NCBI GenBank assembly: GCA_002069965.1
Contig: MWCI01000021.1
Coordinates: 1 to 45,594, forward strand
From: Spirochaetes bacterium ADurb.Bin218
GTDB lineage: Bacteria > Spirochaetota > UBA4802 > UBA5550
Direction of reading: 5' to 3'
DNA length: 45,594 bases
In this document: positions 1 to 45,594 of the stretch, in pieces
Position numbering within the stretch: the stretch's first letter is position 1
Layout: every line of letters starts with the position of its first letter
Position numbers and translations under genes: made by a program
Notes under the pieces: model-generated
Seen by the model: only the letters and a program-made list of their open reading frames with translations
The model's database searches: none
What the model was told of the DNA's origin: nothing

Positions 1-22
1 ATGGTTTTATGAATTCACACTA

Positions 23-1135
23 TCAAGTTGTAAGATCATCAGGATCAGGATCCTGCAGAGTCCATTCTCTATAGTTGAAATCAACTCCTTCGTCTTCGTT
101 TTCATATTCTTCGGCTTTTGTGAGCCTCTTTGCATTGGCAAGCCATTTTGAACCGCCAAGAATTTTATCTATGATGTCGAATTGATCTTTGCAACCTTTG
201 ATGAATACATCATAGAATTCATCCATAGCTCCTTCTTTGTATGTATAATATCTCATAGCCTTTTCCCATAGTCTTCTTGGCCAGTAATATAATCCAGGCA
301 TAGACCCAATTAGAGCTCCGTATGGCAATTCAACAACAGCATCAACATAGACAAAAGGAATAACAACGCCTTTATTGTCATATCTAAAAGCATTTGGAGT
401 AACAATTTCTTCAGCTGTGATTATAACTTTACGAGCAGCAGCAGCTAAAGCTACGTCGTTTACTATAGGTCCATATATCTTTGCATTGCCAAATTTATCT
501 GCCTGATGAACATGGATTATTGTTACATCGGGATAAAGTGCAGGTATAAAAACACATGGATCCTTTTCAGCTTTCATAGGATTATCAACAATCTTGACAA
601 ATGGATTGTATTTGATAATATCAGATCCAAGCAACTGTTTTGAATAAACACCGGGACTTCCCAATTGAGCAGCTTTGAATCCAAGAGCCATTGAACCATG
701 ACTCCATTCAGATAGAATTTTGGTTTTCCCTTGTTTTACACATCTTGACATGTTGCGGTCTGTTCCCCTCATTTCAGCGCCACAATATGACCAGTGAGTG
801 TGTGTTACAGTTCCAAAAGGAATCATATAACTTTGATTTGTTGCAGGAGATCCTATCATCTGAAGGCCCTTTATGCCCTGCCTGATTATCTCAAAATAAG
901 CAGTAATCGGTGTTCGGACATAGCTGAAACCTGTATCAGTTAGGATATCACCATCCTTGACATACTCAGAAATTGCTTCTTTAAGTGAAATCCTTTTGTC
1001 AACAGCAGCGTGGCTTTTCTTAGCGTGCGCTTCTCTTGCGGATTCATAATCGAGCAATCGGTCAAGTAGTGGCAACTCCTTCTCGTCAATTTTAAGATTG
1101 GCGAGAACCTCTTTGTTGTAGCTAAACTTTCCCAT
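23..1135 (-). CDS. CoA-transferase subunit A (glutaconate CoA-transferase alpha-like)
   Basis: Class I CoA-transferase alpha subunit, most like glutaconate CoA-transferase GctA. Such enzymes move CoA between carboxylic acids in amino-acid or aromatic-acid fermentation. The SLKEAISEYVKDGD start of the domain, the DVTIIHVHQADKFGNAKIYG segment and the ITAEEIV strand are all family-typical. The 370 residues exceed the roughly 320 of GctA, mainly through about 50 extra N-terminal residues and an acidic tail. The catalytic glutamate belongs to the beta subunit, which is not visible and would be expected just off the left edge. I chose the ATG at 1135 because AAGGAGG lies 5-6 nt upstream; the longer frame to 1216 has no such site. 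The exact substrate cannot be told from sequence. Confidence 0.85.
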   Translation of the reverse strand: MGKFSYNKEVLANLKIDEKELPLLDRLLDYESAREAHAKKSHAAVDKRISLKEAISEYVKDGDILTDTGFSYVRTPITAYFEIIRQGIKGLQMIGSPATNQSYMIPFGTVTHTHWSYCGAEMRGTDRNMSRCVKQGKTKILSEWSHGSMALGFKAAQLGSPGVYSKQLLGSDIIKYNPFVKIVDNPMKAEKDPCVFIPALYPDVTIIHVHQADKFGNAKIYGPIVNDVALAAAARKVIITAEEIVTPNAFRYDNKGVVIPFVYVDAVVELPYGALIGSMPGLYYWPRRLWEKAMRYYTYKEGAMDEFYDVFIKGCKDQFDIIDKILGGSKWLANAKRLTKAEEYENEDEGVDFNYREWTLQDPDPDDLTT

Positions 1136-1174
1136 TACTTCCTCCTTCATGTTAGTTCTGGTGCTTATATAAAT

Positions 1175-1367
1175 TTGTATAAAAAATAAATCCCGTCCAG
1201 TCGTTATGCTATACAATATATATTTAAATAAGTAAATAATTTTTTTTATTAAAATCTTTTTATTTAATAATTTTTTATTTTTTATACAATTTTAAAAAAA
1301 TGACAATAAAATCTTATATATATTTTTATAAATAAAAATAAATCTTAAACTTGTATAAAAAATAAAT
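1175..1367. repeat. Three copies of TTGTATAAAAAATAAAT (two direct, one inverted)
   Basis: Exact copies lie at 1175-1191 and 1351-1367. The reverse complement, 16 of 17 matching, lies at 1273-1289. The spacing (about 98 and 78 bases between starts) and the position upstream of a single minus-strand gene suggest operator sites for a regulator of the CoA-transferase. Low-complexity AT sequence makes chance similarity possible. Confidence 0.4.
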
Positions 1368-1526
1368 AGCATATCTTATAATCAGTTGTAAATTAGCTTA
1401 AAAAATTGGGAAATGCTTAATAGTTGTAAGTCGATTCCCCGCTGATATTTTTATATTTTTGAAACACACACTTATCTCTATAAACAAATATTAACATTTA
1501 ATAAAAAAAAATCAATATTATTTTTT

Positions 1527-1562
1527 ATCTTATTGTAATTTTTGTTTAAATTACAATAAGAT
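1527..1562. terminator. 15-bp perfect inverted repeat after the DUF1846 gene
   Basis: Arms 1527-1541 and 1548-1562 are perfectly complementary around a 6-nt loop. The hairpin lies 20 nt past the DUF1846 stop. The clear T-run follows on the plus strand (1563-1569), so the intrinsic-terminator polarity fits plus-strand transcripts better than the minus-strand gene beside it. Confidence 0.45.
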
Positions 1563-1581
1563 ATTTTTTCTAATTATTTTT

Positions 1582-3099
1582 TTAACCTATGTATAAGGCT
1601 TTTGAGGCAAAATCTGGATCACTTGTTGTGTTAAGGCCAAGTTTTCTAAGTCCTGCTGCATCTCCTGGTGTGGGCATATGTGTCAGGTGTATTTCGCATC
1701 CTGCAAGTTCCTTCAGTTTGTGCATTGCTGCCTCTGCACCTGGATTTGTTGTTGCACTTATTGCAAGGGTAATAAGTGTTTCTTCCAGATCAAGGCTTAG
1801 AGGTGCTCCCTGGAGTATTTCCTTTTTAAAATTCATAAGTGATGTTAAAATATGTCCCGGGAGAAGATCTATGTTGTTTGGTATACCTGCAAGTTTTTTA
1901 ATCGCATTGAGAACCACGCTTGAGGAGGCATGCAGTAGAGGGGAGTTGTAGCCTGTTATTATAGTCCCATCCTTAAGCTCAAGAGCTGCGCCACTATAAA
2001 TTCCTTTGTTGCCTTTATTTTTTTCTTTTGCCATGTTGGCTGCCTCTCTTGCTGGCTCAACCACCTTTCTGTCTGTTGCAGTAAGACTTAAATCTTTCAT
2101 CAAAAGCTCGACTCGCTGAACTGTATCCTTATCGCATAGCCCCATAGCATATTCACAGGAATACCTGAAGTATCTTCTTATTATCTCTTGCTTTGAGGCT
2201 TCCTTAACTGCCTCATCATCTATAATTGCAAATCCAGCTCTATTTACTCCCATGTCTGTCGGGGATTTATAAAAGGAGGGTGCTCCAGTTATCCTCTCAA
2301 TGATTCTTTTGAGAAGAGGGAAGGCCTCTATATCTCTGTTATAGTTTACCGCCTTCTGGTTGTAGGCATCTAAGTGAAAGTGATCTAACATGTTGACATC
2401 TCTTAGTTCCGCTGTTGCAGCCTCGTATGCAATGTTTACCGGATGCTGTAGAGGGAGATTCCATATAGGGAATGTCTCAAATTTAGCGTATGTTGCCTTT
2501 ATTCCTCTTTTGTGTTCATGATAAAGCTGAGAGAGACATGTGGCAAGTTTTCCACTACCAGGTCCAGGTCCTGTAACAACAACTATCGGTCTTTCTGTTT
2601 CAATATATTCGTTTGCTCCATATCCCTCTTCACTTACAATCAAATCCACATCAGTAGGGTATCCCTTTGTGAATTTATGAGTATATACAGATACCCCTCG
2701 CCTTTGCAGCTTATTCATAAAACTCACTGCTCCAGGCTGACCATCAAATCTTGTTATAACAACCGCTCTGACTTTTATCCCCCATTCATTAAAATCATCT
2801 ATAGTCCTCAGGGTATCAGCATCATAGGTTATACCAAAATCTGCACGGAGCTTTTTTTTCTCTATATCTATTGCACAGATACACATCAAAACCTCAACTG
2901 AGTCTTTGAGCCTTTCAAGCAATTTCATCTTTACATTTGGATCAAATCCAGGCAAGACTCTGGCCGCGTGGTAATCAAAAAGAATTTTTCCTCCAAATTC
3001 CAGATAAAGCTTAGAAAAACCATGCTCTTTTATCCTATTGAGAATTGCACTACTTTGCTCTTTCAGGTATAGTTCATTATCAAATCCAATTTTATTCAT
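1582..3099 (-). CDS. DUF1846 domain-containing protein
   Basis: Full-length member (505 aa) of the DUF1846 family, a conserved protein of unknown biochemical function found in Firmicutes, spirochaetes and other anaerobes. Family-typical stretches are IGFDNELYLKEQS at the start, LYLEFGGKILFDYHAARVLP, the RRGVSVYTHKFTKGYPTDVD segment and YHEHKRGIKATYAKFETFPI. GPGPGSGKLATC (about residue 180) looks like a phosphate-binding loop, although the family is not a proven NTPase. An ATG at 3099 with GGAG 8 nt upstream is preferred over the in-frame TTG at 3102. The gene follows the hydrogenase-like operon with a 90-base gap and has its own extended -10 promoter, so it may be independently expressed. Confidence 0.85.
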   Translation of the reverse strand: MNKIGFDNELYLKEQSSAILNRIKEHGFSKLYLEFGGKILFDYHAARVLPGFDPNVKMKLLERLKDSVEVLMCICAIDIEKKKLRADFGITYDADTLRTIDDFNEWGIKVRAVVITRFDGQPGAVSFMNKLQRRGVSVYTHKFTKGYPTDVDLIVSEEGYGANEYIETERPIVVVTGPGPGSGKLATCLSQLYHEHKRGIKATYAKFETFPIWNLPLQHPVNIAYEAATAELRDVNMLDHFHLDAYNQKAVNYNRDIEAFPLLKRIIERITGAPSFYKSPTDMGVNRAGFAIIDDEAVKEASKQEIIRRYFRYSCEYAMGLCDKDTVQRVELLMKDLSLTATDRKVVEPAREAANMAKEKNKGNKGIYSGAALELKDGTIITGYNSPLLHASSSVVLNAIKKLAGIPNNIDLLPGHILTSLMNFKKEILQGAPLSLDLEETLITLAISATTNPGAEAAMHKLKELAGCEIHLTHMPTPGDAAGLRKLGLNTTSDPDFASKALYIG

Positions 3100-3133
3100 C
3101 AAATATTCTCCATAAATTGTGTTTTAACTATTC

Positions 3134-3142
3134 ATTATAGCA
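3134..3142 (-). promoter_or_regulatory. Extended -10 promoter for the DUF1846 gene
   Basis: On the minus strand TGCTATAAT is a consensus extended -10 element (TGnTATAAT). It would give a leader of roughly 28 nt before the ATG at 3099. No good -35 is visible, as is usual for extended -10 promoters. Confidence 0.5.
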
Positions 3143-3188
3143 TTTTCAAGAGTAAGGCATATTAATCATATATCATTTATAGTCAATG

Positions 3189-3932
3189 TCAATCTATAAG
3201 ATTAAGCAAACCATTTATAATTGTAAGTGGGTGAGGGGGGTTCCCAGGTATATAGAGATCTACATGATTATTTTTAATAAAATCTCTACAGATAGCTCTG
3301 CTGCCATTAAAGATTCCTCCACTGATTGCATCTGTGCCTGCAAGGATTATAATTTGAGGCTCTGGAGTTGCATCATAGCATATCTCTACTGCCTTTGCCA
3401 TATTTTGTGATATTGGTCCTGTTATCAATATCCCATCTGCATGCCTTGGAGATGCAACAAATTCAATCCCATATCTGCTTATATCAAATTGGACATTGTT
3501 TGATGCATTCATCTCCCATTCAGCGCTATTATCGCCAGCTGCTGATATTTCTCGCAGCTTAAGTGATTTTTTGCAGATTTTTTTTATATCTGGTCTGATT
3601 TGACTTTTATCAATAGTTATTGGAATATCCTCGCCCTCTTTGATTATCAATCTCTCTCGGATATTTGTTGCAAGCTTATAATCCTGAGTAAATATTATTT
3701 TTTCTGGAAATTCTATGGAGCATTCTCCACAGAATACACATTTCCCCAGATCTATAGAAAAAGGATTTCGAGATATAGCCCCAACAGGACATAGTTCAAC
3801 TGCTTTTTTTTCATCTATCTTTACGTTTGTAATTATAGGTCTTCCTCTAAAGGGAGGCTTTAAAGAGGCATTTATCACATCAGGTATAAATTGCCTGCCG
3901 TTATGAAATAATACAGATAAAGTCTTTATCAT
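3189..3932 (-). CDS. Ferredoxin-domain/hydrogenase small subunit fusion (HyfI/NuoB-like), N2 cysteines absent
   Basis: Last gene of the hydrogenase-4-like operon (247 aa). Residues about 30-100 are a shortened HycF/HyfH-like ferredoxin domain; residues about 130-247 are a NuoB/HycG/HyfI-like small subunit, shown by ISRYGIEFVASPRHAD, ILITGP and DLYIPG.PP. The four cysteines that bind the proximal N2-type cluster in this family are replaced by Asp134, Ala137, Asp201 and Asn231 by my alignment, so that cluster should be missing. The ferredoxin part keeps Cys48 followed by Pro, plus Cys65, Cys68 and Cys71, exactly enough for one [4Fe-4S]. The fourth cysteine of the second motif is Phe75, which fits loss of the partner cluster. 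GAGG lies 6 nt before the ATG. Confidence 0.8.
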   Translation of the reverse strand: MIKTLSVLFHNGRQFIPDVINASLKPPFRGRPIITNVKIDEKKAVELCPVGAISRNPFSIDLGKCVFCGECSIEFPEKIIFTQDYKLATNIRERLIIKEGEDIPITIDKSQIRPDIKKICKKSLKLREISAAGDNSAEWEMNASNNVQFDISRYGIEFVASPRHADGILITGPISQNMAKAVEICYDATPEPQIIILAGTDAISGGIFNGSRAICRDFIKNNHVDLYIPGNPPHPLTIINGLLNLID

Positions 3933-3940
3933 TATCTACC

Positions 3941-5449
3941 TCACAAATCATGTCCACAATATGATAAATTAAAGCTCTTGTTGCAGAGAGGAAAGTCTGA
4001 TATTTCGTTATTTCTTACAGCAAGAGCCAGAGCAAACCAATTATGGATAGAAGGGTCTTTTATCCTATAGGCTGCAATCTTTCCATTTTTGTCTGTCAAC
4101 GCTACATGGCATATCTCACCTCGCCATCCTTCTGTGAGAGATATTGCAAGGGATTGGCTTTCAAGAGGTGCATCACTGAGGTCTTTTTTTGAAATTTTTG
4201 AAGGTATAGTTTGGAGAATTTCCCTTATAAATTCAATTGATCTCAGGACTTCTTGATATCGTAAATAAGCCCTTGCATGGACGTCTCCTGATTGTAAAAT
4301 AGTTGGTTGTAATTTTATCGCTTTATATAATCCATGGGGATGGGTAAACCTAACATCTCTATTTATGCCACAGCTTTTTGCAACCATTCCAACAAATCCC
4401 ATCTTGAAGACGTCATCTTTTGTTATAGTGCCAGTTTTTTCAAAGCGCGCCTGGACGCTTGGCCTCAAAAAGAAGGTTTCTGCCATTTCTACAAAATCTC
4501 TTTCATATTCTATTAAAATATCTGTAAGAGATTGTTTTAGTTCTTCTGTAAATGGAAAATTTATTTTTCCAGGCCTTATTAATCCTCTACCCAGTCTGTT
4601 GCCTCCCCAGCTTTGTGTAAAGTTGATGATGGGGGTTCTTAGCCTTCCAAAGACTGCCTGTCCTAACTGATATGCCACATCTCCAGAGAGTGCAGAGAGA
4701 TCCCCTGTATGTATGGCTATCCTTTCAAGCTCAAGTGCAAGAGCTCTGCTAAAGTGAAGATCCTCTGTGGTATTGAATCCACAGAGTCTTTCGTAAAGGT
4801 TGGCAAAGGCTGTGGAATGACCGATAGTTGTATCTCCAGCTATTGACTCAGAAAGTATTACACGTTCAAGTAGCTTTTCTTTTTTTACAAAAAGTTCCTC
4901 CACGCCACGGTGTTGGTATCCCAATTGAATTTCAAGATGCAGGACTTTCTCTCCATGACAGATAAATCTAAAGTGTCCTGGCTCAATCACTCCTGCATGA
5001 ATTGGACCAACTCCTACTTCATGCAACTCTTCACTGTCAAAGGAAAAGAATGGGTAGTTGTCCATAGATTTTTCCTGTGAATAAAAAGGATAGCGAAGAG
5101 GTTTTAGCCATGGATGGTCGCTATATTTTAAATTGAATCTTTCATATATATCTCTTTCAAAGGGATGGAATGAAGGAAATTTATTTGTCAGCGATGGAAT
5201 TTCCTTCTTTTTATCAATCTCTGTAGATGAAACAAAAATTTCTCTAGATTTATCATCTGATATTATAGAAAAAATTCGCAAAGCCTTGCCTTCTTCAATT
5301 GCAAAGTAATGGGACAAATGTCTCTCAGGTGATTGAATAAGATTGCAGTTTAAATTGAAAAATGTTTCATAATCAACAATTGGTATCTCTTTTATTTTTA
5401 TTACAGAGCAGTTGTGTGTTCTTATAAGATTTTCGGATTTCTTTTTCAT
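3941..5449 (-). CDS. Hydrogenase large subunit-like protein (HyfG/HycE/NuoCD-like), altered [NiFe] motifs
   Basis: Fused NuoC-like (about residues 1-125) and NuoD/hydrogenase-large-subunit-like (about 140-502) protein. The NuoC part ends with the hallmark FERDIYERF...DHPWLKPLRYP. In the large-subunit part the first nickel motif, normally RxCGxC, reads SIAGDT followed by TIGHSTA, so both cysteines are gone (Ala204, Thr207). The C-terminal CxxC reads SYCG, with one cysteine displaced by a position. A [NiFe] site is therefore not expected. I start at the ATG at 5449 because the longer frame overlaps the preceding gene and begins without support; the preceding stop is 8 nt upstream. Same operon and probable direct partner of the small subunit at 3189-3932. 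Confidence 0.85.
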   Translation of the reverse strand: MKKKSENLIRTHNCSVIKIKEIPIVDYETFFNLNCNLIQSPERHLSHYFAIEEGKALRIFSIISDDKSREIFVSSTEIDKKKEIPSLTNKFPSFHPFERDIYERFNLKYSDHPWLKPLRYPFYSQEKSMDNYPFFSFDSEELHEVGVGPIHAGVIEPGHFRFICHGEKVLHLEIQLGYQHRGVEELFVKKEKLLERVILSESIAGDTTIGHSTAFANLYERLCGFNTTEDLHFSRALALELERIAIHTGDLSALSGDVAYQLGQAVFGRLRTPIINFTQSWGGNRLGRGLIRPGKINFPFTEELKQSLTDILIEYERDFVEMAETFFLRPSVQARFEKTGTITKDDVFKMGFVGMVAKSCGINRDVRFTHPHGLYKAIKLQPTILQSGDVHARAYLRYQEVLRSIEFIREILQTIPSKISKKDLSDAPLESQSLAISLTEGWRGEICHVALTDKNGKIAAYRIKDPSIHNWFALALAVRNNEISDFPLCNKSFNLSYCGHDL

Positions 5450-5457
5450 AGTGCGCC

Positions 5458-6876
5458 TTAACCTATTACCATTGATACAACTTCTTCTAAGAGCTTTAAG
5501 ATAGACTGTGGAGGATATGTCCCCATCAAGGCTACGCATAAAATCAGGCAGAGTTGAGGGAATGATTCAATAAAAGATGGTTTTTCCAGAGATCTATCAT
5601 CCCCTGAAATAGGAACAAATGTAGCTTTCAATATATTTCTTCCCAGTGCCCAGATTATAACTGTGATCAGAATCATAACAGCTGCCATGAGAAGAAATTT
5701 CCCCTGAATGAACATTTCTTTGAATATAATAAATTCACTTATAAAAAGTCCTGATGGAGGAACTGCTATGACAAGGAGATATCCAAAGAGCAAAACAAGG
5801 GAACCTGAAATACTGTATTTTATAAATCCACCTGTTTCATTTATAAATTTGCTGCCAAAAACTCTGTAGAAAATACCGCTTTGATAAAATAATGCAGGCT
5901 TTATGAGGGAATGATTAATTGAGTGAAATAAAGCTGCAAAAATTCCAGGCCCACCCATGGCAAGTCCAAGAGTAATTATGCCCATGTGTTCTACGCTGGA
6001 ATAGGCAAGCATCCTCTTGAAGTTTAACACCTTCATTATATATACAGAAGCTATAAAAATAGATATAAGAGCACTTATTGTTAAGACAGTTTTACTCCAG
6101 CTTAAAATTTCTGTTCTATGAATAATAGCGTATGTCCTGATTATACCGCAAAGCCCCACATTCATTACCCCGCTTGCAAAGATTGCACCGGCAGGTGAAG
6201 GAGCTTTGTCCTTTGCATCAATACCTGCTGTATACATAGGGAAAAGCCCGGCCTTTGCAGTGAATCCTGTGAATATAAATATAAAGGCCATTTTAAGCCA
6301 GAAGGGATCAAAAGTTTGCGCCTTTTCCATGAGTATATCATAGGTCATCTCTGATACAGCTGAGTTTTTCATAGATATACTCAAAAACAATATCCCAATA
6401 AATATGAAGGTTACACTGATTGAGCACACAAAGATATATTTCCATGTTGCTTCCAGTGTGAGCTCTGTCCTCCTGTAATATATTAAAAAGGATGCAGAGA
6501 TCGTAGTAATTTCAACAAATACCCAGGTTATTGCAATATGATTTGCACTGTATGCTGCATTTAAAGCTGTAACAAGTATAACCATTGCAGCGAAATAAAA
6601 GTTATGTTCGCGTTCCTTTTTTTGTTGCCACTTTAAATATGGATAACTGTGAAAAATTGATATGGTTGATATTATAAAGAGAATAGTTGTGAATATTACA
6701 GAAAGTGGGTCTGAATTGAAAAATGTCCCTTTTAGGCCAATATTTTTTATTGAATAAAGTGTAAATAAGGCATTAACAAGTATAAATATTCCCAGAAGTA
6801 TGTTCTTTATTATTTTACTTCTGTTTATGGCAAGAAAGCAGCCTATTATAAGGTTAGTTATAAAGAATATATACAT
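5458..6876 (-). CDS. Hydrogenase-4-like membrane subunit F (HyfF, NuoM/N-type pump subunit)
   Basis: Polytopic membrane protein (472 aa) of the complex-I/Mrp antiporter-like family, closest to HyfF. It is predicted to translocate protons or sodium ions in the membrane arm. WVFVEITTISASFLIYYRR carries the conserved TM5 glutamate. FTAKAGLFPMYTAGIDAKDKAP matches the TM7 lysine region, and AYSSVEHMG plus HSINHSLIKPALF are the usual later-helix signatures. Pump residues thus look intact although the catalytic subunits are altered. A start at 6876 with AAGGA 7 nt upstream is well placed; only 3 nt separate it from the previous stop, indicating tight translational coupling in the operon. Confidence 0.85.
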   Translation of the reverse strand: MYIFFITNLIIGCFLAINRSKIIKNILLGIFILVNALFTLYSIKNIGLKGTFFNSDPLSVIFTTILFIISTISIFHSYPYLKWQQKKEREHNFYFAAMVILVTALNAAYSANHIAITWVFVEITTISASFLIYYRRTELTLEATWKYIFVCSISVTFIFIGILFLSISMKNSAVSEMTYDILMEKAQTFDPFWLKMAFIFIFTGFTAKAGLFPMYTAGIDAKDKAPSPAGAIFASGVMNVGLCGIIRTYAIIHRTEILSWSKTVLTISALISIFIASVYIMKVLNFKRMLAYSSVEHMGIITLGLAMGGPGIFAALFHSINHSLIKPALFYQSGIFYRVFGSKFINETGGFIKYSISGSLVLLFGYLLVIAVPPSGLFISEFIIFKEMFIQGKFLLMAAVMILITVIIWALGRNILKATFVPISGDDRSLEKPSFIESFPQLCLILCVALMGTYPPQSILKLLEEVVSMVIG

Positions 6877-6879
6877 CTC

Positions 6880-7509
6880 TTAATCCTTTAAGCTCTGAAG
6901 TTTTGTAACATCAGCGTCCTTGAAGACATCTCCTATTCTATTAAAGAAAATTCCAAGAGTCAAAACGCTTGCAAATATATCAAGCAATATGCCAAGGTTT
7001 ACTAAGATCGGCATTTCGTTACCAACAGCAAGGGATAGAATAAATACTCCATTTTCTATAATCAGATATCCCATAACATGGGTTATAATCTTTCTTCTAC
7101 TCATTATGATATATAAGCCTGCGAAAATGGTTGTTAGTGAAACTACAAAGTATAGATTATCAAAAATACTATAACCTGATGAATAAGAGAAGAAGAATAT
7201 TGCTATAACAGCAATGACCATTAGCACAAGGGAGATAAATGTTGGTATAATTGGTTCTGCTTCTCTTGTTATGTTATTTCTTTTTAGAACATAAGATAGA
7301 AAAAAGGGTATAGCTACAGCTTTTACAATGATTGTCTCCAGCAATATAAATAGCAGATTGGCACTATTCATTGAACTGAGAGACAGATATGCAGCAAAAA
7401 ACAGCAAAAATCCCTGAAGGGAGAGTATCTGGAGGTAGGTAACAAGTCGCCATGCTGTTATGATAAAAAATAGAGTAGCAAGAATAGTAAGAAGTATGAG
7501 ATTTACCAT
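6880..7509 (-). CDS. Hydrogenase-4-like membrane subunit E (HyfE, NuoK-related)
   Basis: Membrane subunit of 209 aa with about seven hydrophobic segments, matching HyfE. The C-terminal half, from about residue 100, resembles NuoK, including an intramembrane acidic residue in LLETIIVKA and the GYLIIENGVFILSLA segment. It belongs to the membrane arm of the hydrogenase-like complex. The start is ATG at 7509 with a GGAGGG site inside the end of the upstream gene; a longer upstream frame would overlap that gene and has no better site. The upstream stop is at 7511-7513, so the genes almost touch. Confidence 0.8.
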   Translation of the reverse strand: MVNLILLTILATLFFIITAWRLVTYLQILSLQGFLLFFAAYLSLSSMNSANLLFILLETIIVKAVAIPFFLSYVLKRNNITREAEPIIPTFISLVLMVIAVIAIFFFSYSSGYSIFDNLYFVVSLTTIFAGLYIIMSRRKIITHVMGYLIIENGVFILSLAVGNEMPILVNLGILLDIFASVLTLGIFFNRIGDVFKDADVTKLQSLKD

Positions 7510-7510
7510 T

Positions 7511-8434
7511 TTAATTCCCTCCAATGAAACCTGTGGAATGAATTGCCGCAATGAATATCAGCAGAGTTGCAGCTGTAATTGTATATATGAACTGAGGATT
7601 TTTTTTCATTCTGAATCTTGCCATAAAAGATTCTGTAAGCCCTATAAAGGCTGCATAGAAAATTTGAACAGCAAAGTATATTGCAATATTAATGAGCAAT
7701 GATTTCTCTGGAAGTAAAAACAGATTAGCTGCTATAGCTCCAAAGAGTGTAAATTTTAAAATCGAAGCAGACATTATAAGCCCTAAATCAAATCCGCTGT
7801 TATCAAGAATCATAACCTCATGGATCATGGTAAGCTCAAGATGAGTTTTAGGATCATCCACTGGCATTCTGCTATTTTCTACCATTCCTATTAACATAAC
7901 AATCAAGGCAGATAGTATAGATATTGCGTAGGTCATTGTAATAGGATAGCTACCATTGTGAAGTTTTGAAAATATATCGGAAAAAGAAGTATGACCTGTG
8001 AGAATAGCAAAGGAGCCCATTATCATAAACATGGCTGGTTCAATTAGCATAGAAAAAAAGGCTTCTCTGCTTGCTCCCATTCCTTCAAAGCTACTACCTG
8101 TATCAAGGGATGCTATGACCATCAAAAATTTGCCCATTGCAAGCATATAAAACAAGAAAACAAAATCCCAATCAAAGCTTATGAGAGCCTTGTGAGTGCC
8201 AAAAGGAATAAAAAACAGTGAAGCCACTATAGTTGAAAAATATATGGAGGGAGCTATTTTAAAAATAAAGCTGGTGGTTTCGCTATATACAGATCCCTTT
8301 TTGAGGTTTCGTAAAATATCTCTTAGAGGTTGTAAAATATCAGGACCTTTTCGGCCAGAGGTAAGGCTTTTTACCCTGATAATGATTCCAGTAAAAAAAA
8401 TTCCAGTTACAAGAGCAAGAATTATCGTTAGCAT
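7511..8434 (-). CDS. Hydrogenase-4-like membrane subunit C (HyfC/HycD, NuoH-type)
   Basis: NuoH/HycD/HyfC-type subunit (307 aa) that links the peripheral and membrane arms. Family signatures are GRKGPDILQPLRDILRNLKK near residue 30 and ENSRMPVDDPKTHLELTMIH near residue 200, the latter holding acidic residues of the quinone-chamber/E-channel region. About eight membrane helices are apparent. It sits 2 nt after the HyfB-like gene and directly before the HyfE-like gene. I see no truncation or missing membrane signature. Confidence 0.87.
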   Translation of the reverse strand: MLTIILALVTGIFFTGIIIRVKSLTSGRKGPDILQPLRDILRNLKKGSVYSETTSFIFKIAPSIYFSTIVASLFFIPFGTHKALISFDWDFVFLFYMLAMGKFLMVIASLDTGSSFEGMGASREAFFSMLIEPAMFMIMGSFAILTGHTSFSDIFSKLHNGSYPITMTYAISILSALIVMLIGMVENSRMPVDDPKTHLELTMIHEVMILDNSGFDLGLIMSASILKFTLFGAIAANLFLLPEKSLLINIAIYFAVQIFYAAFIGLTESFMARFRMKKNPQFIYTITAATLLIFIAAIHSTGFIGGN

Positions 8435-8436
8435 AT

Positions 8437-10455
8437 TTAACCTATTGCAAGAGATGAAAGTATAAATTTGACTATTGCCTCACGGAATGTATACCCAATG
8501 ATAGCAATTATAAAAAACATACCATAAAGGATATAGTATTGTATGAGTCCATTTTGTAGAAAACCAAAGATTCTCATAATGGAACCTATTCGCTTGAGGT
8601 TTTTATCTATTAGCTTTTCTTCAATCTTATCATAAGATGACGAGTGGAACCATCCCTTTACAGGAAAATATTCTTTTATCTCTGAGGTTTTTATGGAAAT
8701 TTTTAGTAAAGGAGATGCAATCCTTGTGTAGCTTGAAACAAAGGATGTTGCTGTATATTGTAGCTTTGGAGTTGGATTTGTATATCCACATCCCCATGTA
8801 GGAGAAGTTCTTTCTCTGTGATTTCTGCCTGCCATGAGTTTTAATAGATAAACAACAATTGTTAAGGTAATAATAAAAAGTGAGGCGGCAGATATATCTG
8901 ACATGGTATTTATTAGTTTTATAAAAGATTCATCAAGAGGGTAGTTAATGAAAGTTGCAGCAACTGAGGTTACTATCTTTACAAAGGGATAAGGCAAAAT
9001 CCCTATTGCTATGATAAATAAAATTATAAAAAATTGAGGTATTAAAGCTGCCTTTTCAACCTCAGAGCAGTCCTGTGGTAGAGCACTTCGCTCAACTCCA
9101 AGAAATATAATCCCAAAGGCCTTTGTAAAACAAAGGAAAGCAAGCCCGCCTACCATTACAAGGCCAAAAATAGAGCAGAGAAAAATCATTGAGAGAGATA
9201 AATTGCTTCCAAGCATGCCGCTATATAATGAATTATATATAAGAAATTCAGAAATAAACCCATTGAAAGGGGGTAATCCCGTAATGGCCAGCGCAGCTAT
9301 AAGAAAAAAACCAGCTGTCCATGGCATTTTTTTTATGAGTCCACCGAGTTCGTCTATGTCAAGAATATGAGTTTTCCTATATACGCTACCTGCGGTAAAA
9401 AACAGAAGCGATTTAAATAGAGAGTGGTTAAAGGTATGCAAAAGTGCACCACTGAATCCAGCAAGAGCAATATAGCTGTTGTTAAGACCAATCCCAATCA
9501 TGCCAATGCCTATGCCCATACCAATGATTCCAATATTTTCTATGCTATGATATGCAAGGAGTTTTTTGAGATTATGCTGAATAATGGCAAGGATTACACC
9601 ATATAGAGCGGTAAAAACAGATATGATTAATATAAGCCTTCCCATGCTAAGGATATTTCCCTGATAAAATGGGATTATTTTAAATATGCCAAAAATTCCC
9701 ATTTTTATTATTATGCCAGACATAACTCCTGATATATGGGAAGGTGCAGCAGGGTGAGCCCATGGCAGCCATGTGTGAAGTGGAATAAATCCAGCCTTAA
9801 ATGCAAAACCAGTTGCAAGGATCATAAATGGAAGAGGCCCAATTTCCTGAGGATTTGCCTTAATAATTTCTGCAATTGTATAAAAATCAGTTGCCCCTGT
9901 TTTTGTCCAGAGCCATAGAAAACCGACTATCAGCAATAAAACAGATAGATGAGATTGAATGAAATAATTGAGCCCTGCTTTTATTACAGATTTTTTCTCA
10001 AATTCATAAATAATAAGTATAAAGGCAGAGATTGTCATTAACTCCCATACAAAAATAAAGGCTATAATATTGTCTGTGATGCAAACAAGTAGCATTGAAA
10101 TCTGAAGTAGAATATAAAAACTCCAGTGCAAAGATTGTTTTTCTACCTCGTTGTCATATTGCTTCATGTAAAAGTATCCATAGCAGATGCCAGTGATGAG
10201 GGTAAATGTTGTTATTAAAATGAAAAATGCAGAGAGATTGTTTATTCGTAAAATAACTTCACCAAAGAAAAAGTTTGCATTGAAAGAATATTTTAAAGGC
10301 ACACCCCATAGAACCCTAAGTGCAGTAAGACCGTTAAGTATTCCAGAGGCGATTACAGATATTATTGCAAAGCCTTTTTTAAATTGAAGAGGTAACAGCG
10401 GTATAATAACTATGGATGCAAAGGAAATAAGAATAGATGTAAAGATCAGATCCAT
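8437..10455 (-). CDS. Hydrogenase-4-like membrane subunit B (HyfB/HycC, NuoL-type pump subunit)
   Basis: First gene of the operon. The 672-aa NuoL/HyfB-type antiporter-like subunit has about 14-16 helices. VWELMTISAFILIIYEFEKK holds the TM5 glutamate, FAFKAGFIPLHTWLPWAHP the TM7 lysine, and YHSIENIGIIGMGIG with HTFNHSLFKSLLF the distal channel helices. The C-terminal tail with SPTWGCGYTNPTPKLQYTAT is the typical HyfB/HycC extension. ATG at 10455 has AGGA 7 nt upstream and a good promoter about 50-75 nt upstream. A HyfD-like third antiporter subunit is absent, so the complex has two such subunits. Confidence 0.87.
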   Translation of the reverse strand: MDLIFTSILISFASIVIIPLLPLQFKKGFAIISVIASGILNGLTALRVLWGVPLKYSFNANFFFGEVILRINNLSAFFILITTFTLITGICYGYFYMKQYDNEVEKQSLHWSFYILLQISMLLVCITDNIIAFIFVWELMTISAFILIIYEFEKKSVIKAGLNYFIQSHLSVLLLIVGFLWLWTKTGATDFYTIAEIIKANPQEIGPLPFMILATGFAFKAGFIPLHTWLPWAHPAAPSHISGVMSGIIIKMGIFGIFKIIPFYQGNILSMGRLILIISVFTALYGVILAIIQHNLKKLLAYHSIENIGIIGMGIGIGMIGIGLNNSYIALAGFSGALLHTFNHSLFKSLLFFTAGSVYRKTHILDIDELGGLIKKMPWTAGFFLIAALAITGLPPFNGFISEFLIYNSLYSGMLGSNLSLSMIFLCSIFGLVMVGGLAFLCFTKAFGIIFLGVERSALPQDCSEVEKAALIPQFFIILFIIAIGILPYPFVKIVTSVAATFINYPLDESFIKLINTMSDISAASLFIITLTIVVYLLKLMAGRNHRERTSPTWGCGYTNPTPKLQYTATSFVSSYTRIASPLLKISIKTSEIKEYFPVKGWFHSSSYDKIEEKLIDKNLKRIGSIMRIFGFLQNGLIQYYILYGMFFIIAIIGYTFREAIVKFILSSLAIG

Positions 10456-10501
10456 AACTGAATCCTATATTAAAATTTTAATATTATAATTAGACAAAAA
10501 T

Positions 10502-10531
10502 ATTTTATGCCCTGAAATATTCCTTTGTCAA
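10502..10531 (-). promoter_or_regulatory. Sigma70-type promoter of the hydrogenase-like operon
   Basis: Minus strand: TTGACA (10531-10526), 18-nt spacer, TAAAAT (10507-10502). This matches the -35 perfectly and the -10 in five of six positions. The predicted transcript would start near 10495, giving a leader of about 40 nt before the HyfB-like ATG at 10455. Confidence 0.6.
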
Positions 10532-10551
10532 GGAGATTATTGAAGAGGAGT

Positions 10552-11769
10552 TTAATTTCGCAGAATTTTTAAAATTTTTTTAAAGCCAAACTGTTTATTT
10601 TTAAATTCATTTAAAAATTCTTTTGTTGCAACATATTTATCTGTAAATGTTACAATGAAGGATTCCTGATAGCGTGGTGGAATGAGAGTCAATGGCCACA
10701 TATGTTTTGTTATGATGTCCTTTTCAATCTCGTTTAAGGTAAAATGTTTTTGAGCATTTTCCAGAGCGATTTTTGGGTGTTCAATACCATGGTATTTATC
10801 CTTTGCCAGTTCGGGCTCATCGTGGTTTCTCCAATCGTAAAGAAAAAAGTCATGAAGCAGAGCACCTCTTGCTGCAGAAACATAATCAAGATTTAATAGC
10901 TTGCAAAGCCTGTATGATATGTAGGAGACTATCTTGGCGTGTTCATATATGGATGAGTTGTGATGATAAAAGTTTTTAAGTTTAAGAAATTCTTCATTTG
11001 TGAGAATATCTTCAACTATATTATTATATTCATCTTCAATTGGCTTTCTTTCTTTAAGAATTGAGTCAATATTTTCTGATAGTTTTATCATAACCCTGCC
11101 TGCCATTTCTTTGAGTTTAGCATTTATCTGCGAATCGAATTTAAATTGTAAATTTATATCAGGGAAAGCGTTGAGAATTCTTTTAAAGGATTTGATAATT
11201 CTCTGAACCTCTGCATTGCTGAGAGAGGAGTATCTCTCGTATAGATAGAGTAGGTTTTCCCTGAATTTTTTGAGAGATATAATAGAAAATATCATATCTG
11301 TTATTAGGTATGCAAAGATTATTGCACTTAATATAGTCGCTTCGGTGTTGCTAAATTTCGTTATTATAGAATAAATAGGGGGATGTATATAGTTTGCAAA
11401 TATAAGTGCCAGTATTCCCCATCCTGTTGAAAATAAAAGACAAACCTTTCCCTTGTAATTAAATCTGTTGTCAGAGTAATCCCATAGCTTAAGTTGAAAG
11501 AAGCTTTCAAAAATTTCCCCTGTAACATATTCAATTGCTGTGAGTATGATAGCGTATATCAAAAATTGTAGAGGAATTTGGTAAATGTAAATTTCCTGAT
11601 GTAAAAGAGTTATAAAAAGAGCACCAAATCCGTATATTGGCACAAAGGGACCAAAGAGAAAACCTGGGTTTATGAGTTTTTTATTTGTTGCTGATCTATA
11701 AATAACTTCAATTATCCAGCCACAAAAAGAATAAAAGGCAAAGAAAAGTATTATGTTGCTATAGTTCAT
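10552..11769 (-). CDS. CmpB-type membrane domain fused to an HD phosphohydrolase domain
   Basis: Two-domain protein (405 aa). Residues 1-195 hold five to six membrane helices of the 'putative ABC transporter permease' CmpB family (SFCGWIIEVIYRSATNKKLINPGFLFGP, then EYVTGEIFESFF and LWDYSDNRFNYKGKVCL). After a helical linker, residues about 270-400 form an HD domain with the ordered metal ligands YEHAK, LLHDF, GIEHP, TKHMW and FTDKY, so it is probably an active metal-dependent phosphohydrolase. The substrate is unknown; HD enzymes often cleave nucleotides. AGGAGGAAGGA precedes the ATG closely. It lies upstream of the hydrogenase-like operon, but a separate promoter in the gap suggests independent control. 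Confidence 0.75.
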   Translation of the reverse strand: MNYSNIILFFAFYSFCGWIIEVIYRSATNKKLINPGFLFGPFVPIYGFGALFITLLHQEIYIYQIPLQFLIYAIILTAIEYVTGEIFESFFQLKLWDYSDNRFNYKGKVCLLFSTGWGILALIFANYIHPPIYSIITKFSNTEATILSAIIFAYLITDMIFSIISLKKFRENLLYLYERYSSLSNAEVQRIIKSFKRILNAFPDINLQFKFDSQINAKLKEMAGRVMIKLSENIDSILKERKPIEDEYNNIVEDILTNEEFLKLKNFYHHNSSIYEHAKIVSYISYRLCKLLNLDYVSAARGALLHDFFLYDWRNHDEPELAKDKYHGIEHPKIALENAQKHFTLNEIEKDIITKHMWPLTLIPPRYQESFIVTFTDKYVATKEFLNEFKNKQFGFKKILKILRN

Positions 11770-11874
11770 TCCTTCCTCCTTATCCAGTAGACTTTATGAC
11801 TGTATAATTGCTTATATAAATTTTTGGTGATATTTTTATATGAATACAAATAAGATACTTTTTTTTGAAAAATG

Positions 11875-14121
11875 TTAATCAGAACTTAAATATTTTTCTA
11901 TATATTCTGTGAGATCTTTAATATTGCGCCTTATCATTGCCTTAAATTCCACAGGTATATTTTGATCTGCCACAACCTTGTAATAGTTGATTGCATCTTT
12001 AACTCTTCTCTGTTGAACAAACTCATCAGCTTTCTGAAGTAGTGGCTTATATTTATAAAATGAATACTCAAGGATATTTTTTTCTCTCGAAAGACTAAAT
12101 TCATCTGGCAATTTTTTGAAGTCAAAAGAGACTTTAAGTATGGGGAGCTCTTTTTTCTTTATTCTGTCAGGTGTGATAAACTTCTTATAAAATTCCAGTT
12201 CATCTCGTTTTTTATCATCAAGGGATTCCGAAAGGGATATTTCGCTGTCTTCCTGCCTCTTGTCCCCAAGTATTTCAAATTGTGAATCATCCTGTTTCTT
12301 TTTGTCATCTTTCAGAATTTTTTCAAATATCTCTTCATCCGTAAGTGTGCTGTCATCCTTTGGCTTTCCATATTCACTGAGAAGTTCAAAGTCATTGGGA
12401 TCCTCCTGTGCCTCTTTTAAAAGCTCCTTTTCCTTTTCACTTATTTTTTCTTCCGTTGGAACTTGTGCCTCTTGCTGCTCAGGCTCAAGTTTTAATTCCT
12501 CTTCTTTTTGTGTTGATTCCTCTGTCTCATGGGGCTGTGACTTTTCAGGGAATATTTCCTCTTCTACCGCAGGCTCTTGCAGTATTTCTTCCTGGAGCTC
12601 TTCAGGTTTTTCCTCAACTGCGCGAGCTATCTCCTCTTCAGTGAGAATTTCCTCTGGCAATTCCTCCTGCAAAGGCTCAGAGGGTATTTCTGTTTTATCT
12701 TGCAGTTCCTCCGCCTCCGGGAATGCTTCAACTTCAGGGAATATTTCCTCTTCTATCGCAGGCTCTTGCAGTATTTCTTCCTGGAGCTCTTCAGGTTTTT
12801 CTTCAACTACGCGAACTATCTCCTCTTCAGTGAGAATCTCCTCCGGTAATTCCTCCTGCAAAAGCTCAGAAGCTTCCTCTTGAATAATTTCCTCTGGTGT
12901 CTCTTTTTTTTCTTCTGGAACAATTTCTTCTATAATTTCTTCTGGTTTCTTAGGTTCTTCTAAATCTTCTATTTCCTCTGTCTGTGATATATCCTGTTTC
13001 TGTTCTTCAATTTGTTTTTCTTTTATTTCATTGAATTTTTCAAGAATGTCAATAACTGGCTTTGGATCAAATTGTACCGGTATAGGGGACTGGTATCTGG
13101 CCTCTATTATTTTTGGCTCAATTTGCGCTTCTGGTATTTTTATTGGCTCTATTTCATCTATCTTATTTTGTAGTTTTTCAATGGAGTCTTTTAGTTTGGT
13201 AAGCTTTTCAATTTCGTTTTTTATTTCATTGAGAAGTGCATTTTCCTTCTCAAGTTCTCTCTTGCTTACTTCCTCTTCTTTTATTTCCCTTATTCTGCTA
13301 AGCTCATTTAGTATTTTATCTCTTTCTGATGATATCTGGATAAATTTTTCTTTTAACTCCCTTAGCTCATTTTGAAGACTCTTGAATTCTTCAGAATCCT
13401 TTATACCTGACTTATCCTCAGGAGTTGATTTTAGTCTATCTATCTCCTCTTTGAGAGAGTTAAGGTTTTTTGATATATCCTCTGATATTTTTTCAGCAAT
13501 GCTTTCAGTTTGTAGAGATTTTTCTGGAATGGATATGTTTATAGTAGATGGAAGCTGTCCTTCGATTTTAACCTTTAGCTCTCCTCCTTGAGACTCCTGC
13601 AGTTTTGACTCTACTCTTTTTTTGAAGTCCTCTTCTCTTCTTTGTCGGAACCTGTTTAGATACTCAATATTTGCATTGATTTTATCTCTAACATCCTTAT
13701 CAAGAATTCTATCTCGAACGCCTTTAAAAAGAGAAATAGCTGTTTCAATATCGCCTTTCCGTGCATAAGCTTCAGAATTTAGCAATGTCCGCTTATATAG
13801 TCGAAATTTTGACCTATCCGTAATTATGTCATTTGCAGGGAAGGGAAGGCTAAAGGTGGAGGAGTCCTCGTGAAATGGAAATTTTTCACCAGAGGCTGAT
13901 TCTCTTTCCTCATGCGCTGGGGCTAAAGCCTCATCAGGGTATTCCTTTTCTATTGCTCTGTCAGAGGCACGCCTTCTAAAGATCTTTTCAGGATCCTCAA
14001 TTTTTTCAGGAGTTTTTTCCTCTTTCTCCAGCTCTGGTTTTGTTGCTTCAACAGATGAAAATAGCGACCAGAAGAGTGCCAGCAACAGGAGAACTAATAT
14101 TGTAATAAGAATTATATTCAT
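11875..14121 (-). CDS. Membrane-anchored Glu-rich coiled-coil protein with TPR-like ends
   Basis: Not assigned to a named family (748 aa). Residues about 1-22 are a single hydrophobic anchor. Residues about 105-165 form a TPR-like helical segment (AYARKGDIETAISLFKGVRD), followed by coiled coil at about 200-330 and a very acidic Glu/Pro-rich region at about 370-640. A second TPR-like segment at about 690-745 resembles the first: both share LL...AI..-K.V.D..I and a later NI..L. Two nearly identical 46-residue units occur in the acidic region. This architecture suggests a scaffold or periplasmic/cytoplasmic spacer protein. The Ser-rich frames on the opposite strand are mirror images of the Glu/Glu codons, not genes. 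Confidence 0.7.
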   Translation of the reverse strand: MNIILITILVLLLLALFWSLFSSVEATKPELEKEEKTPEKIEDPEKIFRRRASDRAIEKEYPDEALAPAHEERESASGEKFPFHEDSSTFSLPFPANDIITDRSKFRLYKRTLLNSEAYARKGDIETAISLFKGVRDRILDKDVRDKINANIEYLNRFRQRREEDFKKRVESKLQESQGGELKVKIEGQLPSTINISIPEKSLQTESIAEKISEDISKNLNSLKEEIDRLKSTPEDKSGIKDSEEFKSLQNELRELKEKFIQISSERDKILNELSRIREIKEEEVSKRELEKENALLNEIKNEIEKLTKLKDSIEKLQNKIDEIEPIKIPEAQIEPKIIEARYQSPIPVQFDPKPVIDILEKFNEIKEKQIEEQKQDISQTEEIEDLEEPKKPEEIIEEIVPEEKKETPEEIIQEEASELLQEELPEEILTEEEIVRVVEEKPEELQEEILQEPAIEEEIFPEVEAFPEAEELQDKTEIPSEPLQEELPEEILTEEEIARAVEEKPEELQEEILQEPAVEEEIFPEKSQPHETEESTQKEEELKLEPEQQEAQVPTEEKISEKEKELLKEAQEDPNDFELLSEYGKPKDDSTLTDEEIFEKILKDDKKKQDDSQFEILGDKRQEDSEISLSESLDDKKRDELEFYKKFITPDRIKKKELPILKVSFDFKKLPDEFSLSREKNILEYSFYKYKPLLQKADEFVQQRRVKDAINYYKVVADQNIPVEFKAMIRRNIKDLTEYIEKYLSSD
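12544..12870 (-). repeat. Direct repeat of about 138 bp within the coiled-coil gene
   Basis: Units at 12544-12681 and 12733-12870 are offset by exactly 189 bases, which keeps the reading frame (63 codons). They encode near-identical peptides containing LQEELPEEILTEEEI and EEKPEELQEEILQEPA. The 51-base spacer between them is not repeated. Recent tandem duplication of the 63-codon unit is likely. Confidence 0.8.
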
Positions 14122-14270
14122 ATATAGTTATATGTCCCGCTAATCTAATTATCGGCTTTTTGCCACTAAAATACAATTTCTTTTAAGTTAAGTAACTTTT
14201 CAATAAAATAATTATAGACATACAAAGGAAGTATGATTTTTTGTCTATATAAAAGTATCAGAGGTTTTTT

Positions 14271-14483
14271 ATGGCAAAGATTACAAAGGACATAACTTTT
14301 GGTGAACTTCTTAGTGAGCATCCAGATGCAGCACCTATCCTTGGGAATTATGGCCTTCATTGTATAGGATGCAGACTCAGCATTTCTGAGACAATAGAGC
14401 AGGGTATGAAGGCTCATGGTATGGATGACTCTGCAATAGCAAAATTAATTGATGAATTAAACCAAAAGGTTGGCAAAAATTAA
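14271..14483 (+). CDS. DUF1858 redox-disulfide domain protein
   Basis: Seventy-residue stand-alone DUF1858 domain, related to the 'hybrid cluster protein-associated redox disulfide' and ScdA N-terminal families. It contains the full signature: ITKDITFGELLSEHPDAAPIL, then GLHCIGC with the CxxC pair at about residues 31-34, then ETIEQGMKAHGMD. Likely a small cytoplasmic thiol-redox or metal/NO-related accessory; the function of this family is not settled. AGAGG precedes the ATG. It stands alone on the plus strand between two minus-strand genes, ending in a hairpin shared with the convergent glgX. Confidence 0.85.
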   Translation: MAKITKDITFGELLSEHPDAAPILGNYGLHCIGCRLSISETIEQGMKAHGMDDSAIAKLIDELNQKVGKN

Positions 14484-14490
14484 GCCCACG

Positions 14491-14524
14491 CAGCTTAGGA
14501 AAGCTTTTTTGCTTTCTTAAGCTG
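14491..14524. terminator. Hairpin between convergent DUF1858 and glgX genes
   Basis: Arms 14491-14504 and 14511-14524 pair over 14 bp (one G-T) around a loop of six T. It begins 8 nt after the DUF1858 stop and its right arm covers the glgX stop codon. There is no strong T-run on either side, so it may act as a bidirectional stabilising or weak termination hairpin. Confidence 0.45.
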
Positions 14525-16646
14525 TGAGAATTATCATTGAATGTGCTTCCACTGTGATTTTTTCTCTTTCAATTATCGGCTCATCCTTTAGATATATATC
14601 CATACCTCTTTGTGCTGCTGTGTTTATTGACAATTTCCATCTACGGCCAGAGGGTGATTGAGGTAGCGAAAATACTATATCAGTGTTGGAGGGATTAAAC
14701 ATCATATAAAAATCAGAATCAGGGATCAAAAATATTTCCTCTGCATATGCACCGTTTATTAAGGCTGCTATGCAAAGCTCCTCATCATCCCAATCTGGAG
14801 TAGTGTTTTCAGGGGTTTTCCATTGAATATCCTCTGTAGTAAATTTCACCCCTTGTTCTCCTGTATAGAAGCGAATTGATCTCAGCATTGGATGTTCTTT
14901 TCTAAAAAGGATCATAGATTTTGTAAATTCAAATATATCTGAATTCTCCTGTAATAGATCCCAGTTTATCCAGGATATTTCATTGTCCTGACAGTAAGAG
15001 TTATTGTTGCCTTTTTGAGTTCTTCTAAATTCATCTCCAGAAAGGAGCATTGGCACTCCAAGGGATATAAATAGTGTTGCAATAAAGTTTTTTATCATCC
15101 TTTTGCGGATTTTTTCGATTTCTTGGTTATTAGTTGGGCCTTCCTCTCCCCAGTTGCAACTGAAGTTGTGATTTTCTCCGTCTCTATTGTCTTCTCCATT
15201 TTCCAGATTATGTTTGTTATTGTAACTTACTAAATCATTTAATGTAAATCCATCATGGCATGTAATGAAATTGATGCTCCTGCATGGAGACGTTGTGCTG
15301 TAAAGGTCAGAGCTGCCAGTTATTCTCGTTGCAAAGGCACCTTTTAATCCTTTTTCCCCACGCCAGAATCTCCTTACATCATCTCTGTATCGTCCATTCC
15401 ACTCTGCCCATCTTCCTGGAAATTTTCCTACAAGATAGGCTCCCCCTGCATCCCATGCCTCTGCTATTATCTTTGCATTTCGTAAAATTGGATCCTCTTC
15501 TATCCATTCAATGAGTGGAGGATTGCTTAATATCTCTCCCTTTTGGTCTCTTCCAAGAATTGAGGCAAGGTCAAACCTGAAACCGTCAACATCCATTTCA
15601 ATAAACCAGTATCTAAGGGCATCGAGGATAAACTGACGGACCAGTGGATGATTACAGTTTACAGTGTTGCCACAACCGGAAAAGTTTTTATAAAAACGTT
15701 TATCCTCATCCAGGATATAATATATGGAATTATCTATTCCTCTAAAGGAAAGGGTTGGTCCTCTGTGGTCCCCTTCATGTGTATGATTGAAAACAACATC
15801 TAAAAATACTTCTATCCCTGCATCATTAAAGGCTCTTACCATTTCACGAAATTCTTTCACTTGTTGCCCAAGAGTGCCAGAGGAGGAATAGCTGCCTTTT
15901 GGTGCAAAAAAAGCTATAGTGCTATAGCCCCAGTAGTTTTTGAGTCTCTCCCCTGTAAATGGGTTAATGTTGATATTCTCATATTCATCAAACTCCTGTA
16001 TGGGTAAAAGTTCAACAGCGTTTATACCAAGCTCTTTTAGATATGGAATTTTTTCGGTGAGACCTTTAAAAGTCCCAGGAAAATTTACCTTGGATGAGTG
16101 ATGGGCTGTAAAGCCTTTTACATGTAACTCATAGATTATGAGATCGTTTTCAGGAATACGGATTGGACTTTTAACTATCTCATTTCTTCCATTGATAACT
16201 ATACTCCGTGGAACATAAGGTCCACTGTCAACTGTAGAAAATGACTCAGCCTCATTGGAGACATTTAACTCTATACCGCAAGCTTTGGATAGATCCCATA
16301 TAAAATTGCCAGTTATTGCCCGAGAGTATGGATCTATCAAGAGCTTGTTTTCATTAAATCTATGACCATTGGCAGGATCATATTCCCCGGAAATTCTATA
16401 TCCATAGACTTGTCCTTCCGAAAGACCCTCAATCCATATATGCCACACATCTCCTGTTTTATTTAAAAAGGGATCAAGAGCTATTTCTGTAAAGTCAGAG
16501 TCAGGTTCAGAATTGTGAAAGAGTATAAGTTTAACCCCGGAAGCATTTCTGCTAAATATTGAAAATTGAACTCCATTGTTGTGAACATAAGCACCAAGAG
16601 GAGTTGGAAGCCCTGGTGCTGTTTTTAAGTTTTTATAATCAATCAT
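14517..16646 (-). CDS. glgX: Glycogen debranching enzyme (GlgX/isoamylase type)
   Basis: GH13 alpha-1,6-glucosidase of the GlgX/isoamylase group (709 aa), which removes branch chains from glycogen or limit dextrins in the cytoplasm. The N-terminal CBM48 (about residues 8-130) has the GVQFSIFSRNASGV and VYGYRISGEYDPANGHRFN segments. The catalytic barrel has conserved regions DVVFNHT, DGFRFDLAS with the nucleophile Asp, IIAEAWD with the acid/base Glu, and FITCHDGFTL. The length is normal for the family. AGAGGAA lies before the ATG at 16646. The upstream DUF1573 gene ends 32 nt away on the same strand, so co-transcription is likely although a functional link is not obvious. Confidence 0.92.
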   Translation of the reverse strand: MIDYKNLKTAPGLPTPLGAYVHNNGVQFSIFSRNASGVKLILFHNSEPDSDFTEIALDPFLNKTGDVWHIWIEGLSEGQVYGYRISGEYDPANGHRFNENKLLIDPYSRAITGNFIWDLSKACGIELNVSNEAESFSTVDSGPYVPRSIVINGRNEIVKSPIRIPENDLIIYELHVKGFTAHHSSKVNFPGTFKGLTEKIPYLKELGINAVELLPIQEFDEYENININPFTGERLKNYWGYSTIAFFAPKGSYSSSGTLGQQVKEFREMVRAFNDAGIEVFLDVVFNHTHEGDHRGPTLSFRGIDNSIYYILDEDKRFYKNFSGCGNTVNCNHPLVRQFILDALRYWFIEMDVDGFRFDLASILGRDQKGEILSNPPLIEWIEEDPILRNAKIIAEAWDAGGAYLVGKFPGRWAEWNGRYRDDVRRFWRGEKGLKGAFATRITGSSDLYSTTSPCRSINFITCHDGFTLNDLVSYNNKHNLENGEDNRDGENHNFSCNWGEEGPTNNQEIEKIRKRMIKNFIATLFISLGVPMLLSGDEFRRTQKGNNNSYCQDNEISWINWDLLQENSDIFEFTKSMILFRKEHPMLRSIRFYTGEQGVKFTTEDIQWKTPENTTPDWDDEELCIAALINGAYAEEIFLIPDSDFYMMFNPSNTDIVFSLPQSPSGRRWKLSINTAAQRGMDIYLKDEPIIEREKITVEAHSMIILTA

Positions 16647-16678
16647 GTTTTGCTATTCCTCTTACTCCTCTATGAGTT

Positions 16679-17056
16679 TTATTCAGGGACATTGGCTATT
16701 ACAGTAAGCACAACAATACCTCTGTCTGGATCATTACTGTAGACAGAGATCGTTTTATGGATTTGTCCAGACCTTTCATCTGTGTATAATGTTATTTCAA
16801 TCTCACCACTGCCACCTGCAGGGATAGATCTGCTGGATACAACAGATCCTGTACAGCCTCACCCAGCCTTTACTCTATCTATGGTTAAAGTAGAGTTGCC
16901 TTTGTTATAGAATTTGAAAATGTGAGTCACAGCTGAATTTTTTTTTACATTACCAAAGTTGTATTCGGTATATTCAAAGACTATTTTTGATTTTCCATGG
17001 CAATGGATTGATATTAAAACTAAAGCAATAGCAGTAAGTAATCTAATAGCTTTCAT
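16679..17056 (-). CDS. DUF1573 exported protein with in-frame TGA, candidate selenoprotein
   Basis: Conventional reading gives 65 residues ending at TGA 16859-16861. Reading through gives 125 residues and a normal TAA at 16679-16681. The segment before the TGA contains FNFGNVKKNS-like family sequence (YNFGNVKKNSAVTHIFKFYN, IDRVKAG). The segment after it continues as GCTGSVV, SIPAGGSGEIEITL and TISVYSNDP, all DUF1573 hallmarks. The TGA stands where the first Cys of the CGCT motif belongs, so Sec would give a UGC redox pair. An N-terminal signal peptide (about residues 1-21) implies export. AAAGGA precedes the ATG by 5 nt. A nonsense mutation is the alternative, but the exact Cys position and an adjoining hairpin favour selenocysteine. 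Confidence 0.62.
16816..16856 (-). promoter_or_regulatory. SECIS-like hairpin just after the TGA codon
   Basis: On the minus-strand RNA the hairpin begins 2 nt past the UGA. The upper stem is 9 bp (16848-16840 with 16835-16827, one G-U) around a UAUC loop. If the closing G-C opens, the loop is GUAUCC. Lower helices pair 16851-16849 with 16821-16819 and 16856-16854 with 16818-16816, leaving bulges of 5 and 2 nt. A GU lies 18 nt after the UGA, similar to the spacing in E. coli fdhF as I recall it. Confidence 0.5.
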
Positions 17057-17113
17057 AGTTGTCCTTTTTAGTTATTTATATCTAAAAACACTTCAATTGG
17101 ATTATATATAAAT

Positions 17114-17239
17114 ATGTCTGCACCAGTCAAATGTTTTATTGTGATAATCAAATGCATTGTCATTTCAGGAGCAATAATCATGGTAATGTTTATTGTGATA
17201 GAATTTATTGAAAATTTATTTTTTTTGGCACAGGAATAA
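17114..17239 (+). CDS. Possible small membrane protein (41 aa)
   Basis: Forty-one codons, ATG to TAA, too short for routine gene calling. The peptide is one hydrophobic helix (CFIVIIKCIVISGAIIMVMF) with a Lys/Cys-containing start and a short acidic tail ending LAQE. It lies upstream of an excellent plus-strand terminator that otherwise has no gene to serve. No clear ribosome binding site precedes the ATG, which is the main reason for doubt. No known family is recognised; the terminator may instead end a small RNA. Confidence 0.3.
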   Translation: MSAPVKCFIVIIKCIVISGAIIMVMFIVIEFIENLFFLAQE

Positions 17240-17324
17240 AAAATTATTAAAGCATTTAATCTGTAATCCGATAATCTTAGTGATTGATAATAAATTACAC
17301 TCCTACATGTAATTTTACCAGGTT

Positions 17325-17370
17325 AAAGGCTTTTGCGGAACGCGCTGTCCGCAAAAGCCTTTTTATTTTA
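17325..17370 (+). terminator. Strong intrinsic terminator, plus strand
   Basis: Perfect 15-bp GC-containing stem (17325-17339 with 17348-17362), 8-nt loop, followed by TTTTATTTTA. This is the best-formed plus-strand terminator seen in the window. It lies about 85 nt after the 41-codon frame and about 100 nt before the YrdC gene. Confidence 0.85.
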
Positions 17371-17471
17371 ACTATAATAAAAATTTTTAGACATAAATTC
17401 ATCTTATCGCAAAATTTTTATTGCAGCCAGAGTTATAGATTTTAGATTAAAGCATAAATTTCGAGGAATAT

Positions 17472-18077
17472 ATGATTTTTGTAATTAATGAAAAAAATCC
17501 TCAGCAGCGACTCATTCAAAAGGTAAAGGAATGTCTTGAAGATGGAGGTATTATTGTATTTCCTACAGACACTGTCTATGCCTATGGATGTGATATAAAA
17601 GATAAAAGAGCAATAGAGCGTATTTATAGATTAAAAAAGCTTGATAAGAGAAAGCCCTTAAGTTTTATTTTTACAGATATTTCAGAGATTGCAGATTATG
17701 TAAGGAATGTCTCTGATGATGCATTTAAAATAATGAAGAAGGCCTTTCCAGGTCCCTATACATTTATTTTTAAGGCATCAAAACTTGTCCCAAAAATTGT
17801 TATGACAAATCAAAAAACTATAGGAGTTAGAATTCCAGATAACAATATAGCCCTTGATATTGTCAGGGCTCTTGGCAGACCCATTCTTGCAACAAGCGTT
17901 TTTACTCTTTCAGGAGAGTATTTAATCGATCCACGTGAATTAGAAAAGGTCTATCGCAATGAGGTCGATATAGTAATTGATGCAGGTCCAAAGATTGCAG
18001 AGCCATCAACTGTTGTTGATTTTTCAGAGGATAGCATTGAAATCATCCGTGAAGGGAAAGGAAAAATATTTTTTTGA
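17472..18077 (+). CDS. YrdC/Sua5/YciO-family protein (threonylcarbamoyl-AMP synthase family)
   Basis: YrdC-fold protein of 201 aa. TsaC/Sua5 members make threonylcarbamoyl-AMP for the t6A37 tRNA modification; YciO members are close relatives with a less certain role. Signatures are GGIIVFPTDTVYAYGCD, IYRLKKLDKRKPLSFIF with the KR..PLS nucleotide-binding segment, FPGPYTFIFKA, and IGVRIPDN. No Sua5 C-terminal domain is present. The short length and the KPLSF motif lean to YciO, but TsaC activity cannot be excluded. GAGGAA lies before the ATG. It is the first gene of a plus-strand group of four. Confidence 0.85.
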   Translation: MIFVINEKNPQQRLIQKVKECLEDGGIIVFPTDTVYAYGCDIKDKRAIERIYRLKKLDKRKPLSFIFTDISEIADYVRNVSDDAFKIMKKAFPGPYTFIFKASKLVPKIVMTNQKTIGVRIPDNNIALDIVRALGRPILATSVFTLSGEYLIDPRELEKVYRNEVDIVIDAGPKIAEPSTVVDFSEDSIEIIREGKGKIFF

Positions 18078-18110
18078 AAATATAAATTGTAATATTTAAG
18101 GAGAATTGAT

Positions 18111-18437
18111 ATGTCAGAAGGATTGAGAGGATTTTTACTGGTTGTTAAGGCAATTATTATTTATATTGGTCTTGGTGCACTGGTGGCTTTTATTTTTTAT
18201 AACCTCAAAAGGAGAGATCTCTTTGGCGGCTATATAGGAGGCTTGGTAATAGGAGTAATTGGAGCATTAATTGGAGGTCTCATCTTAGATAGGCTTTTTT
18301 ATGATATTTTTGTAGTGATCCTTGATTTTCTTTCAAGGGGAGCTGGAGTAAATATAATAGCTGGTTTTATTGGAGCATATTTTGCAGTATATATAATGAA
18401 CAAACTCAACCATGACAGGGAGAGAAAAAAATTTTAA
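18111..18437 (+). CDS. Small Gly-rich membrane protein, GlsB/YeaQ-like
   Basis: Four hydrophobic segments in 108 aa. GGYIGGLVIGVIGALIGGLI and GFIGAYFAVYIM are Gly-rich helices reminiscent of the GlsB/YeaQ/YmgE 'transglycosylase-associated' family, but the N-terminal third and the long loop differ, so the assignment is tentative. AAGGAG is well placed. The gene follows the YrdC gene after 33 nt and precedes the envelope genes by 7 nt, consistent with one operon. A role in the cytoplasmic membrane is all that can be claimed. Confidence 0.6.
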   Translation: MSEGLRGFLLVVKAIIIYIGLGALVAFIFYNLKRRDLFGGYIGGLVIGVIGALIGGLILDRLFYDIFVVILDFLSRGAGVNIIAGFIGAYFAVYIMNKLNHDRERKKF

Positions 18438-18444
18438 GATATAG

Positions 18445-19065
18445 ATGAAGAAGCTATTTAGCATCATTATAATGCTCCTGTTTTTGGTGAGGGGAGAGAT
18501 TTTTTCAGCTCAGAGAAGAATGCTGGGGCCAAATATCACTATGTCATGGGCATCTTCTTATCTGGAAATAGAATCCTCATCAGTTACAGTGCAAAATCAA
18601 GCATCATGGACTTATGCAACTGCGGCAGGTTGGTTTTTTGATTATTTACTTAATCCCTATATATCCATAAGAACAAATTGGTTTTTTTATCCCTCGACAA
18701 TGAACAATAAGCCTGATAACTGGTCAGGTAAGATGGGAGAGATTCCTCTCCATGAAATAGGACTATCTGTAAACAGACATTTTAATCTGGAACCCTTGAA
18801 TCCATGGTTTGGTGCAGGGCCTTTTATGCAGTTTTCCACGATAGATGATCCCAATTCATACATATTGCATGCAGTGCTATCACTGGGATGTGATTATGAG
18901 CTTATGGACAATACATTTTTTTGCCCAGAACTCATGTTTGGTATAGGTGCAAGGCTTTTTAGTGGAAATGCCGATACTGTTCAGATAAATGTCCCTACAG
19001 GGAAAGACTTTACAAGTAGCGGTATTGTAATTTTCTTTAAAATTGGAATAGGCAAAAGCTTTTAG
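18445..19065 (+). CDS. Exported protein, probable outer-membrane beta-barrel
   Basis: Hypothetical protein of 206 aa with a signal peptide (about residues 1-22, KKLFSIIIMLLFLVRGEIFSA) and then alternating hydrophobic/polar strands rich in aromatic residues. The last residue is Phe, as in many outer-membrane barrels. It resembles small eight-stranded barrel proteins in general pattern, without a named family. It sits 7 nt after the GlsB-like gene, and the next gene, a putative lipoprotein, begins 9 nt after its stop. The start has only a weak ribosome site, suggesting translational coupling. Confidence 0.6.
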   Translation: MKKLFSIIIMLLFLVRGEIFSAQRRMLGPNITMSWASSYLEIESSSVTVQNQASWTYATAAGWFFDYLLNPYISIRTNWFFYPSTMNNKPDNWSGKMGEIPLHEIGLSVNRHFNLEPLNPWFGAGPFMQFSTIDDPNSYILHAVLSLGCDYELMDNTFFCPELMFGIGARLFSGNADTVQINVPTGKDFTSSGIVIFFKIGIGKSF

Positions 19066-19074
19066 AGGTTTGAT

Positions 19075-19635
19075 ATGCGGAGAAGAATGATATTTATTTT
19101 ATTTTTTGCAATAGTGCTTCCTAATTCAGGATGTATAAGCAGTGCATATTTTTTCAATAGGGGAGAGATCGATAAAAAGGTTGCAACTATCGCTGTGCTC
19201 CATTTTAAGGACTTCAACAATGCTGAGGGAAATAATTCTGGAGACCTTGCCCGCAGCTTATTTGAGCATAATCTTCTCAAAAGAGGATTTAACATTATTG
19301 AAATAGAAAAGATTCAATTCCCTGAAAGCCTGAAGACAAAAGATAGAAAAGATTTTTCCCCGGAAGAAATCATTGAAATAGGAAAGATAAGTGGCGCTGA
19401 TTATGTTGTTTATGGAAGTGTATATGATTACAAATCATACCAATCTCAGACATCCTTTTTGTATTTATTTTCCTGGCTTGAGTTAACATATTCCGTTGGG
19501 ATTAGCGCCAGAATGGTTGCCTGTAAGAGTGGAGATGTAGTCTGGTCGGGATCGCTGTCCCGACTTTCTTATTCCTTTAATGATGCAACCTCTGAGGTCT
19601 GCAAGGAGCTTATTAGAACAATAAAATTCAAATAG
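19075..19635 (+). CDS. Putative lipoprotein, CsgG/LpoB/FlgO-like
   Basis: Probable lipoprotein of 186 aa. The first 20 residues are a basic then hydrophobic signal ending in NSGC, a relaxed lipobox of the sort tolerated in spirochaetes. The mature part begins with KKVATIAVLHFKDFNN and continues with LARSLFEHNLLKRGFNIIEIEKI and GADYVVYGSVYDY, the pattern of the CsgG-type fold used by CsgG, LpoB and FlgO-like lipoproteins. It would sit in the outer membrane facing the periplasm. AGAGG overlaps the preceding stop. It is convergent with the small gene at 19644, only 8 nt away, with no clear terminator. Confidence 0.6.
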   Translation: MRRRMIFILFFAIVLPNSGCISSAYFFNRGEIDKKVATIAVLHFKDFNNAEGNNSGDLARSLFEHNLLKRGFNIIEIEKIQFPESLKTKDRKDFSPEEIIEIGKISGADYVVYGSVYDYKSYQSQTSFLYLFSWLELTYSVGISARMVACKSGDVVWSGSLSRLSYSFNDATSEVCKELIRTIKFK

Positions 19636-19643
19636 GTTGCTTT

Positions 19644-19856
19644 TTATGCTGCAAACATGTCCACGGATTTAATTCGAGAAAGAGGAATCTGTTGCTTATT
19701 CTGATAGTTGTCCATTGTAATTATCATATCATCAATTAGCTGACGATTTTTATAAAGCTCAATTTCAGTTCCATCATCCAGCACAACTACAATATCAAGT
19801 CCTTTTATTTCAAGATATTTCTCAAGAAGTTTTCTAAACCTGTTGTTTTTTTTCAT
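19644..19856 (-). CDS. Small conserved-looking protein, possibly Sm-like
   Basis: Seventy-residue basic-then-mixed protein. After a charged helix (RFRKLLEKYLEIKG) come strands DIVVVLDDGTEIELY, DDMIITMDNY and QQIPLSRIKSVDMF. The order helix, V.L.DG, D..II and I..I.SV resembles the Hfq/Sm fold, but the Hfq YKHA motif is missing, so RNA binding is only a suggestion. AGGAG lies 7 nt before the ATG. It stands alone downstream of the DEAD-box helicase gene on the same strand, separated by 134 bases. Confidence 0.55.
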   Translation of the reverse strand: MKKNNRFRKLLEKYLEIKGLDIVVVLDDGTEIELYKNRQLIDDMIITMDNYQNKQQIPLSRIKSVDMFAA

Positions 19857-19990
19857 TGTAAACTCCTATTACCGCATTATGTATTGTTTATTTGCAGAAA
19901 ATATGCTCTGCTGTAAATTATGTCTCTTACATTTATATCGGCATGATTATCTTTGGGATTAGTATTTTTTTGATATTATAATTTGTGTGA

Positions 19991-21601
19991 TCATTTTTTG
20001 CTTTTTCTTTTCTGTTTCACCTCTGGCTTTGTTTCTTTAGCCTTTTGAATTGAGCCCTGTTTGCCTCCGATTTCCTTTGGGAAATTTTTTATAAGTTTAC
20101 CTGCGTCTTCAAAGGGGACTGTAATAAAGGAAAAGCTATCCATAACTTTTATATCTGTTATTTTATTTGAATCAATTCCAGTTTTTTCTTTGATTAATTT
20201 TATTAGCTTTCGAGGTGTAATGTCGTCTTTTCTTCCAAATGATAGAAATAGGCGAGTGGTACCTTTGCTGTCCACAGAGGCTTCGGAAATTTCACCATAA
20301 CGTCTCTCATCAAGATCTCTTTCAAAGGCAAATTTGATCATAGCAGCAATTATATCCTCAGCATTGTTTTCCTTGAGTATTGCACTGGAAATCTTAAGAT
20401 ATTCTTTTTGTGTTCCCTGTTCAATTATGCTTTCGATCTCTCTTTTTATTCTAAGCTTTTTGCTATTTATTACATCTTCAATTGCTGGAACTTTTTCTTT
20501 TTTGATAGTGGTCTTTGCAATTTTTTGTATAAAGAGAAGTTTTTTATATTCAGAGGGACTTATAAATGTAATCGCAATCCCCTTTTTACCTGCACGGCCC
20601 GTTCTTCCTATTCTGTGGATGTAGGCCTCTGGCTCCTGAGGTAGGGAATAGTTTATAACATGAGATAAATTTGTTACATCTATACCTCTTGCAGCCACAT
20701 CAGTTGCAACAAGTATATTTATTTTTTTCTTTTTAAATTTTGTAAGAGTTCTCTCCCTCTGATGCTGAGAAATATCTCCATGTAAACCCTCTACGCTATA
20801 GCCTCTATCTATCAATCTATTTGTAAGATCATCAACATCAACTTTAGTTCTGCAAAATATGAGGCCGTAAAAGTCTTCTTCTATATCGATTATTCTACAT
20901 AGAGCCTCAAAACGATCTGACTCACGAACTTCAAAGTATATCTGTTCTGTGAGATCAGTTGTAAGCTGAATATTTTTTGTAGATATGACTTTATAGGACT
21001 TCATGTATTTTTTTGCAATTGCCATAATCTGCTCTGGCATAGTTGCAGAGAAGAGATAGATATTTTTTTCTGGATTAATATTCTGTAGTATTTCTTCAAC
21101 CTCTTCAATAAACCCCATGTTAAGCATCTCATCTGCTTCATCAAGGACAACATACCTGATATTGTGCAGAAAAAGAGTTCCTCTTTTTATGTGATCAATA
21201 ATTCTTCCAGGTGTGCCAACAATTATATCAATACCCTTTTCTATGCGTCGAATCTGTTCGTTAATTGACTGTCCACCATATATAGGGAAAATCGTTAGCT
21301 TTTTTTTGCCCTTAAACGAGTTAAGCTCTTCTGAAACCTGTATGGCAAGCTCACGAGTTGGTGTAAGAATAAGCACCTGAGGGAATTTTTCGCTCTTTTT
21401 AATTTTCTCAAGCAAAGGCAGACCAAAGGCTGCAGTTTTTCCGGTTCCTGTTTGTGCCTGACCTATAATGTCAGTTTCTTCTTTTAACAGGATTGGAATG
21501 ATTTTTCTCTGAATCTCAGTTGGCTCTTCAAAGCCTTTTTTAGTTAGCTCTTTTAGAATATCTTCAGAAAGACCCAGTTCTGTAAACGTAAGTGAATCCA
21601 T
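19991..21601 (-). CDS. deaD: DEAD-box ATP-dependent RNA helicase with DbpA-type RNA-binding domain
   Basis: Cytoplasmic RNA helicase (536 aa) of the DeaD/CsdA/CshA group, which unwinds RNA in ribosome assembly and decay and often rises at low temperature. The core has the Q motif (FTELGL...EPTEIQ), AQTGTGKT, PTRELA, GTPGR, DEAD, SAT, RGIDV and HRIGRTGRAG in order. Residues about 440-510 form a DbpA-type RRM-like domain (ITPRKLIKLIKEKTGIDSNK), and the tail is Lys-rich. AAGGAAG precedes the ATG. The 252-base stretch upstream is gene-free and may contain a long leader, which is common for cold-inducible helicases; this last point is inference. Confidence 0.9.
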   Translation of the reverse strand: MDSLTFTELGLSEDILKELTKKGFEEPTEIQRKIIPILLKEETDIIGQAQTGTGKTAAFGLPLLEKIKKSEKFPQVLILTPTRELAIQVSEELNSFKGKKKLTIFPIYGGQSINEQIRRIEKGIDIIVGTPGRIIDHIKRGTLFLHNIRYVVLDEADEMLNMGFIEEVEEILQNINPEKNIYLFSATMPEQIMAIAKKYMKSYKVISTKNIQLTTDLTEQIYFEVRESDRFEALCRIIDIEEDFYGLIFCRTKVDVDDLTNRLIDRGYSVEGLHGDISQHQRERTLTKFKKKKINILVATDVAARGIDVTNLSHVINYSLPQEPEAYIHRIGRTGRAGKKGIAITFISPSEYKKLLFIQKIAKTTIKKEKVPAIEDVINSKKLRIKREIESIIEQGTQKEYLKISSAILKENNAEDIIAAMIKFAFERDLDERRYGEISEASVDSKGTTRLFLSFGRKDDITPRKLIKLIKEKTGIDSNKITDIKVMDSFSFITVPFEDAGKLIKNFPKEIGGKQGSIQKAKETKPEVKQKRKSKK

Positions 21602-21730
21602 ATTACTTCCTTATTTAATTTAAGCCATAGAAATATATATTAAATATAATACAAGGCAAATTCAAGCATGAAGTGAAGCTGGCAGTAAAAAAATAGCATT
21701 GCTGTCATTAAGTTTTGTTGAGGTAACAAA

Positions 21731-21755
21731 CTCTCCAGCCCCTTGAGGGCTGTGA
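21731..21755. other. Short GC hairpin in the leader region between pit and deaD
   Basis: CAGCCC and GGGCTG pair around CTTGA, with outer CTC/GAG extending the stem past one bulge. There is no T-run, so it is not a standard terminator. It lies about 130-150 nt upstream of the helicase start on the same strand and could be part of its leader. Confidence 0.3.
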
Positions 21756-21853
21756 GATATAACTTATTAAAGTCCAAAATCTCACTTAGCCAAAGCATCA
21801 TAGAGGATAGTGTCTATAGCTATTTTTAATCTGAATTTATACAGTATTTCAGG

Positions 21854-22849
21854 CTAAAATATAGATGTAAGTGAAACTACATAATATGTAATCATAGCTA
21901 TTGCAGCAGCTGCAGGTATAGTTATGATCCACGCCCATACTATGCGGCCAGCCACTCCCCATCTAACAGCAGAAAGTCTTTTTAAGGAACCAACTCCCAC
22001 AATAGCACCTGTAATTGTATGAGTAGTGCTTACAGGTATACCAAGGTGTGATGCAAAAAACAGAGTGCATGCAGCGCCAGTTTCTGCACAAAAGCCATCT
22101 ACAGGTCTGAGCTTCGTTATTTTGCTACCCATGGTTTTTACGATTCGCCATCCTCCAAAGAGCGTTCCAAGGGCAATGGCTGCCTGACAGGAAATAACAA
22201 CCCAGAAGGGGACATGGAAGGTTTGCCCAAGAAGTCCCTTGCTGTAAAGTAGAACCGCAATTATTCCCATGGTCTTTTGAGCATCATTCCCACCATGGCC
22301 AAGGCTATATGCTGCAGCTGAAATAAGCTGACCCTTTCGAAAAAAAGAGTCAACCTTGCGAGGAGTAAATTTTCGGAATAAGTTATAAACGATAACACCC
22401 ATTACAAGTCCAATTAAAAGTCCAAGCATGGGAGATATAATTATAAAGGAAATGGCTTTTATAAGGCCCTCTGGAACAAGGGAACCTATTCCTGACTTTA
22501 CAACAGCAGAACCTGCAAGTCCACCCATGAGAGCATGGGAAGAGCTTGTGGGCAATCCAAACCACCATGTAATCAGATTCCATAAACAGGCACCCATTAG
22601 TGTTGCAAATATTATGTTGGAATCCACTATATTTGGATTGATTATTCCTTTGCCTATTGTATCTGCTACATGAAGGCCAAAAAATAGAAAGGCAATAAAG
22701 TTAAAAAAGGCTGCCCATGCAACAGCATAGTTGGGCGATAAAACTCTGGTTGAAACCACAGTTGCTATTGAGTTTGCGGCATCATGAAATCCATTGAGAA
22801 AGTCAAAAAAAAGAGCCAGAGCAATCAAAAATAGTATACTTACCGACAA
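21854..22849 (-). CDS. PiT family inorganic phosphate transporter
   Basis: Low-affinity phosphate permease (331 aa) of the PiT family in the cytoplasmic membrane, driven by H+ or Na+. Both PiT signature repeats are clear: FDFLNGFHDAANSIATVVSTR at the start and LGHGGNDAQKTMGI in the second half, plus PTSSSHALMGGL and PVSTTHTITGAI. The start is a TTG at 22849 with AGGAGG 6-8 nt upstream. No ATG is available before the first conserved helix, so the TTG is well supported. It follows the DUF47 gene by 12 nt, the classical Pit/accessory pairing. Confidence 0.9.
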   Translation of the reverse strand: MSVSILFLIALALFFDFLNGFHDAANSIATVVSTRVLSPNYAVAWAAFFNFIAFLFFGLHVADTIGKGIINPNIVDSNIIFATLMGACLWNLITWWFGLPTSSSHALMGGLAGSAVVKSGIGSLVPEGLIKAISFIIISPMLGLLIGLVMGVIVYNLFRKFTPRKVDSFFRKGQLISAAAYSLGHGGNDAQKTMGIIAVLLYSKGLLGQTFHVPFWVVISCQAAIALGTLFGGWRIVKTMGSKITKLRPVDGFCAETGAACTLFFASHLGIPVSTTHTITGAIVGVGSLKRLSAVRWGVAGRIVWAWIITIPAAAAIAMITYYVVSLTSIF

Positions 22850-22861
22850 GAGAAACCTCCT

Positions 22862-23479
22862 TCAGGCTTGCTTTACAATTATTGAATAAATTGTTTTACC
22901 AACGTAGTCGCAGGTATCAACAGTATTTTCTGCTGTCTCATAGATCTCTTTCCATTTTATTATGAATATAGGATCTGAGTTTTTTTCAAAGAGTTCACCA
23001 ATGGCTATATCTCTGAGGTGGTCGCTCATATTTTCCAACCTATTTATTTCACTGCAATAGGCCTGAATTCTTGAGGAATGTTTCATGTTATCAAGTAATT
23101 TTACTGCATCCACAATTGATGATGAGGCCTGTTCAATTATAACAGAAAATTGTTTTAGGTGGTGATCCGGTTGTGTGAGTTTATAAAGTCCCATACGCTT
23201 TGTTATTGCATCAACGGAATCAAGGACATTATCGATATTATTGGAGAGCATGTAAATATCTTCTCTGTCAAAGGGAGTTATGAATGTTCTGTTTAACATT
23301 TCAGATACTTCCCTTGAGATAGCATCTCCTTCGTGTTCTATCCTGTGCATTATTGCCAATGTATCTTCATTAAACTTGCCAGATGTGACAAGCTCGTTAA
23401 AGTACTTGGCGCCTTTGTACATATTCTCAGCTTGTTCTGTAAAGAGAGTAAAAAATTTTTTTTCTTTGTGAATCAGCAC
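22862..23479 (-). CDS. DUF47 PhoU-like Pit accessory protein
   Basis: PhoU-domain-like DUF47 protein (205 aa) of the kind encoded beside PiT transporters and believed to regulate them. All-helical, with IEHEGDAISREVSEMLNRTFITPFDREDIYMLS as the family hallmark and metal-binding type acidic residues. The start is GTG at 23479 with AGGAG 7 nt upstream; the following residues LIHKEKKFFTLF match the family start, so an unusual start codon is likely correct. Both genes of this pair use non-ATG starts. Confidence 0.88.
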   Translation of the reverse strand: MLIHKEKKFFTLFTEQAENMYKGAKYFNELVTSGKFNEDTLAIMHRIEHEGDAISREVSEMLNRTFITPFDREDIYMLSNNIDNVLDSVDAITKRMGLYKLTQPDHHLKQFSVIIEQASSSIVDAVKLLDNMKHSSRIQAYCSEINRLENMSDHLRDIAIGELFEKNSDPIFIIKWKEIYETAENTVDTCDYVGKTIYSIIVKQA

Positions 23480-23514
23480 TGATTTTCTCCTGAGTGTATT
23501 AAAATAAAAAAGGG

Positions 23515-24174
23515 CTATAAAGCCCCTTCATCTTCTGGTGAATTATTTTTATTATTAAAAATTTTGGTTACAAGATAGATTAGAAAAACAACAAATAAAA
23601 TTAAAACAGCAATTGTGATGTCTCTGTAATATTGTTTTAGTAATTCCTGTTGTGTATATAAAAAGTATCCCAGTGCAGCAAGAATTCCATTCCATATCGC
23701 AGAGCCAATAAATGTATATAATATAAAGTCTCTGAGATTCATAAGTGATATGCCAGCAGGGATTGAAATGAGGTGGCGCACTCCAGGAACTAATCGTCCA
23801 ATAAATGTTGAGCTTTTGCCATATTTTATAAAAAACTTTTCTGATTTCTCCATGGAATGTCTGTTTATAAACATCATATGGGCAATTTTTGTATCTACAA
23901 GGGAATAGATTATCTTACGACCAAGGGTTTTGGCTAGAAAATAATTTATTAATGCTCCAAGGACACATCCAATAGTTGAAAAAAGCACCACCAGGAATAT
24001 ATTTAAATCACCCTGAGCAGCTTTCCATGCAGCAGGAGGCACAACAAGCTCAGATGGGACAGGAATAAAAGTGCTCTCCAGAGTCATGAGGAATAAAACA
24101 GCAGGGTAGTTTATATTTTCCATGTAAAGATTGATTAGATATTTTATAAAATCCACAGAATAGGAATCCTCCAT
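23515..24174 (-). CDS. DedA/VTT-family membrane protein
   Basis: DedA-family integral membrane protein (219 aa), with five to six hydrophobic segments. It has ESTFIPVPSELVVPPAAW with the conserved E...P.P.E pattern and GRLVPGVRHLISIPAGISLM with the conserved R...R segment. DedA proteins act in lipid-carrier recycling and membrane homeostasis, and some are needed for proton-motive force maintenance. Only a weak ribosome site (AAAGAAAG) precedes the ATG. It is followed by the DUF47-pit pair after 35 nt and preceded by the pyrophosphatase terminator, so it probably begins a transcription unit. Confidence 0.87.
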   Translation of the reverse strand: MEDSYSVDFIKYLINLYMENINYPAVLFLMTLESTFIPVPSELVVPPAAWKAAQGDLNIFLVVLFSTIGCVLGALINYFLAKTLGRKIIYSLVDTKIAHMMFINRHSMEKSEKFFIKYGKSSTFIGRLVPGVRHLISIPAGISLMNLRDFILYTFIGSAIWNGILAALGYFLYTQQELLKQYYRDITIAVLILFVVFLIYLVTKIFNNKNNSPEDEGAL

Positions 24175-24265
24175 AAACTTTCTTTTTTGACAGAAATAAA
24201 AGATAACAAATTATTTCAAGGAATTTATTTATTTTCTTTATATTAAAATTTTTAGAAATGAGATA

Positions 24266-24295
24266 TAAAAAATGGCTGCCATATCTGGCAGCCAT
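24266..24295 (-). terminator. Intrinsic terminator of the pyrophosphatase gene
   Basis: Perfect 10-bp stem (24272-24281 with 24286-24295) with a 4-nt loop, followed on the minus strand by a run of T. It lies 28 nt beyond the hppA stop. Confidence 0.9.
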
Positions 24296-24322
24296 CGGTA
24301 TATATAAGTTTTAAGTTGTTTT

Positions 24323-26638
24323 TTACATTGAGAAGTAAACAATTACTCCTGCGAATACAACAGAAACCATTGTCATAAGCTTTATAAGAATGTTAAGAGA
24401 TGGACCTGCAGTATCTTTAAATGGGTCACCAACAGTGTCACCTGTTACAGCAGCTTTGTGAGCATCAGATTTTTTGCCACCAAAGTTACCTTTTTCGATA
24501 TGCTTTTTAGCATTGTCCCATGCGCCACCAGCGTTATTGAGCATACATGCAAGAGCAAAACCAGTTGTAAGACCACCAACAAGCAATCCCATTACACCTG
24601 CAACACCTATTGTAAGGCCTGTTGCTACAGGAACAATGATTGCCATAAGAGAAGGCAGGATCATTTCTCTCTGAGCACCAGCAGTTGAGATCTCAACGCA
24701 TTTTGCATAGTCAGGTTTGCCTTTTCCTTCCATAATGCCAGGTATTTCTCTGAACTGACGTCTAACTTCATCAACCATACGGCCAGCAGCACGTCCAACA
24801 GCTTTCATAGACATAGCACAGAAAACGAAAGCCATCGCACCTCCAAGGAAAAGACCGCAGAGGATTTTTGGGTTCATCAGTGTAAGATCATAGGCTGCAG
24901 TAAAGTCTGCAATCTTTGCAGTAGAAATTTCAACCACATCAAGCCCTTTAGCTTTGAGAGCGTTTAATTTGTCTGCATCAATAGCCCCTTTGGTAAACAT
25001 ATAGTTACCAACTTGAATCATCTTGTCTGGCATTGTTTCAGCAATTTTGCTGAGCCATATTCTAAGCTCCTCAATGTAAGAAGCAAGAAGAGCCATTGCT
25101 GTTAAAGCAGCTGAACCTATAGCAAAACCCTTTCCTGTTGCAGCGGTTGTGTTTCCGAGCATATCAAGGGCATCTGTTCTTTCACGAACAACAGGATCAA
25201 GTTTGCTCATTTCTGCATTACCACCAGCATTATCTGCAATAGGACCATAAGCATCTGTTGCAAGAGTAATTCCAAGAGTTGAAAGCATACCAACTGCAGC
25301 AAAGCCTATACCATAGAGTCCATGAGGCATACTTGTGAATCCACCTGCAAAGCCATAAGAGCAGAGAATACCAATAATAATTGTAATTACAGGCACTCCA
25401 ACTGAATACATACCAACACCCATACCTTCTATTATAACTGTTGCATGTCCAAGTGGAGCCTGAGCAGAAATGCCTTTTGTTGGCTTGTATTCATCAGAGG
25501 TATAGTATTCTGTTGCCTGACCAATGATAAGACCTGCTACAAGACCAGCTACAACTGAGCCAAAGATTCCCCATGTAATGAAGTTAATGCTTGCCATATA
25601 TGCAAGAGCAATAAGTATCAATGCAGAACTTACCCAGATACCTGAGTTGAGAGAAAAGAGCAGATTTTTCATTGTAGCTTTTTCTTTTGTGCGAACAATG
25701 AAAATACCTATTACAGAGAATAGTATTCCAAGACCTGCAATTACCATTGGAGCAAGAATTGCACGGAGTCCACCAAATTCAGCAGCATTCCACTCAGCCC
25801 ATGGAAGAGCAGCACCAAGAGCAGCTGTAGCAAGAATAGAACCGCAGTATGATTCGTAAAGGTCTGCACCCATACCTGCAACGTCACCAACGTTATCACC
25901 TACGTTGTCGGCAATTGTAGCAGGGTTTCTTGGATCGTCTTCTGGAATACCTGCTTCAACTTTACCAACAAGGTCAGCACCAACGTCTGCAGCTTTAGTA
26001 TATATACCACCACCAACACGAGCAAAGAGAGCCTGAGTTGATGCACCCATACCAAAGGTGATCATTGTAGTTGTAATTTCCATGTATTTGTGGTGAAGGT
26101 CTGTCCCTGGACGAACTATATAAAGGCCAAGGAATTTAAGACCATTAGCCATGTTTTCTGCTGTGAATATAACCTTATCAAGTAAGAGATACCAGAGAGA
26201 TATATCAAGCAGACCAAAACCAACAACAACAAGACCCATAACGGCACCAGATCTGAATGCTATCTGAAGACCTCTGTTAAGAGATTCAGAAGCTCCCTGA
26301 GCAGTTCTTGAAGATGCATTAGTTGCAGTCTTCATTCCAAGGTATCCACAAAGACCAGAAAAGAAACCGCCAGTAAGGAAAGCAACAGGAACAAAGGGGT
26401 TCTGGATTCCTTTGTAGGCGAGTATTGACAGGATCACAACCAATACAGCAAAAACAATTGCCACGACTCTGTACTGGCGGTAGAGATAAGCGTATGCTCC
26501 TTCTCTTACGTGACCAGCAATTTCAATCATAGTTTCATTACCCGGATTGGCTTTCATCATTGTTTTGTAGAATATGAAAGCAAACAACAGAGCAATGAGA
26601 GCACCTATAGGCGCAATGTAGAACAACATCTCACTCAT
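24323..26638 (-). CDS. hppA: K+-dependent membrane-bound pyrophosphatase (ion-pumping)
   Basis: Membrane pyrophosphatase (771 aa, about 16 helices) that couples pyrophosphate hydrolysis to Na+ or H+ pumping out of the cytoplasm. The active-site stretch [43 protein letters not shown] and the late [17 protein letters not shown] are intact. [16 protein letters not shown] carries Ala where K+-independent enzymes have Lys, so it is predicted to need K+. Sodium versus proton specificity is not decided by what I can see. AAGGAG precedes the ATG. It supplies an ion gradient from PPi, useful to an energy-limited anaerobe. Confidence 0.93.
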
Positions 26639-26967
26639 TGTTCATCACTCCTTAAATTTTTTTAGAGAACAATCTCTTTGATTAAAATTGTTTTATAAAT
26701 CTAACTGACAATATCCGGCATATTTTCTCTACAATAGAGATCCGTGATATTTCAGATTAATGAGCTTTTTTATATATCTCTTTCAAAATCAAAGAGTAAT
26801 ATGCAGGTTGATTAGACTGGATAAAATATGTAGTCATAAACCTGCTCAATTCCAAATTAAAATAAAATCTTTTTATATATTTTTTTTACATACAAAAGGG
26901 GAATTTGAGGCTATTGTGTCAATAAAAAAAATTTAATTAAGGTTATAATTTTTGTAACAAAATAGCC
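26639..26967. other. Gene-free AT-rich stretch upstream of hppA
   Basis: These 329 bases contain the hppA leader, with a small AGAGA/TCTCT hairpin about 40 nt before the ATG, and the 3' flank of the rnk-like gene. Apart from the long-loop inverted repeat at 26904-26972, no other structured RNA or gene was recognised. Confidence 0.5.
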
Positions 26968-26972
26968 TCAAA
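26904..26972. repeat. 12-bp inverted repeat with 45-nt loop at the rnk-like stop codon
   Basis: TTTGAGGCTATT (26904-26915) is exactly complementary to AATAGCCTCAAA (26961-26972). The right arm includes the stop codon of the Rnk-like gene. The long loop is very AT-rich. A poor fit to a simple intrinsic terminator. Confidence 0.55.
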
Positions 26973-27378
26973 GATGATAATGGCCATTGGATTCTGGTTG
27001 ATAGGTTATTGATTCAATTATATAATAGCTTTCTGCTTTTGAATTTTCTTTAATAACAGTACCTACAGGGCTTCCTAAGATTTGAGCACCTAAGGGCGAC
27101 AGAACTGATATTTTTCCTTTATTGAGATTTGTATCATCAGGGAATACAAGATGATACTCTTCTTTTTTACCATTGCCTAAGTTAGTAAGTATAAATTTGG
27201 AATTCATAGTAACTACATTTGATTTCATTTTTTGAGGTTCAACTTGTTTGGATTGTTTTATTTCTTTTTTTAGGAATTCTATTATAGCTTTTTCAGTTTC
27301 TGAGGTAGCATTATATCTTGCAAAAGTATTTTTTATCCTTTCGCAGTCATATTTTGATAAAATCTTGTCACTACGCAT
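26968..27378 (-). CDS. rnk: Rnk/GreA-C-terminal-like transcription accessory protein
   Basis: Rnk-like protein (136 aa): a short helical N-terminal part (residues about 1-45) and a GreA/GreB C-terminal FKBP-like domain (residues about 55-136). VVTMNSKFILTNLGNG, YHLVFPDD, ISVLSPLGAQILGSPVGTVI and ITYQPESNGHYHL follow the Rnk pattern closely. Such proteins bind RNA polymerase but lack the long coiled coil that gives GreA cleavage activity. GAGGAG lies 8 nt before the ATG. The gene stands alone on the minus strand, with its own upstream gap of about 150 bases. Confidence 0.8.
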   Translation of the reverse strand: MRSDKILSKYDCERIKNTFARYNATSETEKAIIEFLKKEIKQSKQVEPQKMKSNVVTMNSKFILTNLGNGKKEEYHLVFPDDTNLNKGKISVLSPLGAQILGSPVGTVIKENSKAESYYIIESITYQPESNGHYHL

Positions 27379-27530
27379 AGCCTAATCTCCTCATGTTTTG
27401 TGGTAAGGAATGTAATGATGTAGTTACAATACTTTTGAAGTATTAAAAAGTTAATTTGTCAAACACTAAATATAAAAATATACAAAAAATTTAATTTGTT
27501 ATCTTAATTAGAGCAACCCAATAGAGCTTT

Positions 27531-29195
27531 TTAACCACCCTCCAGATATTTTTTTATTTTATTATTTATTGAATCAGGTATTTTTACCCCAATACTCCGT
27601 AGCCTTGTGAGATATTTATCAAAGGATGTGGAGTGGCTTGTGGTTGTCATAAAAATTTTAAAAAATGAACGCACTGTCCCTTCAAGTTCTCTGCGAAACT
27701 CTGGTTTTTTATTTAGCATATCCTCTATGGGGGCAATTATTCTATAATTTACAGGTCTTGATATTGCTCTGTGGGCAACAAATCTTTGGGTTACCTCACA
27801 CTCATAGTCCTCTCTCATTATGCTTTTTTCTACCTGATTGAGATCTATGCAGTCAATAATTTGAAAAGGGTATTTATCCTTTAGATATTTAGAGAGAATT
27901 TCAATAATCTCTTTAAACTGAGGACAATTATCGCACTGGCCATCACAGCCATTTTTGAGTTTTAGATATAAAACAAGGTCAATATCTGAGCTTTCACTTG
28001 AAAGCCCCATGTTAAGTGAGCCCACAAGGTCAAAGGCTATTTCTCCATGCTCTTTTGTAATATTATCAAGGATATTTTCCAGTTCCTCCAGGCGTTTTTC
28101 TGATTCCTTTGTTTGGAATCTTCGAAAGTAGTTTCTAATATCAAGGAAGAGTTCTATCTCCGGTATATGGGGATGCTTTTGCAAAGACATGTCATAATTT
28201 GTTAAGGTCTTAAAGGCTTCAAATCTTTCCTTGTCTATTATCTCTTCACTATATACCTTTCCCTTATTGACATATTCTGCTATAGGGATTACCTTTGAGT
28301 CTGCAAATTTTTTTAGCTGGATCTTAGGTATTTCTCTTCCATTAAAATATATCTCGTAAAAAAAACCGCCTTCAGATATTTCACCCTTAGGAGTTATAAC
28401 CTCACCAAAATTTGAAGGGTTAAGATAAACAGTTTTCTCTACATATTTAAAACCGCAATCTTCGTGAATGTGCCCAGTAAGGCAAAGCTTTACACTATTA
28501 TTATCGCAGTATGTTCTAAGTGCAGGGGAGCCAGAAGGACCTTTCCATGAGAGCCTATCGTGTATTCCATGGGCAGGCTGATGAGTTACTATTATATCAG
28601 GTTTTATTGCTTTAAAAAATGTATACATTTCATTATGCTTATCAGGGATATTTATTCCTGCTCTGTATTGAATTATGTATCTCTCTGGAATTCCTGCTGA
28701 CCATGTTTCTGCTCCACCATATCCTGCTACTTTGATTCCATTTATATCATGCCATTGTAGATGCAGATCCCTTTCATGGAGAGCTGTGTATCGCAAATTC
28801 ATATCATAGTTTCCTGGCAGGACAAATATTTGAGAGTTAGTTTTAACAGAGATTATGTTTTCTAAAACCTTATATTTCTGCTGCATTACCCGTCGAGCTC
28901 TTATTGTGAGTTGCTGATATTCATAGCATTTATCTTTGATTTCCTGAGCTGTATCTTTATTATCAAGGAGTGAGTCAACAAAATCCTCAAGTAGCTCACC
29001 TGTGCGACTCATTTTTCTTCGTAAGGCATTAAAATAGCTTTGAAGTTCATGGTAATTGATTGCTGTATCAAAAGTATAAAAAGGGATATCAATAAGATCT
29101 CCAGAAATTATATAGACATCTGCAACTGTTTCCAGAAAAAATTCATAAAGCCTTGTGAATGCACCATGGAGGTCTGTAAGGTATATAATCTTCAT
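27531..29195 (-). CDS. Metallophosphoesterase-nucleotidyltransferase fusion
   Basis: Two catalytic domains in 554 aa. Residues 1-270 are a calcineurin-like phosphoesterase: DLHG, SGDLID, GNYD, VTHQP and TGHIHED supply the metal ligands, with a helical insertion at about 45-115. After a linker, residues about 392-411 carry GSLNMGLSSESSDIDL, the GS...SD.D signature of a nucleotidyltransferase (pol-beta fold). The insertion that follows holds three closely spaced Cys (NGCDGQCDNCPQ). Domain pairing implies addition and removal of nucleotides or phosphate on one target, but the target is unknown. AAAGG precedes the ATG; only 10 nt separate it from the upstream membrane-protein gene. Confidence 0.75.
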   Translation of the reverse strand: MKIIYLTDLHGAFTRLYEFFLETVADVYIISGDLIDIPFYTFDTAINYHELQSYFNALRRKMSRTGELLEDFVDSLLDNKDTAQEIKDKCYEYQQLTIRARRVMQQKYKVLENIISVKTNSQIFVLPGNYDMNLRYTALHERDLHLQWHDINGIKVAGYGGAETWSAGIPERYIIQYRAGINIPDKHNEMYTFFKAIKPDIIVTHQPAHGIHDRLSWKGPSGSPALRTYCDNNSVKLCLTGHIHEDCGFKYVEKTVYLNPSNFGEVITPKGEISEGGFFYEIYFNGREIPKIQLKKFADSKVIPIAEYVNKGKVYSEEIIDKERFEAFKTLTNYDMSLQKHPHIPEIELFLDIRNYFRRFQTKESEKRLEELENILDNITKEHGEIAFDLVGSLNMGLSSESSDIDLVLYLKLKNGCDGQCDNCPQFKEIIEILSKYLKDKYPFQIIDCIDLNQVEKSIMREDYECEVTQRFVAHRAISRPVNYRIIAPIEDMLNKKPEFRRELEGTVRSFFKIFMTTTSHSTSFDKYLTRLRSIGVKIPDSINNKIKKYLEGG

Positions 29196-29205
29196 TTTAT
29201 TACCT

Positions 29206-29706
29206 TTAAAGCTTTTTTTTCATAAAGTCTTCAATTTCTTTTTCCCGGCTCTTTTTTGCTATATCCATGAGTTTTTGGAATTTTTCCCAATCAGCTTCAT
29301 CAACAATACGCCAGTTGCCATTGCCTCGTTGGTTTATTACTGTAAGACGCTTTTTGTTTGCAATGGCGCCCTTTACAGAGAGAAGTACCCATGTAAAAAT
29401 AAAAATAATTGTGGATGCCATTATGAGTAAATTAGTAAAAGTCTTCCATTGCTCTGGTGAATTTTCTTTACCAAGTGTTAAATATCCAAGACCAAGGAAA
29501 AGAATAGCTATTCCTCCAACAGAAAGAAATGTCAGAAAAAAATTTATAATCCATGCGGAGTCCTTCAATATGTCCATCGCCGAGAGATTGAGTTCATGGT
29601 CCATAACCGTAGTTTCATCCATTTCTATTATCATCTTGGAGAAAACAGTTCCAGGGATTACCTTTTCTGTATTTTTTTGAAGTATACTCTTGAATTTCAA
29701 ATTCAT
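29206..29706 (-). CDS. Hypothetical two-helix membrane protein
   Basis: Unrecognised protein of 166 aa. Residues about 1-50 are soluble, two membrane helices lie at about 53-75 and 91-112, and the remaining ~50 residues are charged and cytoplasmic or periplasmic (DEADWEKFQKLMDIAKKSREKEIEDFMKKKL, probably helical). AAGGAG is close to the ATG. Tight spacing on both sides (2 nt after cmoB, 10 nt before the phosphoesterase fusion) makes it part of that operon. No function is proposed. Confidence 0.65.
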   Translation of the reverse strand: MNLKFKSILQKNTEKVIPGTVFSKMIIEMDETTVMDHELNLSAMDILKDSAWIINFFLTFLSVGGIAILFLGLGYLTLGKENSPEQWKTFTNLLIMASTIIFIFTWVLLSVKGAIANKKRLTVINQRGNGNWRIVDEADWEKFQKLMDIAKKSREKEIEDFMKKKL

Positions 29707-29708
29707 TG

Positions 29709-30683
29709 TTATCTCCTTTTTTCTGATATAATTATTGCTCGGACAGGAGCAGGATAGCCTTCAACAGTTTTACTCCTGTCCTGTGGATCAAGAAAATCCT
29801 CAAGAGATTCAGTATTGACCCAGGGAGTTTTTTTCTGCTCATTAAAATCTGTGTAAGATATATCAACGCATCGTGAATTTACAAAACCAGTTTTTTTTAA
29901 CCAGTAAAAAATTACAGGAAGAGTAGGAATAAAATATACATTTGGCATTTTAGAATATCTTCCCTCTGGAACAAGAGCATAGTGGCTGTCTCCTTCCAGT
30001 ATAAGGGTCTCCAGAATCAGTTCTCCATCACCTGCCATCATAGTGTGTATCTCCTTTAAAAAATCCAGAGGGGATTTTCTATGATATAAAATTCCCATGC
30101 AGAATATTGTGTTGAATTTCTTTTTTATGTGAGCAATATCCTCAAATTTTAATGGAAGGGTGAATATGTTATCTATTTGAGTAAATTTTTTCATGATTAA
30201 AAATTGCATGTAATAATTTATATATGGCTCCACTCCCATAACCATGGCTGGATTCTCCTCAGACATTCGAAACATATAGTATCCATTGTTTGATCCTATA
30301 TCAAGTATGTGTTTCCCACGTAAGCTTTTAATATGAGGTAGTAGTCTTTTCCATTTAAAGTCTGCACGCCATTCTGCATCAATTTCTATGTCAAAGATGT
30401 TCAGTGGTCCCTTTCTCCATGGCCACATTTTAAGCAGATCCTCTTTTAGCTCTTTGCGGAGTTGCTCATCAATATAAGAGCTGTTATCAATTAAGATTTT
30501 TCCATCTATGGATCTAAAGCTACCTGTTAAGTGTGAGTATTTTTCTATAATGGAAAAGAGCATTTTGCCTTTAGTGTCGTATTGAGTAATATGGGCAAAT
30601 CTTTCTGAGGAAATCTTTTCGATAAAATCAATATCCTCCTGTGAAAATCCCCATCTATTCATTTCATCAGGTAATATTTTCAT
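29709..30683 (-). CDS. cmoB: tRNA U34 carboxymethyltransferase CmoB
   Basis: Transfers the carboxymethyl group of carboxy-SAM to 5-hydroxyuridine at position 34 of tRNA, the last step toward cmo5U. The 324-aa length and sequence match CmoB: WPWRKGPLNIFDIEIDAEWRADFKW, a class I methyltransferase loop LDIGSNNGYYMFRM, FCMGILYHRKSPLDFLKEI, ELILETLILEGD and KTVEGYPAPVRAI at the end. The ATG at 30683 overlaps the cmoA stop by four bases (ATGA), with GGAAGGA upstream; the longer frame to 30722 is not needed. The pair with cmoA confirms the assignment. Confidence 0.92.
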   Translation of the reverse strand: MKILPDEMNRWGFSQEDIDFIEKISSERFAHITQYDTKGKMLFSIIEKYSHLTGSFRSIDGKILIDNSSYIDEQLRKELKEDLLKMWPWRKGPLNIFDIEIDAEWRADFKWKRLLPHIKSLRGKHILDIGSNNGYYMFRMSEENPAMVMGVEPYINYYMQFLIMKKFTQIDNIFTLPLKFEDIAHIKKKFNTIFCMGILYHRKSPLDFLKEIHTMMAGDGELILETLILEGDSHYALVPEGRYSKMPNVYFIPTLPVIFYWLKKTGFVNSRCVDISYTDFNEQKKTPWVNTESLEDFLDPQDRSKTVEGYPAPVRAIIISEKRR

Positions 30684-31423
30684 GGATCCTTCCTGCATAT
30701 AATTGATGCAAAGTGAAACCATTTAAACCATATTTCAATGGCATTAAATCCGCATTGATTAAGCCTTGATATATGCTCCTCTATTGTCTCAGGTATAAGA
30801 ACATTTTCCAGAGCCTCTCTTTTCCGTGCTATTTCAATTTTTGAGTAGCCATTTTCTTCTTTTAGTTTATAATAGAATTCCTGCTGCAGTTGTAAAAGAT
30901 CTTCATCTTTGTTGATTGTTTTTTCTGTGAGTATAAATATTCCTCCAGGTATGAGGGATTTATAAATTTTTTCTATAAGAGTTTTTCGTTTTTCAGGATT
31001 TATAAACTGCACTGTGAGATTTGAAATTATTACAGAGGATGGCTCAAAATCTCTTTCCATTATATCTGAGGTAATACCTATAATATTTTTATCACCTCCA
31101 TAGGCAAAAACTCTTTTTGAAAATAGTTCCATCATTGCAGTAGAGCTATCAATTGCAATTAAAGAAAAATCTCTGCTTCTCATTTCTTCTATAAGGGCCA
31201 GCTCAAAATTGCCTGTGGAGCATCCAAGGTCGTAGATTTTTGTTCCCTCTTTATAGTATTTAGCTGCAAGGCGTGCCTGCTGTCTTATAAGTTCCCTATA
31301 AAAGGGAACAGATCTCATAATCATATCATCAAAGACAGAGGCTACTGTTTCATTAAATTCAAAGGGTTTTGAGTTTTCTTCTTTTAAGAATATATCATCT
31401 TTTAAAAATATATTATTCTCCAT
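30680..31423 (-). CDS. cmoA: Carboxy-S-adenosyl-L-methionine synthase CmoA
   Basis: Converts SAM and prephenate into carboxy-SAM for CmoB. The 247-aa protein has the CmoA features FDDMIMRSVPFYRELIRQ, the SAM loop YDLGCSTGNFELAL, SNLTVQFI and GGIFILTEKTINKDE. Its start overlaps the end of tcdA by 11 bases and its stop overlaps the start of cmoB, which indicates a translationally coupled tRNA-modification operon. Confidence 0.92.
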   Translation of the reverse strand: MENNIFLKDDIFLKEENSKPFEFNETVASVFDDMIMRSVPFYRELIRQQARLAAKYYKEGTKIYDLGCSTGNFELALIEEMRSRDFSLIAIDSSTAMMELFSKRVFAYGGDKNIIGITSDIMERDFEPSSVIISNLTVQFINPEKRKTLIEKIYKSLIPGGIFILTEKTINKDEDLLQLQQEFYYKLKEENGYSKIEIARKREALENVLIPETIEEHISRLNQCGFNAIEIWFKWFHFASIICRKDP

Positions 31424-32132
31424 GGCTTTTTATTATATCATTTATTATTATGCCTGCTGCAGTAAGGCCAAATATTCCCGGCATATAAGATATACTTCCC
31501 TGTGATTTTTTTCTTGTTCCTTCCTCTGGTGCGTCAAACTTATTGAGGTTTTCCCTTGAATAGATACAACGCACTCCTTTTTCTATGCCTTCCTCTTTAA
31601 GTCTTTTGCGTATTATCCGTGCAAGTGGACAATGAGTTGTTTTGCTTATATCGTCAACCCTTATATCAAGGGGATTAAGTCTGCTTCCTGCTCCCATTGA
31701 AGAAACAAAGGGAATTTTTTTACTATATAAAAGTTTAATAAGGCTAACCTTTGACTCTATTTCATCAATGGCATCAATGGCATAGAGGTTATCTCTTTTT
31801 TCGGGGAGAAGTTTTTGGACATTTGATGGAGTAACTCTTTCTGTAAAGGTTATAATTTCTGCCTCTGGATTTATTTCTGTAAATCTTTCTCTTGCAACGT
31901 CGCATTTGAGTCTGCCGACGTTACATGTCAGGGCAAGTATCTGTCTGTTTATATTTGATGGAGCGACTTTATCATAATCGGCGATTATAACTCTACCAAT
32001 ACCTGCTCTAAGGATAGCCTCTGCTGCATATCCTCCAACTCCACCAAGACCAACAACTATAACTGTGGAATTTTTAAGTCTCATCAGAGAGTCTTTGCCC
32101 AAAAGTATTTCGGTTCTGTGAAATCTGCTCAT
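31413..32132 (-). CDS. tcdA: tRNA threonylcarbamoyladenosine dehydratase TcdA
   Basis: E1/ThiF-like ATP-dependent enzyme (239 aa) that cyclises t6A37 of tRNA to ct6A. VVGLGGVGGYAAEAILRAGIG is the nucleotide-binding loop; DNLYAIDAIDEIESKVSLI and SSMGAGSRLNPLDIRVDDIS are TcdA-specific, as is PGIFGLTAAGIIINDI at the end. Start overlaps the tatD stop by four bases and its end overlaps cmoA. The YrdC-family gene at 17.5 kb may contribute to t6A, the substrate of this enzyme. Confidence 0.9.
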   Translation of the reverse strand: MSRFHRTEILLGKDSLMRLKNSTVIVVGLGGVGGYAAEAILRAGIGRVIIADYDKVAPSNINRQILALTCNVGRLKCDVARERFTEINPEAEIITFTERVTPSNVQKLLPEKRDNLYAIDAIDEIESKVSLIKLLYSKKIPFVSSMGAGSRLNPLDIRVDDISKTTHCPLARIIRKRLKEEGIEKGVRCIYSRENLNKFDAPEEGTRKKSQGSISYMPGIFGLTAAGIIINDIIKSHGE

Positions 32133-32902
32133 ATTTTAAGGTTGAATATCCTTTCTGCATTTTTTGTTGTTACCTCTGCTATTTCTTCAGCAGATCTTCC
32201 AATGATTGCTTCTGCTCCCTTGAGATTCAGTATTATATTTGCTGGCACATTTGGCTTTTCTGTCCCAACAGGAGGTATATCCGGGCTGTCTGTCTCCAGG
32301 AGAAAATGTTCAGGATATATAACTTTAAGGGTTTCAATCCTCTTGTTGCTGGGCTTATATGTGAGAGCTCCCCCCATAGAAAAGGAAATACCTTTTTTTA
32401 TAAAAGTCAAAGCTATATCGACGCTTCCAGAAAAGGCATGAATAATTCCGCCCCTTTTTGGCATGCCAACTTTTTTTAGAGATTCAGCAAGCTCATTAAA
32501 AGCGCCTCTGCAGTGGATGATTACAGGTAGATTTACGTCAACTGCAAATTTCATCTGTTCTTCAAATATCATCTGCTGAAGATAAAAGGGTGGGGAGTCA
32601 ATTTTTTTATCCAGTCCTATCTCACCTATGGCAATAAGATCTCTGTTTTCTGTATAAAATTCCCCAAGCTTTTTGTATATGTCAAAGTGTGAGTCCTTTA
32701 CATACCACGGATGAACTCCAACAGTATATTCTACTTCAGGGAAGTTTTTTGATATATTCTTTGATATATACCATTCATCAATTATAACTGAAGATGTTAT
32801 TATTTTTACAACACCCTCTCTGTAGGCATCATTGAGCAATTTATGCAAATCGTCCTTTAGCTCTGGTGATTCAAGATGGCAATGTGCGTCAACTATCTTC
32901 AA
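32129..32902 (-). CDS. TatD family metal-dependent hydrolase
   Basis: TatD-type deoxyribonuclease/hydrolase (257 aa, TIM barrel). Metal ligands lie in VDAHCHLE, AIGEIGLD, PVIIHCRGAF, HAFSGS and LLETDSPDIPP, all in family order. Members are cytoplasmic 3'-5' DNA exonucleases implicated in repair and in D-aminoacyl-tRNA processing. Four-base overlaps at both ends tie it to tcdA and to the receiver gene upstream. Confidence 0.9.
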   Translation of the reverse strand: MKIVDAHCHLESPELKDDLHKLLNDAYREGVVKIITSSVIIDEWYISKNISKNFPEVEYTVGVHPWYVKDSHFDIYKKLGEFYTENRDLIAIGEIGLDKKIDSPPFYLQQMIFEEQMKFAVDVNLPVIIHCRGAFNELAESLKKVGMPKRGGIIHAFSGSVDIALTFIKKGISFSMGGALTYKPSNKRIETLKVIYPEHFLLETDSPDIPPVGTEKPNVPANIILNLKGAEAIIGRSAEEIAEVTTKNAERIFNLKI

Positions 32903-34107
32903 AAGGCAATACCCTCTCTGTTTAAAAAACCTGCAACCTCATCCCTGTTTTCTATAAAGGTCTCAGCGTCTCCCAAGGATATAAAAAATTTATTCTTTCC
33001 TTCTGTTTCAAATTCAGATACAATAGAGCCATAGTGTTTACCACAGACAATGAGAAGTTCTTTGTCAGGGAATATGGTTAAAATATATTTGACGTGGCTA
33101 AGCTCGCTATCGTCCATTTCATTTATCTGGCGAAAGTCCATTATTATATTATCTGGCTCAAGGGTCTTTAAGAAGGCTCCAGAAAAAAGTTTTTTTCTTT
33201 CCATTACAGCAGCTTCTGATTTTAGAGTAAAGCGAAAGCTTATATATGTTGTAAATCCCTTTCTATCAATTATTATGTTGCCGGAATTTTTTTCCAGCAG
33301 TTCTTTTTTTGTTCTGGATTGAATAAGTGCAGATTTTATCTTGCCTCTAATGATAACATCGGATGTATTTTTTGCAATATAGTCTATGATCCCCAGTTTC
33401 ATAGCAAGGAGAATATCCTCTTTTTTAGTTTTAGAGGAGTGCATTATTACTGGTATATTTTTAGTTGTTTCATTTTTTTTAAGCTCCCTCAAGACATCAT
33501 ATCCGTCCATGTCTGGCATCTCAATATCAAGAATAATGAGATCTGGAACTCCTGTTTCTGCAAGAGACAGCCCTGTTTTTCCATTGTTTGCAGTTATAAT
33601 GTTGTGACCGTCTTTTTTCAATATATCTGAGGTTGCCTTTAGTACAACCTTCGAATCATCGATTATAAGTATTAGCCCTTTAACTTTTTCATCAAAATTC
33701 AAATCCTTAAGTGCAGGGTTTTTTTTCTCCTCAGCTTTTTTTTCTATATTAACAAGCAACCGCTGTATTGTTCTTATTACCCTTTCATCAGTAAAGGGCT
33801 TAACCATAAAGCCTGATGCTCCGTTATGGATTCCCTGTAATATATTCATCTCGTCGCTTTCAGAGCTTATGATGAGTATTCTGGCATTTTTATCTGCTTT
33901 TTTAATCTGTTGAATTGCCTCAATTCCATTGAGACCTGGCATATTAATATCCATTGTAACTAAATCAGGTTTGTAGACAAGATAAGCTCGCAAAGCCTCA
34001 TCGCCTCGCTCGCATTGAGCGACTACGGTATGACCTGCAGATGTTATCAAATCCGAAAGTTTTTTTCTCATAAGCTTTGAATCATCTACGATCATTACCT
34101 TAGCCAT
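32899..34107 (-). CDS. Tandem receiver-domain response regulator with STAS-like C-terminal domain
   Basis: Signalling protein of 402 aa with no DNA-binding domain. The first receiver (about residues 1-120) has VDDSKLMRKKL, the phosphoacceptor in VTMDINMPG and VKPF. The second (about 142-265) has IIDDSKVVLKATSDIL, LIILDIEMPDMDG and the IAKN lysine. Residues about 290-400 (MDFRQINEMDDSELSHVKYIL) resemble a STAS/anti-anti-sigma fold, by pattern only. Output may be by protein-protein contact. GAGG sits before the ATG. The downstream tatD start overlaps its stop by four bases. Confidence 0.82.
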   Translation of the reverse strand: MAKVMIVDDSKLMRKKLSDLITSAGHTVVAQCERGDEALRAYLVYKPDLVTMDINMPGLNGIEAIQQIKKADKNARILIISSESDEMNILQGIHNGASGFMVKPFTDERVIRTIQRLLVNIEKKAEEKKNPALKDLNFDEKVKGLILIIDDSKVVLKATSDILKKDGHNIITANNGKTGLSLAETGVPDLIILDIEMPDMDGYDVLRELKKNETTKNIPVIMHSSKTKKEDILLAMKLGIIDYIAKNTSDVIIRGKIKSALIQSRTKKELLEKNSGNIIIDRKGFTTYISFRFTLKSEAAVMERKKLFSGAFLKTLEPDNIIMDFRQINEMDDSELSHVKYILTIFPDKELLIVCGKHYGSIVSEFETEGKNKFFISLGDAETFIENRDEVAGFLNREGIAF

Positions 34108-34121
34108 ATTCGCCTCTATTA

Positions 34122-34541
34122 CTATTCCCCAATGATTTTCACAAGAACTCTCTTTGGTCTCTTGCCATCAAATTCTCCATAAAATATCTGCTCCCATGGA
34201 CCAAAATCAAGTCTGCCACCTGTAATTGCTACAACAACCTCTCTGCCCATAATTGTTCTTTTTATATGAGCATCACCATTGTCCTCACCTGTGAGGTTAT
34301 GTTTATAAGTGTCTATTGGTTCGTGTGGTGCAAGCCTTTCCAGAAAGGCCTCAAAATCTGAAAGCAAGCCGTTTTCGTTGTCATTGATAAAAACACTTGC
34401 AGTGATATGCATGGCATTTACAAGACATAAACCCTCCTGTATTGAGCTTTTTTTTACCTCTGCCTCAATTTCGTGAGTAATATTAATAAACTCACGTTTG
34501 CGCTTTGTGTTAAATGTCAGATATGCTGTATGTGATTTCAT
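34122..34541 (-). CDS. YjbQ/UPF0047 family protein
   Basis: Compact 139-aa YjbQ-family protein. [18 protein letters not shown], ...[21 protein letters not shown] and [20 protein letters not shown] are the conserved blocks, with His and Asp/Glu residues in the usual places. Some members show weak thiamine-phosphate synthase activity, but the true role is unsettled. It begins 9 nt after glpC and ends 14 nt before the receiver gene, so it could be co-transcribed with either group. Confidence 0.87.
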
Positions 34542-34550
34542 TGTAACCTC

Positions 34551-35744
34551 TTATTCCTTTAGTGCCATTGCTATTAATGTTACAGGATGTAAAACTTTAT
34601 ATTTAGTATTCATTTCAATTTGCATTGTGCATGTTTCACAATCTGTTATTACAAATTCAGGATTCGCATTATCAATAAGTTTAAATAGGGCAGAGCCTAT
34701 TGCTTGTGATATTTCATAATTTTCATTTTTAAAACCATAGGTCCCTGCAATTCCGCAGCACTCAGAGTTTAAAATCACAAGTTCAAGTCCTGGTATTTTT
34801 TTTAAAACCCCCAGTGTATACATTACGCCGCCCATCCTCTCAAGATGACATGGTGAATGGTATGCTGCTCTTATCCCGAGAGGTTTCATCTTAGGAATAT
34901 TACCCCGTGAAAATTCATCATATATAAATTTTGTAATGTAGTCAAGTCTTGAGATGTAGCCAGAGTTATCCATTTCTAAGAATTCTTTATATTCATGTAA
35001 CAAAGCATAGGAACAGCTGGAGGATGTTGAGACTATTGGGGTTTCTGTTTTTGAGAGATGGGCAATATTAAATTTTGCATTTTTCTTTGCCTTTTCTATG
35101 TATCCATTTGCAATAAGAGGAACCCCACAGCATTTTTCTTTTACGATGTCCACTCCATAACCCATTGCGTTCATAACACGAATGAGATCCTGTCCCAGTG
35201 AATGATTGTTATAATTTATATAACAGCCGTGAAAAAAGGCAACACGCTTTTCAAAGGGCCTCTGCGTCTTTGAGATTTTTTTTTCATACAATTTTTTAAA
35301 TGTCCCCTTAGCATAAGGCGGGAATTGTCTGGTAAAGGGGATTTTGAGAAATATGTGCATAAAGGCCCTGGTTATTTTCAGGTTTACAACAAAGTTTGTT
35401 ATTGTTGATACAATAGTGGTTATGGAGCCAACTAAATCTGTTCGGCTCATAAAAAAATCTCGTGGTCTGAACCAGTGAATCTTAACATAGTTCCATTTTG
35501 CCTTTTGTATAATCTCTGCAATTTTGACATTTGATGGACATGCAATTTCACATCTTTTGCAGTTGGTGCAGTATTTAAGAGATGAGTCAACAAGTTCAGG
35601 ATTTTTTATTCGCAATCTTTCTGCATCAGGGCCTGATTGTTTTGGTCCAGGGAAGAGATGAGTTGCCTGAGCTACAGGACAATACATTGTGCACACTGTG
35701 CATTTTATGCAATGGTCAAAACTTATATTTTCCAGCTTTATCAT
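34551..35744 (-). CDS. glpC: Anaerobic glycerol-3-phosphate dehydrogenase subunit C
   Basis: Iron-sulfur subunit (397 aa) that passes electrons from GlpAB to the membrane quinone pool. Two [4Fe-4S] motifs lie near the N-terminus (HCIKCTVCTMYCP and YCTNCKRCEIACPS), and two CCG domains follow (FHGCYINYNNHSLG...KCCGVPL and YHSPCHLERMG...SECCGIAGTYGF). I use the ATG at 35744, which overlaps the glpB stop by four bases (ATGA) and leaves MIKLENISFDHCIKC at the start; the longer frame adds residues unlike the family. Confidence 0.92.
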   Translation of the reverse strand: MIKLENISFDHCIKCTVCTMYCPVAQATHLFPGPKQSGPDAERLRIKNPELVDSSLKYCTNCKRCEIACPSNVKIAEIIQKAKWNYVKIHWFRPRDFFMSRTDLVGSITTIVSTITNFVVNLKITRAFMHIFLKIPFTRQFPPYAKGTFKKLYEKKISKTQRPFEKRVAFFHGCYINYNNHSLGQDLIRVMNAMGYGVDIVKEKCCGVPLIANGYIEKAKKNAKFNIAHLSKTETPIVSTSSSCSYALLHEYKEFLEMDNSGYISRLDYITKFIYDEFSRGNIPKMKPLGIRAAYHSPCHLERMGGVMYTLGVLKKIPGLELVILNSECCGIAGTYGFKNENYEISQAIGSALFKLIDNANPEFVITDCETCTMQIEMNTKYKVLHPVTLIAMALKE

Positions 35745-37036
35745 TTTTTTAAATCCTTTGCAATTAGTTCTGCGCATTTGTATGCTGAAGCAATGGCAAC
35801 ACCGCCACCGCAGCCTTCTTTAATGGGGTTGTATCCTCCAATTATGGCGCCAGCGCATAGGAGATTTTTTATTGCCTTGCCTTCTTTTGTTTTTGCGTTG
35901 AGATTTTTATCTGTAACAACTCCAAAGTTTAAGAAGGGATGGGATTTTTTGTCAAAGAAATTCTTACTATACCATTTATTTCTTGGATTAGTGCCATTTG
36001 TTGCAAGATCAAAAATTGTCTCACTGATTCCTTCCAATCTGCTTTGCAATCCACCACTAAAGAAACTTCCTGTTGCAAGGACATAATATTTTGACTTAAT
36101 TTCTGATAGTCTTCCTTCATTGAGTGTTGAGATACTCTCCACCTCATTTTTATTTATTTTTCCAGATACTATTTTTTCCCCTGCAATATACTCTCCACCA
36201 TAAGAAAAAAATCTGTCTTTGAGAGCATGATCAATTCTAAGTCCAAGAATTGACGGTGGCAGGGTAGGTATTTCGTATATAAACTTTCCAGTCATTGCCT
36301 CAAGCTTTTGCCTTATACTCTTATAGTTTTTTATTCCAATAAAGGCTGGTAGGGAAATAGCAACTGCATCACCTGCTGCTCTTTTGATTTCTTCTGCTAT
36401 GCGTGGGAGATATTTTTCTGTTTCAAAAATTCTTGATATATCAATAGAGCGGAATTCATGAAGATTTTTCTCTGTTTTATGATAATATGGCAGAGAAATA
36501 CTACCAACTGTTATTTCTATATCTTGAAAAATGGGATGATTTTTTATGTTGGCTGCGGTTTGCTCAGCATAGTAATCCCTGAATCCCTTAAAATTCAGTA
36601 TGGCAATCTTGCCCTTTGACTTTATAATTTCCTTTCCCTTAGAGCTGTAAACGCTTTCCTGGGAAAGATATGTTGGTTTCACTGCCCCAAGGGGGGTAAC
36701 ACGGAAGTGATTATATTCACCGTTATTATTGAGGGGTATGTTATCACTGGCAAGCTCATCAATGAAAAAATCAATACTCTTTTTTATGGAAGATAGTCCT
36801 ATCTTTGTATAGGGGTGCTCTTTATTTGATTTTATAAGATCTTTTATATACTCAAAGGGTTTTTTTACAATAGCTCCTTTTTCTGTATAACCTGCAAGGT
36901 CAATTGATCCTGAAGAGAAATGAAGAGAATTCATCCCTCCAGATATAATGACTGTATGCAAGCCTTCCTTTGCACATTTAATACCGCATGTAAGGCCCGC
37001 AAGTCCTCCTCCTATGATGACGCAATCATAAATCAT
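35741..37036 (-). CDS. glpB: Anaerobic glycerol-3-phosphate dehydrogenase subunit B
   Basis: FAD/FMN-binding subunit (431 aa) of the anaerobic glycerol-3-phosphate dehydrogenase. N-terminal dinucleotide loop CVIIGGGLAGLTCGIKCAKEG and the GlpB-specific SSGSIDLAGY follow at once. Later stretches SLPAFIGIKNY, PTLPPSILGLRID and CAGAIIGGYNPIKEGCGGGVAIASAY match the family's C-terminus. The gene overlaps glpA by four bases upstream and glpC by four downstream, in the standard A-B-C order. Confidence 0.92.
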   Translation of the reverse strand: MIYDCVIIGGGLAGLTCGIKCAKEGLHTVIISGGMNSLHFSSGSIDLAGYTEKGAIVKKPFEYIKDLIKSNKEHPYTKIGLSSIKKSIDFFIDELASDNIPLNNNGEYNHFRVTPLGAVKPTYLSQESVYSSKGKEIIKSKGKIAILNFKGFRDYYAEQTAANIKNHPIFQDIEITVGSISLPYYHKTEKNLHEFRSIDISRIFETEKYLPRIAEEIKRAAGDAVAISLPAFIGIKNYKSIRQKLEAMTGKFIYEIPTLPPSILGLRIDHALKDRFFSYGGEYIAGEKIVSGKINKNEVESISTLNEGRLSEIKSKYYVLATGSFFSGGLQSRLEGISETIFDLATNGTNPRNKWYSKNFFDKKSHPFLNFGVVTDKNLNAKTKEGKAIKNLLCAGAIIGGYNPIKEGCGGGVAIASAYKCAELIAKDLKK

Positions 37037-38667
37037 TGCTTTAATCCTTTTTTGTTATTTTTCAAATTTGACATTCCAAAGAGTCCCTCATAGATCCAGT
37101 AGGTAAATTCTGATTCTCGAAGGCCATCTCCCCACAGAACTGGTTTTATTCCTTTCCATCGTTCCTCAAGAAAATCATTTAGAAGCTCTACAGAACCCTC
37201 CGGGGATGCCCCTCCATATTCATGGAATAGCCCTGAACCTCTGTATGCACAAAGCTCACCCTGACATGGGCCCATTCCTATCCTTGTTCGTCTCCGCAAA
37301 TCAACAAGGTCGTGTACATTGAGTTTTTTTATTGCATATTCAATCTCACCCTCTGTAACCATTTCGCATTCACAAATGAGCCTGTAATTTTTTTTATCAG
37401 TTGTGAGTATGTTTCTTAGCCTCTGCCCATGACGATAAAAGGTTGACCCAACAACTGAGTCTGGGATTCCACTAAATTTTTTCATGGTTCTCCTGCTTGT
37501 GAATTTATGTTCACTGCCAGGTAGTGGGATTTTATCTGTTTTACACTTTGCCTTTACTCCGATTTTGCTGCACACAAGATCTGCTGTTTTTTCTGCCATG
37601 AGCCTGTATGTCATGAGCTTGCCACCAGAGATTGTTACAAGGCCATCAATACCATCTCTTTCTTTGTGGTCAATGAGAACAATACCACGACTTATATTAC
37701 GTCCCTGTTTTTCCCCTGATACTGCAACAAGTGGTCTTACTCCACAATAGGCTCTTAATGCCCTTGTAAAGCGGACGTTGGGGATCATTTTCTCTCCATC
37801 GCTTAAAAGAACGTCTATTTCATCATCGTCGATGGTGTATTCATCTATTTTATCGTATGGTATTTCCTTTGATGTTGTCCCTATGAGAGAAACTGTATCA
37901 CCTGGAACAATTATATCTCCATCTGCTGGGGGACGGCATCTATTTATTACAACTCCGTTTATGCGATAGTCAATTATGAGCATTGACCCCTTTGATGGAA
38001 ACATTGGCAAATCAATTCCAGCAAGATTGCATATTTCTTGTCCCCATACCCCTGCTGCATTTACAACCATTTTGGCATATATTTCTATCTCTTCCCCATG
38101 AATGTTGCGGCACAATACTCCAATAATCTCTGTGCCCTTTTTGATTACAGAGACAACCTTTGTGTGTGTAAGAACCTTTGCACCTCTTTCAATTGCATCT
38201 AACATATTTGCAGATGTTAGTCTGAAAGGATCTATTGTCCCATCTGGCACTGTAATTGCAGAAAGTATATGGGGATTTAAGTTTGGTTCAAGCTGAAGAG
38301 CTTTTTTAATGCTAATCTCTTTTGCCGGTATTCCTGCATGCTTGCATCCATCAAGTAGCAGTGAGTGATAGGCAGGGTCATCCTCTGGTAGAGTAACAAA
38401 TAGCCCTCCTGTATCTTCTATGCAGTGCCAGGCAATTTTTCTTAAAATTTGATTTTCTCTTATACACTCCTGTGCAGATTCAGGATCCTTTACAGCATAC
38501 CTTGCTCCTGAGTGTAGCAGTCCATGGTTTCTTCCTGTTGCTCCTGATGCGATATCGTTTTTTTCTATTAAGATTGTTTTAACACCTCGCAGGGCAAGGT
38601 CTCGAATTGTCCCTGCACCAGTGGCGCCTCCTCCAATAACTATGACGTCAGTTTCCATTCTGTTCAT
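37033..38667 (-). CDS. glpA: Anaerobic glycerol-3-phosphate dehydrogenase subunit A
   Basis: Catalytic FAD subunit (544 aa) that oxidises sn-glycerol-3-phosphate to dihydroxyacetone phosphate under anoxic conditions. DVIVIGGGATGAGTIRDLALRG and RNHGLLHSGARYAVKD are the FAD/substrate regions. The C-terminal BFD-like [2Fe-2S] domain is complete: CECEMVTEGEIEYAI and RIGMGPCQGELC supply four cysteines. AAGGA lies 10 nt before the first ATG. A second in-frame ATG three codons on is equally possible. First gene of glpABC, divergent from dxs. Confidence 0.93.
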   Translation of the reverse strand: MNRMETDVIVIGGGATGAGTIRDLALRGVKTILIEKNDIASGATGRNHGLLHSGARYAVKDPESAQECIRENQILRKIAWHCIEDTGGLFVTLPEDDPAYHSLLLDGCKHAGIPAKEISIKKALQLEPNLNPHILSAITVPDGTIDPFRLTSANMLDAIERGAKVLTHTKVVSVIKKGTEIIGVLCRNIHGEEIEIYAKMVVNAAGVWGQEICNLAGIDLPMFPSKGSMLIIDYRINGVVINRCRPPADGDIIVPGDTVSLIGTTSKEIPYDKIDEYTIDDDEIDVLLSDGEKMIPNVRFTRALRAYCGVRPLVAVSGEKQGRNISRGIVLIDHKERDGIDGLVTISGGKLMTYRLMAEKTADLVCSKIGVKAKCKTDKIPLPGSEHKFTSRRTMKKFSGIPDSVVGSTFYRHGQRLRNILTTDKKNYRLICECEMVTEGEIEYAIKKLNVHDLVDLRRRTRIGMGPCQGELCAYRGSGLFHEYGGASPEGSVELLNDFLEERWKGIKPVLWGDGLRESEFTYWIYEGLFGMSNLKNNKKGLKQ

Positions 38668-38806
38668 CTTATGATGGTCCTTAGATTAAAATTTACAAAT
38701 TTGGGATGTGATAGAACTAAAACAAGTAAATTTAAAAGTGTCTCTAAATAGTGTCAAATAATATTCAAAATTTCTGCAATATTAAATAATAAAAATCACT
38801 AAAAAA

Positions 38807-38835
38807 TTGACAATTTTTGAGCTCTTTTGGTTAAT
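38807..38835 (+). promoter_or_regulatory. Sigma70-type promoter of dxs
   Basis: TTGACA at 38807-38812, 17-nt spacer, GTTAAT at 38830-38835 (four of six -10 matches). Predicted start is near 38842, about 20 nt before the dxs ATG. The 183-base divergent region also must contain the glpA promoter, which I could not define. Confidence 0.45.
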
Positions 38836-38862
38836 TAACTTAGAAAGGGAGTGTATAGTGAA

Positions 38863-40740
38863 ATGATTCTTGATAAGGTCAATTATCCTGCAGATATAAA
38901 AAAACTTTCTCTTGTGGAACTTGAAGAATTGGCCAGAGAGATAAGGCATTACATGCTTCAAGTTGTCTCAGAAACAGGTGGTCATCTTGCCTCATCCCTT
39001 GGTGCAGTTGAGCTGACAATTGCTCTTCATTATGTATTTAATACTCCAGAGGATAAAATAATCTGGGATGTTGGCCATCAAGCCTATTCTCATAAAATAC
39101 TTACAGGTCGAAAAGAAAAGTTTAAAACAATTCGTCGTTTTGGCGGCTTGAGTGGATTCCCCAAAAGAAAGGAATCTCCCTATGACAGCTATGATGTTGG
39201 GCACAGTAGCACAAGCATCTCCCTTGCAGTGGGAGAGGCTGCAGGTAGAGATCTCCTGCAGAGGGATTATAAGATTGTTGCTGTAATAGGAGATGGTTCC
39301 CTTACTGGAGGAATGGCCTTTGAAGGTTTGAATCACCTTGGGCATATTGGCAAGGATGTAATAGTTGTTCTTAATGACAATGAACAGTCAATTTCAGAAA
39401 ATGTAGGTGCTCTTTCTCGTTACCTTACAGAGATGATCTCTGGCAGTTTATATAATACGTTTCGTAAAAAGTCTATGAAATTCGTCAAAGGTATTCCTAT
39501 CATTGGAAAGCCTATATTTGAATTTGCCTACAGAGCAATAGCATCTTTTAAAAATTTTATTATCCCCGGTCAACTCTTTGAAGATATGGGGTTGCGTTAT
39601 TTTGGTCCTGTTGATGGCCATAATCTTTCTGAGCTAATAAAGATTTTTGATAGAGTAAAGGATATAAACTCAGGGCCAAAGCTGGTTCACGTTTTAACAA
39701 AGAAAGGCAGGGGATTTGTCCATGCAGAAACAGATCCCTGCACTTTCCATGGAACAGGTCCTTTTGATATTGAAACAGGCCATAGCAAAAAGAAAGGTGG
39801 TGAGGAATCCTTTTCCTCTGTGGTAGGGCGCACTTTAGCTCATATTGCAAAGCTGGATGATACGGTTGTGGCTGTTACTGCTGCAATGAAAGAGGGAACA
39901 GGTCTTGCTGTCTTTGAGGATGTTGCACCAGATCGGCTTTTTGATGTTGGGATAGCAGAGCAACATGCTGTAACTTTTTCTGCTGCAATGGCGTCATCTG
40001 GATTAAAACCCTTTGTGTCAATATATTCTACATTCTATCAGAGGGCATACGATCAGATAATTCATGATGTTGCAATTATGAATCTCCCTGTTAGATTTTT
40101 AATAGACAGGGCAGGTATTGTAGGTGATGACGGAGAAACTCACCATGGACTCTTTGATATATCGATGTTTAGAAACGTCCCAAATATTGAATTTTTTGCT
40201 CCATCAAATGGAGAGGAACTTCGTAATGCAATTTACTATGCCTGGAATAGAAATGATGGCCCTACTGCAATAAGGTATCCGAGGGGAAGTTCATTGACTA
40301 TTGGACTTGATGTTACAAAGGCTGGAAGCTTTTTCCCTGGAAAAGCAAAAATACTTTCTAAGGGTAAAGATGTTGCCATAATTGCTGTGGGTGATATGCT
40401 TGGCGTAGCAATCAAGACAGAGGAAATTCTAAAAGCCAAGGGAATTGAGGCAACTGTAATAAATCTTCTTTCTATTAAACCCCTTGATACAGAGACTATA
40501 ATTGAAGCAATAAAAAGCTGTAGAGGGTTCATTACAATGGAGAATGGCTATATAAATGGAGGAATAGGAGAGCACATATATTCACTTTTACCAGCAGAAT
40601 TGTGTGTAAAAAGGCTTTTTGCCTGTGGATTTCCCGATGTATTTGTAACTCATGGAACATTTGATGAATTGCTTCGCGAGTATAAATTAGATCATAGCTC
40701 AGTTGCACAGAGAATTGAAGAATCTCTAAGGGATAGGTGA
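38863..40740 (+). CDS. dxs: 1-deoxy-D-xylulose-5-phosphate synthase
   Basis: First enzyme of the non-mevalonate isoprenoid pathway: joins pyruvate and glyceraldehyde-3-phosphate, with thiamine diphosphate. The 625-aa protein has the transketolase-type blocks HLASSLGAVELTIALHYVF, WDVGHQAYSHKILTGR, the ThDP motif GDGSLTGGMAFEGLNHLG..KDVIVVLNDNEQSIS, GIAEQHAVTFSAAMA and DRAGIVGDDGETHHGLFD. I start at the ATG at 38863, 11 nt after AAGGGAG; the GTG 12 bases upstream abuts that site and is unlikely. It is followed by the GH18-like genes on the same strand after 20 nt. Confidence 0.94.
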   Translation: MILDKVNYPADIKKLSLVELEELAREIRHYMLQVVSETGGHLASSLGAVELTIALHYVFNTPEDKIIWDVGHQAYSHKILTGRKEKFKTIRRFGGLSGFPKRKESPYDSYDVGHSSTSISLAVGEAAGRDLLQRDYKIVAVIGDGSLTGGMAFEGLNHLGHIGKDVIVVLNDNEQSISENVGALSRYLTEMISGSLYNTFRKKSMKFVKGIPIIGKPIFEFAYRAIASFKNFIIPGQLFEDMGLRYFGPVDGHNLSELIKIFDRVKDINSGPKLVHVLTKKGRGFVHAETDPCTFHGTGPFDIETGHSKKKGGEESFSSVVGRTLAHIAKLDDTVVAVTAAMKEGTGLAVFEDVAPDRLFDVGIAEQHAVTFSAAMASSGLKPFVSIYSTFYQRAYDQIIHDVAIMNLPVRFLIDRAGIVGDDGETHHGLFDISMFRNVPNIEFFAPSNGEELRNAIYYAWNRNDGPTAIRYPRGSSLTIGLDVTKAGSFFPGKAKILSKGKDVAIIAVGDMLGVAIKTEEILKAKGIEATVINLLSIKPLDTETIIEAIKSCRGFITMENGYINGGIGEHIYSLLPAELCVKRLFACGFPDVFVTHGTFDELLREYKLDHSSVAQRIEESLRDR

Positions 40741-40760
40741 GATTAAACTCATAATTTTTC

Positions 40761-41849
40761 ATGATTAAAGCTATGCTTAAACATTGGAGGAGATGGATTT
40801 TTTCGCAAAAAACTCTTTCATTCTGGCTAATCTCAAGCCTTGCTGCTGCATCTTTATTTCTGTTTATTACCAGAGATGATAGCACAAATGATGAATTAGC
40901 AGAGAATCTCCCAAAAGTTGAAGAAGAAAGAATCCGCTATGGCAATGATCCTGTGCCTTTTAAAGAGATTTGGGGCTATATGCTCAGAGGCGAGGAAAAG
41001 TCATTTAAAGGGACTGAGCCTGTTACTGATATTTTTTATTTTAGCTGTGATGTTAACAGTAAAGGAAGAATTAATATAAACATTAAACCTCCTAAATTGC
41101 CAAAACTTGATGGCAAGAGGCGAAAAGTTCATATTGTAATATCTGAGCTTGAAAATTATTCTTTGATGCAAAGAGTTTTGAGATCAGATTCTTCCCTCAG
41201 GGATTATTTAATTGATGATATACTTGAGGTGGCAGAAAAATTTGATGGAGTTCAGATTGATTTTGAGTCTGTTCCCTTTGGCAGTGCTGCTGATTTTCAT
41301 AAATTTTTATCAATTATAAAGCTTGGCCTTGATAATGGCAAGATTTTGTCAGTTGCACTTCCTCCAAGAAGGAGATCTGTTCCAGGGGATCCTTACGATT
41401 ATAAAAAAATTTCAGAAATAGCAGATAGAGTTTATGTAATGGCCTATGATCAGCACTGGAGCATAAGCAATCCAGGACCTGTAGCCTCTCTTTCCTGGTG
41501 CAGGGACATTGTCAGGTATGCTGCAAAGACAATCCCGGAATCAAAGCTTGTTATGGGCATTCCTTTGTATGGAAGGGCATGGTATGACAGAAATAGCAGT
41601 TGTGCCATTATGGCAAAACATGTTCCAATTCTTTTAAATAGAAAAACAGCAATAAGCCAGTGGACCTTTGAATATGGCCTTAAGATATCCTTCAGTGATT
41701 CCAGAGATATTATTTTTTATGATGATATTCAGGCCTTAAGGGAAAAGTTCTTTCTTTACAAAAGGTATGTTGATTCCATTGGTTTTTGGCGTCTTGGCAT
41801 GGAAGAAAGAGCTTTATGGAATGAGATTTCTTTGAATAAAAATTTTTAG
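40761..41849 (+). CDS. GH18-family (YaaH-like) protein, membrane-anchored, paralogue 1
   Basis: GH18 TIM-barrel protein of 362 aa. A membrane helix near residues 20-37 anchors it, and the barrel follows from about 65. The catalytic strand is FDGVQIDFE (about residues 160-168): the last Asp and the acid Glu are present, but the middle Asp of DGxDxDxE is Gln. YVMAYDQHWS, GPVASLSWCRDIV and MGIPLYGRAWYD match the barrel's second half, and SIGFWRLGMEE the last strand. Likely acts on a cell-envelope glycan, perhaps peptidoglycan as in spore-lytic YaaH relatives; substrate is inferred. It begins 20 nt after the dxs stop. Confidence 0.82.
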   Translation: MIKAMLKHWRRWIFSQKTLSFWLISSLAAASLFLFITRDDSTNDELAENLPKVEEERIRYGNDPVPFKEIWGYMLRGEEKSFKGTEPVTDIFYFSCDVNSKGRININIKPPKLPKLDGKRRKVHIVISELENYSLMQRVLRSDSSLRDYLIDDILEVAEKFDGVQIDFESVPFGSAADFHKFLSIIKLGLDNGKILSVALPPRRRSVPGDPYDYKKISEIADRVYVMAYDQHWSISNPGPVASLSWCRDIVRYAAKTIPESKLVMGIPLYGRAWYDRNSSCAIMAKHVPILLNRKTAISQWTFEYGLKISFSDSRDIIFYDDIQALREKFFLYKRYVDSIGFWRLGMEERALWNEISLNKNF

Positions 41850-41957
41850 TAACCTTTGTGTAGTTTTTTTTGGGGATTTTTGATCCGATAATTATTTAAC
41901 ATAGCTTTGAGTTTTAGCACTAAATATAATTATATTTTGTATGAATAATTTTTTATA

Positions 41958-43085
41958 ATGGAGCAAAAGGTGAAGTGTATAATAAAAATGATTTTAATTT
42001 CCTTAGCAGCGCTTTTCATTGATTATTCTGTTATGGCAAATATTGCAAGAGCAGAGGATTCAATTCAATCTGCTGTGGAATTCAAGGAAGTCTGGGGATA
42101 CCTCATGCGTGGGGAGGAGAAGTATTTTGATGGGAATGAGCCAGTTACAGATGTATGTTACTTTGCCTGTGGTGTTAGCAATAGTGGTAGAATAAATACT
42201 AATGTCAATCCTCCATCAATCCCTGAACTGAATGGGCAAAAGCGGAGAATCCACATAGTGATTGCAGATTTAAATGGATACCAACTTATGAGGAAAGTTC
42301 TTAATCCTCAAAATAAAGAGAGAGATTTGCTTGTTGCTGATATAATTGAGGTCTCAAAAAAATTTGATGGGGTGCAGATAGATTTCGAGGCAGTATCTAA
42401 AGAGGATGCTGCAAATTTTCATGAATTTTTAAGCAAAATAAAAGAAGGTCTTGAACCAGATAAGATATTTTCAGTTGCCTTACCTGCAAGGGTTTCTTAT
42501 ATTGAAAATGATGCCTATGATTATGGAAAGATTTCGGGAATTGTTGACAAGGTGTATATAATGGCCTATGATCAACACTGGAGCACAAGCAAACCTGGAC
42601 CTGTAGCCTCTCTTTCCTGGTGCAGGGACATTGTCTCCTTTGCGAAGGAGTTTATACCTGTGGATAAGCTTATTATGGGCATTCCTCTTTATGGAAGACT
42701 GTGGGAAGAGCGCTACATAAAGGGGAAAACCGTGAAGGTGGTTGAATACAAAAAAGTAAAGGGTAGCAATAAAAAAACTAAGGTAAAAAAAGTTGTAAAA
42801 ACTGTTAAAATACCACCAAGAGTAGAAAAATTTAGCAAGTCTGTGAAAACAAAGCATCTTCCAGAGATAGCTTCCTCAAAGAAATGGAAACATGACTATT
42901 CCATAGATAAGGGTCTGTGTATAAAAAAAGATGATAGGCACTATTCTGCTGTTCTATATTGTGACGATCTTACTGCTATTAAAGAAAAATTTTTACTCTA
43001 CAAAGAACATGTTCAGTCAATAGGATTCTGGAGATTGGGCATGCAAAGCGATGAACTATGGAGGGAAATTACTGTATCACAATAA
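41958..43085 (+). CDS. GH18-family (YaaH-like) protein, exported, paralogue 2
   Basis: Second GH18 protein (375 aa), clearly a duplicate of the preceding gene. A signal peptide (about residues 1-32) replaces the anchor. The catalytic strand FDGVQIDFE (about residues 135-143) again has Gln in place of the middle Asp. It shares GPVASLSWCRDIV, MGIPLYGRLW and SIGFWRLGMQ. A Lys/Val-rich insert of about 55 residues (KGKTVKVVEYKKVKG onward) sits after the MGIPLYGR strand and is absent from paralogue 1. The ATG at 41958 has no ribosome site, whereas the GTG at 41970 has GGAG 6 nt upstream, so translation may begin four codons later. Confidence 0.82.
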   Translation: MEQKVKCIIKMILISLAALFIDYSVMANIARAEDSIQSAVEFKEVWGYLMRGEEKYFDGNEPVTDVCYFACGVSNSGRINTNVNPPSIPELNGQKRRIHIVIADLNGYQLMRKVLNPQNKERDLLVADIIEVSKKFDGVQIDFEAVSKEDAANFHEFLSKIKEGLEPDKIFSVALPARVSYIENDAYDYGKISGIVDKVYIMAYDQHWSTSKPGPVASLSWCRDIVSFAKEFIPVDKLIMGIPLYGRLWEERYIKGKTVKVVEYKKVKGSNKKTKVKKVVKTVKIPPRVEKFSKSVKTKHLPEIASSKKWKHDYSIDKGLCIKKDDRHYSAVLYCDDLTAIKEKFLLYKEHVQSIGFWRLGMQSDELWREITVSQ

Positions 43086-43104
43086 AATTTTTTAGAGGGA
43101 AATT

Positions 43105-43503
43105 ATGCAATGGGAAAGCAGGCTATCTATAGGAATAAAACAGTTTGACGAGCACCACAAAGAGCTTATACGCATAATTGCAGAGCTGCGTAATTCTAAA
43201 AATAGTGGCGAAAGCCATGTATATTTAAAAAATTTGCTTTTTGAGCTTTTGAGTTATACAAAATATCATTTTACAGCAGAAGAAAGGATGATGGAAAAAC
43301 ATCATTATCCTGAATTTGAAAAGCATAAAAAGGAACACGTTGAGCTTACTGAGCAGGTTGAGTATTTTCTGGATAGATACTCCTTGGGAAAAACAGATCT
43401 TGATGAGGAGATATTTGAGTTCTTAAAGAAATGGCTTTTTGAGCATATTCTGGAAACAGATAAGAAAATGGGAGAATATCTTCATATAAGAGGTGTGGAA
43501 TAA
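43105..43503 (+). CDS. Bacteriohemerythrin
   Basis: Single-domain hemerythrin (132 aa) with a di-iron oxygen-binding site. The ligands appear in order: IGIKQFDEHHKELI, YHFTAEERMMEKHHYPEFEKHKKEH and LFEHILETDKKMGEYL. No signal peptide or other domain, so it is cytoplasmic, a probable oxygen sensor, carrier or scavenger. AGAGGGA precedes the ATG. Its stop lies 1 nt from the convergent phosphatase gene's stop, leaving no room for a separate terminator. Confidence 0.93.
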   Translation: MQWESRLSIGIKQFDEHHKELIRIIAELRNSKNSGESHVYLKNLLFELLSYTKYHFTAEERMMEKHHYPEFEKHKKEHVELTEQVEYFLDRYSLGKTDLDEEIFEFLKKWLFEHILETDKKMGEYLHIRGVE

Positions 43504-43504
43504 A

Positions 43505-44665
43505 TTAAAGAACCTTTAGGCCAATGAGGCATATATCATCATTAAAGGTATCGCCTTTGCGAAAGTCAATGAGAGATTTTAATATATGGCTTAAAAAATC
43601 CTTTATATTGGCATCTGGAATTTCTTTTAATACTTCCATAAATTTTGTATTCTCAAAGGTTTCTCCCTTATCATTTATGCACTCTGTAACTCCATCTGTG
43701 TAAAACAAAATTCTGTCCCCTGGTTTTAGTTTTATATCTTTTTTTTCTATAAAAATGTCCCTGTTTACTCCAAGCAAAGGTCCTTCGCACGCAAGAGCTA
43801 CTGGCTCCTCTGAATTCCTGAGAAGAAATGGTAAATTATGGCCACCACGGGAAAATGTGAATGTTAGATTTCCTGTATCTATTACTCCATAAAAGGCAGT
43901 AAAGAATATGTCCAGTCCAAGTTCAATAATTCTGTTGTTTATATAATGCAAAAGCTTTGCTGGATCTTTTTTTAAAACTCCTGCAGAGTTAATTGTGGCT
44001 TTTAAGATTCCAGTAACAAGGGCTGCATGAATACCATGGCCATTGACATCTCCTATAAAAATACCAAGTAATCCTCTATCCTTAAACTTTATAAAAGAGT
44101 ATATATCGCCACCAACATGTATTACTGGTTTATATATAACATGAGTTTTTAGCTCTGGAATTTCTACATAGTCATTTAAAAAATTTTTCTGAATGGCCTT
44201 TGCAAGCTTTAAATCTTTTTCTGTTTGCAATTCTCGTTTTTTAAGTTCCTCCTGCTGCTGCTGTATTGTTTCAAAAGAAATTTTTAGCTGCTCTGTCATT
44301 CTATTGAAGGCCTGAGAAAACTCCCCCAAAAATTCAATCCTTTGATTTAGATCCCCTGAGGCAATTTTTTTTGTTTTCCATGTAAGATGATTTAAAGTGG
44401 ATTCCAGGTTCATTAAGGCATTGTAAATTTTGAGCTTGCTCTTTGGCAATGGTGCAGAGAGATTGCCACTTGATATTGACTCTATGTAGTTGCTATAGAT
44501 TTCTATTTTTTCTAAAATTTCGGTAATAACATGAAGTAAATCTGAAATTTCAGGTGATGAGTTTTCTGGAAAACAAAGGGAGCTTAAGTTTTCACCATTA
44601 TAATATTTACGCAGAAGTTCTGTTATTTTCAAAATAGTTTCAATTTGCAGGTTTTCTGTTGCCAT
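43505..44665 (-). CDS. SpoIIE/RsbU-type PP2C protein phosphatase with HAMP-like region
   Basis: Serine phosphatase (386 aa). Residues about 80-150 resemble HAMP repeats (ESISSGNLSAPLPKSK, KIASGDLNQRIEFLGE) without a membrane helix, and a coiled coil follows. The PP2C domain runs from about 190: HVGGDIYSFIKF, IGDVNGHGIHAALVTG, FSRGGHNLPFLL, YTDGVTE and NDDICLIGLKVL hold the metal-binding Asp residues. Typical targets are anti-anti-sigma/STAS proteins. ATG at 44665 lies 4 nt after the V4R stop with AAGG upstream; the longer frame overlaps the V4R gene. Together they form a sensor-phosphatase pair. Confidence 0.88.
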   Translation of the reverse strand: MATENLQIETILKITELLRKYYNGENLSSLCFPENSSPEISDLLHVITEILEKIEIYSNYIESISSGNLSAPLPKSKLKIYNALMNLESTLNHLTWKTKKIASGDLNQRIEFLGEFSQAFNRMTEQLKISFETIQQQQEELKKRELQTEKDLKLAKAIQKNFLNDYVEIPELKTHVIYKPVIHVGGDIYSFIKFKDRGLLGIFIGDVNGHGIHAALVTGILKATINSAGVLKKDPAKLLHYINNRIIELGLDIFFTAFYGVIDTGNLTFTFSRGGHNLPFLLRNSEEPVALACEGPLLGVNRDIFIEKKDIKLKPGDRILFYTDGVTECINDKGETFENTKFMEVLKEIPDANIKDFLSHILKSLIDFRKGDTFNDDICLIGLKVL

Positions 44666-44669
44666 AAAG

Positions 44670-45194
44670 CTATGCCTTTGATATAACAAATCTGCAAACA
44701 CGGTCTCCGGTGCACCAGCAGTCTGTTTCCTTCACAGTAAAATTTATTTTTGTGTGACTATATAAAATGCCACTCAAAAAGCCCTCGTCAAAGGTGCATA
44801 TAACTTCATCACACACCGGGAGTCCTGAGCAATCCAGATCCTCTGCTATTGTAATAACTGCAGACATATTTTCTTCATCAAGCGTTTCAACTCTAAGTAT
44901 TCCAATTTTATGTTCTATTAGCACTTTCTCTAAAATATCAAAAAGAAAAGCAAAATCCCCATTGCAGGAGATTTTATTTTTATAAAATTCACTCCCTGCT
45001 ATAAATCCAGCATTAAAAAATATTTTATCAGTTGCCTCCACACCAAATTCAGATATAAGTGCATCTCTTATGGTATATTGCATAAGCCTGTAAATATCCA
45101 CACCGACGTCATTGCCAAGGTTGGGTCTTCCAGAGGATATATCCCCGATCATATTCCAGCTAAAAATTGAATTTTTTCTCTCCTCTTTAAACAT
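44670..45194 (-). CDS. V4R-domain ligand-binding protein
   Basis: V4R (4-vinyl-reductase-like) sensory domain protein of 174 aa. The hallmark C-terminal Cys cluster is present (ETDCWCTGDRVCRF), along with DLDCSGLPVCDEVICTFDEGFLSGIL before it. V4R domains bind small hydrophobic molecules and regulate linked proteins. The N-terminal residues 1-40 are the family's dimerising helix region (DIYRLMQYTIRDALISEFG). AGAGG lies about 10 nt before the ATG. It is the first gene of a two-gene operon with the PP2C phosphatase, so it probably controls that phosphatase. Confidence 0.87.
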   Translation of the reverse strand: MFKEERKNSIFSWNMIGDISSGRPNLGNDVGVDIYRLMQYTIRDALISEFGVEATDKIFFNAGFIAGSEFYKNKISCNGDFAFLFDILEKVLIEHKIGILRVETLDEENMSAVITIAEDLDCSGLPVCDEVICTFDEGFLSGILYSHTKINFTVKETDCWCTGDRVCRFVISKA

Positions 45195-45594
45195 CTTAAC
45201 AGAACCTCTTTAAAAGAATGGTTTTTAGTATAAATATAATATCTGATAATAGTCTTTAAGTCATTTAATTGGGTCAAAAATTAAAAATTTTTCAGTAATT
45301 ATTACTAAATATAATTTTTAACTAAAAAATTTTTTAACTCTTTCAATAAAATTTTTTTTATTATAAAATTTATATATATTTAATTTTAGCTAAAATTCTA
45401 TGGAAAATCAATGGTGACCTTTGTTATAATAAATATTTTACTGCTTGTAACACTTATAGCTTTTCTTATAATAAAAATAAAAAGCTATGGGAGGTCATCT
45501 TTTTATAGAGCTTTGCACATTAAGGGTACGTCCCTAATTTAGTTGAAATTCATAGCGGTTACCCAAGATTTATGCTTTAGGATAATAAAAATCA
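45195..45594. other. AT-rich right-end region
   Basis: About 215 bases of very AT-rich DNA precede a short plus-strand frame (45411-45542). No promoter for the minus-strand V4R gene could be defined with confidence. A small palindrome, AGGGTACGTCCCT (45523-45535), lies at the end of that frame. The window is cut at 45594, so a mobile element or gene beginning to the right cannot be judged. Confidence 0.5.
45411..45542 (+). CDS. Possible short or truncated membrane-protein gene (43 aa)
   Basis: Forty-three codons encoding one membrane helix (FVIINILLLVTLIAFLIIKIK) then a basic tail ending with KGTSLI. No convincing ribosome site is seen. The hydrophobic start followed by an abrupt stop within a palindrome suggests the front end of a longer gene interrupted by inserted DNA, or simply a small ORF. 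Low confidence. Confidence 0.2.
   Translation: MVTFVIINILLLVTLIAFLIIKIKSYGRSSFYRALHIKGTSLI

Follow-up and report, generated by a model that had tools for sequence, protein, structure and literature searches.

The window, by which we mean the whole 45,594-nt stretch of DNA analysed here, belongs to a draft genome assembly of 3.03 Mb in 160 contigs. On its minus strand lies a short DUF1573 gene that begins with an ATG at 17056, ends with a TAA at 16681-16679 and contains a single in-frame TGA at 16861-16859 (Table 1). Translation with table 11 halts at this codon, the 66th, whereas read-through yields the product MKAIRLLTAIALVLISIHCHGKSK...VKAG-U-GCTG...IPAGGSG.... The Pfam DUF1573 model (PF07610) spans the read-through product over its full length (84.8 bits, gathering cut-off 26.1), so homology extends to either side of the TGA. 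An in-frame UGA with conserved coding sequence on either side, by which a bacterial selenoprotein gene is recognized, is present here. A preliminary description of this DNA had placed the TGA at codon 66 between DUF1573-like flanks without naming a strand; it was right, and the strand is minus. A plus-strand reading of 16679-17056 was rejected, as many stops close the frame. In the window TGA terminates 11 of the 33 main open reading frames, which means that the genetic code is not simply reassigned. The gene heads a conserved row: in 29 of the 41 loci compared the next gene downstream is glgX, in the same orientation, and 20 loci have the third gene after glgX. The window copy of this third protein matched no Pfam family, and one relative gave a weak TPR match. 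The protein and its orthologues have a low-complexity middle, with a long PE repeat in L127.

Table 1. Features of the DUF1573 locus, in coordinates of the window
Feature	Positions	Strand	Basis and remarks
DUF1573 selenoprotein gene (very probable)	16679..17056	-	125 codons; TGA at codon 66; TAA end; translation with TGA as U, PF07610, NF041425
Putative Sec-UGA, codon 66, first residue of the U-G-C-T motif	16859..16861	-	Sequence; TGA or Cys in that column in all aligned relatives
Predicted signal peptide ending in lipobox-like Cys19	17000..17056	-	Sequence; Cys in 21/27
Shine-Dalgarno-like AAGGA	17062..17066	-	Sequence; 5 nt upstream of the ATG
Candidate bacterial SECIS hairpin	16826..16849	-	9-bp stem, 6-nt loop GUAUCC starting 18 nt past the UGA
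glgX, glycogen debranching enzyme	14517..16646	-	TIGR02100, 787 bits; start codon 32 nt downstream of the selenoprotein stop
Protein with one N-terminal membrane segment and conserved C-terminal region	11875..14121	-	Third gene of the conserved row

When 148 related genomes were searched, DUF1573 with the TGA turned up at 36 places in 32 genomes, all of one order and together accounting for 32 of its 46 sampled members; matches to the TGA form outside the window reached E-values down to 1e-36. Such recurrence shows that the TGA in the window is not a matter of chance. The TGA occupies the identical codon in every copy inspected, even among relatives that are just 37-56% identical, and the motif in these copies is U-G-C followed by T, A or D, with L150 as the exception. 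At this locus (L150:4075-4416, G045:C234) the gene has two in-frame TGAs and reads UGR for UGC beside an intact-looking glgX; it is probably a decaying gene or lies on an error-rich contig. A further 66 loci come from other organisms, chiefly Bacteroidota with some Planctomycetota; where these have the motif they always encode Cys at this codon, and Cys is invariant at the TGA column among 26 aligned relatives. Orthologues with the same glgX neighbour also carry Cys, as CSC in G003 and G010 and as CGC in G031. The preliminary description had placed selenocysteine at the first Cys of the family's CGCT motif and had proposed asking whether homologues have Cys or Sec there. They have Cys in the non-TGA relatives and TGA in the others, which supports that placement. 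Most genomes sampled from this order, itself probably spirochaetal, probably encode a Sec-containing DUF1573 protein. The host genome of the window holds three genes for FlaA (PF04620), a spirochaetal family.

The machinery for selenocysteine insertion was another point on which the preliminary description had suggested a search, and all four genes were found in the host genome. On contig 13, selB (336 bits) comes immediately after selA (483 bits), tRNA-Sec (selC; 73.8 bits, anticodon tca) is on contig 17, and selD (388 bits) is on contig 1 with an in-frame TGA of its own. This selD (L117, G000:C1, ~41905-42831) is itself a predicted selenoprotein gene with the motif GAGUAAKIG; an ORF resembling a YedE/YeeE transporter lies upstream of it and one resembling aldehyde ferredoxin oxidoreductase comes after it. 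Across the order, selA was detected in 31 of the 32 genomes with the TGA form vs. 7 of the 14 members without it (Fisher p 0.0004, on counts not corrected for kinship). The one genome with the TGA form and no selA match, G012, is 81% complete.

The TGA in the window is followed by a hairpin that stands out from synonymous shuffles (p 0.01-0.02 in the hairpin search; energy z -1.9) and that can also be drawn in an alternative register of 10 bp with the loop UAUC. Its pairing register shifts between members when judged by eye, and synonymous-shuffle tests were therefore used in place of a single-register covariation test. When the 36 nt from +9 to +45 were folded and compared with synonymous recodings, the mean energy z was -1.44 in 26 TGA genes, all of them negative, compared with -0.09 in 69 Cys homologues, a set that here includes the TGA gene L022; control stretches of the TGA genes gave means of -0.59 and +0.22. 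With L022 moved to the TGA set, the hairpin scan returned a median shuffle p of 0.05 for 27 TGA genes vs. 0.455 for 68 Cys genes. The hairpin after the TGA is hence stronger than in synonymous shuffles in the TGA genes and absent in the Cys homologues. The bSECIS model calls for an apical loop 16-37 nt from the UGA with a G among the first two loop positions (PMC13188914), and the window hairpin satisfies these rules (loop GUAUCC, 18 nt). The hairpins of most relatives, 18-22 nt from the UGA, are just as strong but have loops such as UCC, UCA and UUUCC, which lack the early G. Among them, L013, L018, L025, L036, L039 and other Sec-type loci show a strong hairpin at ~+18 to +36 after the UGA with the loop G missing. 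In an Rfam scan of the window and the DUF1573 region neither a SECIS element nor any other family scored above cut-off.

Taken at face value, a TGA at which table 11 translation ends at codon 66 could be a nonsense mutation in a decaying gene, and L150, with its second TGA and its UGR, shows that such decay does occasionally occur. However, the same TGA stands in 32 genomes in intact frames with the protein sequence conserved on both flanks, and Sec machinery and a downstream hairpin are present. This recurrence in a conserved frame refutes the pseudogene reading in practice, and we regard it as very improbable. An error of sequencing or assembly at 16859-16861 is more improbable still; the window does come from a draft of 160 contigs, but independent genomes have the same TGA. 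The preliminary description had held such an error to be unlikely, and the codon's occurrence in 31 other genomes now makes it untenable. Equally hard to credit is a genome-wide reading of TGA as some other amino acid, such as Trp under code 4. We found no evidence in its favor, the ordinary TGA stops in the window contradict it, and the column holds Cys, not Trp, in the non-TGA relatives. Overall, what looks like a premature stop almost certainly specifies selenocysteine, and from the sequence evidence we put the probability that this is a genuine selenoprotein gene at about 0.97. That it encodes a functional exported selenoprotein of the DUF1573 family is also very likely, if slightly less so.

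Selenocysteine in this family is not new. Two reviews count DUF1573 among the selenoprotein families and give UGC as its motif (PMC9312934, PMC13188914); for this entry the 2022 review cites a 2007 paper on an Olavius algarvensis symbiont. OS_HP2, with pfam07610 and a UxC motif, is in the 2008 GOS paper (PMC2398784). DUF1573, the same family as OS_HP2, has accordingly been listed among prokaryotic selenoprotein families since 2007-2008, and an NCBIfam model, NF041425, is named 'OS_HP2 family (seleno)protein'. The suggestion in the preliminary description of a new or little-noted selenoprotein family does not hold against these published tables and this model. The window protein matches NF041425 at 83.1 bits over positions 3-97 of 98, which is below the curated cut-off of 100, and all 30 aligned members match it at E<0.001. 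On its sequence it is to be classed as a homologue of OS_HP2 and not as a certified NF041425 member. It shares with the proteins of the O. algarvensis Delta 1 symbiont and the GOS metagenome the Pfam domain, Sec as the first residue of U-G-C and a small single-domain build, but differs in its lineage (probably Spirochaetota), its score below the NF041425 cut-off and its conserved glgX neighborhood. The Cys-type proteins of Bacteroidota and Planctomycetota (CGCT) likewise share the domain, with an invariant Cys at the homologous position (26 aligned), whereas their genes have a Cys codon for the TGA and no hairpin above synonymous expectation after it. What is new here is the lineage, probably Spirochaetota, the conserved glgX operon, and a paralogous clade associated with ArsR, ArsP, thioredoxin and VKOR-DsbA. 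Within the literature searched, no paper treats the glgX or the ArsP/VKOR contexts together with DUF1573.

The product is probably exported and lipid-anchored, judging from its predicted signal peptide and the Cys at column 19, the lipobox position, which is shared by 21 of the 27 aligned members that reach that column; this agrees with the exported protein envisaged in the preliminary description. AlphaFold2, applied to the window protein together with Cys relatives, predicts a confident all-beta domain (pLDDT 89.6) in which residues 66-68 (UGC) sit in a turn between predicted strands 57-64 and 69-73. Fold matches of this model in the PDB are Ig domains of the PapD/ASH/HYDIN type, the best being 2qsv and 2e6j (TMq 0.70 and 0.65), and by sequence the protein matches the Pfam family HYDIN_VesB_CFA65-like_Ig at 50.4 bits; a PDB search by sequence gave weak, uninformative matches only. 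Domains of this type have the predicted fold in common with the DUF1573 product, but theirs is a structural or adhesive role. A precedent is CsgC, a periplasmic protein of Ig fold whose CxC pair, at the junction of a loop and a strand, has a reduction potential of -139 mV and which its authors likened to nDsbD (PMC3173608). Both are Ig-like and periplasmic, and the CxC of CsgC lies at a loop-to-strand junction, as predicted for the DUF1573 motif. However, CsgC uses Cys and nDsbD a Cx5C, the likeness extends to fold class and motif only, and neither is among the 50 PDB fold matches listed.

A possible mechanism can be outlined on this basis. SelB, guided by the hairpin just past the UGA, would insert Sec at codon 66, and the product would be exported and probably lipid-anchored, presenting one Ig-like (PapD/ASH-type) domain with Sec66-Gly67-Cys68 in an inter-strand loop. 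Sec66 would then attack a thiol or disulfide of the partner, or form a mixed bond with it, and Cys68 would resolve this to leave a Sec66-Cys68 selenenylsulfide, much as has been proposed for the CxC pair of CsgC. Given that the gene does encode a selenoprotein, our analysis makes it reasonably likely that the product is a membrane-anchored periplasmic Ig-fold thiol/selenol oxidoreductase with U-G-C as its redox pair. The glgX product, a cytoplasmic polysaccharide enzyme, gives no pointer to redox chemistry.

Pointers of this kind come from a second, paralogous clade of TGA-bearing genes (L151-L156; six loci, 100/100 support), in which the operon consists of an ArsR regulator, an ArsP_1 permease and the DUF1573 selenoprotein, followed, varying by locus, by Thioredoxin_3, DGC, thioredoxin, DsbD_TM or a VKOR-DsbA fusion. 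At L153 (6686-7888) an SBF-family transporter, ACR3-like by eye, lies directly upstream of the TGA-containing DUF1573 gene. In the Cys-type relative L159 a redoxin/thioredoxin-like gene comes next. The partners of the sister-clade proteins are probably the thioredoxin and VKOR-DsbA proteins encoded in the same operon. These surroundings can also be read differently, with a true selenoprotein whose U-G-C would hold a metal or metalloid (arsenite, Hg or Cu), either to sense or to sequester it, and would not engage in catalytic redox exchange. Soft metals are well bound by a selenol that has a thiol beside it, which suits such a role, as do the ArsR and ArsP_1 genes beside the paralogous clade and the additional ACR3-like SBF-family transporter at one locus. 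Nonetheless, thioredoxins, a DsbD_TM protein and VKOR-DsbA in the same operons fit redox exchange, and the glgX-linked form has no adjoining metal gene. Trigonal As(III) sites usually have three ligands, whereas just two soft ligands are conserved here. We consider metal binding, the main rival reading, unlikely, and the thiol/selenol oxidoreductase remains our preferred function.

More broadly, and only tentatively, DUF1573 may be a general family of Ig-fold periplasmic selenol/thiol oxidoreductases with two dedicated branches in this order, one serving an ArsP-type metalloid operon through a VKOR-DsbA/thioredoxin relay and the other, that of the window, tied to an operon with glgX and the membrane-anchored protein. 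If true, SECIS elements that mostly lack the canonical loop G would imply variant recognition by SelB. Automatic annotation would truncate or drop the gene in the window, and the curated NCBIfam model misses it. For the uncharacterized DUF1573 family, the linkage of the sister clade to periplasmic disulfide machinery and an ArsP-type permease provides a functional lead, and the conserved alternation of Sec and Cys at a single position opens the putative catalytic site to direct testing.
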